DNA from: a virus
Length of the DNA stretch: 42,818 nt
Strand: one strand, 5' to 3'
IMG/VR virus record: IMGVR_UViG_3300046000_007924
Span: 1-42,818 of that record
Every line of letters starts with the position of its first letter. Within the stretch, counting starts at the first letter, position 1. The notes below the pieces were generated by a model. That model was not told the origin of the DNA. It did not search any database and worked only from the letters and a program-made list of their open reading frames with translations. Shown one piece after another: positions 1 to 42,818 of the stretch. The position numbers were made by a program, and so were the translations under genes.

Positions 1-1
1 T

Positions 2-340
2 CTTAAAAAAGTTTTGGCTGAATGTTTTGAAATTGCAGAACCAACTAGAATGAAACATCCAGATGGTACGCCTTATACAAATGAAGAAATGTATGAAGCA
101 AATGCTGCTAATGAATTTACAGTGATGATTGGAAAAGAAATTCATGCTGAAATTTTAGCAAATGGTCGTCCTTCTCCTGCAAAATTGCGTAATGCAATGT
201 CAAACCCACATACATGGAATGCATTGCAACAAATTGGATTAATTCCAGAAAATGCTCAAGTTTTGATTGGAAGTGTTGACCCACTTAAAATCGAATTCAC
301 GGTGCCTCCTGTGGCACAACAACAATTGGAGAACAACTAA
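2..340 (+). CDS. Hypothetical protein, 5' end cut by window edge
   Basis: The frame is open from the first complete codon at position 2 to the TAA at 338-340. There is no ATG before the conserved-looking sequence, so the true start most likely lies upstream of the window; a TTG at 14 is a possible but unconvincing start. The visible 112 residues are soluble and mixed alpha/beta in appearance, with a Gln/Asn-rich C terminus (VAQQQLENN). No family was recognised. The stop overlaps the ATG of the next gene (TAATG), so the two are probably translationally coupled members of one operon. Confidence 0.7.
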   Translation, partial: LKKVLAECFEIAEPTRMKHPDGTPYTNEEMYEANAANEFTVMIGKEIHAEILANGRPSPAKLRNAMSNPHTWNALQQIGLIPENAQVLIGSVDPLKIEFTVPPVAQQQLENN

Positions 341-747
341 TGTTTTATCTTTGCACAGTAGAGTCTAGTAATTTGTCAACAGTTTTTGGTGGGCCTACAA
401 CACCTATGGGAGATAATATTCCACCAAAATATACAGACTTGCAAGTTGTTATGATTGGCCAAAAACCTGATGCTTCAGGTTACCTTTTAATGGCTGATAC
501 TGTGGTTGAAGAATTTGTAAAACAAGATTCTGTTCCTGAAGGTTATGACTTCATCTTTAGACAATCATGGGGTCTAACAATCAATGAGTCCATCATTCAT
601 AGAGTTATTGAAACACTCAGAGCAGAATCATATCCTCCAATGGCTGATTATTTGGATGCCATCGTCAAGGGTGATGATACACAAAAACAAAAATACCTAG
701 ACGCTTGCCAAGCCGTAAAGGTAAAATATCCAAAGTTTTCTTTCTAA
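340..747 (+). CDS. Hypothetical phage protein, 135 aa
   Basis: The ATG overlaps the stop codon of the upstream gene by one base, typical of a phage operon. The protein is soluble with no signal peptide or membrane segment. The C-terminal third (about residues 90-135) contains YPPMADYLDAIVKGD and ends in YPKFSF. That style of Tyr-Pro-Pro...Asp-Tyr-Leu-Asp helix is common in small tail-assembly or fibre-associated phage proteins, but this is only a resemblance. No specific family is claimed. It is the last gene before a sigma-70-type promoter, so it probably ends the upstream transcription unit. Confidence 0.65.
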   Translation: MFYLCTVESSNLSTVFGGPTTPMGDNIPPKYTDLQVVMIGQKPDASGYLLMADTVVEEFVKQDSVPEGYDFIFRQSWGLTINESIIHRVIETLRAESYPPMADYLDAIVKGDDTQKQKYLDACQAVKVKYPKFSF

Positions 748-762
748 TATACCAAATTAGAC

Positions 763-791
763 TTGACAAACAAACTTTTTTGTGATATAAT
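763..791 (+). promoter_or_regulatory. Consensus sigma-70-type promoter
   Basis: TTGACA at 763-768 is followed, after exactly 17 bases, by TATAAT at 786-791. Both hexamers match the bacterial housekeeping consensus 6/6. The predicted start is near 798, immediately before the 10-bp closing stem of the structured RNA at 800-891. A perfect promoter recognised by unmodified host RNA polymerase would make the island (RNA, HNH gene, tmRNA, secreted protein) transcribable early, or independently of phage late factors. The perfect spacing and the RNA starting right behind it argue against chance, even in AT-rich DNA. Confidence 0.8.
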
Positions 792-799
792 ATATACTT

Positions 800-895
800 A
801 ACACACTTATGAACTGGGACACGGTTAACCGTGCAATTAGACTAAGTTCCCACTCTGTGGGTACGGGAGTGAGAATCTCCCTAAGTGTGTTTTTT
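800..895 (+). ncRNA. Compact cloverleaf-like structured RNA with U-tract end
   Basis: A perfect 10-bp stem (800-809 with 882-891) encloses three arms. A compound arm is closed by 811-815/845-849 and holds the hairpin 820-824/829-833 with a TTAA loop. A hairpin has stem 850-853/857-860 and a 3-nt loop. A 5-bp stem with 7-nt loop (865-869/877-881) abuts the closing stem directly, as a tRNA T-arm abuts its acceptor stem. A run of T (890-895) follows. It sits about 2 nt after the predicted start of a consensus promoter. It is not a canonical tRNA: no CCA, no normal D or anticodon arm, and a T-loop of TGAGAAT. It could be an independent small RNA, a tRNA-derived element, or a leader/attenuator for the tmRNA transcript. 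Confidence 0.55.
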
Positions 896-926
896 ATTGC
901 TGTATTAATTGTTTTAAACGCCTCAA

Positions 927-949
927 CTCCACTAAATACTTGTGGAGGT
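927..949 (+). promoter_or_regulatory. Hairpin occluding the HNH gene ribosome binding site
   Basis: CTCCAC (927-932) pairs with GTGGAG (942-947), a perfect 6-bp stem with a 9-nt loop. The 3' arm contains most of the strong Shine-Dalgarno GGAGGT (944-949) for the ATG at 955, so longer transcripts should translate the endonuclease poorly. The loop carries TAAATACT, which resembles the end of a T4 late promoter (TATAAATA). A start from it would lie near 944 and would remove the 5' arm. T4 I-TevI is known to use such a hairpin with a late promoter inside it; the same role here is inference. Confidence 0.45.
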
Positions 950-954
950 AACAA

Positions 955-1494
955 ATGAAAAAAACGACACTAGTATGTTGTTCCGGTTGTGGAAAACATT
1001 TTGAAAAAGAAACGAAGTATGTAACAGCAGCCATAAAGAAAAGTCGGCCACATTTTTGTACACCTGCTTGTTTAGGTATGTCAAACTTAAAAAAGGGGAA
1101 AGAAAAAATCAATAAATGGAATTATGGAGAAGAAAATAGAAAAAATTTACAAGCACTCAGTAGAAATAGAGCGGATGAGTATACAGGTTTTCGTAATTTA
1201 TTAGCCAGTTGCCATAAACGCAATAAAGATTGTGATTTAGATTTGCCATATTTGAAGGAATTGTGGGAAAAACAAAATGGTAAATGTATAGTAACAAAGG
1301 TTGACTTGGTTCTAAAAACGAACTATAATAAAAATTTTCAAGCATCACTCGATAGAATTGATAGTAATAAAGGTTATATAAAAGGGAATATACGATACAT
1401 AAGTGTATCTGTAAATTGGTTAAAGAATAATTTGGATGATAATCACCTAAGAGAATTTATCCAAATTTGTAATGGTAGTAAACTGATTTTTTGA
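955..1494 (+). CDS. HNH homing-type endonuclease
   Basis: This 179-aa protein is probably a free-standing HNH nuclease that spreads by cutting DNA. The N terminus carries a likely zinc ribbon: Cys9-x2-Cys12 and Cys35-x3-Cys39. The C-terminal half has the phage HNH signature ASLDRIDSNKGYIKGN followed by IRYISVSVNWLK, with CIVTK just before it. GGAGGT lies 5 nt before the ATG and is tucked into a hairpin. The stop TGA (1492-1494) lies inside the proposed acceptor half of the tmRNA, so the last codons double as RNA gene. That placement suggests the gene invaded the ssrA locus or specialises on it. No group I intron core was found around it. The target site cannot be read from sequence. Confidence 0.85.
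   Translation: MKKTTLVCCSGCGKHFEKETKYVTAAIKKSRPHFCTPACLGMSNLKKGKEKINKWNYGEENRKNLQALSRNRADEYTGFRNLLASCHKRNKDCDLDLPYLKELWEKQNGKCIVTKVDLVLKTNYNKNFQASLDRIDSNKGYIKGNIRYISVSVNWLKNNLDDNHLREFIQICNGSKLIF
1301..1329 (+). promoter_or_regulatory. Near-consensus sigma-70-type promoter inside the HNH gene
   Basis: TTGACT (5/6) at 1301-1306 and TATAAT (6/6) at 1324-1329 are separated by 17 nt. The predicted start near 1336 is about 140 nt upstream of the first tmRNA helix strand that could be assigned. It could give the tmRNA precursor its own promoter, independent of the one at 763. Lying inside coding sequence in AT-rich DNA, it might also be chance. Confidence 0.45.
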
Positions 1495-1768
1495 AACGAT
1501 GGCGACAAGAGGGTTCGACTCCCTCCATCTCCACCATAAGCATATTAGATACATCGGTGTTATTTAACGGCATCGATCACTGAGAACTAATATGCTTATG
1601 ATGGGGATGATACGGCAATCGACCGACATATGAGTAAACTAATTGGCTACCCGACACAGATAGTCGTAAAAAGTAAAAAAACGTAAATGCAAACGACTCC
1701 GCATATCGCCTAGCTGCTTAAGCTAAGCTGAGGTTTCGCCAACTGTCCTTATTATCCAATCAGTTGGC
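1474..1768 (+). ncRNA. ssrA: Circularly permuted (two-piece) tmRNA
   Basis: tmRNA rescues stalled ribosomes and adds a degradation tag. Here the 3' (acceptor) half precedes the 5' (coding) half. Acceptor half: T-arm GAGGG-TTCGACT-CCCTC at 1509-1525, acceptor strand CATCTCC 1526-1532, discriminator A1533, encoded CCA 1534-1536. Coding half: GGGGATG at 1603-1609 pairs with 1526-1532 over 7 bp and includes a G3-U70-type wobble (1605/1530), the alanyl-tRNA synthetase identity element. Next come a reduced D-loop region with AATCGAC and the reading frame GCA AAC GAC TCC GCA TAT CGC CTA GCT GCT TAA (1689-1721), coding ANDSAYRLAA. Probable P2 is 1624-1629 with 1499-1504 (one mismatch), placed as in standard tmRNA between the D region and the T-arm. 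A possible further helix is 1646-1651/1474-1479. The outer ends are uncertain. Confidence 0.9.
1537..1602 (+). other. ssrA: Intervening segment joining the tmRNA acceptor and coding halves
   Basis: A 66-nt segment lies between the encoded CCA and the GGGG that begins the coding half. Its ends, 1537-1547 and 1588-1598, form a perfect 11-bp inverted repeat that continues the acceptor stem outward, giving one long hairpin in the precursor. In known permuted tmRNAs such a loop is cut out by tRNA-type processing enzymes to leave two pieces. Here the processing is inferred. The perfect pairing supports a functional precursor. Confidence 0.8.
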
Positions 1769-1776
1769 ATTTTGTT
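1738..1776 (+). terminator. Hairpin at the 3' end of the tmRNA coding half
   Basis: GCCAACTG (1738-1745) pairs perfectly with CAGTTGGC (1761-1768) around a 15-nt loop. It is followed by ATTTTGTT, a weak U-tract. It may be the 3'-terminal helix of the coding piece, a processing signal, or a leaky terminator. The next gene's Shine-Dalgarno begins about 15 nt further on and no promoter is seen between, so read-through is likely. Confidence 0.4.
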
Positions 1777-1795
1777 CAACAACAGGAGAAAAACT

Positions 1796-2230
1796 TTGAT
1801 TAAGAAACTCGTATTAGTAGCAGCACTTATTAGTGCAGGTATGGCGCAAGCTGTAGAAGTTGGTGTTACCAGTGGTAACAATTTTTCCAAGCAAGAAAAT
1901 GTTTGGGGTGTAACAGTAGGAACTCAAGTAAGAGCTCTTGATGTGACCGGTGGTTTTGCACGTAATGCATCTTCAGACACTCTTAGTGTTTTGGGTGCAA
2001 AAGATGTTGCAAAATTTGGTCCCGCAACTGTTGCAGTAAAAGCTGGTGTAGCTTACGTAGATACTAAAGTTAATCCTGATGGATATGCGCTTATTGTTGG
2101 TGCAGGTGCAAGTATGCCTATTACTAAGAAAGTGTCTGCAACACTAGATTACAGCTATCAAGCTGGTGAAAGCAAAGTTAGTTCACAAGACGGTAATCGT
2201 CTAACTGCTGGACTTAAATACAGCTTCTAA
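1796..2230 (+). CDS. Small exported outer-membrane beta-barrel-like protein
   Basis: The start chosen is TTG at 1796, because a CAGGAG Shine-Dalgarno (1783-1788) lies 7 nt upstream and the protein then begins with a textbook signal peptide: IKK, a hydrophobic stretch, and the AQA signal peptidase I site at residues 17-19. An earlier in-frame TTG at 1772 has no such support. The mature part (about 125 aa) shows alternating polar and hydrophobic residues with Gly-rich turns, and ends in LKYSF. A terminal Phe is typical of outer-membrane barrel proteins. No family was assigned. It shares a transcription unit with the tmRNA and ends at its own terminator. A role in altering the host surface, for example blocking superinfection, is a guess. 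Confidence 0.75.
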   Translation: MIKKLVLVAALISAGMAQAVEVGVTSGNNFSKQENVWGVTVGTQVRALDVTGGFARNASSDTLSVLGAKDVAKFGPATVAVKAGVAYVDTKVNPDGYALIVGAGASMPITKKVSATLDYSYQAGESKVSSQDGNRLTAGLKYSF

Positions 2231-2245
2231 AGTTGTGTAGGTTTT

Positions 2246-2286
2246 GGTAGGTTTACCAGCGTAGCAAAATAACCTACCATTTTTTT
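2246..2286 (+). terminator. Rho-independent terminator
   Basis: GGTAGGTT (2246-2253) pairs perfectly with AACCTACC (2271-2278), an 8-bp stem with a 17-nt loop, followed by A and seven T (2280-2286). It closes the tmRNA/secreted-protein unit, 16 nt after its last stop codon. Confidence 0.75.
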
Positions 2287-2299
2287 CGAAAGGAAACCC

Positions 2300-2851
2300 A
2301 TGCGAAGTAGAGCAATACTTTTCAGCATAGTAGTTTCCGCAATAGTTCTTTGTCTCTCAATGATAAACATTAATTTTAGGATCCCTCTAAAAGCGGATTA
2401 TCAAAATCTAACAGAGGCAACAAAAAGGCAGGTAACATGCCTTGCAGAGAACATTTACTTTGAGGCAGGACATGAACCAGATAAAGGTAAGCAAGCTGTT
2501 GCTTTTGTTACCATTAATCGCGTTCAAGCCGGTTACAGTAAAGACATTTGCGGAGTAGTCCATCAAAAAACAGGAGAGACTTGTCAGTTTTCTTGGTTGT
2601 GTGATAAAAAGATTACCGATAAACGCTTGACAATCAAAGACACTATGTTATATAATGAAGTTCGTGAGTTGGCAATTGACATGATTCTAAATCGTGAGCT
2701 CAAGGAAGATGTTACAGAAGGTGCAACATACTACCATGCCGACTATATTAATCCACATTGGAATTTGGAAAAGGTGAAACAAATTGGAAGACACATATTC
2801 TACCGAAGCGGAAAAGACAAAATTGACAAAAACAGGAGTTACTATGAATAA
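2300..2851 (+). CDS. SleB-type cell wall hydrolase (endolysin) with N-terminal anchor
   Basis: This 183-aa protein belongs to the SleB/Hydrolase_2 family of peptidoglycan hydrolases. Residues 5-26 form a single hydrophobic segment (signal peptide or signal anchor) that would carry the enzyme across the inner membrane without a holin pore. The catalytic domain follows: AENIYFEAGHEP at 49-60, with Glu55 the likely catalytic acid, then AVAFVTINRV (66-75) and CQFSWLCD (95-102). GAAAGGA precedes the ATG. The stop overlaps the start of the next small membrane protein by 8 nt, so the pair probably forms a lysis cassette. Whether the N-terminal segment is cleaved or retained (SAR endolysin) is not decidable here. 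Confidence 0.85.
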   Translation: MRSRAILFSIVVSAIVLCLSMININFRIPLKADYQNLTEATKRQVTCLAENIYFEAGHEPDKGKQAVAFVTINRVQAGYSKDICGVVHQKTGETCQFSWLCDKKITDKRLTIKDTMLYNEVRELAIDMILNRELKEDVTEGATYYHADYINPHWNLEKVKQIGRHIFYRSGKDKIDKNRSYYE

Positions 2852-3059
2852 AGAATTCATTACTATGATTGTATGCTGCACTATTCTGATAGGTTCAATG
2901 GTTGCGGGTGCAACTATCTATCAAATTAATGAACGAAACAATTTTGCAAAGAACATGGAATCAGCCATTATGAAAGGTGTTGATCCATTGTCTGTAAAAT
3001 GTTCTTATGAACAAACTCCTACTGCTACTTGCATCACATATTCTATGGGTAAACGTTAA
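2844..3059 (+). CDS. Small single-pass membrane protein
   Basis: The start is set at ATG 2844, preceded by AGGAG; the longer reading frame upstream only overlaps the hydrolase. The 71-aa product has one transmembrane segment (about residues 5-27) and then a soluble part with GVDPLSVKCSYEQ and two further cysteines. It overlaps the hydrolase gene by 8 nt and its last base is the A of the next ATG, so translation is coupled on both sides. Similar small membrane proteins seem common beside lysis genes in marine T4-like phages, as I recall. A holin or spanin-like lysis role is possible but unproven. Confidence 0.7.
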   Translation: MNKEFITMIVCCTILIGSMVAGATIYQINERNNFAKNMESAIMKGVDPLSVKCSYEQTPTATCITYSMGKR

Positions 3060-3280
3060 TGCCTACTCGTGAAGAAATTTCAGAATTTAGTGCCAGTATT
3101 ATAAAGGCTGCTGATGAAACTCGGCACACATGCATGGACACTATAATTGAATATTGTGAGAAAACTGGTATTGAGGTAGAGATTGCAGCAACGTTGATTT
3201 CCGCACATCTTAAATCTCGTATCCGTGAAGAAGCACAATCTGTTAATCTTATCAAGAGGTCGGCCAAACTCCCATTATGA
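3059..3280 (+). CDS. 33: Late-transcription coactivator (T4 gp33-like)
   Basis: The 73-aa sequence fits the small phage late-transcription coactivator family. It opens with MPTREEISEFS, has a central helix with CEKTGIEVEIAA, and ends in SAKLPL. In T4, gp33 bridges host RNA polymerase (beta flap) and the sliding clamp, so that gp55-programmed polymerase fires TATAAATA late promoters on replicating DNA. T4 gp33 is 112 aa; the shorter form is usual in cyanophage-like relatives. The gene is coupled to both neighbours (TAATG before, ATGA after). Its place directly before the gp59 gene matches the T4 order 33-59-32. The late promoter-like elements listed here are its expected targets. Confidence 0.85.
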   Translation: MPTREEISEFSASIIKAADETRHTCMDTIIEYCEKTGIEVEIAATLISAHLKSRIREEAQSVNLIKRSAKLPL

Positions 3281-3882
3281 ATGAAGGTACAGGCTTTGCG
3301 GCCTTTGCGTTATATAATGCGTTGAAGTTACATTTTACGTCCAGTTCCTATGACTACATTAAGTATCATGGGAAAACAAATGTGAGCAAAGATACTTTTC
3401 TCCGTCGTAAGGACAAATATTCCTTCTATCGGTTATCACGCAAATACTCGTTGGATGAACTCAGGGACTTCTACGTGGCCAATTTCATATACGGAGACTC
3501 AACTTGGGTTGGTGAAATGACTGGACCGAATGGAGAAGAAGTATATAAAAAGTGGCAAAAGATTAACCAGAGCTTGACTTATCGTTTTGAATCTGATATA
3601 GTACGAATCATGGAACAGGTTAATAAACCTGATGACTTGATAAAGGTACCGGCTCAGGGCCATCCGTTTTTATTGATGGCTGCAATGCAGAATGATATTT
3701 GTATTGAAACATTGGTGATACTAAATGATATTATTAAATTCTTTTCTATGTGGGACAAAAAAATAAGTGAAGATATTATATGGCCCTCATGGAAATTGAA
3801 ATGTGAAAAGTACACACCATTCGTTACATACGATAAGGTTAAGTTTAAGAATATACTAAAAGAGGCAATTACAAATGAGTAA
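3277..3882 (+). CDS. 59: DNA helicase loader (T4 gp59-like)
   Basis: The 201-aa product matches the gp59 family that loads the gp41 replicative helicase onto gp32-coated forked DNA. T4 gp59 is 217 aa. Diagnostic features are the N-terminal half with YDYIKYHGKTNVS, the basic stretch FLRRKDKYSFYRLSRKYS, and LRDFYVANFI, which align in order with T4 gp59 (YDVIKYNW, KRRDKYFFQKLSEKY). The C-terminal half carries WPSWKLKCEKY. The ATG overlaps the gp33 stop (ATGA). Its 3' end overlaps the nucleotidase gene by 8 nt. Presence with gp32 and gp33 points to T4-type recombination-coupled replication. Confidence 0.88.
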   Translation: MNEGTGFAAFALYNALKLHFTSSSYDYIKYHGKTNVSKDTFLRRKDKYSFYRLSRKYSLDELRDFYVANFIYGDSTWVGEMTGPNGEEVYKKWQKINQSLTYRFESDIVRIMEQVNKPDDLIKVPAQGHPFLLMAAMQNDICIETLVILNDIIKFFSMWDKKISEDIIWPSWKLKCEKYTPFVTYDKVKFKNILKEAITNE

Positions 3883-4366
3883 ATATACAAAAATATACTT
3901 AGATTTAGACGGCGTGATTGCTGACTTTTCCAAACGTTATAAAGAAATGTTCCATATCACACCTCAAGAGGCTGATAGAAATCGTAATTTTGGTAGTTAC
4001 TTTAACACCTTTATTGAGAATAAGCAATTTGCAAGCCTCGACATGATGACTGATGCAAGGATGCTTTTGGATCACTTGAACACATTAGATGTTCCTGTAG
4101 AGATTCTTTCTTCTACAGCAAGACAAGAATCTCATGTGGATATTTCAGACCAAAAAAGAGTTTGGTTGATTTCCCACGGTATCAACTATACACGCAATTT
4201 TGTGCCAGGTAAAAACCTAAAGTACACCTTTGCGACACCAGAATCCATTATCATTGATGACACACTTTCTGTTATCAGTGACTGGGTTGAAGCAGGTGGT
4301 ACAGCAATTCATCATACGGATGCTGCATCTACTATTGCTTCACTAGACGCTTTATTGCGTGTATAA
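3875..4366 (+). CDS. HAD-family 5'(3')-deoxyribonucleotidase
   Basis: The 163-aa protein has the HAD phosphatase motifs in order: YLDLDGVIADF with nucleophile Asp10 and acid/base Asp12, EILSST (76-81) as motif II, Lys94 as the likely motif III lysine, and IIIDDT (125-130) as the metal-binding motif IV. This is the NT5C-type group that dephosphorylates (deoxy)nucleoside monophosphates. In a phage it would adjust nucleotide pools, for example removing unwanted dNMPs after host DNA breakdown. The gene is inserted between 59 and 32, which are adjacent in T4. Its TAA stop lies inside a perfect TATAAATA element. Substrate preference cannot be told from sequence. Confidence 0.85.
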   Translation: MSKYTKIYLDLDGVIADFSKRYKEMFHITPQEADRNRNFGSYFNTFIENKQFASLDMMTDARMLLDHLNTLDVPVEILSSTARQESHVDISDQKRVWLISHGINYTRNFVPGKNLKYTFATPESIIIDDTLSVISDWVEAGGTAIHHTDAASTIASLDALLRV

Positions 4367-4369
4367 ATA
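4362..4369 (+). promoter_or_regulatory. T4-type late promoter for the gp32 gene
   Basis: TATAAATA matches the T4 late promoter 8/8 and overlaps the stop codon of the upstream gene. A start near 4375 gives a leader of about 67 nt before the gp32 ATG. Repeated CCGTT(T)ATA words occur in the leader (4398-4425). T4 gp32 represses its own mRNA through an upstream pseudoknot; none was identified here. Confidence 0.6.
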
Positions 4370-4441
4370 CTATTATATTATGCATAAAGTGGATAATCCG
4401 TTTATATTTTTTACACTCCGTTATACAAAAAGGAAATAATC

Positions 4442-5329
4442 ATGGCAGATTTCGCAAATCTCAAACGCTCTTCGGGCAATCTCGACAAACTCTCCAAAGC
4501 TATCGAAGCTTTGAATACAACAGAGGGTTCTGACAATAAAGACAATTACTGGAAACCAGAAGTAGATAAGGCTGGTAACGGCATGGCTACTATCCGTTTT
4601 CTTCCAGCACCAGCTGTCGATGGTGATGACGCACTTCCGTGGGTCAAAATTTTCTCTCACGGCTTTCAAGGTCCTGGTGGTTGGCTTATTGACAACTGCT
4701 TGACTACAAAGAATCAACAATGTCCTGTGTGTGAACACAATTCAGGCTTGTGGAACTCAGGTATTGAAGCCAACAAAGAAGTTGTACGTAAACAAAAGCG
4801 TAAACTTAATTATCTCGCAAACATCTATATCGTTTCGGATCCAAAACATCCAGAAAACGAAGGACAAATCAAATTGTTCCGTTTCGGTAAGAAAATCTTT
4901 GACAAGATTACTGAAGCAATGAATCCACAATTTGAAGATGAACAAGCAATCAATCCGTTTGACCTATGGGGTGGTGCTAACTTCAAGTTAAAGATTCGTA
5001 AAGTTGAGGGTTACCAAAACTATGACAAGTCCGAATTTGAATCAGCTTCACCGTTGTCAACTGATGATGCTAAACTTGAAAAGATTTGGAAAGCAGAACA
5101 CTCTTTGAAAGAGTTGACTGGTGACAAGGAATTCAAGACATATGATGAATTGAAAACTCGTCTAGACCGTGTTCTTGGTTTGAATGGTGAAACTATTAAA
5201 CCTAAGACTACTGTTGAACAAATGCGAACAACACCTGAAGCATTCAAACCTAAGGCAGCTGAACCTGAATTAGCAATGGGTGATGATGACGATATGGCCT
5301 ATTTTGCAAAGTTGGCTGAAGAAGATTAA
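4442..5329 (+). CDS. 32: Single-stranded DNA-binding protein (T4 gp32-like)
   Basis: The 295-aa product is close to T4 gp32 (301 aa), which coats ssDNA during replication, recombination and repair. The basic N terminus with LKRSSGN (7-13) corresponds to the Lys-Arg-Ser cooperative-binding (LAST) motif. The OB-fold core includes MATIRFLPAP (48-57). The zinc ligands are His73, Cys86, Cys94 and Cys97, spaced as in T4 (His-x12-Cys, then Cys-x2-Cys). The tail is acidic (GDDDDMAYFAKLAEED), the part that in T4 recruits gp59 and other partners. AAAGGA precedes the ATG. The gene stands alone between a late promoter and a strong terminator, which suits its high expression. Confidence 0.93.
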   Translation: MADFANLKRSSGNLDKLSKAIEALNTTEGSDNKDNYWKPEVDKAGNGMATIRFLPAPAVDGDDALPWVKIFSHGFQGPGGWLIDNCLTTKNQQCPVCEHNSGLWNSGIEANKEVVRKQKRKLNYLANIYIVSDPKHPENEGQIKLFRFGKKIFDKITEAMNPQFEDEQAINPFDLWGGANFKLKIRKVEGYQNYDKSEFESASPLSTDDAKLEKIWKAEHSLKELTGDKEFKTYDELKTRLDRVLGLNGETIKPKTTVEQMRTTPEAFKPKAAEPELAMGDDDDMAYFAKLAEED

Positions 5330-5354
5330 ACTTTCTTTCTCATAAAAGTTTATA

Positions 5355-5377
5355 CCCCGCCTAGTGCGGGGTTTTTT
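5355..5377 (+). terminator. Strong rho-independent terminator after gp32
   Basis: CCCCGC (5355-5360) and GCGGGG (5366-5371) form a GC-only 6-bp stem with a 5-nt loop, followed by six T (5372-5377). It lies between convergent genes. In the minus direction the following tract is TATAAACTTTT, so termination there would be weaker. Confidence 0.88.
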
Positions 5378-5381
5378 ATGT

Positions 5382-6881
5382 TTAAAATCTTCTCAGGTTT
5401 CTTTCTTGGATGTGTTTTAATGTAGGATCATCAATTCTTACAGGTGCAGACTCCTCGACGTTCAGGGACTGTACCTTAGTGTCTCCACCAACAACGGTCT
5501 TAGGGCTGTTGATTGTGACTGAGCGTTTTGCAGCAGCCACTTCATCTTGGTAAAATTGTTCCGCAATTGCTGCTTGGACTCTTTTACTCGAACGATCTGG
5601 TGCCGGAGCTGTAGGTGTGGCCGTTGGTGCTAATCCAGCAGCCTTTACTTCATCTTGGTAAAATTTTTCCGCAATTGCTGCTTGGACTCTCTTACTTGAA
5701 CCGACTGCTCTTGGTGGCACAGGAGTGGCGGTTCGTGGTAATCCAGCATCCATTCTTTCTTCTTGGTAAAATTGTTCTTCCTGATCGGCTTGCATTCTTC
5801 TACTTGAGCGGTCAACAGACCTTTGTACATTTATTTTTTCATCAGGTATATACAATGATTTTGGATTCGGATTGTCATCTAACCATTTTTGTAATGTTGG
5901 TCTATCGGCACCAGGAAATCCAGCTTCTCTATCTTTTAACTTGTCATCATTAAAAAATTTGTCTTCTTTTACAAATAAATCAATTTCATTTCTGGAAAAT
6001 TGTTTTCTTACACCCGGACTAATTGTTGGTGCCATTTTTTGTTTTTCAGCAAGGTCTTCAGCTTCATTTGCATTAAGGTCACCAGAAAAAAGTGCAAGAC
6101 TTAAACCTCCACTTATTTTCGAAAGAATTGAAAATAGTTTTGAACCGGTAAGAAGACCTATAAGTTTACCTAACATTTTTAGACCAGATTTTCCAACATC
6201 CTTAGCAAATTCTAACAAAGGCGCGAGAAGCATCTTAAATCTTCGTATCATGTCCTTTACACTATTAAGCAAATCACCAAAAAAATTACCTTTTTCTTTT
6301 TCTCCCACTTTTGTTACTGTACCACCACCACCAGTTAAACCACTAATGGCTTTGACCAATTCTAAGTGTCGTTTTTCACGTTCATCTTCTTTTTCTTTAC
6401 CAAAGTTCTTTTCTAATTGATTCTTTTTTCTATTATCTTCAGTGTTTAATTTAAGTAAATTGTAAATTTTACTAAAAACATCTGAAAGTGAGTCATTTTT
6501 TCTCACTGGTTTATCAGTACCCTCGGATATCTTTGTATAAAGTGGATTGTTTTTCTTGTTATCATTCACCTCTTTTGCTCGAGACCTTCTACTTTTTACA
6601 TTGTCTTTTTTGTCGTCACCTTTAAACATATTCATAAACATGCCGGCGGTTTTTCTACCTAATGCACGGCCAATGTTTGTGGGATGGAAATTCTGTTTCA
6701 AATCTTCCATATTATCAATTGTTCTTTGTGAAACTCTTTGTGGTCTGCGTTGATAATTTTGTGAAACTCGCTGTGGTTGGCGTAGATTGTATGGTGTTGT
6801 TCCTGATATTAAATTCCTGATTACGTCGGCCAGGCCTGTAGCTTGCGTTCTTCTAGTGGTGTTATATTGTCTAGTTGCCAT
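5382..6881 (-). CDS. Tail/hub structural protein, possible tape measure, with C-terminal repeats
   Basis: This 499-aa protein starts 1 nt after its upstream neighbour ends and is its paralogue. Shared parts are FxPxN(I/L)G near the N terminus and a coiled-coil module (about 130-180) centred on KIYNLLK, NFGKEK and REKRHLEL. Residues 205-265 are amphipathic to hydrophobic (MLGKLIGLL, ISGGLSLALF), as in tape measure proteins. Residues 358-454 hold three repeats of about 36 aa, each with a SS(K/R)R(V/M)QA...(E)QFYQ(D/E)E core and the first two followed by Thr/Pro/Ala linkers. Its length suits a T4 gp29-sized tape measure (590 aa). It is last in the minus-strand tail operon. Tape measure versus other hub protein is undecided. 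Confidence 0.6.
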   Translation of the reverse strand: MATRQYNTTRRTQATGLADVIRNLISGTTPYNLRQPQRVSQNYQRRPQRVSQRTIDNMEDLKQNFHPTNIGRALGRKTAGMFMNMFKGDDKKDNVKSRRSRAKEVNDNKKNNPLYTKISEGTDKPVRKNDSLSDVFSKIYNLLKLNTEDNRKKNQLEKNFGKEKEDEREKRHLELVKAISGLTGGGGTVTKVGEKEKGNFFGDLLNSVKDMIRRFKMLLAPLLEFAKDVGKSGLKMLGKLIGLLTGSKLFSILSKISGGLSLALFSGDLNANEAEDLAEKQKMAPTISPGVRKQFSRNEIDLFVKEDKFFNDDKLKDREAGFPGADRPTLQKWLDDNPNPKSLYIPDEKINVQRSVDRSSRRMQADQEEQFYQEERMDAGLPRTATPVPPRAVGSSKRVQAAIAEKFYQDEVKAAGLAPTATPTAPAPDRSSKRVQAAIAEQFYQDEVAAAKRSVTINSPKTVVGGDTKVQSLNVEESAPVRIDDPTLKHIQERNLRRF

Positions 6882-6882
6882 T

Positions 6883-8805
6883 TTATGGTATTCCTGCTAT
6901 AGCTGGTCTATCAGCTGATGTTGGTTTGCTTATACTTTGTTTTGGATTTTGTTTATTGATAATTGTAGTTGGTGCATTTATGTTTACAAGTGTATCACTT
7001 TGTCTCATCATTTTTTTCATTTCAGCATTGTCCATAGAAGAATCATTCAACTCTTTTCCTATTTCTGGTATTGTAGAATGTGGAGCTAATTGACCTTTCT
7101 TTTCCAGCCTACCTTGTAACAATTTTTCAAAGTTTCTTGCTTTAATCTCGTACAGCTCTTTATTATTACCAACAGAGAAACCAGAATCCATCATAACTTG
7201 TGCTACAGTTTTATCTTCACCTCTGTTTATTGATTTAAAAACTGCGGATGCTCCTGCAGCTCCAATATAATGAGCCATATATTCATAACCAGGAGTAATT
7301 GGAACATTCATTCTTTTTAATGTTGCAACATCTTGTGTGTGTAAAAGTTCTTGGAGTCTTTCTTGTAAACTTTCATCAAATTTGGCACTCATTGGTACTT
7401 TAAGTTGTTGCACTAAACCTGGTCGAAACACACCTTTTTTATCATAACGTCCAAATAATGTGGTAGGCATAAATTGATATTTACCTACTGCACCGGCACC
7501 GGCACCATTTTTAGAACGATATTCACCAAAAGCTTTAACTTCTTCAAGTGTCATTTCTGTTAATTTTTTTCCAGAAAATTCTTCAGGTGTTTTTAAATTT
7601 AATGGTTTTTTTGTGTTTGGATCTTTTGCTACATTAATAAATTTACCTTGTTTCTTATCAAAAGAATCTCCATAAGAAATATCGTAATTTCCACCAGATT
7701 CTGCTGCACCAATACTCTGTGCTATGCCGGCTGCAGCTGTTCCTACTGTCACTTTAGATATTGTTGATACACCACCAGATTCCACTTTTGGTGGAACTTT
7801 TGTTGTTGTCGGTGGTGCCGCAGGTTCAGGTGGAGGTTTAGTTGCAGTTGGCTTTGGTGCTTCAGCTGGTTTAGTCTCTATCTTAGGTTGCGGTTTAGGA
7901 GTTTCTGGCGCCTTAGTTTCCAACTTAGGTTCAGTCTTTACTGGTTCAGCTGGTTTAGTTTCAACCTTAGGTTGTGTTTTTACTGGCTCTGGTGCCTTAG
8001 GTTCAACTTTAGGTTGAGTCTTAGGTGCTGTTGAAGGTGCTCCAGGTTGGCCTTTGCCTACTGGTGGTGTAGGTACTCCAGGTTTGCCTGTTTCTGCCTT
8101 GACAAATCTACCTGTTTTTGGATCACGTACAGGCACTCTAGGTTGTTTTTTCTTTGCCTTCTCTACAGCATCCAACAATTCGTTATGCCTTCTTCTTTCA
8201 TTATCAAGTTTTTCAACACCAAAATTTCTCGCAAGTTCTGATTTTTGTTTTCTTTCTTCCATGTCAGTCTTTAAAACTGTATAGATTTTAGTTGCAATAG
8301 TAGCTACACTGTCACCTTTGCGTAGCTTAGATATTTTTGTTGATGCGATACTTGCATATAGACCTGCATCGATTGATCCTACTTTAGGTTGTGCAGGTTT
8401 CTTTTCTGTAATAACAGTATCTTCTTTTGGTTGTTTTGTTGCAATTGCTGATGTAGAAGTTTTCTTAAAAGCTTTACCCAAATTACCTGGGTCAAACTTT
8501 TCTTTCATCTTCTTTGTTTGCTCAACAGTCTTTTCAGGTACCGATTTAGTTTTTTTGGTTTTGGTGCCTAATATTTTAGCAACCAATGGTGACAGAATAT
8601 ATTCCTCATAACCGGGTTGAGAAGCCAAATCTTTTTGGCGTCTTTCCAATTCTGTTTTAGATATATCTTTACCCAATTGAATTAACGAATCCATTTGTTC
8701 TTTTGTCAAGTCGTCAGATTCCAGTAGTTCATTGATACGATTCCCAATGAACATTTGCTCGAATTCTCCGGTTTTCATTAACTCGTTAAATTTTTCTTGT
8801 TTCAT
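6883..8805 (-). CDS. Virion tail protein with lytic transglycosylase-like domain
   Basis: The 640-aa protein has an N-terminal helical part. A coiled-coil module (about 158-216) shares KIYTVLK, NFGVEK and the basic/acidic helix with the next protein in the operon. A Pro/Lys/Glu-rich linker made of KTQPKVE-type repeats follows (255-340). A peptidoglycan-cutting domain spans about 350-570. Glu369 in GAAESGGNYD is the probable catalytic acid and GAVGKYQFMPTTL (438-450) is the classic second motif. The C terminus has a beta-like INAPTTIINKQN stretch. It probably opens the cell wall during DNA injection, replacing the lysozyme absent from the gp5-like spike. Its ATG overlaps the stop of the gp26 extension (ATGA). 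It may be a tape measure or tape-measure partner. Confidence 0.75.
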   Translation of the reverse strand: MKQEKFNELMKTGEFEQMFIGNRINELLESDDLTKEQMDSLIQLGKDISKTELERRQKDLASQPGYEEYILSPLVAKILGTKTKKTKSVPEKTVEQTKKMKEKFDPGNLGKAFKKTSTSAIATKQPKEDTVITEKKPAQPKVGSIDAGLYASIASTKISKLRKGDSVATIATKIYTVLKTDMEERKQKSELARNFGVEKLDNERRRHNELLDAVEKAKKKQPRVPVRDPKTGRFVKAETGKPGVPTPPVGKGQPGAPSTAPKTQPKVEPKAPEPVKTQPKVETKPAEPVKTEPKLETKAPETPKPQPKIETKPAEAPKPTATKPPPEPAAPPTTTKVPPKVESGGVSTISKVTVGTAAAGIAQSIGAAESGGNYDISYGDSFDKKQGKFINVAKDPNTKKPLNLKTPEEFSGKKLTEMTLEEVKAFGEYRSKNGAGAGAVGKYQFMPTTLFGRYDKKGVFRPGLVQQLKVPMSAKFDESLQERLQELLHTQDVATLKRMNVPITPGYEYMAHYIGAAGASAVFKSINRGEDKTVAQVMMDSGFSVGNNKELYEIKARNFEKLLQGRLEKKGQLAPHSTIPEIGKELNDSSMDNAEMKKMMRQSDTLVNINAPTTIINKQNPKQSISKPTSADRPAIAGIP

Positions 8806-8996
8806 TTACGTTCAGCGTTTCTCTGTTTAATTTTTTCGTTTTCTTCTTCTATGTACTGAGCCAACATAGTAACGTAAATGTCCCTTTCCCAAGGTAACAT
8901 TAATTCAAGTTCGGTTAAACTATACTTGTGATGCTGCATTAACGCAAAATTTGTGGTATAATAATTTTTTAGGTTATCATGCCGCATCACTACCCG
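8802..8996 (-). CDS. -1 frameshift extension of gp26 (tail assembly chaperone-like C-terminal domain)
   Basis: The frame is entered if ribosomes slip back one base at the end of gp26, giving ENFF-RVVMRHDN and 64 extra residues; the fusion would be 304 aa. The extension has YYTTNFALMQHHKYSL, ELMLPWERDIYV and a charged helical end (IEEENEKIKQRNAERK). This kind of Pro-Trp-Glu helix with acidic tail resembles the T part of tail chaperone G/GT pairs, and small proteins after gp26 in cyanophage-like genomes (T4 gp51 position). An independent start at ATG 8987 has no purine-rich Shine-Dalgarno, which favours frameshifting. Its stop overlaps the next ATG. Confidence 0.75.
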   Translation of the reverse strand, partial: RVVMRHDNLKNYYTTNFALMQHHKYSLTELELMLPWERDIYVTMLAQYIEEENEKIKQRNAERK

Positions 8997-9002
8997 AAAA
9001 AA
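8928..9002 (-). promoter_or_regulatory. Programmed -1 ribosomal frameshift signal
   Basis: On the minus strand the last gp26 codons read GAA AAT TTT TTC GGG TAG. T TTT TTC (9002-8996) is a canonical X XXY YYZ slippery heptamer two codons before the stop. After a 5-nt spacer (8995-8991), the 11-nt arm 8990-8980 is complementary to 8938-8928 with one mismatch, enclosing a 41-nt loop. The heptamer, spacer length, stem and open -1 frame all agree. Confidence 0.75.
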
Positions 9003-9715
9003 TTTTCGAGGCCCTCCACATTGATGGCGTGATGGAATCCACACTTGCTGCAATCCATTTCTATCTTCTTATTCAATGTAGGAAGGTTATCGAAAAATTC
9101 TTCAATCTTAGCAAACTGTTCCTGGTTCAAAGATTCAATAAACTCCATCAATTCTTCTTTTGGTGTTTCGTTTGCATAGTAATACTGTTCACCGTCAAAG
9201 ATGTTTTCAATACCAGACACGATCATTTCAAATGCCATATCTGTTGCATTCAAGTTTTCATTCGATGAATTAAGAGAAGAAAACTGTGGGTAACGCAACT
9301 TAATAAAAATCTGGTCGGTCAACTGAATCTCGTCTTTGATATCTTCATTCCTGGTCAACTGAATATCAAGTAAATTAAAATTAACTGTCATCAAGTTACC
9401 GCACGGAGTTTCTTCTACAACATTTTCACAACGGTATTTGTTCTCAACAACTTCACCGACAGACCTTGCTCTCAATTGAATGAAGTAATATTCAACATCA
9501 ATAATTGGAAGTGTTTCGATATCAACATCTTCTGTTACTGTGCAATTGTGTAGAACCTGTTTGATGTTCTTTTCGATTGTATCTTTGTCATCCGATTCAA
9601 TGGCCATCATTAGATTTCGTTGTTCCTTCACTAAGAAAGGACGGAAACGAACTTGTTTTTTGGACATTGGTAATGTCAATTCATAAATGGGTGAGTCTAT
9701 TCTTGGTAAAGCCAT
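8990..9715 (-). CDS. 26: Baseplate hub assembly protein (T4 gp26-like)
   Basis: This 241-aa protein fits the T4 gp26 baseplate family: it opens with MALPRIDSPIYELTLP and KKQVRFRPFLVKEQRNLM, then YYFIQLRARSVGEVV. It carries two cysteine pairs (CEN...TPCG and MDCSKCGFHH) that look like a zinc knuckle. T4 gp26 (208 aa) helps assemble the baseplate hub but is not thought to stay in the finished tail. The gene lies after a tail-tube-fold gene and before two tape-measure-like proteins, the usual place of tail chaperones. Its last codons form a -1 slippery site feeding the next frame. AAGGA precedes the ATG. Confidence 0.85.
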   Translation of the reverse strand: MALPRIDSPIYELTLPMSKKQVRFRPFLVKEQRNLMMAIESDDKDTIEKNIKQVLHNCTVTEDVDIETLPIIDVEYYFIQLRARSVGEVVENKYRCENVVEETPCGNLMTVNFNLLDIQLTRNEDIKDEIQLTDQIFIKLRYPQFSSLNSSNENLNATDMAFEMIVSGIENIFDGEQYYYANETPKEELMEFIESLNQEQFAKIEEFFDNLPTLNKKIEMDCSKCGFHHAINVEGLENFFG

Positions 9716-9743
9716 AATGTTCCTTCAATATAATGTAAATTGA

Positions 9744-10439
9744 TTAAAATTTTAATCCGCCTGCTTCTTTTTCTTTTAGATAATATTGGTATTCTTCAGA
9801 GTAAATACCACTTTTAAAATCTGGCGCATCTGTAATCTTTGGATCAGGAGATAAACCACCAATTGTATTGATTATCTCAGAAATGCCTGCCTGAAGCAAA
9901 CTAGAACCAAGTTGTTGTATAGAATTGTTTTGCCAGTATCTATATGCAAAAACTACTGTTAGTTTGTGAAAACCTTCATTAGACCAATCCAAATCTAATT
10001 GATTGACTGAAATAGGAAAAGCATCAATCAAGTTAAGTGAGTAAGTTAACTCATTCTTTACATCATATTGATTTATTGTCAAGGTAGATATGTAATCACT
10101 CTTATAGTTAAAATCAAATGTGATTGTTGGGTTGATGTATTCCATCCATGCATCAAAGAATAGTTTTTCACGCATATCATCTGAAACTATAAATGTCATA
10201 TCAACATCATTGTATTGTGAATGGTAAGGGTGTTTTTCTACTGGGTTTGAACCAAACTTTTGTTCTGCTGTTGCAAATGTTCTGCTAGGCAATTGAGTAG
10301 ATTCACACCTAAGTGATAGATTTCTTGCAGTACCAAGATAAGGAATCAAGGGCAGTGGCGCAGGAATAGTAACATCAAACTGTTTTGGTCTTGCAACGTC
10401 TGATGAAAATGATTGAATAAAATTGGTTAAACTTGGCAT
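9744..10439 (-). CDS. Tail tube-fold protein (T4 gp19/gp54 type)
   Basis: The 231-aa protein has the T4 tail-tube pattern: FIQSFSSDVARPKQFDVTIP at the N terminus, LSLRCESTQLPSRTFAT, then FIVSDDMREKLFFDAWMEYI, LIDAFPISVNQLDLDW and FHKLTVVFAYRYW. These correspond to the beta-sandwich of gp19 and its paralogue gp54, which starts tube growth on the baseplate. At 231 aa it lies between gp19 (163) and gp54 (about 320), and its place among baseplate genes favours an initiator-like or second tube protein. It starts at the last base of the upstream gene's stop region. A separate major tube gene may lie outside the window. Confidence 0.75.
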   Translation of the reverse strand: MPSLTNFIQSFSSDVARPKQFDVTIPAPLPLIPYLGTARNLSLRCESTQLPSRTFATAEQKFGSNPVEKHPYHSQYNDVDMTFIVSDDMREKLFFDAWMEYINPTITFDFNYKSDYISTLTINQYDVKNELTYSLNLIDAFPISVNQLDLDWSNEGFHKLTVVFAYRYWQNNSIQQLGSSLLQAGISEIINTIGGLSPDPKITDAPDFKSGIYSEEYQYYLKEKEAGGLKF

Positions 10440-11062
10440 TATTCTTCCTGATTAAAGTGGGCCATGTGGTCTTTGTAGTGCTGCATCGAATCTTTCCATA
10501 CTGTGGATGTTCGTGCGCCTCTAAATTGTTGTAGAGGTAACATTGTTGCTACATCCCATTCATTTGGTTCAATTTTTAACAGTTTAGACCTTGTATGATT
10601 AAAAAGATAACGCTTCAACATAGGCCTAAACTCCGCATATTTCTTGGCGGAGTTTAAAATGTCATATGATATACGCATACGATTAATGTCATCCTCAGGT
10701 GTCAGCTGTGCAAATTTCATCAATTTGGTTAAAAAAGCAACTCTATACTTAACTGGTAGATAGTGAAGATTCAATCCTAAGAACCCATCATTATACTTTT
10801 CTAGCACCAAAACCATTGGAAATTTATCATAATAAGGCAAATCAGCCTTTGTTTTTGGGTCATAAAAGAAACAATACATCATTCCAACTCTAAACGCGGT
10901 TGTGCGTCTAAACTTTTCGGCATTAATTGTGGGAGGTATTCTGTCTGGTCTTTTAATTTCTTCTATCTTGTCACGGAGCCAACCAATGGAATCCCTCGAC
11001 ATGGTCTTATAACCTGTCGATCTTTTTTCTTCTGCTAGTGATGTTAGTTTTGATACAGCCAT
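10439..11062 (-). CDS. Possible DNA end protector protein (T4 gp2-like)
   Basis: A 207-aa soluble protein with MMYCFFYDPKTKADLPYYDK, then FPMVLVLEKY and GFLGLNLHYLPVKYR. I associate this pattern with the T4-like proteins annotated as gp2, the DNA end protector that enters with the DNA and shields its ends from RecBCD. T4 gp2 is longer (274 aa). The neighbour upstream on the same strand is the gp4-type head completion protein, and genes 2 and 4 are also adjacent in T4, which supports the call. Without a profile search the identification stays tentative; a different head/neck role is possible. Confidence 0.55.
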   Translation of the reverse strand: MAVSKLTSLAEEKRSTGYKTMSRDSIGWLRDKIEEIKRPDRIPPTINAEKFRRTTAFRVGMMYCFFYDPKTKADLPYYDKFPMVLVLEKYNDGFLGLNLHYLPVKYRVAFLTKLMKFAQLTPEDDINRMRISYDILNSAKKYAEFRPMLKRYLFNHTRSKLLKIEPNEWDVATMLPLQQFRGARTSTVWKDSMQHYKDHMAHFNQEE

Positions 11063-11073
11063 GTACTATTTAG

Positions 11074-11508
11074 TTAGAGTCCTAGATGATCCTCAGTTAT
11101 CACCATGAACTGCCAACCTCGGTCTAAGGCAAATTCTTCAGCCGCTTTCCATTTCGCCTGGTTTACACCCCATGTAGAAACTTCTTGGATGTATTGTTTT
11201 GTCACTCTTTTCTTTCTTTCCGGTTCGACTGACTGCTTTTTTGGTTTAACTTCAATAATCATTGTTTTCAATTTATTATCTTTTGTGCGAACTTTTACTA
11301 AGAAATCGGGAAAATATCTGTGCCTTCTGCCATCGACCGGCGATATATATGGAATGATAAGTTCTTCTGAGGCCCACGAAATTACTTCTGAATTTAAGTC
11401 GAGCCACGACATTACCTTGCATTCCCACGAAGAACGGTAGATAATATTAGTATAATCACCCACATACTTGTGTGGATTTTTGGGAATAAACTTTCCTGAA
11501 TAGGCCAT
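11074..11508 (-). CDS. 4: Head completion protein with nuclease fold (T4 gp4-like)
   Basis: The 144-aa product matches the T4 gp4 (50/65) head-completion family, related to TnsA N-terminal nucleases. The PD-(D/E)xK layout is visible: Glu29 in RSSWECK, Asp68 in YFPDFLV, and Glu86-Val-Lys88 in IIEVKPK. In T4 the protein acts at the end of head filling, probably trimming or preparing DNA ends before tail joining. It is the first gene of the minus-strand block. Its start codon is shared with a late promoter-like element pointing the other way. Length is close to T4 gp4 (150 aa). Confidence 0.85.
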   Translation of the reverse strand: MAYSGKFIPKNPHKYVGDYTNIIYRSSWECKVMSWLDLNSEVISWASEELIIPYISPVDGRRHRYFPDFLVKVRTKDNKLKTMIIEVKPKKQSVEPERKKRVTKQYIQEVSTWGVNQAKWKAAEEFALDRGWQFMVITEDHLGL

Positions 11509-11513
11509 AAATA
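11506..11513 (+). promoter_or_regulatory. Late promoter-like element for the plus-strand tail operon
   Basis: CATAAATA matches the late motif 7/8. A start near 11519 gives a leader of about 22 nt before the ATG at 11541. It sits in the only divergent gap (32 nt) in the window and overlaps the start codon of the minus-strand gp4 gene, so it would head the long baseplate operon. Confidence 0.5.
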
Positions 11514-11540
11514 TATGTATAATCTTTTATTTGGAAACAC

Positions 11541-12725
11541 ATGGCAATAATTTCAATACCTACTTCAATCGGTGGAGTATCTATACCCGGTTCAGCGGGT
11601 CAGGTTCTTAGCGGACCTTTGGCTGCATTATTTGGTGGAAAAGGCCTTTCAACTATTTCGTATCCACAAGAATTGGCAACTGATGCAACAAAAAGCCACT
11701 ATGTTCAATTCAGCATCAAAGAAATAATTCCACAAAGTTATGAAAAAACTGATGTGCCTGGTGTAATCAAAGATATAAATCAATCTAGTCAGGATGCTTT
11801 AACTTTTGCAGCATCAACTGTTAAAACATCGTATAATAATTTTATAAATTCAGACAAACCGGGAGAAGAATTATTTGACCAGGCGGCCGCCTTTGGTACA
11901 GCTCTTGCCACAAAAACAGGAGAAATAGCAACAAAAGCTGATGCCGGCCTTAGAAAATTAGTTAAACCACAGACCACCGAATCCAAAGCTGTTATATCAT
12001 TGTATATGCCAGACACATTAGAATCAAGTTATACTGCGAATTATAGTGAAATTAGTTTAGCGGCCGAATTAAGTACAATTCAAAGTATTAGACAAATTGC
12101 TCAAGTAGCCTCAACTTTTGGATCAGGTGTAAAATCTGGTGGTGCTGCAGGAGGTTTTGGTGCTGCATCATCTGATCCAAATGTTATTGCTGGTGCAATT
12201 GGTTTTGGACTTGGTGTACTTGATAAAGTGGGTATATCAACCGGAGGTAATTTAGCTGAGGTTCTTTTACAAGGTCAAGGTTATGCTTCCAATCCACAAT
12301 TACAAATGCTTTATCAAGGAACAAATTTTAGACAGTTTAGTTTAGCATTTACTTTTACACCAAAATCTCAAGCAGAAGCACAAATTGTTAACAACATTAT
12401 ATATCAATTTAAATATTATGCTGCGCCTGCACTAGCACAAGGAAAAACATCTTCTTCCGAAACCATGTTTTTAATTCCTCCTGCAATATTCAACGTCAAA
12501 TTTTTCTTTAAGGGTATCGATAACAAGTACCTCCCAAAATACGCAGATTGTGTATTAAAAAACATAGATGTTAATTATGCACCAAATGGTTTTGCTGCAC
12601 ATATTGATGGTGCACCAGTTCAAACGCAGTTGACCTTACAATTTGAAGAAATCGAAATTGTCGATAAAGCAAGATTGTCAAAAGGTTATCATAGTAGTGC
12701 CGACGATAAGGATGCATTAAGATAA
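11541..12725 (+). CDS. 48: Baseplate tail tube cap (T4 gp48-like)
   Basis: The 394-aa protein resembles gp48 (364 aa in T4), which closes the hub and templates the tail tube. Indicators are ISYPQELATDATKSHYVQFSI near residues 40-60, a long variable helical insert, and a C-terminal half with GTNFRQFSLAFTFTPKSQAE and VNYAPNGF...TQLTLQFEEIEI, the tube-like beta domain with its trailing strand. The ATG opens the plus-strand tail operon. The stop overlaps the next ATG (taATG). In T4, gp48 cooperates with gp54, whose fold is represented by the protein at 9744-10439. Confidence 0.85.
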   Translation: MAIISIPTSIGGVSIPGSAGQVLSGPLAALFGGKGLSTISYPQELATDATKSHYVQFSIKEIIPQSYEKTDVPGVIKDINQSSQDALTFAASTVKTSYNNFINSDKPGEELFDQAAAFGTALATKTGEIATKADAGLRKLVKPQTTESKAVISLYMPDTLESSYTANYSEISLAAELSTIQSIRQIAQVASTFGSGVKSGGAAGGFGAASSDPNVIAGAIGFGLGVLDKVGISTGGNLAEVLLQGQGYASNPQLQMLYQGTNFRQFSLAFTFTPKSQAEAQIVNNIIYQFKYYAAPALAQGKTSSSETMFLIPPAIFNVKFFFKGIDNKYLPKYADCVLKNIDVNYAPNGFAAHIDGAPVQTQLTLQFEEIEIVDKARLSKGYHSSADDKDALR

Positions 12726-13384
12726 TGAAATACTTTCAAGTAATGCCTAAGATTGCCACTATAGATTACGTTGGCAATAAAATAGTTCTGACCAATCTAA
12801 TGGTTAGGACCGAAATAATACCTTCTCTACTGAACAATCCTCTATTGTTTTATTCTTATGATATACAAGACGGTGACACACCAGAGATTATTGCAGACAA
12901 ATACTATGGAGATTCTTATCGTTATTGGATTGTGTTGTTTGCTAATCAGATTATTGATCCTCAATGGAATTGGCCAATGAATCAAAACTTGTTTAGTGAC
13001 TATGTTTTAGATAAGTACAAATCAGCAACTGCAAATTCATTAAACATATCAGCAAACACAGTAACATCTAGTCAAATCTTGGCATATACTCAAAGCAACA
13101 TACAAAACTATATTAAAACAATTATAACAATTGATAGTAGTACAAATGAATCAACCACTTCAACCTACTATATCGACTCAACTGCATATGCTTTAGTCCA
13201 AGAAAATACAAGTACTGGTACATTTTCTAGTGGTGCTCAGGTTACACAAACCGTTAGTAAATATACCGAAACATTATACGAATATGAAACTCGCCTTAAT
13301 GAAAGCAATAGAAATATTAATCTAGTAAACTCCTCATATGTTTCACAATTTGAATCACAATTCCAATCTTTGTTAGCTCAATAA
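12725..13384 (+). CDS. 53: Baseplate wedge subunit (T4 gp53-like)
   Basis: The 219-aa product matches gp53 (196 aa in T4), the last wedge protein, which joins wedges around the hub and carries a LysM-like part. Typical are DIQDGDTPEIIADKYYGD (48-65), then YRYWIVLFANQIIDPQWNWP and the LFSDYVLDKY segment. The C-terminal region is a Ser/Thr-rich beta portion ending in a helix. It overlaps the gp48 stop by one base and is followed after 1 nt by the gp27-like gene, so all three are probably cotranslated. Confidence 0.88.
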   Translation: MKYFQVMPKIATIDYVGNKIVLTNLMVRTEIIPSLLNNPLLFYSYDIQDGDTPEIIADKYYGDSYRYWIVLFANQIIDPQWNWPMNQNLFSDYVLDKYKSATANSLNISANTVTSSQILAYTQSNIQNYIKTIITIDSSTNESTTSTYYIDSTAYALVQENTSTGTFSSGAQVTQTVSKYTETLYEYETRLNESNRNINLVNSSYVSQFESQFQSLLAQ

Positions 13385-13385
13385 A

Positions 13386-14753
13386 ATGGCAGAAAATACA
13401 CCGGTTAGTCCTGGAATAAGATACCCTAATGACTATAGTTTAAAGACGTTAACAATCTTAACAGCAGTCACAACATTTGATGTTAAGTCTATTCTTGTTG
13501 AACTTTCTATCAATGAGGACATATACAATAATACAATGTCGGGTTACCTGATGGTTGTTGATGCATCTGGTTTTATTGAATCTTTGCAAATGAACGGCAA
13601 TGAATTTATTAGAATCACACTCAGTAAAATTGCAGGCGATACAAGTGGTGTAATAGATAGAATCTTTCGTATTTTTAAGGTTGCTAAAAGAAATCCAGAG
13701 AATGATGGAAATACAGAAACATATTCGTTATACTTTTGCTCAGAAGAATTGTTATTATCTGAACAATATAAAATTAGTAAGTCTTACAAAGGTAAAGACA
13801 TTACATCAAATATACTAGACGTACTCAGTACTTACTTAAAGATTCCCAAAAACAAAGTTGGTGTTATTGAAAACACATACGGTGTATATGACTTCATTGT
13901 ACCTAATTTAAAACCTTTTGATGCCATTAACTGGATGTCAAACTATGCTAGACCAGCTCCAGGCAATATTGGTTCTGATATGTTATTCTATGAAAATAAG
14001 TTTGGATTCAATTTTAGGTCTTTGCAAACACTTTTCAAAGGAACAGTTTATAATACTTACAGTTACAATCCAAAAAATTATAATCTGACAAATAGTAATT
14101 CAGAAAAAGATTTAAGAATCTTTAATGTAATGTCGTATGAAATCATGGATTCATTTGATACTTTAGGTGCAATCAATCAAGGTATTTTTGCTAATCGGTT
14201 AATGTCCGTTGATCCACTTTTAAGAAGATTTAAGGTAACAGATTTTGATTATGGAAAGTATTCAACAACTGCACAAAAACTGAATGAATTTCCAATAACT
14301 AACAATTATAAAAACCGTTTTGGTGATGGATTAAATCAAACTCCACAGTCAACATACAAACTCGTTCTAACAAACTTTAATCAAACTGATTCTGACTACA
14401 TAAAGCAAAACGACTCTGTACAACATGATGTTATGGCTGAAACGTTTATTCCAAATAGGACTGCACAAATTCCTTTAGCACAATATACAAGAGTTAAGAT
14501 TTCTGTTCCTGGTGATTCCGCACTAACTGTTGGTCGTTTGGTTAATTTTACTTTATTGTCAAAGAACTCAAACAATAGAGAGCCTGATGATTTTTATTCC
14601 GGCAAATATTTAATAACAGCAGTAAGACACATGGTTACTTTAACTGAATTCAAAACTGTTTTAGAATTGGCGAAAGAAAGTACAGTGAAACTTTATTCAG
14701 CTGTCAATAATACAAGTACATTATGGCAAAAAACGGCCAAAGGAGAATTTTAA
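13386..14753 (+). CDS. 27: Baseplate hub protein (T4 gp27-like)
   Basis: The 455-aa protein has the features of the gp27 hub (391 aa in T4), a trimeric torus that grips the gp5 spike: an N-terminal beta domain with YLMVVDASGFIESL, a central domain with IVPNLKPFDAINWMS, and a C-terminal domain with YTRVKISVPGDSALTVGRLV. The last resembles the VgrG/gp27 barrel. It is followed directly (no gap) by the gp5-like spike gene, the same functional pair as in T4, although in T4 the genes are not adjacent. Assignment rests on pattern and context. Confidence 0.8.
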   Translation: MAENTPVSPGIRYPNDYSLKTLTILTAVTTFDVKSILVELSINEDIYNNTMSGYLMVVDASGFIESLQMNGNEFIRITLSKIAGDTSGVIDRIFRIFKVAKRNPENDGNTETYSLYFCSEELLLSEQYKISKSYKGKDITSNILDVLSTYLKIPKNKVGVIENTYGVYDFIVPNLKPFDAINWMSNYARPAPGNIGSDMLFYENKFGFNFRSLQTLFKGTVYNTYSYNPKNYNLTNSNSEKDLRIFNVMSYEIMDSFDTLGAINQGIFANRLMSVDPLLRRFKVTDFDYGKYSTTAQKLNEFPITNNYKNRFGDGLNQTPQSTYKLVLTNFNQTDSDYIKQNDSVQHDVMAETFIPNRTAQIPLAQYTRVKISVPGDSALTVGRLVNFTLLSKNSNNREPDDFYSGKYLITAVRHMVTLTEFKTVLELAKESTVKLYSAVNNTSTLWQKTAKGEF

Positions 14754-15782
14754 ATGTCTAAGGTCATTAACAATTTTGCCGGATTAAATGGATTCATATG
14801 GTGGACTGGTGTAGTTGAAAATAGAAACGATCCTTTGAAGTTGGGTCGATGCCAAGTTCGGATTTTTGGTTGGCATACTGATAACTTACAATTAGTACCT
14901 TCTGAAGACCTACCATGGGCCTTACCTATGAATTCGGGTAATGTTTCACAAATCAGTAAAACACCTAAAGAAGGTGATTATGTTGCCGGTTTCTTTTTTG
15001 ATTCTGAATCTGGTCAATTTCCTTGTTTTCTTGGAGTAATTCCTGGAATTCCAGTTGAAGGTCCTAAAAAAGGAACTGGATTTTTTGACCAAAGAACAGA
15101 CAATCAATTGAAATCTTCACCTTCTCCGTATAATGAATCAGCATCTTTATATCCAAACATATTGAATGAACCTACAACTAGTAGGTTGTATAGAAATCAA
15201 AAAATTGATAAAACGATTATACAAAGAGAAAAAGACTCATTGGTTAAAAATATTCAAACGGCTGATGGATCAACTTGGTCTCAACCATCACCTTCTTATG
15301 CAGCAGTTTCTCCATATAATCAAGTTTTAGAAACAGAATCTGGCCATGTGATGGAGTTTGATGATACTGTGAATTCGGAAAGAATACATATAGCACATAG
15401 AACAGGAACATACACAGAAATACAGGCTGATGGTAAAAAAATAACAAAAATTGTTACTGATAATTATGAAATTGTTGCCGGAGATAATTTTGTTAATGTT
15501 TTAGGTAATTGTAACATCACAGTAAATGGAAATGCAAATTTATATGTAAAAGGAAATGTTGTAGAAAAAGTTGACGGAAGTGTAGATATGACTGTAAATG
15601 GAACAGTAAATGCTGTTTCGGAGTCTTTTAACCTAACGGGTCCAGTAAATATAGATGGAAATTTATCGGTTTCTGGACAAATAACTTCAACAGGAGACGT
15701 TGTTGGTGATGGAGTTAGTTTAAGTGGACATGTACATGGTGGTGTATCATCCGGTGGAAGTTTAACAAGCACTCCAATTTAA
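14754..15782 (+). CDS. 5: Central spike protein (T4 gp5-like) lacking lysozyme
   Basis: The 342-aa protein has an N-terminal OB-fold like gp5/VgrG: WWTGVVENRNDPLKLGRCQV, WHTD, LPWALPM and EGDYVAGFFFD (15-85). It then has ESGHVMEFDDT (195-205) and ERIHIAHRTGTYTE, typical of the start of gp5 C-terminal beta-helices, and short repeats such as NVLGNCNITVNGNANLYVKG (248-267). His326-x-His328 near the end (SGHVHGG) resembles metal-binding spike tips. T4 gp5 is 575 aa with a lysozyme between OB-fold and helix; no such domain fits between residues 100 and 195 here. It is the membrane-piercing needle; cell-wall cutting probably comes from the transglycosylase at 6883-8805. Confidence 0.87.
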   Translation: MSKVINNFAGLNGFIWWTGVVENRNDPLKLGRCQVRIFGWHTDNLQLVPSEDLPWALPMNSGNVSQISKTPKEGDYVAGFFFDSESGQFPCFLGVIPGIPVEGPKKGTGFFDQRTDNQLKSSPSPYNESASLYPNILNEPTTSRLYRNQKIDKTIIQREKDSLVKNIQTADGSTWSQPSPSYAAVSPYNQVLETESGHVMEFDDTVNSERIHIAHRTGTYTEIQADGKKITKIVTDNYEIVAGDNFVNVLGNCNITVNGNANLYVKGNVVEKVDGSVDMTVNGTVNAVSESFNLTGPVNIDGNLSVSGQITSTGDVVGDGVSLSGHVHGGVSSGGSLTSTPI

Positions 15783-15784
15783 GT

Positions 15785-15792
15785 AATAAATA
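15785..15792 (+). promoter_or_regulatory. Late promoter-like motif before gp25
   Basis: AATAAATA lies 4 nt before the gp25 ATG. A start would fall at or just after that ATG, so if active it could only serve downstream genes, or it may be chance in AT-rich DNA. Confidence 0.25.
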
Positions 15793-15796
15793 GAAC

Positions 15797-16189
15797 ATGG
15801 CAAATTTACAAAAAGTTTATACGGATTTAGATTTAACGTTCAGTCGTAGACCTGGAACGAATGATGTATCTATGCGTTATGATGACCAAGCAGTTATTGC
15901 TTCTGTTAGAAATTTATTATTGACAAACTTCTATGAGAGGCCATTTCAACCAAATGTGGGGTCAAATCTAGATAAACTGTTATTTGAACCAGTAAATGAT
16001 TTAACGGCTAATATTTTGGAAACAGAAATAAGAAATGTTATCAATAACTATGAACCTAGAGCCAAGATTGATTCTTTGCAGATAACATCGAATCCAAACC
16101 AAGCTTCTTTTTCTGTCTATTTGAGATTTTATATAGGTAATAACACAACACCGACTGCGGTTAATTTAATTCTTCAAAGGTCCAGATAA
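15797..16189 (+). CDS. 25: Baseplate wedge subunit (T4 gp25-like)
   Basis: The 130-aa protein is the size of T4 gp25 (132 aa) and carries the family pattern: YTDLDLTFSRRPGTNDVSMR, AVIASVRNLLLTNFYERPFQ and LDKLLFEP. gp25 sits in the inner baseplate where it nucleates the sheath through a sheath-like handshake fold; it is conserved in contractile injection systems from phage to type VI secretion. Its stop overlaps the gp6 start by one base, preserving the 25-6 pairing seen in other T4-like phages. Confidence 0.92.
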   Translation: MANLQKVYTDLDLTFSRRPGTNDVSMRYDDQAVIASVRNLLLTNFYERPFQPNVGSNLDKLLFEPVNDLTANILETEIRNVINNYEPRAKIDSLQITSNPNQASFSVYLRFYIGNNTTPTAVNLILQRSR

Positions 16190-18258
16190 TGGCATCAAAT
16201 ACAAATATTCAAGTTACTAATTTAGATTTTGGTGATATAAAGCAGAATTTCATAAATTATCTGCAATCACAAGACACATTCAAAGATTATAACTTCCAAG
16301 GTTCGTCAATGTCTGTTCTATTGGACATACTTGCATATAACACACAATACAATTCATACTACTTGAACATGGTAGCAAATGAAATGTTTTTAGATTCTGC
16401 ACTACAACGATCATCTGTAGTTTCTCATGCAAAACTGATGAATTATGTGCCACAATCAGCAATTGGACCTATTGCACAAATTAATTTAAGTTTTTCTGGT
16501 GTTAACACAACGACTTTCACGATACCAAAATATACAAACTTTATTTCCGAATCCATCGATGGCGTCAATTATAATTATGTGACTACAAATTCTACTACAA
16601 CTTCTGTAGCAAATAACACAGCGTCATTTACTGGTGTTGAAATAAAACAAGGTCGTCCATTAACCTATGCTTTTACAGTAAATTCATCAAACAATCCTAA
16701 TTATATTTTTGAAATACCAGACACCGGTATAGATGCTACAACAATGGCTGTAAGTGTCCAACAATCATCGTCAAACACATATTATGACATTTATAACAGT
16801 ACAACAAACTATTTGGAATTGACGCCAAAAGACTTGGTTTATTTCTTACAAGAAGCAACAAATGGAAATTATCAAATATATTTTGGTGATGGTGTTCTAG
16901 GTAAACAATTATCTGATGGTAACATCGTCAGAGTTAATTATATTTCAACTGATGGCACGGCCGGAGGTTTAGCAAACAACTTTGTTCTGATGGATAATCT
17001 AGGTGGAACAGCATTTGTAACGCCAATGCAAGCAGCTTCACAGGGAAAAAACAGAGAATCTATTTCTTCAATCAAGTTCCAAGCACCAAAAGCTTTTGCT
17101 TCTCAAGGTCGTGCAGTAAGTAAGAATGATTACATTACAGCAATTCAACAAAATTCTTTAGGTATATCTTTTGATGCGGTATCTGTTTGGGGCGGAGAAG
17201 AAAATGTTCCTCCTGTTTATGGCCAAGTTTTTATTGCAATGAAACCTGCCGGTGCCTACGATTTGACAATCAACCAAAAAGAATTGATTCTTTCTCAAGT
17301 TCTTAGGCCAATAAGTGTTGTGACGGTCGAACCAGTTATTGTTAATCCTGATTACACTTATATCCAAGTATCCGCAAATGTTGTTTACAATTCATCAAAG
17401 ACTGCACTACCTGCTGGTTCTTTGCAGGCAGGAATAAGAAATTCAATATACAATTATTCCTCAACAAACTTAAATACTTTCAATTCCACATTCAGTGCAT
17501 ATGATTTGTTAAATACGATTAACTCCTACGACAAATCGATTGTTTCTTCAGATTTCACACTCAATGTACAAAAGAAATTCTATCCAACACTTGGATCATC
17601 AACAGATTATAATCTATATTTCAATAGTTCTTTGAAACGTGGTTTGTATGGAACATCTTTGGTTAGTTATCCTGGTGTGACAATACCAAATCCAAGCAAT
17701 ACAGCAACAATATTAAGTGGTGTTTATTTTGAAGAAGTTCCAACCTCAACTGTTGGTGTTGATTCTGTTTCAGTAATCAGTACAGGTTATAATTACACTG
17801 GAACACCAACTGTGGTTATAACAGGCGACGGAACTGGTGCAACAGCTACCGCCAAAATCGTCAACAACAAGCTTTATTCAGTCACCGTAACGAATGCAGG
17901 AATTAATTACACATCTGCACTAGCTACTATAGTTCCTGCGCCTGGAGACACTACTGGTACAGGTGCATCTGTATTGGTAAAATTGCAGGGACAATATGGA
18001 GTAATCAGAAGTTATATTAATGATACTGTTAAAGGTAAAGTTATTGTTTCTTCTAATGTTGGCAGCATCGATTACACGAATGGTATTGTTGTTATGACCA
18101 ACTTTAATCCAATTTCAGTGGAAAATGATTTGGGACAGTTAACCATATCTGCGGTACCAACAACAACAATCATATCTTCTTCATTAAATAGAATAATTAC
18201 AATTGATCCTTTTGATCCAAATGCTGTAAGTGTTTCTGTTAACGCTAAGAAAAGTTAA
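16189..18258 (+). CDS. 6: Baseplate wedge protein (T4 gp6-like)
   Basis: The 689-aa product is similar in size to T4 gp6 (660 aa), whose dimers form the inner iris of the baseplate. The N-terminal part is typical: LDFGDIKQNFINYLQSQDTF, GSSMSVLLDILAYNTQYNSY, then YYLNMVANEMFLDSA and LMNYVPQSA. The middle has YFGDGVLGKQLSDGN and SQGRAVSKNDYITAIQQ, shared with J-type baseplate proteins. Near residues 523-585 a Gly-rich beta module (STGYNYTGTPTVVITGDGTG) has been inserted that also occurs in other baseplate proteins of this window. Confidence 0.9.
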   Translation: MASNTNIQVTNLDFGDIKQNFINYLQSQDTFKDYNFQGSSMSVLLDILAYNTQYNSYYLNMVANEMFLDSALQRSSVVSHAKLMNYVPQSAIGPIAQINLSFSGVNTTTFTIPKYTNFISESIDGVNYNYVTTNSTTTSVANNTASFTGVEIKQGRPLTYAFTVNSSNNPNYIFEIPDTGIDATTMAVSVQQSSSNTYYDIYNSTTNYLELTPKDLVYFLQEATNGNYQIYFGDGVLGKQLSDGNIVRVNYISTDGTAGGLANNFVLMDNLGGTAFVTPMQAASQGKNRESISSIKFQAPKAFASQGRAVSKNDYITAIQQNSLGISFDAVSVWGGEENVPPVYGQVFIAMKPAGAYDLTINQKELILSQVLRPISVVTVEPVIVNPDYTYIQVSANVVYNSSKTALPAGSLQAGIRNSIYNYSSTNLNTFNSTFSAYDLLNTINSYDKSIVSSDFTLNVQKKFYPTLGSSTDYNLYFNSSLKRGLYGTSLVSYPGVTIPNPSNTATILSGVYFEEVPTSTVGVDSVSVISTGYNYTGTPTVVITGDGTGATATAKIVNNKLYSVTVTNAGINYTSALATIVPAPGDTTGTGASVLVKLQGQYGVIRSYINDTVKGKVIVSSNVGSIDYTNGIVVMTNFNPISVENDLGQLTISAVPTTTIISSSLNRIITIDPFDPNAVSVSVNAKKS

Positions 18259-18262
18259 TTAA

Positions 18263-21200
18263 ATGTTACAAAGCAATCAGAAAACATCGTTACTGGTTCC
18301 TTACGAACTCCCTAAGTTCATTAGTGAGGACCCAAACTATGCAAATTTTGTTCTATTCATTCAGGCATATTATGAATGGATGGAACAACAAAATAATACA
18401 TTAGATTATAGTAAGAATCTTTTAAATTACATGGATGTGGATACAACCACGGATGAGTTTCTACAATACTATGTTAATGATTTTTTGTCTTATTTTCCTC
18501 AAGAAATCTTAGCAGATAAATCAAAAGCAATTAAGATAGCAAAAGAATTATATCAAAGTAAGGGTACGCCAGCTTCGTATAAATTTCTTTTCCGTGTTCT
18601 TTATAATTCCGACGTAGAATTTCTTTACACCAAAGATGTGATTCTAAAAGCTTCTGCTGGAAAATGGTATGTTGCCAGGAGTTTGAAGTTAGCCACGGGT
18701 GACAACAACTTTTTAAATATTCAAAATCTTCGTTTGTTTGGAAACATATCGAAATCAATTGCAACAGTTGAAAATGCAATTTATGATGGACTTAAAACAG
18801 AAGTTTTCATTTCAAACATTTCTCGATTGTTTCAATCTGGAGAAACAGTCACTGTTGTTGACTCAAATAATCAACCTGTTTATTTTCTCAATGGAGAAAT
18901 TGTTCCAATAGGAACAGTAGGTTCAGAAACTTTGTCTGCCTTGATTGTTGGCCAAATTAGTCAGGTTAAAATTGATCCAAATAATAGAGGTTTGGCTTAT
19001 AATACAAATGATCCGGTTGTGGTGTATGGCGGACTAAATGCAAATACAGTGGGGCCTGTTGGTGCAACTGTAAAAGTTGGAGCTGTTACTTCAGGTTCTG
19101 TTCAACGTATTGTTGTTGTTAGTGAAGGATTTGGATATACAGCATCCATTGCAAATTCACAAGTTGGTGGTGCAAACACTGTTATTCAATTCTCTAATAT
19201 AGTTGGAACAAGTCCAAAAGCTCCTATAGCTATAGTCGGTTCGTTAAATCCAGTTGGAATCGCAAATGTTACGTTTATTCCAACAGATAGTATTCAACTA
19301 AAACAATACCATTATCTTGGTAATATTGCAGGAAGTTCTGGTGCAAACACTTACAATCCAACTACAGGACTTTGGACACAACAAGCATACCAATTTGCAA
19401 ATTTGTCTAGTGCTAACGCAAACACATCTTTAGCCAATGCATTCTCGTTTACTGCATTTTCAACTTTTCCATTATCATCTGTTATTGTACAAAACCAAGG
19501 TGGCGGCATAACATCACCACCAACAGTTGAAGCAATATCAGAATATACAACTGATGTTTATTCACAAACAAAGATTGCAAATTTAGGTATTCTTGCACCA
19601 ATACAAATCATTAAACCAGGCTCTGGTTATGCAAACAACGACCAGATTGCAATACTTGGTGGTTCAGGATATGGAGCTTTTGCAAATGTAACTGTAAATA
19701 GTACAGGTTCAATTATCTCAGCAGGTTATGTTAGTAACTCAACAAACAGAATGTCTTTAGGTGGAATGGGTTATTTCAATGGTTTGCCTCGCGTAGTAGT
19801 ACAACGCACAGCAAACGGAAATGTAACTGTGAGCACGACAAGCGCAGTTGTTACTGGTAATGGTACAAACTTTACCACACAATTTAGTAATGGTGCTTTA
19901 TTGGTTACAAACACAAACATCGTTATTGGTACAGTACAGTCTGTCGTAAATGCAAACTCAATGATACTAACTGCAAATGCTTCCATCAATGGAAATGCAA
20001 ATAGTTATTATCTAGGAACTTCGTTGTTATCAGTTCCGGGAATTTTAGGCAGAGATGCTACTTTCTCACAAACATTGGATCGTGTTGGTTCAATTACTTC
20101 TTTTAATATCACTGAAAATGGGCAAGATTATATTTCTGCACCAAGAGTTTCTTTGAAAGTTCAAGATTTAATAGTTTCTAATGTTTCGATATTATTTATT
20201 CCATCTACTGGTGATGTGATATATCAAGGTGCAAATGTAAATACTGCCACATATATTGCAACCGTCGATTCTATTTTCGCTTTACAAAACGCCGTGCCGG
20301 CCAGCAATAGTATTTACCAATTAAGAGTTTACAACTATAACGCTATTCCTAAGAAATCATTGCCATTGAAAATCGATTCAAGTGCGTCTGCTCTTAGTTT
20401 AGTTGGTGGTTATACAAATATACGTAATACCACTTTTGATAACGATATAACTAATACAAGATTTGATTCAGCAAACGGCATCATAACTTACGGTGACGGA
20501 TTTGCAAAAGCAAATGCAACTTTCTTAAATGGTCTGGTTATTGCCGATGGTGAATACATAGGTACTTCTGGTCATCCAAGCTCATATGATATATTACAAA
20601 GTGTGGATTATAACAACTTCACCTATCAGATTACTCTATCAAAAGAGATTGAAAAATACCGTGACATTTTATTGAATCTATTACATCCAACAGGAACAAA
20701 AGTTGTTGGTCGTATTGCAATGGGATCAAGTAACACTATGGATTTCCATGCATTTGATGCTTTAGATACTGGATATTCATTAGGTTATTACGCTGGAGTT
20801 GCGGCAACTGCAACTATTCCTGCGGGCAATGCAACAAACCCAAGTAATAATGTTGTAAGATTCAACAATTTATATGGTGCGAATATTTCAGATTTTGTCA
20901 CCGCCAATACGACAGAGTTGATATTTACTTATGGAACAGAATTTAATGATGTTGTTCATGGATTGGTTGTCAAAATAAATGATGCAGCAAATACTGTAAC
21001 ACTAGAAGATAATGTTTGGACATATTTTGCCAATGTTGCAATTGGTACTTCTGGATCCAATGGTAATAACCAGATAATAAATATATCAACAGTAACATAT
21101 AGTTATAACATTGTCAACAATGGAAGTTATAGTAACACGATGTATCCTATAAAAGATATGATTCGTGTTGGTGATACAGTTACAGTTAATGGAGTGGCTC

Positions 21201-21421
21201 AAACAGTAACATCATTTAATTCACCGTTTACTTCTATTCTTTTAAGTGGTCCATTAACAAGTGGTGCAAATGGATATATTTCTGTAGGCAGAGGTATTAC
21301 TTCTTTGTATAACAATGTACAAATTATTGGACCAGTAGGAACACAGTATCTCGCAAAGTTGGGAACAGAAAACGGCGATATAATATCAACAGAAACAGGC
21401 GCTTGGCTACTAATAGGATAA
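18263..21421 (+). CDS. 7: Baseplate wedge protein (T4 gp7-like)
   Basis: The 1052-aa product is about the size of T4 gp7 (1032 aa) and occupies its place after gp6. The N-terminal region has LVPYELPKFISEDPNYANFV and LFIQAYYEWMEQQN, followed by YQSKGTPASYKFLFRVLYN, which I associate with cyanophage-type gp7. The rest is beta-rich and Asn/Ser/Thr-rich with GxGY modules (SEGFGYTASI; KPGSGYANNDQIAILGGSGY). gp7 forms the wedge backbone with gp6 and links to the peripheral fibres. The C-terminal two thirds look unlike T4 and may be lineage-specific decoration. Confidence 0.78.
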   Translation: MLQSNQKTSLLVPYELPKFISEDPNYANFVLFIQAYYEWMEQQNNTLDYSKNLLNYMDVDTTTDEFLQYYVNDFLSYFPQEILADKSKAIKIAKELYQSKGTPASYKFLFRVLYNSDVEFLYTKDVILKASAGKWYVARSLKLATGDNNFLNIQNLRLFGNISKSIATVENAIYDGLKTEVFISNISRLFQSGETVTVVDSNNQPVYFLNGEIVPIGTVGSETLSALIVGQISQVKIDPNNRGLAYNTNDPVVVYGGLNANTVGPVGATVKVGAVTSGSVQRIVVVSEGFGYTASIANSQVGGANTVIQFSNIVGTSPKAPIAIVGSLNPVGIANVTFIPTDSIQLKQYHYLGNIAGSSGANTYNPTTGLWTQQAYQFANLSSANANTSLANAFSFTAFSTFPLSSVIVQNQGGGITSPPTVEAISEYTTDVYSQTKIANLGILAPIQIIKPGSGYANNDQIAILGGSGYGAFANVTVNSTGSIISAGYVSNSTNRMSLGGMGYFNGLPRVVVQRTANGNVTVSTTSAVVTGNGTNFTTQFSNGALLVTNTNIVIGTVQSVVNANSMILTANASINGNANSYYLGTSLLSVPGILGRDATFSQTLDRVGSITSFNITENGQDYISAPRVSLKVQDLIVSNVSILFIPSTGDVIYQGANVNTATYIATVDSIFALQNAVPASNSIYQLRVYNYNAIPKKSLPLKIDSSASALSLVGGYTNIRNTTFDNDITNTRFDSANGIITYGDGFAKANATFLNGLVIADGEYIGTSGHPSSYDILQSVDYNNFTYQITLSKEIEKYRDILLNLLHPTGTKVVGRIAMGSSNTMDFHAFDALDTGYSLGYYAGVAATATIPAGNATNPSNNVVRFNNLYGANISDFVTANTTELIFTYGTEFNDVVHGLVVKINDAANTVTLEDNVWTYFANVAIGTSGSNGNNQIINISTVTYSYNIVNNGSYSNTMYPIKDMIRVGDTVTVNGVAQTVTSFNSPFTSILLSGPLTSGANGYISVGRGITSLYNNVQIIGPVGTQYLAKLGTENGDIISTETGAWLLIG

Positions 21422-21424
21422 AAA

Positions 21425-23074
21425 ATGTCAACAATTAAAATTTCAGAGTTACCAAAATTTCCAACAATCAATGCGAACACATCAAACACATTGTTTGTTG
21501 GTGTTGATATACCTTCTGCACAGACATTCACGTTTTCTGCCGAAACACTAGCAGAAGGTTTGTTTGCAAATACTGCACTTATTGTTGGTAATAATAGAAT
21601 TGTTTATCCATCAACAACAGCACAATTCTCAGGTGTTGCTAACGGTTTTTTACAACTTAACTTACAAAATTTTGCAAACGGAATATATTCTTCAGCTGAT
21701 TTTGTAGTTTCAACGGTAGACTCAGACAATTCAACCAAGTTTATCGACATGGGTATTGATGGCCCTTTGTATAATGATCCGGTCAATTATGCTGCATTTA
21801 AACCATATGACGGATATTTGTATGTTCATGGACCAGGAGACACAAGTCCACAAGGTAACTTAATACTAGGTACAGCAACATCTAACGCAATCATTAAGTT
21901 TATGGTTGGCGGAACAATGAATGAAAACATTGTTGGATGGATGACAAAGACTGGTCCAAAATTAAATACACAATCATATATCACCTATTCTGATAACACT
22001 CTCCAATCTACTGCGGCTGCACCTTATGCATATTCTAATGCTTCATTTTTGAAAGCAAACAATGCACTTGCAAATACGACAGGAACATTTGCCGGTAATT
22101 TGACTATTACAGGTGCAGTTGTTGCTAGTTCAGGTAATGTTGGTAGTTTAACAATTGCAAATAATTCAATTTATTCCGCATTAACCAATGAAGATATGAT
22201 AATTGGCCAATCAGGAGCAACTGCCAATTTAGTTATTAATCGCACAACAAACATCACTAAAGATATTAGTATAACAGGAAATTTAATATCTACAGGAACA
22301 CTCATTGACTTCAACAACTCGAATTTTGATCCAAATATTGCTTTTGTGCAAATAACTGGTGTCAATACAGCACACCAATCATCAAATTCAAACTACATGT
22401 TGCAAATTACAGGTAAAGCAAACTCTGTAACTCGTTTAGTGTTGGATAGTTTTGGTCAAAATACTTATCCTGTTGTCATTGGTCGCATGGGTCGTGGTTC
22501 TGCCGCTGCACCAGCAGCAGTGGCAAACAATGATGTTATAATGAGAATTGTTGGTAACGGTTATACTGGAACACAATTTCCAGGATCTAGTCCAACTAAA
22601 ATTGATTTTGTTGCAGCTGAAAATTTTACAGATTTGGCAAGAGGAACACGTATTGATTTTTATAATACAACTATTGGATCAAATACAATTCAAAGAATTG
22701 CATCATTTAATGCAACCGATGTTACATTTACTGGTGTCGTTAATCCACAAAAAGGATTTATCTATACACCTAGAATTCCCGCAGGTAATCAAACTGCAAT
22801 TACTATTGATTATGCATCAGATTCAATGATTAAAGCCAATTTGGTTGCAGATTTAACATTTTCACATACAAATTTCGTTACAGGTAAATTGGTGGAAGTG
22901 TGGTTGGTTAATTCAGGAGGAAATGCTAGAACAATAACACATGGTGTTGCAGCAATTAATTCCACAACAAACTCTTTAACATTCAATATGGCTGCAACAT
23001 CTGCTGCTTATTTGAAATACTTTAGTATTGATGGAAACCTTGCAAATACTTTCGTTTCTGTTGTATACGCTTAA
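21425..23074 (+). CDS. Structural protein, probably fibre-like, between gp7 and gp8
   Basis: A 549-aa protein starting with MSTIKISELPKFPTINANTS, a style seen at the start of other phage virion-bound fibre proteins. Residues about 190-215 contain PYAYSNASFLKANNALANT, the Ala/Asn heptad motif abundant in the tail fibres further on. Beta-repeat sequence follows (GNLTITGAVVASSGNVGSLT). The C-terminal 110 residues (PRIPAGNQTAITIDYASDSM onward, ending FVSVVYA) form a compact beta domain. No T4 counterpart is obvious. Its position between wedge genes suggests a baseplate-attached fibre or wedge decoration. Confidence 0.65.
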   Translation: MSTIKISELPKFPTINANTSNTLFVGVDIPSAQTFTFSAETLAEGLFANTALIVGNNRIVYPSTTAQFSGVANGFLQLNLQNFANGIYSSADFVVSTVDSDNSTKFIDMGIDGPLYNDPVNYAAFKPYDGYLYVHGPGDTSPQGNLILGTATSNAIIKFMVGGTMNENIVGWMTKTGPKLNTQSYITYSDNTLQSTAAAPYAYSNASFLKANNALANTTGTFAGNLTITGAVVASSGNVGSLTIANNSIYSALTNEDMIIGQSGATANLVINRTTNITKDISITGNLISTGTLIDFNNSNFDPNIAFVQITGVNTAHQSSNSNYMLQITGKANSVTRLVLDSFGQNTYPVVIGRMGRGSAAAPAAVANNDVIMRIVGNGYTGTQFPGSSPTKIDFVAAENFTDLARGTRIDFYNTTIGSNTIQRIASFNATDVTFTGVVNPQKGFIYTPRIPAGNQTAITIDYASDSMIKANLVADLTFSHTNFVTGKLVEVWLVNSGGNARTITHGVAAINSTTNSLTFNMAATSAAYLKYFSIDGNLANTFVSVVYA

Positions 23075-23080
23075 TAAATA
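23073..23080 (+). promoter_or_regulatory. Late promoter-like motif before gp8
   Basis: AATAAATA overlaps the upstream stop codon and lies 7 nt before the gp8 ATG. The implied leader is almost nil, so this is a weak candidate. Confidence 0.25.
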
Positions 23081-23087
23081 GAATATT

Positions 23088-24512
23088 ATGGTACCAAATC
23101 TAAACACACTTACAAACCACGCAAAAGTAATCAGAGTTGCAACGGATTACTACAATCCAACAGCAAAAGTTTACGGAATACCCATTGGTTCAACATACGC
23201 TTTTATAGGCCAAGAAAATTCATGGCCTATAGTAAATTCAACTGAAACACCATCACAACCAACAGAAGACCAATCATATCTGAAAAAAATCTTTAAGAAT
23301 ATGATTGCAGCCAAGCTGATAGGTGTTAGTAATATTTCGCCTGTTATCTCTAGGATAAATTGGGCCAACAACACAAATTATTTTGCATATTCTGATACCG
23401 TGAATATGAATGCAAAAGACAATATTGGATTTCCACTTTATAATTTTTATATAAAGAACCGTTACGATCAGGTTTTCAAATGCCTTGCAAATAATAATGG
23501 TGGATTATCTACATTTGAACCATATTTTCAACCTGGTTCTTATGGAATAAATAACATTTATCAAGGCAATGACTTATATAAATGGAAATACATGTATACC
23601 ATTGACGCTGGGCTCAAGAAAAGTTTCTTGGATACTGATTGGATGCCTGTTCCTGTAGGTGCAAATACACCTCAACCATACTTGACTAATGCAGGTTACG
23701 GAGACATTGAGGTAATCAATGTGGTGAACGGAGGTTCAGGTTATGATGCAGTTAATACCTTTATTGTCGTTACCGTAACAGGAGATGGTACAGGAGTTGT
23801 CGCCAATGTCACAAGTACAGAAATAACAAATGGTGTTATTAAAGATATTATTGTGAAACCGGGGTTTGCGGGTAAGAATTTTACTTATGCAAATGTGGAA
23901 ATAAAGGCGTACACTTCAGCCAACCTTTCTTATATTGCTTCAACTGGTAGTAATGCAACAGCAGTAGGACCAATCTCACCTGTTGGTGGCCACGCTTATG
24001 ATGCAATTTCTGAATTGGGTTGCAATCATGTGATGTATTCTGTCGAATTCAATGGAACTGAGGGTGGAATTATCCCCACAACTGGTGTAAATTACCACCA
24101 GGTTGGAATACTTGTTAATCCACAAACTTATGGTTCTTCAGGAGCAGTTCTCGCCAATGGTGCAATATATAACACAACCACACAGTTCACGCTTTCTACT
24201 GGTGCAGGAAATGTATTTACGTCTGATGAAATTGTACAACAAAAAGATGTAAACGGAATTGTTACATATTATGGAACAGTTCTAAACTTCAACACATCAA
24301 CCAATATTTTACAGTTAATAAATACAAATGGAACTTATACATCTGGCCAGTCCATTATTGGTGTGACTACCGGGGCTTCAAGAGTAGTACTTTCTATAAC
24401 TGAACCGACACTTATTCCATTTTCAGGATATATAACTTATATTGAGAATAGGGTTGGCGTTCAAAGAAGTAATGATGGCATCGAACAATTTAAATTTGTA
24501 CTAGGATACTAA
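23088..24512 (+). CDS. 8: Baseplate wedge protein (T4 gp8-like)
   Basis: The 474-aa protein fits gp8 (334 aa in T4) in its N-terminal half: YYNPTAKVYGIPIGSTYAFI, SYLKKIFKNMIAAKLIG, VISRINWANNTNY and YQGNDLYKWKYMYTIDA are typical of the family in T4-like marine phages. Residues about 205-265 hold a GxGY beta module (NGGSGYDAVN...GDGTGVVANV) that probably explains part of the extra length. gp8 joins gp7 and gp10 at the outside of the wedge. The next gene follows after 9 nt with AAAGGA as Shine-Dalgarno. Confidence 0.82.
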   Translation: MVPNLNTLTNHAKVIRVATDYYNPTAKVYGIPIGSTYAFIGQENSWPIVNSTETPSQPTEDQSYLKKIFKNMIAAKLIGVSNISPVISRINWANNTNYFAYSDTVNMNAKDNIGFPLYNFYIKNRYDQVFKCLANNNGGLSTFEPYFQPGSYGINNIYQGNDLYKWKYMYTIDAGLKKSFLDTDWMPVPVGANTPQPYLTNAGYGDIEVINVVNGGSGYDAVNTFIVVTVTGDGTGVVANVTSTEITNGVIKDIIVKPGFAGKNFTYANVEIKAYTSANLSYIASTGSNATAVGPISPVGGHAYDAISELGCNHVMYSVEFNGTEGGIIPTTGVNYHQVGILVNPQTYGSSGAVLANGAIYNTTTQFTLSTGAGNVFTSDEIVQQKDVNGIVTYYGTVLNFNTSTNILQLINTNGTYTSGQSIIGVTTGASRVVLSITEPTLIPFSGYITYIENRVGVQRSNDGIEQFKFVLGY

Positions 24513-24521
24513 AGGAAAAAA

Positions 24522-27500
24522 ATGGCTTTAAATTTCAATGTTGGTCCATATTTTGACGATTTCGACCCATCAAAAAACTTCCACCGCATACTTTTTAAAC
24601 CGGGCGCGGCGGTACAAGCTCGTGAGTTAACACAAGCTCAAACAATTCTGCAAAATCAAATATCAAATTTTGCTTCCGCAATTTACTCAACCAATACGCC
24701 TGTTTCGGGTGGTCAAGTTACAGTTAATCAAAATTGTTATTATGTTAAATTAAATACTGAGTTCAATGGTGTTACCGTGTTGGCCTCTAATTTTGATGGC
24801 GCAATTATTCAAGACACTACAGGAACAATTTTAGCTAAAGTTCTTGCTTATGCCGAAACGACTTCAAGTGGTACTACAGTTGGTGACCCTCCAACATTAA
24901 TAGTTTCTTATTTGTCTGGCTCTCAATTTACTGATGGCAGTGTTATTACCACAACTACAGGAATAACTTATTACGCTTCGGTTGCAACTTCAACAGCAAC
25001 TTCCACTTCTACGGGAGTATCATCAGTTGCTTCAATTTCTTCTGGTGTATTTTATGTTGTCAATGGTTATTCAATTTCTGATATTACTGGAATAAAATAT
25101 TCGATTGGTAATTTTGTACAAGTTGATCCACAAACCATCATTTTAGACAAATACGACAACACACCTTCTTATCGTGTTGGTCTTCAAATTACAGAAACCA
25201 TTTATGACTATGTAAATGATTCTTCTTTATTGGATCCAGCAATTGGTGCATCCAACTTTCAAGCTCCGGGTGCTGATCGTTATGTTGTCACTTTAACATT
25301 AATTACATTACCGTTAACATTAGGTAATGATGATGCCTTTATTGAATTGGTTCGCATCGAAAATGGAAGTATCTTAAAACAAGTTGATGGTACTGTTTAT
25401 TCTACAATTGATGACTATTTTGCAAAACGCGATTATGAAACGAATGGTGATTATATTGTTGATGATTTCAAATTTACACCTTCAGCAAACACAATTTCGA
25501 ATTCAACATATGATTTAAGTGTCAGTAAAGGTATTGCATATGTTCATGGTTATAGAGTAGAAAATCAGTCTGATGTTAAAATAACAAACGATAGAGCACA
25601 ATCTGTTGCAAATGTTAATAACAATGCAGTTTTTGTGGATTACGGAAACTATTACGTTGTTGATTGTGCTAATGGTGTATTTGACATTAGTGTGATGCCT
25701 CAGGTTGATTTACATTGTGTTGGTGCTCCAAGTATAGTTACAACAAATACCGCAACATACAGTTCCACATTAGTTGGAACTGCTTTCATGCGAAATATGG
25801 ATTATATTTCAGGTACAGGATCAAATACAAAAACATATATTTTCAATGCTCACATTTCAGATTTTTCTGCAAATACACTTTCGAGTAATGTTTCTGCGGG
25901 AACCACAAATTCATTTACAATTTATGACACAAATGGTTCATTCTCCGGTGTAGCTAATGCATATTTCAATGTTACGGTGACTATGAATACTGCCGGAATT
26001 ATTGACGTAAGAAACATCACAAACTATACTACGGGAAAACAAGCCTTTGTTGATAATCCATTTACAGTTACACCAACAACATCCTCATCATTTACACTAA
26101 ATTTTGAAAAATATGATGTTAATTCTATTGTTAAAACTGCTGGATCAGGTTCATATGCTTTGACTGCAAATGTAAATATTAATGCATCATCCGGTAAAGT
26201 TAATGGTTTACCAACGTCAGATACCATATATTATAGTCCAGTTGCACCGGAATTGTTATTTCAAGTTGGATATCCTTATACTGCACAAATAATAAACACA
26301 TCTTATTTCACACAAAGAGTTTATCGTTCTAAAACATTTACCGCCAACACACTAACAATCCAATCAACCTCAGGAAATGCAAGTAATCCTTTAAGGTTTG
26401 AAGGTACTGGAACACTATCAGCTTCAGCCGCACAGCAATTGTTTATTGTTATAGACAACTCAACCGGTAGTGTTTTGGATTTTACTACATCAGGTAATAC
26501 TATTACGATTTCAGGTGATAAAACATCCGCAACACTTACGGTTGGACCTGGTGTAGGTGCAAATAAAAACGTTACGATTCTTGCACATGTTCAAGCTAGT
26601 AGTGGTGATTCTTCAAGTTATGTTTTAAAATCTAAGAGTTTGGTTACAGGTGATACATCTACTGTTGGAACATTAGTTTCAGTTGCGGCTACCAATGTAT
26701 TACATGATTTAACAAAAGGTCAAATTGCAATTACAAAAACCGGTATCTCCGCTTCTGCAAAAATGTCTTTATATGTAAATGATGTTAAGCGAATTGTCAA
26801 AGTTATTGATTCAGGCGTTGCAGGAACAAATCCAACAGGTTCAATATCTAATTATACAGACATTACAAGTTATTTTACACTCGACAATGGCCAACGTGAT
26901 ACACACTATGACCATGCATCAGTTTCTTTAGTTCCAGGCGCGCCGGTGCCAACAGGTAACATTCTTGTTATAGTTGATTACTATTCCCATACACAGGCAT
27001 CATCAGGTGACGGTTATTTTAGTATTCAATCATACAATTCATCAGGTTCAACTTTTGGTGGTGTGTCTTCATCCGCTGAATCTTATGCACAAATTGGTTT
27101 ATATACAGCCAAAAACGGTATTCAATACAAATTAAGAGACTGTATAGATTTTAGGCCTTGCCGTGTGAATGCTCAGACAGAATACGTTTGGGAGCATTCT
27201 GGTTTACAAACATCTTCAAACGACATTGGTATATTGATACCAAATAACTTATCTAATTTTACAAATTACTATCAATATTATTTGGGAAGAAAAGATAAAC
27301 TCGTATTGACAACAGATAAAAGTTTTAAAATTGTTCAAGGAACTCCTTCCGTAAATCCTCAAATGCCAAATGAACCTTCGGGATCATTGGTGTTAGCAAA
27401 CTTGACACACGATCCATATACTGCTTATGTTCCAGGTGAAGCGCCAGCAGGAACGATTGCAAATTTATCTGTTAATAAAATTATCCATAAACGTTGGGCT

Positions 27501-29678
27501 AAAAATGACATTACAGATTTAGAAACTCGTGTTAATAATTTGGAGTATTACACCTCATTGAGTATTTTAGAAAATAAAGCAAGTTCTTTACAAATTCCAG
27601 ATTCTAATGGACTAAATCGTTTTAAGAACGGTATCTTAGTTGATGATTTTTCTTCTTTTGGAACAGCAGATACAAACAATCCAGATTATGCAATAAACAT
27701 CAATGTTAGAAAAAATCAATTGACAGCATTACAAGCTGTTAATAATTTTCAACTTCAAAATCCTGTAGTTTTATCTTCATTAGGAACTTTAGCTAATACG
27801 AATACGTATAAAATTAATAGTATCAATGGTGCTCAAACCAACTTATTTACTTTACCCTATACAACAGAAAATGTTGCTTATCAACCTTTGGCGAGTAGTA
27901 CAGTTTCAGTAAATCCTTTTAACGTTGTTATTCAACAAGGTTATTTACAATTGAATCCGCCGATGGACAATTGGGTTGACAACAATCAAGCGCCATCAAT
28001 TTTAATTACTGATCCTAATTTTCAAGTATATCAAGCAGGTGGTGGCGTTAATTTATTAAATTCAGGTGATTATCAAACAATTCCAGGAACACTTTCAAAA
28101 GTTACTGGTCCAACAACAACATCTTCCACCACTTTAGGTAGTACTGTTACAACATTTACACAAACAACGACAGATACTTACGCAAGTCAAATACAAAATA
28201 CTTTATCTGGTTCTTATAATCCTTCTTCATCAACATTTGGAATGAATAATGGTTATTTGACAAACATTGCTGTCTTACCTTACATCAGACCACAACAACT
28301 GATTATTCGTGCTTCGGGGTTACTGGTTAATTCAAGTGTGTCAACTTTCTTTGACGGTGTTGATGTAGCAGAATATTTAACATCACCAAATATCATAGAA
28401 ATTACAGGCGCTTCTGGTACATTTAAAGCGGATGATATAGTTGGTTACTATGTTGGTAATGTGGCTTATCCGCTCGCTCGTGTTATTTCTGTTTATAATT
28501 ATGCAGACACAACAAAAGTTCGTCTATATGTTGCTGATATTGTTACTGCACCTAATACTATAGGTACTACATCAATAAGAAATATGTTCTTTGATGTGAA
28601 TGGAAATTATGTTTCTTCAACAGCTTCAGGTAATATTCCTTCTGCTGGAGTTATAACTACAGGTGCAAGTGGTTCAATTAGTGGTGTTGGTGGTGGATGG
28701 TCAAACACATTAAATGCAGGTGCAACAACAAATTATTTTGGAAGTCCAATTGTTCAAGGTTACTCAACACTATTAAACAATTATGGTGTTTGGGGTGATG
28801 GAACAAATAGCACCACCTTTAATTGGACGGCTCCTTTAACGATTGCAAATGCAGGAACATACACAATTGAAGTTGGTGCTTCTGGTTCTGCAACAGTTTA
28901 TGCTAATGGAGTAAGTATTGGTACTTCTCTAACCAATACACCAGCGTCAACAACAACATTTACATATGTTGTTGCGGCAGCACCAACAACAATAAAACTT
29001 GGCTGGGCAGCTACAAGTTCAGGTACAACAACATCAGCCTTTGCTTTAACAGTCAGAGACTCTGCTGGAACAATTGTTTCTTCTTCAATTAATCCTCCAG
29101 TAACATATACAAATGCGGGAACCTCAGTCAATATGCCAAGAGGTGGACAATGGTTCGTTGGAGCAACACAGTTAAGATTGAATCCATCAACAGCTTCGAG
29201 TGTTTCAAACTTTTATGTTGGTGCAAAAATTAATGTAACTTCAAAATACATTTATGCTATAGAACAGTCAGCAACATATGTTCCTCCACCACCAGCACCG
29301 TCAGGTGGCGGCGGTGGAAGTTGTTGTGTTATTGCAACTGCTCTAACAGACGGTGGTGATTGGGAACCAGAACAGAAGAATCAATTGGTGGATTGGTCAA
29401 TAAATACATTAGACAAGTATTTCTTGGGTGAAAGATTGCACAGAGGTTATCATGTTGTTGCATCTACTGTATTACCTTTCTTCTTTGGTAAAGATAGTAA
29501 AACAGCAAAAAAATACGCTAAATGGTCATTCACCAATGCAACAAATATGATTCAAGGTAAAAAGTTTAATCCAATTTCTATACCAAATAGTGCAATGTGG
29601 ATAACTGTCATGTTGGTGTCAGGTTTAGTTGTAAGCAAGGAATATTCTGAAGCTAAATGGAAATCATTGTACAAATAA
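24522..29678 (+). CDS. Giant baseplate/tail structural protein (DUF4815-type N terminus)
   Basis: At 1718 aa this is the largest gene in the window. The N terminus (FNVGPYFDDFDPSKNFHRIL, FKPGAAVQARELTQAQTILQ) is typical of DUF4815-type T4-like virion proteins at the gp10 position. The middle is beta-rich with a helical stretch (KRWAKNDITDLETRVNNLEY). After a PPPPAPSGGGGGS linker, a C-terminal domain of about 115 aa begins with CCVIATALTDGG, contains WSINTLDKYFLGERLHRGYH, and ends KSLYK. A Cys-x-Ile-Ala-Thr-Ala opening recurs in small C-terminal domains of unknown role. A peripheral baseplate or fibre-attachment role is inferred from position after gp8. Confidence 0.75.
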   Translation: MALNFNVGPYFDDFDPSKNFHRILFKPGAAVQARELTQAQTILQNQISNFASAIYSTNTPVSGGQVTVNQNCYYVKLNTEFNGVTVLASNFDGAIIQDTTGTILAKVLAYAETTSSGTTVGDPPTLIVSYLSGSQFTDGSVITTTTGITYYASVATSTATSTSTGVSSVASISSGVFYVVNGYSISDITGIKYSIGNFVQVDPQTIILDKYDNTPSYRVGLQITETIYDYVNDSSLLDPAIGASNFQAPGADRYVVTLTLITLPLTLGNDDAFIELVRIENGSILKQVDGTVYSTIDDYFAKRDYETNGDYIVDDFKFTPSANTISNSTYDLSVSKGIAYVHGYRVENQSDVKITNDRAQSVANVNNNAVFVDYGNYYVVDCANGVFDISVMPQVDLHCVGAPSIVTTNTATYSSTLVGTAFMRNMDYISGTGSNTKTYIFNAHISDFSANTLSSNVSAGTTNSFTIYDTNGSFSGVANAYFNVTVTMNTAGIIDVRNITNYTTGKQAFVDNPFTVTPTTSSSFTLNFEKYDVNSIVKTAGSGSYALTANVNINASSGKVNGLPTSDTIYYSPVAPELLFQVGYPYTAQIINTSYFTQRVYRSKTFTANTLTIQSTSGNASNPLRFEGTGTLSASAAQQLFIVIDNSTGSVLDFTTSGNTITISGDKTSATLTVGPGVGANKNVTILAHVQASSGDSSSYVLKSKSLVTGDTSTVGTLVSVAATNVLHDLTKGQIAITKTGISASAKMSLYVNDVKRIVKVIDSGVAGTNPTGSISNYTDITSYFTLDNGQRDTHYDHASVSLVPGAPVPTGNILVIVDYYSHTQASSGDGYFSIQSYNSSGSTFGGVSSSAESYAQIGLYTAKNGIQYKLRDCIDFRPCRVNAQTEYVWEHSGLQTSSNDIGILIPNNLSNFTNYYQYYLGRKDKLVLTTDKSFKIVQGTPSVNPQMPNEPSGSLVLANLTHDPYTAYVPGEAPAGTIANLSVNKIIHKRWAKNDITDLETRVNNLEYYTSLSILENKASSLQIPDSNGLNRFKNGILVDDFSSFGTADTNNPDYAININVRKNQLTALQAVNNFQLQNPVVLSSLGTLANTNTYKINSINGAQTNLFTLPYTTENVAYQPLASSTVSVNPFNVVIQQGYLQLNPPMDNWVDNNQAPSILITDPNFQVYQAGGGVNLLNSGDYQTIPGTLSKVTGPTTTSSTTLGSTVTTFTQTTTDTYASQIQNTLSGSYNPSSSTFGMNNGYLTNIAVLPYIRPQQLIIRASGLLVNSSVSTFFDGVDVAEYLTSPNIIEITGASGTFKADDIVGYYVGNVAYPLARVISVYNYADTTKVRLYVADIVTAPNTIGTTSIRNMFFDVNGNYVSSTASGNIPSAGVITTGASGSISGVGGGWSNTLNAGATTNYFGSPIVQGYSTLLNNYGVWGDGTNSTTFNWTAPLTIANAGTYTIEVGASGSATVYANGVSIGTSLTNTPASTTTFTYVVAAAPTTIKLGWAATSSGTTTSAFALTVRDSAGTIVSSSINPPVTYTNAGTSVNMPRGGQWFVGATQLRLNPSTASSVSNFYVGAKINVTSKYIYAIEQSATYVPPPPAPSGGGGGSCCVIATALTDGGDWEPEQKNQLVDWSINTLDKYFLGERLHRGYHVVASTVLPFFFGKDSKTAKKYAKWSFTNATNMIQGKKFNPISIPNSAMWITVMLVSGLVVSKEYSEAKWKSLYK

Positions 29679-29690
29679 TCGGAAAAATAA

Positions 29691-31883
29691 ATGACAACAC
29701 AATATAGATCAAGTCTTTACACATATTCAGCAACCATTACAGCATACGATCCTGTAACTAAAGTTGTAACATTAGATACTCCAGTAAATTTGTCATTAGG
29801 AACAAATGAATGGAATGGTGGAGACATTAGTTCAGATTATTCAATCACTGGTAATTTAGCAAAAATTGATTCTTCCGTTCAAGATGGAACAAAATTAGCA
29901 AAACCAACTACGGACGAATCTGGAAATTTTGTGGCTTTATTCAATGTTCCTTCTACAAAATTTCAAACAGGTAACAAAGTTTTTCGTATTGATAACAGAA
30001 CGGTCCCTACTGATGTAACATCTTCAACAACTTATGCTGAAGCAACATTTACTGCATCTGGATTATCAACAACTTCACAAAGATTGGATTTTGCTGCATC
30101 AGTAGATTCTTCAAAAAATGTATTCACTCAGGTGAATCAAAAAGCAAATCAACTAATAAGTTCTGTTACAAATACAACCACAAGCATATCGTTTCGAAAT
30201 GATATTGATCCTGTTTGCCAAACATTTATTGTTTCTAAAGATAATTATCCAAACGGAGTTTTCTTATATTCGATTAAATTGTATTTCCAAAAGAAACCAA
30301 CAACAAATATTCCTGTGAAGGTTTCCATCTTACCAACAATTAATGGCTATCCGGCTGGAGACGCATTAGATTATTCTACAGTAAGTTTACCTCCTAGTCA
30401 AGTAAAAGTTTCAAGTACACCTCACTATTTGGATCCAAATGCTTATACTGAATTTGTTTTCAGTGCGCCAGTTTATATACAATCGGGTGTATTGTATGGA
30501 TTTCTTGTGAAATCTTCTTCAGTTGATTACAACCTATATTATGGCCAACAAAATCAACTAGCAGTACCATCTACAGCTAAAGCTAACTTTACAGACGCCA
30601 ATCCTACAAATCCAACAAAAATTGGAGCTGCACCTTATGTTGGTGCATTATTTGAATCTCAAAACGGTATTACGTGGACAGCGGATCAAACCAAAGATTT
30701 AATGTTTATAATCGATAAGTGTGTATTCTCAACTTCATCAGCATCCGTTCAATTTACTGTTCCTAAAGGACTACCATACAGAAAAATGGGTCACCAAGAT
30801 ATTTTGAATAAATTGGACGCAAATAGTGCTTCTCAATTATTAGGAAATTATTCTCTTGATAGAGTATATGATGCACTGAACCTTACAACAACAGACCTAA
30901 CACCAACAGGAACAGGTATTACTTATTCTTATGCATCAACACTAAGTGCTGGAAATGTTCCGACAGGACAAAATTCAGTTACTCCAGGTAGACTAGGAAG
31001 TCCTTTGCCGGAAGATATTTTCTTAAATGACGGCAATGGGGAAAGAACCCTATTGAGAGCTTCTAACAACTCCTTCTCATTGTATGCAACAATGTCCACA
31101 AGTGACCGCAACGTGTCTCCAATCATTTCAGATGATGGTGTTACACTATACACAATTTCTTACATTATCAACAACATGGGAATTGGTAATAACGTAATTT
31201 CAATTACCAATCCAGGTTATGGTTATAATGTTAATGCGACCACGATATCCGTTTCAAGTCCAGATATTGGTTCAAATGTTGCAACACTAGGTTTTAGTGC
31301 AAATGCAAATGGTGCAATCACATCTGTTTATACAATTACACCAGGTTCAGGTTATCTAACAAATCCAACAATTACCATATCAAATCCAGCAACAAGAGGT
31401 GGAAATGCAAATGCAGTAATCACTGTAACAGGAGAGACTTCACCAAAAGGCGGAAACTCTTATGCAAAATACTTCACCAAAAAAGTTGTATTGGCTCCAG
31501 GCAATGATTCTGGTGATTTGCGTGTATATTACACCGCATATAAACCATTAGGAACAGCTGTGTATGTTTATTATAAAATTCTAAACTCTTTAGATACTGC
31601 AACATTTGAATCTGGTAACTGGCAACTAATGACGACAGTTGGAAATCCAAATACATATTCAACATCTAGAACAGATTTATATGAATTTGAGGCTGCTCCA
31701 GGCATTTTTGCAAGTAACTTACCTGATAATAGTATTAGTTATACAAGTTCATTAACTGGTCAAACATATAATTCTTTCATTCAATTTGCAATTAAAGTGG
31801 TATTATCAACAAGTGATAACACCAATGTACCATTCTTAACAGACATTCGTGCATTAGCTTTACCGGCAGGAACAGGAATCTAA
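29691..31883 (+). CDS. Baseplate/tail structural protein, companion of the giant protein
   Basis: The 730-aa protein contains DPVCQTFIVSKDNYPNGVFL and YSIKLYFQKKPTTNIPVKVS, then ILPTINGYPAGDAL. This resembles the (D)PLAQTF-type receptor or fibre-attachment region that, in other T4-like phages as I recall, belongs to the same long polypeptide as DUF4815. Here it is a separate gene 12 nt downstream in the same reading frame, separated by two in-frame stops. A GxGY double module lies near residues 500-567 (NPGYGYNVN, TPGSGYLTNP). It probably assembles with the giant protein at the baseplate rim. Confidence 0.65.
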   Translation: MTTQYRSSLYTYSATITAYDPVTKVVTLDTPVNLSLGTNEWNGGDISSDYSITGNLAKIDSSVQDGTKLAKPTTDESGNFVALFNVPSTKFQTGNKVFRIDNRTVPTDVTSSTTYAEATFTASGLSTTSQRLDFAASVDSSKNVFTQVNQKANQLISSVTNTTTSISFRNDIDPVCQTFIVSKDNYPNGVFLYSIKLYFQKKPTTNIPVKVSILPTINGYPAGDALDYSTVSLPPSQVKVSSTPHYLDPNAYTEFVFSAPVYIQSGVLYGFLVKSSSVDYNLYYGQQNQLAVPSTAKANFTDANPTNPTKIGAAPYVGALFESQNGITWTADQTKDLMFIIDKCVFSTSSASVQFTVPKGLPYRKMGHQDILNKLDANSASQLLGNYSLDRVYDALNLTTTDLTPTGTGITYSYASTLSAGNVPTGQNSVTPGRLGSPLPEDIFLNDGNGERTLLRASNNSFSLYATMSTSDRNVSPIISDDGVTLYTISYIINNMGIGNNVISITNPGYGYNVNATTISVSSPDIGSNVATLGFSANANGAITSVYTITPGSGYLTNPTITISNPATRGGNANAVITVTGETSPKGGNSYAKYFTKKVVLAPGNDSGDLRVYYTAYKPLGTAVYVYYKILNSLDTATFESGNWQLMTTVGNPNTYSTSRTDLYEFEAAPGIFASNLPDNSISYTSSLTGQTYNSFIQFAIKVVLSTSDNTNVPFLTDIRALALPAGTGI

Positions 31884-31884
31884 A

Positions 31885-32106
31885 ATGGAATTAGTCAGAG
31901 TTACTGGAACAAATTTTGTTCGTGATATTAACAGTAGAGCTATAATGCCTATAGATAATACAGAAAAACATGAGTATTATGCTAAACTCAGATTGGTAAA
32001 GAACCAAAAAGAAGAAATAAATAAAGTAAAATCAGAAATCGATTGCATCAAAACAGACATGTGTGAAATAAAGTCGTTGTTGCAACAATTACTATCAAAA
32101 GGTTAA
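31885..32106 (+). CDS. Small coiled-coil protein before the S74 fibre
   Basis: A 73-aa soluble protein. Residues 1-30 include TGTNFVRDINSRAIMPID; residues 30-70 form a heptad-like coiled coil (LVKNQKEEINKVKSEIDCIK, SLLQQLL). The ATG follows the upstream stop by 1 nt, and the next ATG follows its own stop by 1 nt, so it is tightly coupled to two virion genes. A small linker or assembly factor is likely. No family is claimed. Confidence 0.7.
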   Translation: MELVRVTGTNFVRDINSRAIMPIDNTEKHEYYAKLRLVKNQKEEINKVKSEIDCIKTDMCEIKSLLQQLLSKG

Positions 32107-32107
32107 A

Positions 32108-35100
32108 ATGGCAAATACAGTCAATATTTTAGGTTTCGCTAATACGTTTGGTGATTGGATAGTTGCAACAAATGCCGACTCCAATGAAATCAATTCTATT
32201 GGCAAATACGATTGGACAAAAGATTCTGGAACTTTATTTTTAAATGGAACAGGTACCAGTTTATCTGTTGGAAACAATGCAATTATCACAGGCCAATTAC
32301 AAGTCACAGGCACAGATTCTTCTGCAACTATAGATAATAATCTAACTGTTGGTAGACAAGTATACTTAACAAACACAACTCAAAGTTTAACTGCAAGTGG
32401 AATAATCTACGCTAACGGTACAGTTTATGCAGGAAATACAGGGACTGGTTTATCTGTATCAAATAACACATTGATGGGTGGAACATTGACGGTTTCAGGC
32501 GCAACAGTAATTTCAAATACAATTAATGTTCTTCTTGCAACAACACTCCAGAATACTTTAAGTGTTGGAAAAGACACTTTAATCACAGCTAATCTGAATG
32601 TAACAGGTTTAATTCGTGCTAGTAATATTCAGGCCAACACTAGTGTTAATACAACCACAATCTCGGTAACAGGAACAAGTTTTACTGATAAAGTGCAAGC
32701 TAATACCGGTGTTGCAACAAATGTAATAACAGCAAATACGTTGTTATCTAACACCAGTATTACAACCAGTACTATTCAAGCCAATACAAGTGTTAATACC
32801 ACCACAATTTCGGTAACAGGAACAAGTTTTACTGATGTTATTCAAGCCAATACAAGTGTTAATACAGCTACACTATCAGTAACGGGAACAAGTTTTACCG
32901 ATAATGCTCAGGCAAATACCAGTGTTGCGACCAATGTGATAAGAGCCAATACCTTATTGGCCAATACTAGTATCACAACTGGTGTTATTCAATCCAACAC
33001 CAGCGTTAATACCACCACAATCTCGGTAACAGGAACAAGTTTTACGGATAAAGTCCAAGCTAATACTAGTGTTGCAACAAATGCAGTACAAGCCAATACA
33101 CTTTTGGCTAATACTAGTATTACAACAGCAACAATACAGGCGAATACTAGTGTTAATACAACCACCATTTCAGTAACAGGAACAAGTTTTACTAATGATG
33201 TACAAGCTAACAACAGTGTTGCAACCGATTCAATACGAGCAAACACAATATTAGCCAATACTAGTATTATCACCAATACTGTACAAGCTAACAACAGTGT
33301 TGCAACCGATTCAATAAGAGCCAATACATTTTTGGCTAATACTAGTATCACAACTAGTAATATACAAGCAAATACAAGTGTTAATACAACCACCATTTCA
33401 GTAACGGGAACAAGTTTTACTGATAAAGTCCAAGCTAATACCAGTGTTGCAACCGATTCAATAAGAGCCAATACATTTTTGGCTAATACTAGTATCACAA
33501 CTGGTGTTATTCAGTCGAATACAAGTGTTAATACAACCACCATTTCAGTAACAGGAACAAGTTTCACCAATACTGTTCAGGCCAATACAAGTGTTGCAAC
33601 TGATGCAATAAGAGCCAATACATTACTAGCTAATACCAGTATTACAACCGGCAATATTCAAGCGAATACTAGTGTTAATACCACTACAATCTCGGTAACC
33701 GGTAATACATTTACTGGCAATTTAATTGCAAACACTTCAATTAGCACAGGAACATTATTAGTTACTGGTACCACTGTATCTGCAACAAATGCTATAGGTT
33801 CTTTCCAATCGTTAACAACATCTGCTGGTGTAACTGTTGGTGGCAATTTTACAATAATTGGTCAAACAATTTACGCTTCAAATAGCTTTGTTCTAAATGC
33901 AAACAACTTTAGTCCTATCACAAGTTTTTATAGAGTAAATAGGGGTACAGCAAACAGCCAATCGAATGGTATACCAAATGCAAACGGCACTATTCGTTGG
34001 AATGAAACAGACAAGTATTGGGACATTTTAGATGTAAATTCTGTTCTCACTACCGGAGTTGAGTTTTCGCAAATTATGACTGCGAATATGATTGTTAATA
34101 GTACAACATCGACAAGCACAACAACGGTACCAACAAATTCAAATTTAACTGCTGCATTTTTGAGAGCTAACACAGCATCTGCTAATGCAGCTGCAGCTTT
34201 TGCTCAAGCGAATAATGCTGGTCTTTTTGCACAACCTGCATTCAATCAAGCGAATGCAGCTTTTTTACAAGCGAATGCAGCTTTTGCTCAAGCGAATAAT
34301 GCTGGGCTCTTTGCACAACCTGCATTCAATCGAGCTAATGCGGCGTATTCACAAGCAAATGCGGCGTTTACTCAAGCGAATGTTGGTGCTAGTTTGGTTA
34401 CTTCTGGTGGTTCAATCGGTGGTAATTTAAGTGTTGTTGGTAATTTACAAGTTAACGGATCAGCTTCTTATATTAATGTTGCAACATTCCAAACAGTCGA
34501 TTCTCTGATTCAATTGGCTGCAAACAACACAGCAGATTCTGTTGATATAGGTTTCTATGGTCAATATGTAAGTACTGGCACAAAATATGCAGGTTTGGTA
34601 AGAACAGCAGCGAGTAATTTTGCTTTATTCCAAGGCATAACCTCAAATCCAACAAGCAATTCAATTGGCGTTATAACTGCTCCTAATTATGCAACACTAA
34701 ATGCAAACATTGCTGCAGGTCAAATTACTTCTTCTGTTGCAATACCAGTTACCTCTGGCGGTACTGGAGTTACCACATCTACTGGTACAGGTTCAGTTGT
34801 TCTTTCTAGTAGTCCAACACTAACAACCCCTGCACTTGGTACACCATCTTCAGGAATACTGACAAACTGCACGTTTCCAACACTAAATCAAAGTACAAGC
34901 GGTACAGCAGCAGGATTATCGGTTAAGCTTGCGATTGCTTCCGGTGGTACGAACGCAACAACCGCGGCCGATGCATTAACAAATCTTGGAGCTTATCCAG
35001 CATCCAATCCAAACTCATACACAGGCAATCTGGGCACAGTTACTGGCGTATCTGGAACAGCTCCAGTAGCTTCAACCGGCGGAACTACACCAGTTATTAG

Positions 35101-36061
35101 TATGGCTGCGGCTTCGGCCGGTGTAAATGGCTATATGACTGGTGTATATGCCACAAAGTTAGATGGTATTGCCACAGGCGCTACTAACAATACGGGAACT
35201 GTGACTGGCGTATCTGGAACAGCACCTGTGGTGTCTAGTGGCGGTACTGCGCCAGCTATTAGTATGGCTGCGGCTTCGGCCGGTGTTAACGGTTACATGA
35301 CTGGTGTATATGCCACAAAGTTAGATGGTATTGCCACAGGCGCTACTAATGTAACTAACACCAATCAATTGACTAACGGTGCTGGTTATGTTACAAGCTC
35401 TGGTGTTACATCTGTTACAGGCACTGCTCCAGTAGTCTCAAGCGGCGGAGCTACACCAGCTATTAGCATGGCTGCTGCAACTGCTTCGGTCAGTGGCTAT
35501 CTGACATCTACAGACTGGACTACGTTTAACAACAAACAAGCTTCAGGATCCTATGTAACTGTGGGTGGGGCGCTGGGTACGCCATCATCAGGAACTCTAA
35601 CAAACTGCACATTCCCAACATTGAATCAAAGTACATCAGGAAGTGCTGGCACATTTACAAGTACAACACAAAATTCACAGTTTAACTCAATTGGTGTTGG
35701 TACTGCAGCATCAGCCACCGCTGGAGAAATTCGTGCAACAAATAGTATTACTGCATACTATTCTGACGATAATTTAAAAACAAAATTAGGTAATATCACA
35801 AATGCACTAGAAAAAGTTAAATCTCTTAACGGTTTCTACTATGAAGCGAACCAAACAGCGCAAGATTTGGGATACAAAGTCAAACGTGAAGTTGGTCTTT
35901 CAGCTCAAGAAGTTCAAAAAGTAATGCCAGAAATTGTTGTTCCTGCTCCAATTAGTGATAAGTATTTGACAATACACTATGACCGTATTATTCCTCTATT
36001 GGTGGAAGCAATCAAAGAATTGGAAGAACAGGTGCGAGATTTGAAATCAAAACTACCGTAA
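32108..36061 (+). CDS. Long tail fibre with C-terminal S74 self-cleaving chaperone
   Basis: A 1317-aa repetitive fibre. Residues about 170-540 are 49-aa tandem repeats built on ANTSVNTTTISVTGTSFT. Around 680-760 come AFxQANAAF heptads. Then comes a GGTGVTTSTGTGSVVL segment common in tail fibres, and duplicated SMAAASAGVNGYMTGVYATK units. The last 99 residues are an endosialidase-type intramolecular chaperone (Peptidase S74): Ser1219-Asp-...-Lys1224 in YYSDDNLK is the Ser/Lys dyad, followed by VGLSAQEVQKVMPEIV and IHYDRIIPLLVEAIKEL. By family knowledge the chaperone trimerises the fibre and then cuts itself off just before the Ser, leaving a mature fibre of about 1218 aa. It is likely a host-range determinant. 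Confidence 0.88.
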   Translation: MANTVNILGFANTFGDWIVATNADSNEINSIGKYDWTKDSGTLFLNGTGTSLSVGNNAIITGQLQVTGTDSSATIDNNLTVGRQVYLTNTTQSLTASGIIYANGTVYAGNTGTGLSVSNNTLMGGTLTVSGATVISNTINVLLATTLQNTLSVGKDTLITANLNVTGLIRASNIQANTSVNTTTISVTGTSFTDKVQANTGVATNVITANTLLSNTSITTSTIQANTSVNTTTISVTGTSFTDVIQANTSVNTATLSVTGTSFTDNAQANTSVATNVIRANTLLANTSITTGVIQSNTSVNTTTISVTGTSFTDKVQANTSVATNAVQANTLLANTSITTATIQANTSVNTTTISVTGTSFTNDVQANNSVATDSIRANTILANTSIITNTVQANNSVATDSIRANTFLANTSITTSNIQANTSVNTTTISVTGTSFTDKVQANTSVATDSIRANTFLANTSITTGVIQSNTSVNTTTISVTGTSFTNTVQANTSVATDAIRANTLLANTSITTGNIQANTSVNTTTISVTGNTFTGNLIANTSISTGTLLVTGTTVSATNAIGSFQSLTTSAGVTVGGNFTIIGQTIYASNSFVLNANNFSPITSFYRVNRGTANSQSNGIPNANGTIRWNETDKYWDILDVNSVLTTGVEFSQIMTANMIVNSTTSTSTTTVPTNSNLTAAFLRANTASANAAAAFAQANNAGLFAQPAFNQANAAFLQANAAFAQANNAGLFAQPAFNRANAAYSQANAAFTQANVGASLVTSGGSIGGNLSVVGNLQVNGSASYINVATFQTVDSLIQLAANNTADSVDIGFYGQYVSTGTKYAGLVRTAASNFALFQGITSNPTSNSIGVITAPNYATLNANIAAGQITSSVAIPVTSGGTGVTTSTGTGSVVLSSSPTLTTPALGTPSSGILTNCTFPTLNQSTSGTAAGLSVKLAIASGGTNATTAADALTNLGAYPASNPNSYTGNLGTVTGVSGTAPVASTGGTTPVISMAAASAGVNGYMTGVYATKLDGIATGATNNTGTVTGVSGTAPVVSSGGTAPAISMAAASAGVNGYMTGVYATKLDGIATGATNVTNTNQLTNGAGYVTSSGVTSVTGTAPVVSSGGATPAISMAAATASVSGYLTSTDWTTFNNKQASGSYVTVGGALGTPSSGTLTNCTFPTLNQSTSGSAGTFTSTTQNSQFNSIGVGTAASATAGEIRATNSITAYYSDDNLKTKLGNITNALEKVKSLNGFYYEANQTAQDLGYKVKREVGLSAQEVQKVMPEIVVPAPISDKYLTIHYDRIIPLLVEAIKELEEQVRDLKSKLP
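32633..33720 (+). repeat. Tandem 147-bp coding repeats in the S74 fibre gene
   Basis: The word AATAC(A/T)AGTGTTAATAC recurs at roughly 32.63, 32.78, 32.85, 33.00, 33.14, 33.37, 33.52 and 33.67 kb, mostly at 146-150-bp spacing (49 codons), with partial units of about 69 and 226 bp. Third-position differences between copies show old duplications kept in frame. Such arrays can change fibre length by unequal recombination. Confidence 0.8.
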
Positions 36062-36068
36062 TAATTAT

Positions 36069-36076
36069 CATAAATA
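36069..36076 (+). promoter_or_regulatory. Late promoter-like element
   Basis: CATAAATA matches the late motif 7/8. It lies in a 46-nt gap after the S74 fibre gene, 31 nt before the next ATG (36108), leaving room for a start near 36082 and an AAAGG Shine-Dalgarno. Confidence 0.5.
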
Positions 36077-36107
36077 TGTTAAGTGCAGCAAATAAAAGGT
36101 ACAACAA

Positions 36108-36473
36108 ATGGCCGCAGGATATTCAGACCAATATTTGGAACAAGGTTCCACATTTTCTTCTCAACTAACACTGACAGATGATTACGGAAGCCCATATAAT
36201 CTAACAGGTTTTACAATAACAGGTAGAGCAAAGAAATCCTATACGACTGCCAATATTGCGTTTACTCTAACAGCAACAATTTCTGATGCGAACAATGGTA
36301 TCATAACATTGTCAATCGATGCACCAACGACAGCAAATATTCCTTACGGAAAATATGTTTATGATGTTATTTCGACCAGTCCGTCAAATATGGTTTCTCG
36401 TGTCCTAGAAGGACAAATTTATGTATCTCCAGGTGTAACTGGTGTAGTTAATTCTTATGGTACAGATGCATAA
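36108..36473 (+). CDS. Ig/BppU-like small structural protein
   Basis: The 121-aa protein begins MAAGYSDQYLEQGSTFSSQL and contains LTLTDDYGSPYNLTGFTITG, IPYGKYVYDVIS and RVLEGQIYVSPGVT. This all-beta pattern with a final EGQIxVxPxVT strand is the one seen in BppU-like N-terminal domains and small tail accessory proteins of marine phages, where it likely mediates fibre-baseplate contact. Its stop overlaps the start of the next fibre-like gene by one base. Exact partner unknown. Confidence 0.7.
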   Translation: MAAGYSDQYLEQGSTFSSQLTLTDDYGSPYNLTGFTITGRAKKSYTTANIAFTLTATISDANNGIITLSIDAPTTANIPYGKYVYDVISTSPSNMVSRVLEGQIYVSPGVTGVVNSYGTDA

Positions 36474-37417
36474 TGGCAAATGTAACAGTAACACCTTTAT
36501 CACAGATTAGTGTAAGGGTTGGTCCAGGAGCACCAGCGGCAGTACAAAGCACTGCACAATTTGTTGGAGCAACTAACCAAGAAATATATAACCGAGGTGC
36601 TTTCGAACAGGCAAATGCAGCCTTTATAACCGCAAATACAGCTCTTGCAACGGCTAACACAAAGTTAAATAAAACTGGTGACACAATGGCCGGTAATTTC
36701 CAGATGACTGGAAATCTTACACCAACAATTGCAAACTTTTTCACATTAGGTACACCAGATAATCCATGGAAATCTGTGTATGTTAGTGCAAATTCTATTC
36801 ATATAGGTGACATTACTTTAAGTTCTCAAGACGGTGCATTAGTAGTAATATCACCTGATGGCAACACCCAAACTCTTTCATTTTCCAGTAACACTGCAAA
36901 TATTGCGTTTGAACAAGCTAATGCAGCATTTGACCAAGCTAATGCATCTTTTGAACAAGCTAATGCAGCAATTAATGCAACATATTCAGTTTTCTTACTA
37001 GCTACTGATGCTAAAAACCAGGCTGTATTATCATACAATTTATCCACAGGTGCTTATGATAAATCAAATATTGCTTTGTTGCAAGCCAATGCTTCTTTTG
37101 TCCAGGCAAACTCAGCTTTTGCTCAAGCTAATGCAGCCTTTAATGCAGCTAATACCGGTTCATCAGCTGCGCCGGCCTTTGCTCAAGCTAATGCTGCATT
37201 CATTCGAGCAAACAATTCACTCGATTTGACCAATGGTGGAACAGTTGCAGGAGGAGTAACAATTTCAAACAACACTCCGTCTATATCGAATTCTACCGGA
37301 GCTTTAATTTTGGCTGGTGGGTTGGGTGTTTCTGGAAATGTTTTCATAGATTCGTTGACATTAACAACAAATAATTTTAATGGAAATGCAATTACCTTCG
37401 ATGCCGGACTATTTTAA
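36473..37417 (+). CDS. Tail fibre-like protein with AFxQANAAF heptads
   Basis: A 314-aa protein. The N terminus (VTPLSQISVRVGPGAPAAVQ) is followed by repeated AF(E/D/A)QANAAF heptads, around residues 40-65, 140-170 and 205-245, predicted to form a trimeric helical shaft. Beta stretches include GNFQMTGNLTPTIANFFTLG and VSGNVFIDSLTLTTNNFNGN. It ends FDAGLF, similar to the DGGTF ends of two fibre-region proteins downstream. It is coupled to the small Ig-like gene before it, which may be its adaptor. Confidence 0.72.
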   Translation: MANVTVTPLSQISVRVGPGAPAAVQSTAQFVGATNQEIYNRGAFEQANAAFITANTALATANTKLNKTGDTMAGNFQMTGNLTPTIANFFTLGTPDNPWKSVYVSANSIHIGDITLSSQDGALVVISPDGNTQTLSFSSNTANIAFEQANAAFDQANASFEQANAAINATYSVFLLATDAKNQAVLSYNLSTGAYDKSNIALLQANASFVQANSAFAQANAAFNAANTGSSAAPAFAQANAAFIRANNSLDLTNGGTVAGGVTISNNTPSISNSTGALILAGGLGVSGNVFIDSLTLTTNNFNGNAITFDAGLF

Positions 37418-37430
37418 CAAAAGAAAAAAT

Positions 37431-37438
37431 AATAAATA
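37431..37438 (+). promoter_or_regulatory. Late promoter-like element
   Basis: AATAAATA (7/8) lies in a 55-nt gap, 34 nt before the fibre gene ATG at 37473. A start near 37444 leaves a plausible leader with AAGGAAAAG as Shine-Dalgarno. Confidence 0.45.
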
Positions 37439-37472
37439 GGTTGTTGGCGCATAATAATAAAAGGAAAAGACC

Positions 37473-39383
37473 ATGGCTATCTCAAATACAAATATCCTAA
37501 TTAAACGTTCTGCAACTACGGGTAGACCGAGTGCGCTTAGAGCTGGTGAATTAGCGTATTCATACCAATCAAATACGATTTTCATTGGTAGTCCTGATGG
37601 AAACGGAGTTGTCAATGTAGGCGGTCAATTCTACACCTCACAAATTGACAGTGCAACGGATGTAAACACCGGCGGCACATTAATCAAAAGAAATCCAGAT
37701 GGTAATATTTCTGTTGGTTTTATTACAGCTGACGGAATTTCGGTATCAGGATTAACCGCAAACTCTGCAATTTATGCGGAGCAACTTTTATATCCAAGAC
37801 ATTTCAGTACTTCGGGTGATGCAACAGCTTCACCTGTATCGTTCAATGGTACAGCAAATGTAGACCTAAGTCTCGTTTTAGCCACAGTTAATTCACAAGT
37901 TGGTACCTACGGTAATACAACAACAATTCCTACTATTACTGTTGATGCAAAAGGTCGCATTACAGCAATTTCCAACAATACTATTTCTTCTGCATTCACT
38001 GTTTCAGGTAATACAGGATCAGGCACTCAATCCAATGGCGGAACTTTAACCGTACAAGGTAACGGAACAGGTATTACAACCACTGTAACAGGTACAGGTG
38101 GTTCAGAAACTATAACAATTAGCAGCGATGCAACAATTGCTCGTACAAATATAGCAGGCTTAGGAACACAAATATTTGATACAGCACTTAGTGTTCCAAC
38201 AAACAATGTGAACATTGGCGGCCTATTAACTGTCCACAACCTTATCGTTTCTGGAAATGTTTCTTTCGCTAACGTAAGAAGTGAATTAAACATTTCGGAT
38301 CCAATCATTTATTTGGCATCCAACAATTCAGGCAATGCAGTTGATATTGGTTTTGTTGGTCATATTATTGGTACAGGTCATGAAGGTGGTCCTTCAAAGT
38401 TCCAACACACTGGTTTTGTTCGTGATTACAATGACAATAAATGGAAATTATTCTCTAACGTATCTTCAGAAGTAACAACAGTAGTTGACTTTTCTTCAGA
38501 TGCTTGGTATGACACGATTAAAGTTGGTGGCGTTGATGCATCATACGGTAATTTAACTAGTGTTAATGTAATTAGTGCAAATTCGTTAATATTAACAGAA
38601 GCTTTACCAGTTACCTCTGGCGGTACTGGAGTTACCACATCCACTGGTACAGGTTCAGTTGTTCTTTCCAACAGTCCGACATTGGTAACTCCTGCACTTG
38701 GAACCCCTGCATCCGGTGTAATGACCAACGTAACTGGTCTACCTCTGACAACCGGCGTCACAGGAACACTTCCAGTAGGTAATGGTGGTACTGGGGCAAC
38801 AACCTTAGGTGCTGGTCAAATTATAATTGGTAATGGAACAAGTGCAGTAAGTGCTCTTGCAAATACTGGCACAGCAGGAACTTATGGTAGTGCATCAGCA
38901 GTACCAGTATTAACAACTGATGCCTATGGTCGTGTGTCTGGTGTAACAAGCACTTCTATTGCAATATCCGCTTCACAAATCACTTCAGGTACATTACCTA
39001 TTGCATACGGCGGTACTAATGGTGCATCATTCAATAATGACCAAATCACGTATTTTAACGGTACAGCTATTGTATCATTAGCAAATACAGGTACTGCTGG
39101 AACATATGGTGCTGGAAATTATATTCCAGTAATTACAACAGACGGATATGGCAGAATTTCTGGAGTATCTAATACTGCAATTTCTGGTTTAACAGTATCA
39201 CAAGGCGGTACAGGTCGTTCTTCTGCAACACTAAATGGCATTACATATGGCAACGGATCAGATGCACTTGGTGTTACTGCTGCAGCCGATTCGGCTGACC
39301 AAACATGGTCTAACCAAATATTGACTGTAACTAATGCTGGTGTTCCAGTTTGGTCTTCAGCAATGGATGGGGGAACATTCTAA
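37473..39383 (+). CDS. Tail fibre protein ending in DGGTF
   Basis: A 636-aa fibre. The N-terminal 50 residues (MAISNTNILIKRSATTGRPS...GELAYSYQSNTIFIG) are a virion-attachment module also found on the 455-aa fibre downstream. The body contains GTYGNTTTIPTITVDAKGRI and GTAGTYGSASAVPVLTTDAY units, and the PVTSGGTGVTTSTGTGSVVL segment it shares almost base for base with the S74 fibre gene. It ends SSAMDGGTF with no S74 chaperone, so folding help must come from elsewhere, perhaps the coiled-coil protein encoded next. Probably a second receptor-binding or short fibre. Confidence 0.8.
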   Translation: MAISNTNILIKRSATTGRPSALRAGELAYSYQSNTIFIGSPDGNGVVNVGGQFYTSQIDSATDVNTGGTLIKRNPDGNISVGFITADGISVSGLTANSAIYAEQLLYPRHFSTSGDATASPVSFNGTANVDLSLVLATVNSQVGTYGNTTTIPTITVDAKGRITAISNNTISSAFTVSGNTGSGTQSNGGTLTVQGNGTGITTTVTGTGGSETITISSDATIARTNIAGLGTQIFDTALSVPTNNVNIGGLLTVHNLIVSGNVSFANVRSELNISDPIIYLASNNSGNAVDIGFVGHIIGTGHEGGPSKFQHTGFVRDYNDNKWKLFSNVSSEVTTVVDFSSDAWYDTIKVGGVDASYGNLTSVNVISANSLILTEALPVTSGGTGVTTSTGTGSVVLSNSPTLVTPALGTPASGVMTNVTGLPLTTGVTGTLPVGNGGTGATTLGAGQIIIGNGTSAVSALANTGTAGTYGSASAVPVLTTDAYGRVSGVTSTSIAISASQITSGTLPIAYGGTNGASFNNDQITYFNGTAIVSLANTGTAGTYGAGNYIPVITTDGYGRISGVSNTAISGLTVSQGGTGRSSATLNGITYGNGSDALGVTAAADSADQTWSNQILTVTNAGVPVWSSAMDGGTF

Positions 39384-39415
39384 ATATTTCGTAATTTTTA
39401 TAATAGGAGTTTGAT

Positions 39416-39970
39416 ATGGGTAATGAAAAGTATGTGAATTATTATATTGAGTTGATAACCAATACAATGCAGGATGCGGTATTAAGGAATGTTTCTCTAC
39501 AAACCAACGCAAGGATATCTGATGAGGTGATTAATGAGCAATCACAAAGAATTGAAAAATTGGAAAAAACAATTTCAATTCTGAATGAGGAATCTGAAAA
39601 AAGAATTGGAGCTTTGAGTGAAGAAAATTTAAAGTTTCAATCTAATACGAGTGAAACGACGAATAGGATTATCAAAGAAAAAGATGATCTTATTAGTAAT
39701 ATGCGAAATGAAATTTCCCAATTAATATCGATTCGTAGTGATTATGAAAATATTAAACATCAAGTTAGTCATGTTGATACGTTTAGAAATGAGTTAATCA
39801 AAGAACGTTCAGAACATGAAAAAACTCGTAATGAATATGAAGTTAAAATATCCGAATTGAATGAAAAAATTGGTTATTTACAGTTAACTCCCGCCAAGAG
39901 GAAAAAGATTGAAGAAGAAAAAAATAACTTAACGACAATTACAACAGAAAAAGACGGCGGAACATTCTAA
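39416..39970 (+). CDS. Coiled-coil protein with a fibre-type DGGTF C terminus
   Basis: The 184-aa protein is almost entirely alpha-helical: residues 40-170 form a long charged coiled coil (EKLEKTISILNEESEKRI, ENLKFQSN, YLQLTPAKRKKIEEEKNN). It ends TTEKDGGTF, the same last five residues as the 636-aa fibre just upstream, encoded by nearly the same DNA. AGGAG lies 7 nt before the ATG. Lying between two fibre genes that share an N-terminal module, it may bridge, cap or chaperone fibres. Base composition is richer in Lys/Glu codons than its Asn/Thr-rich neighbours. No family assigned. Confidence 0.72.
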   Translation: MGNEKYVNYYIELITNTMQDAVLRNVSLQTNARISDEVINEQSQRIEKLEKTISILNEESEKRIGALSEENLKFQSNTSETTNRIIKEKDDLISNMRNEISQLISIRSDYENIKHQVSHVDTFRNELIKERSEHEKTRNEYEVKISELNEKIGYLQLTPAKRKKIEEEKNNLTTITTEKDGGTF

Positions 39971-39973
39971 TAA

Positions 39974-41341
39974 ATGACTATATCTAATACAACTATTCAG
40001 ATTAAAAAATCTGGTTCGATAGGTAATAAACCAACTTCATTAAATTTTGGAGAATTGGCACTCAATTACTACGACGGAAAGTTGTTCTATAAAGATTCAT
40101 CTGGAAATATTTCCCATTTCTATGGCGCAAATAATGGTCCTTCGTTTGCAACAGCCAATGCAAACAACAATCTGATATTTGCTAGCACACCAAATGATAC
40201 ATTAAGTTTCAATGCAGGAAGTGGTATTTCTATTTCTGCTTGTACGACCAGTAAAACAATAACAATTGCAGACACAGGAACTTACTCATTAGCCACTGCT
40301 GCATATGCTCAAGCAAATGCGGCCTTCGATGCAGCTAATACCGGTTCTTCTCCTGCGGCTGCTTTTGCTCAAGCTAATGCAGCATTTTTGCAAGCTAATG
40401 CTGCCTTTGATGCAGCTAATACTGGTTCCTCACCTGCTGCAGCTTTTGCTCAAGCTAATGCGGCATTTTTACAAGCTAACGCAGCCTTTGATGCAGCTAA
40501 TACTGGTTCATCACCTGCTGCGGCTTTTGCTCAAGCTAATGCAGCATTTTTGCAAGCCAATTCTGCATACAGTTCACAAAATGCAACAGGACTATATGCC
40601 AACTCAGCATATGGCCAAGCCAATTCAGCATCATTATATGCTAATGGTGCCTTCACTCAAGCCAATGCAGCATATGCTCAAGCCAGTGCAGCCTTTGATG
40701 CAGCTAATACTGGTTCATCACCTGCATTTGCTTTTGCTCAAGCTAATGCGGCATATGGCCAAGCCAATTCAGCATCATTATATGCTAATGGTGCCTTCAC
40801 TCAAGCTAATGCAGCATACGCACAGGCTAACACAGCGGTTAATAATGCCGCATCAGCTAGTTCATATGCAAATTCTGCATTTTCAAAAGCAAATTCTGCA
40901 ATAATCACAACTAAAGAAGAAGGAACAACAGTAACTTCTTCAACAACCAGTTTGAATTTTACTGGTTCAGTGAATGTCACAAATGTAAGTGGTGATGTTA
41001 CAATATTAATTGGGCCTCCTAGAGTTGTTACAATATCCGACGCAACATCAGTTACTATGAACGGTGATACCACCGATATTGCGATTCAAACAAATACTCA
41101 AGCAGTAGGAACATTAACAATCAATGCAATAACTGGAACATTAATTAATGGCCAAAAAATTATATTCAGATTGAAAAGCACAAACATACAAACATTTTCT
41201 TGGAATGCTGTTTTTTCGGGTTCAAGTGATTTAGCTTTACCTTCAACATCAACCGGATCAAATAAATATGATTACATGGGTTTCATATATAACTCAGATG
41301 CGTCCAAATGGCAAATCATAGCTAAGAATTTTGGATTCTAA
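39974..41341 (+). CDS. Tail fibre protein with 27-aa Ala/Asn repeats
   Basis: A 455-aa fibre. Its N terminus (MTISNTTIQIKKSGSIGNKP, then GELALNYYDGKLFYKDSSG) parallels the 636-aa fibre and probably docks to the same site. Residues about 110-300 are tandem repeats: three FDAANTGSSPAAAFAQANAA-type 27-aa units, then a duplicated QANSASLYANGAFTQANAAY block, predicted to form a helical trimeric shaft. The C-terminal 130 residues are a beta domain (GPPRVVTISDATSVTMNGDT, ending IIAKNFGF), the likely tip. The gene starts 3 nt after the coiled-coil gene ends. Confidence 0.8.
   Translation: MTISNTTIQIKKSGSIGNKPTSLNFGELALNYYDGKLFYKDSSGNISHFYGANNGPSFATANANNNLIFASTPNDTLSFNAGSGISISACTTSKTITIADTGTYSLATAAYAQANAAFDAANTGSSPAAAFAQANAAFLQANAAFDAANTGSSPAAAFAQANAAFLQANAAFDAANTGSSPAAAFAQANAAFLQANSAYSSQNATGLYANSAYGQANSASLYANGAFTQANAAYAQASAAFDAANTGSSPAFAFAQANAAYGQANSASLYANGAFTQANAAYAQANTAVNNAASASSYANSAFSKANSAIITTKEEGTTVTSSTTSLNFTGSVNVTNVSGDVTILIGPPRVVTISDATSVTMNGDTTDIAIQTNTQAVGTLTINAITGTLINGQKIIFRLKSTNIQTFSWNAVFSGSSDLALPSTSTGSNKYDYMGFIYNSDASKWQIIAKNFGF
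40303..40835 (+). repeat. Tandem and block repeats in the 455-aa fibre gene
   Basis: An 81-bp unit (27 codons, core GCTCAAGCTAATGC) recurs three times from about 40325 to 40560. A block coding AYGQANSASLYANGAFTQAN then occurs twice, about 40608-40690 and 40749-40830, nearly identical in DNA. The same core word occurs in the fibre genes at 32108 and 36473. Confidence 0.8.
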
Positions 41342-41361
41342 TAATTTTTGGAGAAGTAAAA

Positions 41362-41577
41362 ATGGAAGATATTATTAATAAAGCTGACGGCAAAGTTCAG
41401 GTAATTTTTGAAAAAACAGACGGAACAAATACATTTAGGGATGCATTGTGGTTTTCTGAACAAGAATATGACTTACTGACACCACAACAAATTTCTGACA
41501 TGCAACAAGAAAGATACAACAACTGGTATGCAATTATCAGTGCAATGCCTACTGAAGAAACACCAGTTCAGGAATAA
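41362..41577 (+). CDS. Small protein in the fibre region, possible assembly factor
   Basis: A 71-aa acidic soluble protein (FRDALWFSEQEYDLLTPQQI, MQQERYNNWYAIISA) with a short beta start and two helices, ending in a flexible TEETPVQE tail. GGAGAAG precedes the ATG by about 6 nt. Such small acidic proteins between fibre genes are often fibre assembly chaperones or adaptors, but nothing here proves it. Followed after 3 nt by the partial beta-repeat gene. Confidence 0.65.
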   Translation: MEDIINKADGKVQVIFEKTDGTNTFRDALWFSEQEYDLLTPQQISDMQQERYNNWYAIISAMPTEETPVQE

Positions 41578-41580
41578 TAA

Positions 41581-42818
41581 ATGGCAGATAGATACTGGGT
41601 AGGTGGTACTGGAACATGGACCACTACTACAACTAATTGGTCCGCAACGTCAGGTGGCGCTTCTGGTGCATCAGCACCGACAGCTACTGATTCTGTTTTC
41701 TTTGACCAAGCAGCAACATATACTGTCACAATGACAGGAGCCCTGGCTTGTCTTGATATTACTGTTTCTGCTGGTACGGTTACGTTTGCAACTGGTACTA
41801 CGCCTTCACTTACTGTATCTGGTTCCATGACACTAATTGCGGGAACAATTTGGAATAGCAATGGTGGTATAACATTTAACTCCTTATCCAGTAGAACAAT
41901 AACAACCAATGGAGTAGTAATAAACGGAGCAATTACGTTCAATCGCGTTGGTGGTGGGTGGAGCTTGGGTAGTGCATTGACGTTAGGAGCAACCCTTACC
42001 ACAACACTAACTGCTGGTACACTAACACTCAACGGGTTTGATTTAACAACTGGTATATTCTCTAGTAGTGGAACAAGTGCTCGCTCAATTGCGTTTGGTA
42101 CAAACAATATCATATTAGCAACCACTACTGCAGCACAAATAAATTTGGCTATGGCAGTTACTACTGGTTTTAGCTTTACTGGTACGGGTGGGTTCACAGC
42201 GGCCGCAAATATAACAAGAACTTTTCAATTTGCATCAACAACTGCGGGTGGTTTTGAACCAAACTTAGCATTTACTGGATCCGGTACAGCAGTACAAACT
42301 CTTACTACTAATAGTTACTTTGCAACGTTGGATTTTGGTACCACTGCGTTTGCACTTCCAACAACTAGCTTGAATTTGAACAGCTTGGTGTTATCTAGTG
42401 GCGGCACATTTACCGGTTTGTCGGTAAATATGTTTAGAACTGGTACTGTTACAGGAAATAGCAAAACAATTAATACATTTAGTATAACTTCCAGCAATGT
42501 TTCTGTTAGTGGTACTATAAATTGCGGACTGCTGTTAATTCAATCTGGTGGTGTCTTTGACTTTACAAGCGGTACTATTAATCCAACAACCGTTACTGTG
42601 ATTGGTACTGGTCAATTTACGTATGGTGGTACTGCCGTATTGGGTGCAGTATCAAGTTTTGATATAAATACACAAACAGCAGTCGTAACATTCAACAAAG
42701 CATATTCTCTAACTAGTACTGGTACATTTTTTCTTACATCAGGCACGTTAACACTTGGTGCTGATTTAACAACTGGTATATTCAGCTCTTCTGGTGGGCT
42801 TGGCCGAACAATTAACCC
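41581..42818 (+). CDS. Beta-repeat structural protein, 3' end cut by window edge
   Basis: The frame is open from ATG 41581 to the end of the window (412 codons, no stop). It begins MADRYWVGGTGTWTTTTTNW and has PTATDSVFFDQAATYTVTMT, a start common to adhesin-like beta-helix proteins. The rest is Thr/Ser/Gly-rich strands (GTLTLNGFDLTTGIFSSSG). The block DLTTGIFSSSG recurs 720 bp (240 codons) later, suggesting a long-period repeat. It is probably another fibre or surface-binding tail protein of the same cassette; its true length and C terminus are unseen. Confidence 0.78.
   Translation, partial: MADRYWVGGTGTWTTTTTNWSATSGGASGASAPTATDSVFFDQAATYTVTMTGALACLDITVSAGTVTFATGTTPSLTVSGSMTLIAGTIWNSNGGITFNSLSSRTITTNGVVINGAITFNRVGGGWSLGSALTLGATLTTTLTAGTLTLNGFDLTTGIFSSSGTSARSIAFGTNNIILATTTAAQINLAMAVTTGFSFTGTGGFTAAANITRTFQFASTTAGGFEPNLAFTGSGTAVQTLTTNSYFATLDFGTTAFALPTTSLNLNSLVLSSGGTFTGLSVNMFRTGTVTGNSKTINTFSITSSNVSVSGTINCGLLLIQSGGVFDFTSGTINPTTVTVIGTGQFTYGGTAVLGAVSSFDINTQTAVVTFNKAYSLTSTGTFFLTSGTLTLGADLTTGIFSSSGGLGRTIN

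Follow-up and report, generated by a model that had tools for sequence, protein, structure and literature searches.

A circularly permuted two-piece tmRNA gene of beta-like type in a T4-like phage and its relatives

A 42.8-kb linear fragment from an uncultured virus (IMG/VR), analyzed here over its whole length of 42,818 nucleotides and referred to as the window, raises the question of whether a T4-like phage encodes a tmRNA made of two pieces and what such an RNA would do during infection. Protein family searches identify the window as T4-like through matches to the gp33, gp59, gp32, tail tube, baseplate hub and wedge families, and the nearest named relatives of its gp32-like protein are found in T4-like cyanophages and Pelagibacter phage Mosig. 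A sequence-only reading had proposed that a permuted two-piece tmRNA is carried in this setting. This proposal is borne out by covariance models, ARAGORN, covariation and synteny, which together identify positions 1474-1768 as a circularly permuted tmRNA gene and rule out a chance resemblance (Table 1).

Identity and parts of the permuted gene

ARAGORN reported a tmRNA* at 1444-1812 with the tag ANDSAYRLAA. The covariance search called for by the sequence-only reading returned a significant match to RF04321 (tmRNA_permuted) of 96.4 bits (E=1.3e-17), exceeding the gathering score of 47, in which the full-length model (1-213) aligns to 1474-1721 and covers both halves of the gene. Under permissive settings, RF01850 (beta_tmRNA) matched 1419-1778 with 79.7 bits and was the top scorer among the three clade-specific permuted models; two further matches from that clan, which overlapped it with lower scores, were discarded, so no other clade-specific model beat it. 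Since 79.7 bits lies below the RF01850 gathering score of 84, we call the gene beta-like and do not file it as a member of beta_tmRNA.

The predicted order, with the acceptor half preceding the coding half, was confirmed as 1474-1536, 1537-1602 and 1603-1768. All seven pairs of the anticipated 7-bp acceptor stem form, including the G3.U70 wobble. A perfect stem does extend the acceptor stem, as had been suggested, but it measures 12 bp and not 11. The expected frame with an LAA-type end is also present and reads GCA AAC GAC TCC GCA TAT CGC CTA GCT GCT TAA. The intervening segment of the window is without an open reading frame, as determined by ORF scan.

Table 1. Coordinates of the tmRNA gene, its parts and neighboring genes in the window.
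Feature	Position	Strand	Evidence or remark
HNH / endonuclease VII-like ORF, 179 aa	955..1494	+	PHROG 3322 E=1.8e-20
Acceptor piece	1474..1536	+	RF04321 alignment, coordinates, covariation; 1474 is the P2 strand start, not a mapped mature 5' end
P2 5' strand GGTAG	1474-1478	+	
T-arm GAGGG-TTCGACT-CCCTC	1509-1525	+	
Acceptor 3' strand CATCTCC	1526-1532	+	
Discriminator A; CCA	1533; 1534-1536	+	
Intervening segment (ITS/IVS), 66 nt, expected to be excised	1537..1602	+	Stem permutations, covariation, ORF scan
Intervening-segment stem TAAGCATATTAG / CTAATATGCTTA	1537-1548 / 1587-1598		12 bp, perfect; continues acceptor stem
Conserved UGAU	1599-1602	+	Just 5' of coding piece
Coding piece	1603..1768	+	ARAGORN, Rfam, covariation; 3' end approximate
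Acceptor 5' strand GGGGATG	1603-1609	+	
D-loop-like ATCGA	within 1603..1768	+	
P2 3' strand CTACC	1647-1651	+	
PK1 stem CGAC/GTCG	1652-1655/1663-1666	+	
Tag frame ANDSAYRLAA + TAA	1689..1721	+	ARAGORN, sequence
3' hairpin CCAACTG/CAGTTGG	1739-1745/1761-1767	+	
YfaZ-like outer-membrane protein	1797..2230	+	PF07437 E=2.8e-7; directly 3' of tmRNA
Cell-wall hydrolase / endolysin	2300..2851	+	PF07486 E=1.5e-20
gp33-like late-transcription coactivator	3059..3280	+	PF16805 E=6e-14; phrog_254
gp59-like helicase loader	3277..3882	+	phrog_269 E=1.7e-59
gp32-like single-strand DNA-binding protein	4442..5329	+	phrog_224 E=7e-109

The gene lies between the HNH-like ORF and the YfaZ-like gene, followed by the endolysin gene, a small ORF, gp33, gp59 and gp32. 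The 3' end of the HNH-like ORF overlaps the start of the acceptor piece by about 20 nt. This ORF, possibly a mobile endonuclease adjoining the tmRNA, occurs beside the tmRNA in only one relative, which is near-identical to the window (L125). The YfaZ-like ORF likely starts at TTG 1797, after AGGAG. No T4 late promoter TATAAATA was found near the tmRNA, the closest exact match on the + strand being at 4362. A glutamine riboswitch adjoining the tmRNA, as claimed for phage Melnitz, had no Rfam match in window positions 1-4000 at E<=1. When named phages were searched at the nucleotide level, only the T-arm/acceptor stretch matched.

Synteny, covariation and mosaicism among related phages

We gathered relatives using the gp59 protein as query, which yielded 80 viral contigs, 54 of them with at least 2.6 kb upstream of gp59. 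A permuted tmRNA gene was found upstream of gp59 on the same strand in 51 of these 54. All 13 loci tested with the complete set of Rfam models were permuted, and the beta model scores best on the relatives of the window, many exceeding the cut-off of 84 and one reaching 134.1 bits (L144). Relatives retain a tag with LAA or a close variant at its end, and differ in its inner residues. No SmpB was found in 16 related phage records, so for these phages host SmpB would have to serve.

A structural alignment of 31 relatives, including window positions 1468-1777, revealed covarying changes among related phages, whose absence the sequence-only reading would have counted against itself: both sides have changed in 30 of 40 pairs. 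The six helices named from the window are paired in 90.8% of cells, compared with 69.5% in shuffles (0/500) and 37-45% in slid controls; these percentages are biased upwards because the structure was drawn partly from the window itself, a bias that leaves the compensatory changes unexplained. The T-stem and acceptor stem are paired in 100% of cells. G3.U70 is invariant in all 31 sequences while pairs 4-6 vary compensatorily; a separate count of 130/130 for G3.U70 was set aside, being forced by the search anchor. Covariation is seen in the intervening-segment stem, T-stem, P2, PK1 and 3' hairpin alike. For P2, the pairing taken from the window holds in only 64% of cells, chiefly owing to shifts in the alignment, where its versions can be seen by eye (GGTAG/CTACC, GATAG/CTATC, GCTGT/ACAGC and GTTGT/ACAAC). 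In a set of 33 distinct intervening segments, 10.7 of 12 positions pair between the two ends, against a maximum of 8.3 in 2000 re-pairings among sequences.

Comparison of sequences further indicates that the tmRNA genes of related phages are mosaic, with the T-arm/P2, the acceptor stem plus intervening hairpin, PK1 and the tag each having different relatives. A near-identical module beside a widely diverged next module is a direct sign of this organization. The tmRNA of L134 is nearly that of the window (98% and 96%), yet its gp59 is 85% identical. L131 and L136 both have the tag half of the window (97%), and differ from it in T-arm, acceptor stem and PK1. Compared with each other, these two are alike in T-arm (98%) and PK1 (95%), but their acceptor stems differ and their intervening segments are unrelated. 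Trees of the 5' modules and of the tag module reject each other, with log-likelihood differences of 552 and 448 (AU p=4e-47 and 2e-5), a conflict to which model misfit contributes given the shortness of the module segments. Assembly chimeras are not fully excluded as a source of mosaic genes; the L131-type gene recurs in three metagenome contigs and the L136-type in two. Permutation places both strands of the acceptor stem side by side, which suggests that they can move together as one swappable block.

Small protein genes in the intervening segment of relatives

In several relatives, an AAGGA Shine-Dalgarno sequence directly follows CCA and precedes an ATG and an open reading frame that ends at a UGA before the coding piece. 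Such nested ORFs, absent from the window, occur in dozens of relatives (L130, L135, L136, L159, L170, L199, L339, L344, L349, L354, L368, L374, L376, L384, L400 and others). In the gp59 set, which was not picked for nested ORFs, 6 of 35 distinct segments of at least 60 nt qualify. A scan for TCCACCAWAAGGA...ATG, thus conditioned on the Shine-Dalgarno sequence and the ATG, gave an ORF that spans at least 20 aa and stops no more than 15 nt from the segment end in 34 of 45 cases, with 4.7 expected when the interior was shuffled. Replacing AAGGA by AAGCA gave 0/8, a control whose scoring itself needs the Shine-Dalgarno sequence and which chiefly shows the AAGGA sites to be more than incidental.

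Nested ORFs group into families in which dN is well below dS in most pairs (dN/dS of 0.083/0.643, 0.127/0.998 and 0.019/1.318, for example); this was not seen for the L170/L172 pair, which has two changes. Judging by these substitution patterns, the nested small protein genes of phage relatives are under purifying selection. Single-span membrane-like proteins are common among the products, and one 86-aa protein matches PF03692 (CxxCxxCC, E=1.3e-6). A homologue of a 62-aa family is annotated in Melnitz as a free-standing CDS directly upstream of the tmRNA (59% identity), and homologues of other cargo proteins lie just upstream of the tmRNA in L042, L027, L051 and L093. For several cargo proteins, named phages contained no match.

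Structure prediction places the Shine-Dalgarno core within the stem in nearly every case (mean unpaired probability of 0.07), and the nested ORF generally stops at the UGA that belongs to the conserved UGAU. From these two positions we infer that nested-ORF translation would compete with tmRNA maturation. Taken jointly, these data make it probable that the intervening segment is a slot for small protein genes, with AAGGA in the 5' strand of the stem and UGA as stop, in which translation and folding or processing would compete, with modules that swap between phages and with the window as a cargo-free example. The intervening segments of 34 sampled bacterial permuted tmRNAs range from 4 to 115 nt (median about 26), and none holds a nested ORF of the phage type. 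In Melnitz (L592, 4305 onward), the 142-nt intervening segment has an unannotated ORF, MFKWLSKTRLVVITRDYF..., which is preceded by GGAG and extends into the coding piece.

Proposed function and relation to known tmRNAs

We consider it very likely that the window encodes a circularly permuted two-piece tmRNA, nearest in type to the betaproteobacterial class, that acts in the rescue of stalled ribosomes. The gene, its architecture, covariation and synteny are observed directly; processing, charging, tagging and benefit to the phage would follow established tmRNA biology. In the folded transcript, the acceptor and coding halves would jointly build a single tRNA-like domain, and the intervening segment would protrude from the acceptor stem as a long hairpin. 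Host enzymes would then excise this 66-nt hairpin, through RNase P cleavage at G1603 and 3' trimming to the CCA at 1536, leaving two RNAs joined by base pairs. Host alanyl-tRNA synthetase would recognize G3.U70 and, with the assistance of host SmpB, ribosomes stalled on broken mRNAs would be freed and ANDSAYRLAA added for host proteases. The likely benefit is that ribosomes would be kept available in infection, when mRNA is degraded. The RNA may also replace host tmRNA or retag stalled products, as the sequence-only reading had put forward.

A phage might instead deploy such an RNA as a decoy or inhibitor of host trans-translation that binds SmpB, EF-Tu or ribosomes. There is a precedent in the tag-less tmRNA-like RNA of mycobacteriophage DS6A, cited in PMC11915505 as inhibiting host tmRNA, and a phage RNA could titrate host SmpB where, as in the 16 records, no phage SmpB was found. 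However, a decoy would not need a tag, and the full tag frame, stop and LAA end kept across relatives therefore speak against this role, which we regard as quite improbable; the tRNA-like domain, P2, PK1 and 3' hairpin are all maintained as well. It is scarcely credible that the locus is a functionless, degenerate copy of a host tmRNA acquired by chance, as the scar of a recombination or through transduction. According to PMC9004378, ssrA fragments that stem from integration are frequent in phages, but the present gene is intact, covaries, occupies a fixed place in 51/54 relatives and sits in a T4-like replication and late-gene region, with no integrase among the scanned window proteins. As a general account, degeneration is refuted by the covariation in relatives.

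The main benefit could also lie in tagging and degrading particular host or phage proteins, or in recycling amino acids, and not in rescue, an option that is compatible with a working tmRNA and that PMC9004378 puts forward for Melnitz. Selection on the tag could be one reason why tag halves are swapped separately from the tRNA-like half, but tags keep the generic AND...LAA form and no signal of selectivity was found, and we hold this option to be rather unlikely. The view that the window encodes a working tmRNA has its own counterweights, namely the RF01850 score under the cut-off, the HNH overlap and the fragmentary nature of the source.

That a permuted form in a T4-like setting might be undescribed is contradicted by PMC9004378 (2022), which reports two-piece permuted ssrA in the T4-like phages Melnitz and Mosig, counts 53 two-piece tmRNAs in phage genomes, of which 50 are marine or aquatic, and places the tmRNA directly upstream of the late-transcription coactivator. 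The tmRNA of the window thus belongs to a kind already reported in marine phages. In Mosig EXVC030M (Pelagibacter) and Melnitz (Methylophilales), as in the window, the permuted tmRNA lies upstream of a gp33-like coactivator with gp59 and gp32 beyond, and the Mosig record has the same gp33 synteny. In contrast to these phages, the window has YfaZ and endolysin genes between the tmRNA and gp33, and a different tag and intervening segment. The alpha model scores best on Mosig (RF01849, 67.6 bits) and the Melnitz tmRNA is described as alpha-like, whereas the window and its relatives fit the beta model best. What sets the present gene apart from the published cases is its beta-like type, together with its near-constant presence in the lineage. 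The window shares with RF04321 and RF01850 the acceptor-first order, intervening segment, coding half, tag and beta-type 3' domain; it lacks the long terminal hairpin of RF01850, and its 66-nt intervening segment with a 12-bp stem exceeds the bacterial median.

Bacterial permuted tmRNAs also carry extra intervening sequence, and a survey of 97,179 tmRNAs (PMC11915505) reports one tRNA-Ala and one repetitive element inside such sequences. The cargo of phage relatives differs in being a recurrent small protein gene under apparent purifying selection. We found no mention of open reading frames in the main text of PMC11915505. Neither gene mosaicism nor nested protein genes were found in the searched literature, an absence that is no proof of novelty.

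Other RNAs were met along the way. Alcaligenes phage vB_Af_QDWS595 (Schitoviridae; L002 2006-3351) has an unannotated beta-type permuted tmRNA (93.8 bits) in a tRNA cluster, and in Mosig (L001 9367-9574) a manA RNA motif (RF01745, 64 bits) separates two phage genes close to gp32. Several phages and some bacteria (L131, L142, L592 and L594-L596) have tmRNAs with unusual T-loops (TGCGAAT, GGCAGTA); a phage-specific T-loop was rejected, as GGCAGTA-type loops occur in bacterial genes too. Three bacterial permuted-like tmRNAs (L594, L595 and L596), with intervening segments of only 5 nt, were missed by ARAGORN. A T-arm/acceptor motif scan of genome contigs gave mostly non-permuted tmRNAs and other RNAs and did not find the host, and few beta-type genes came up when one bacterial class and one order were searched for related tmRNAs.

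One T4-like phage lineage almost always carries a beta-type permuted tmRNA, and this constancy suggests that ribosome rescue is probably of importance to its members. If the reading of the intervening segment as a gene slot is true, the discarded segment of a permuted tmRNA can host a protein gene, which would make the transcript a dual-use RNA.
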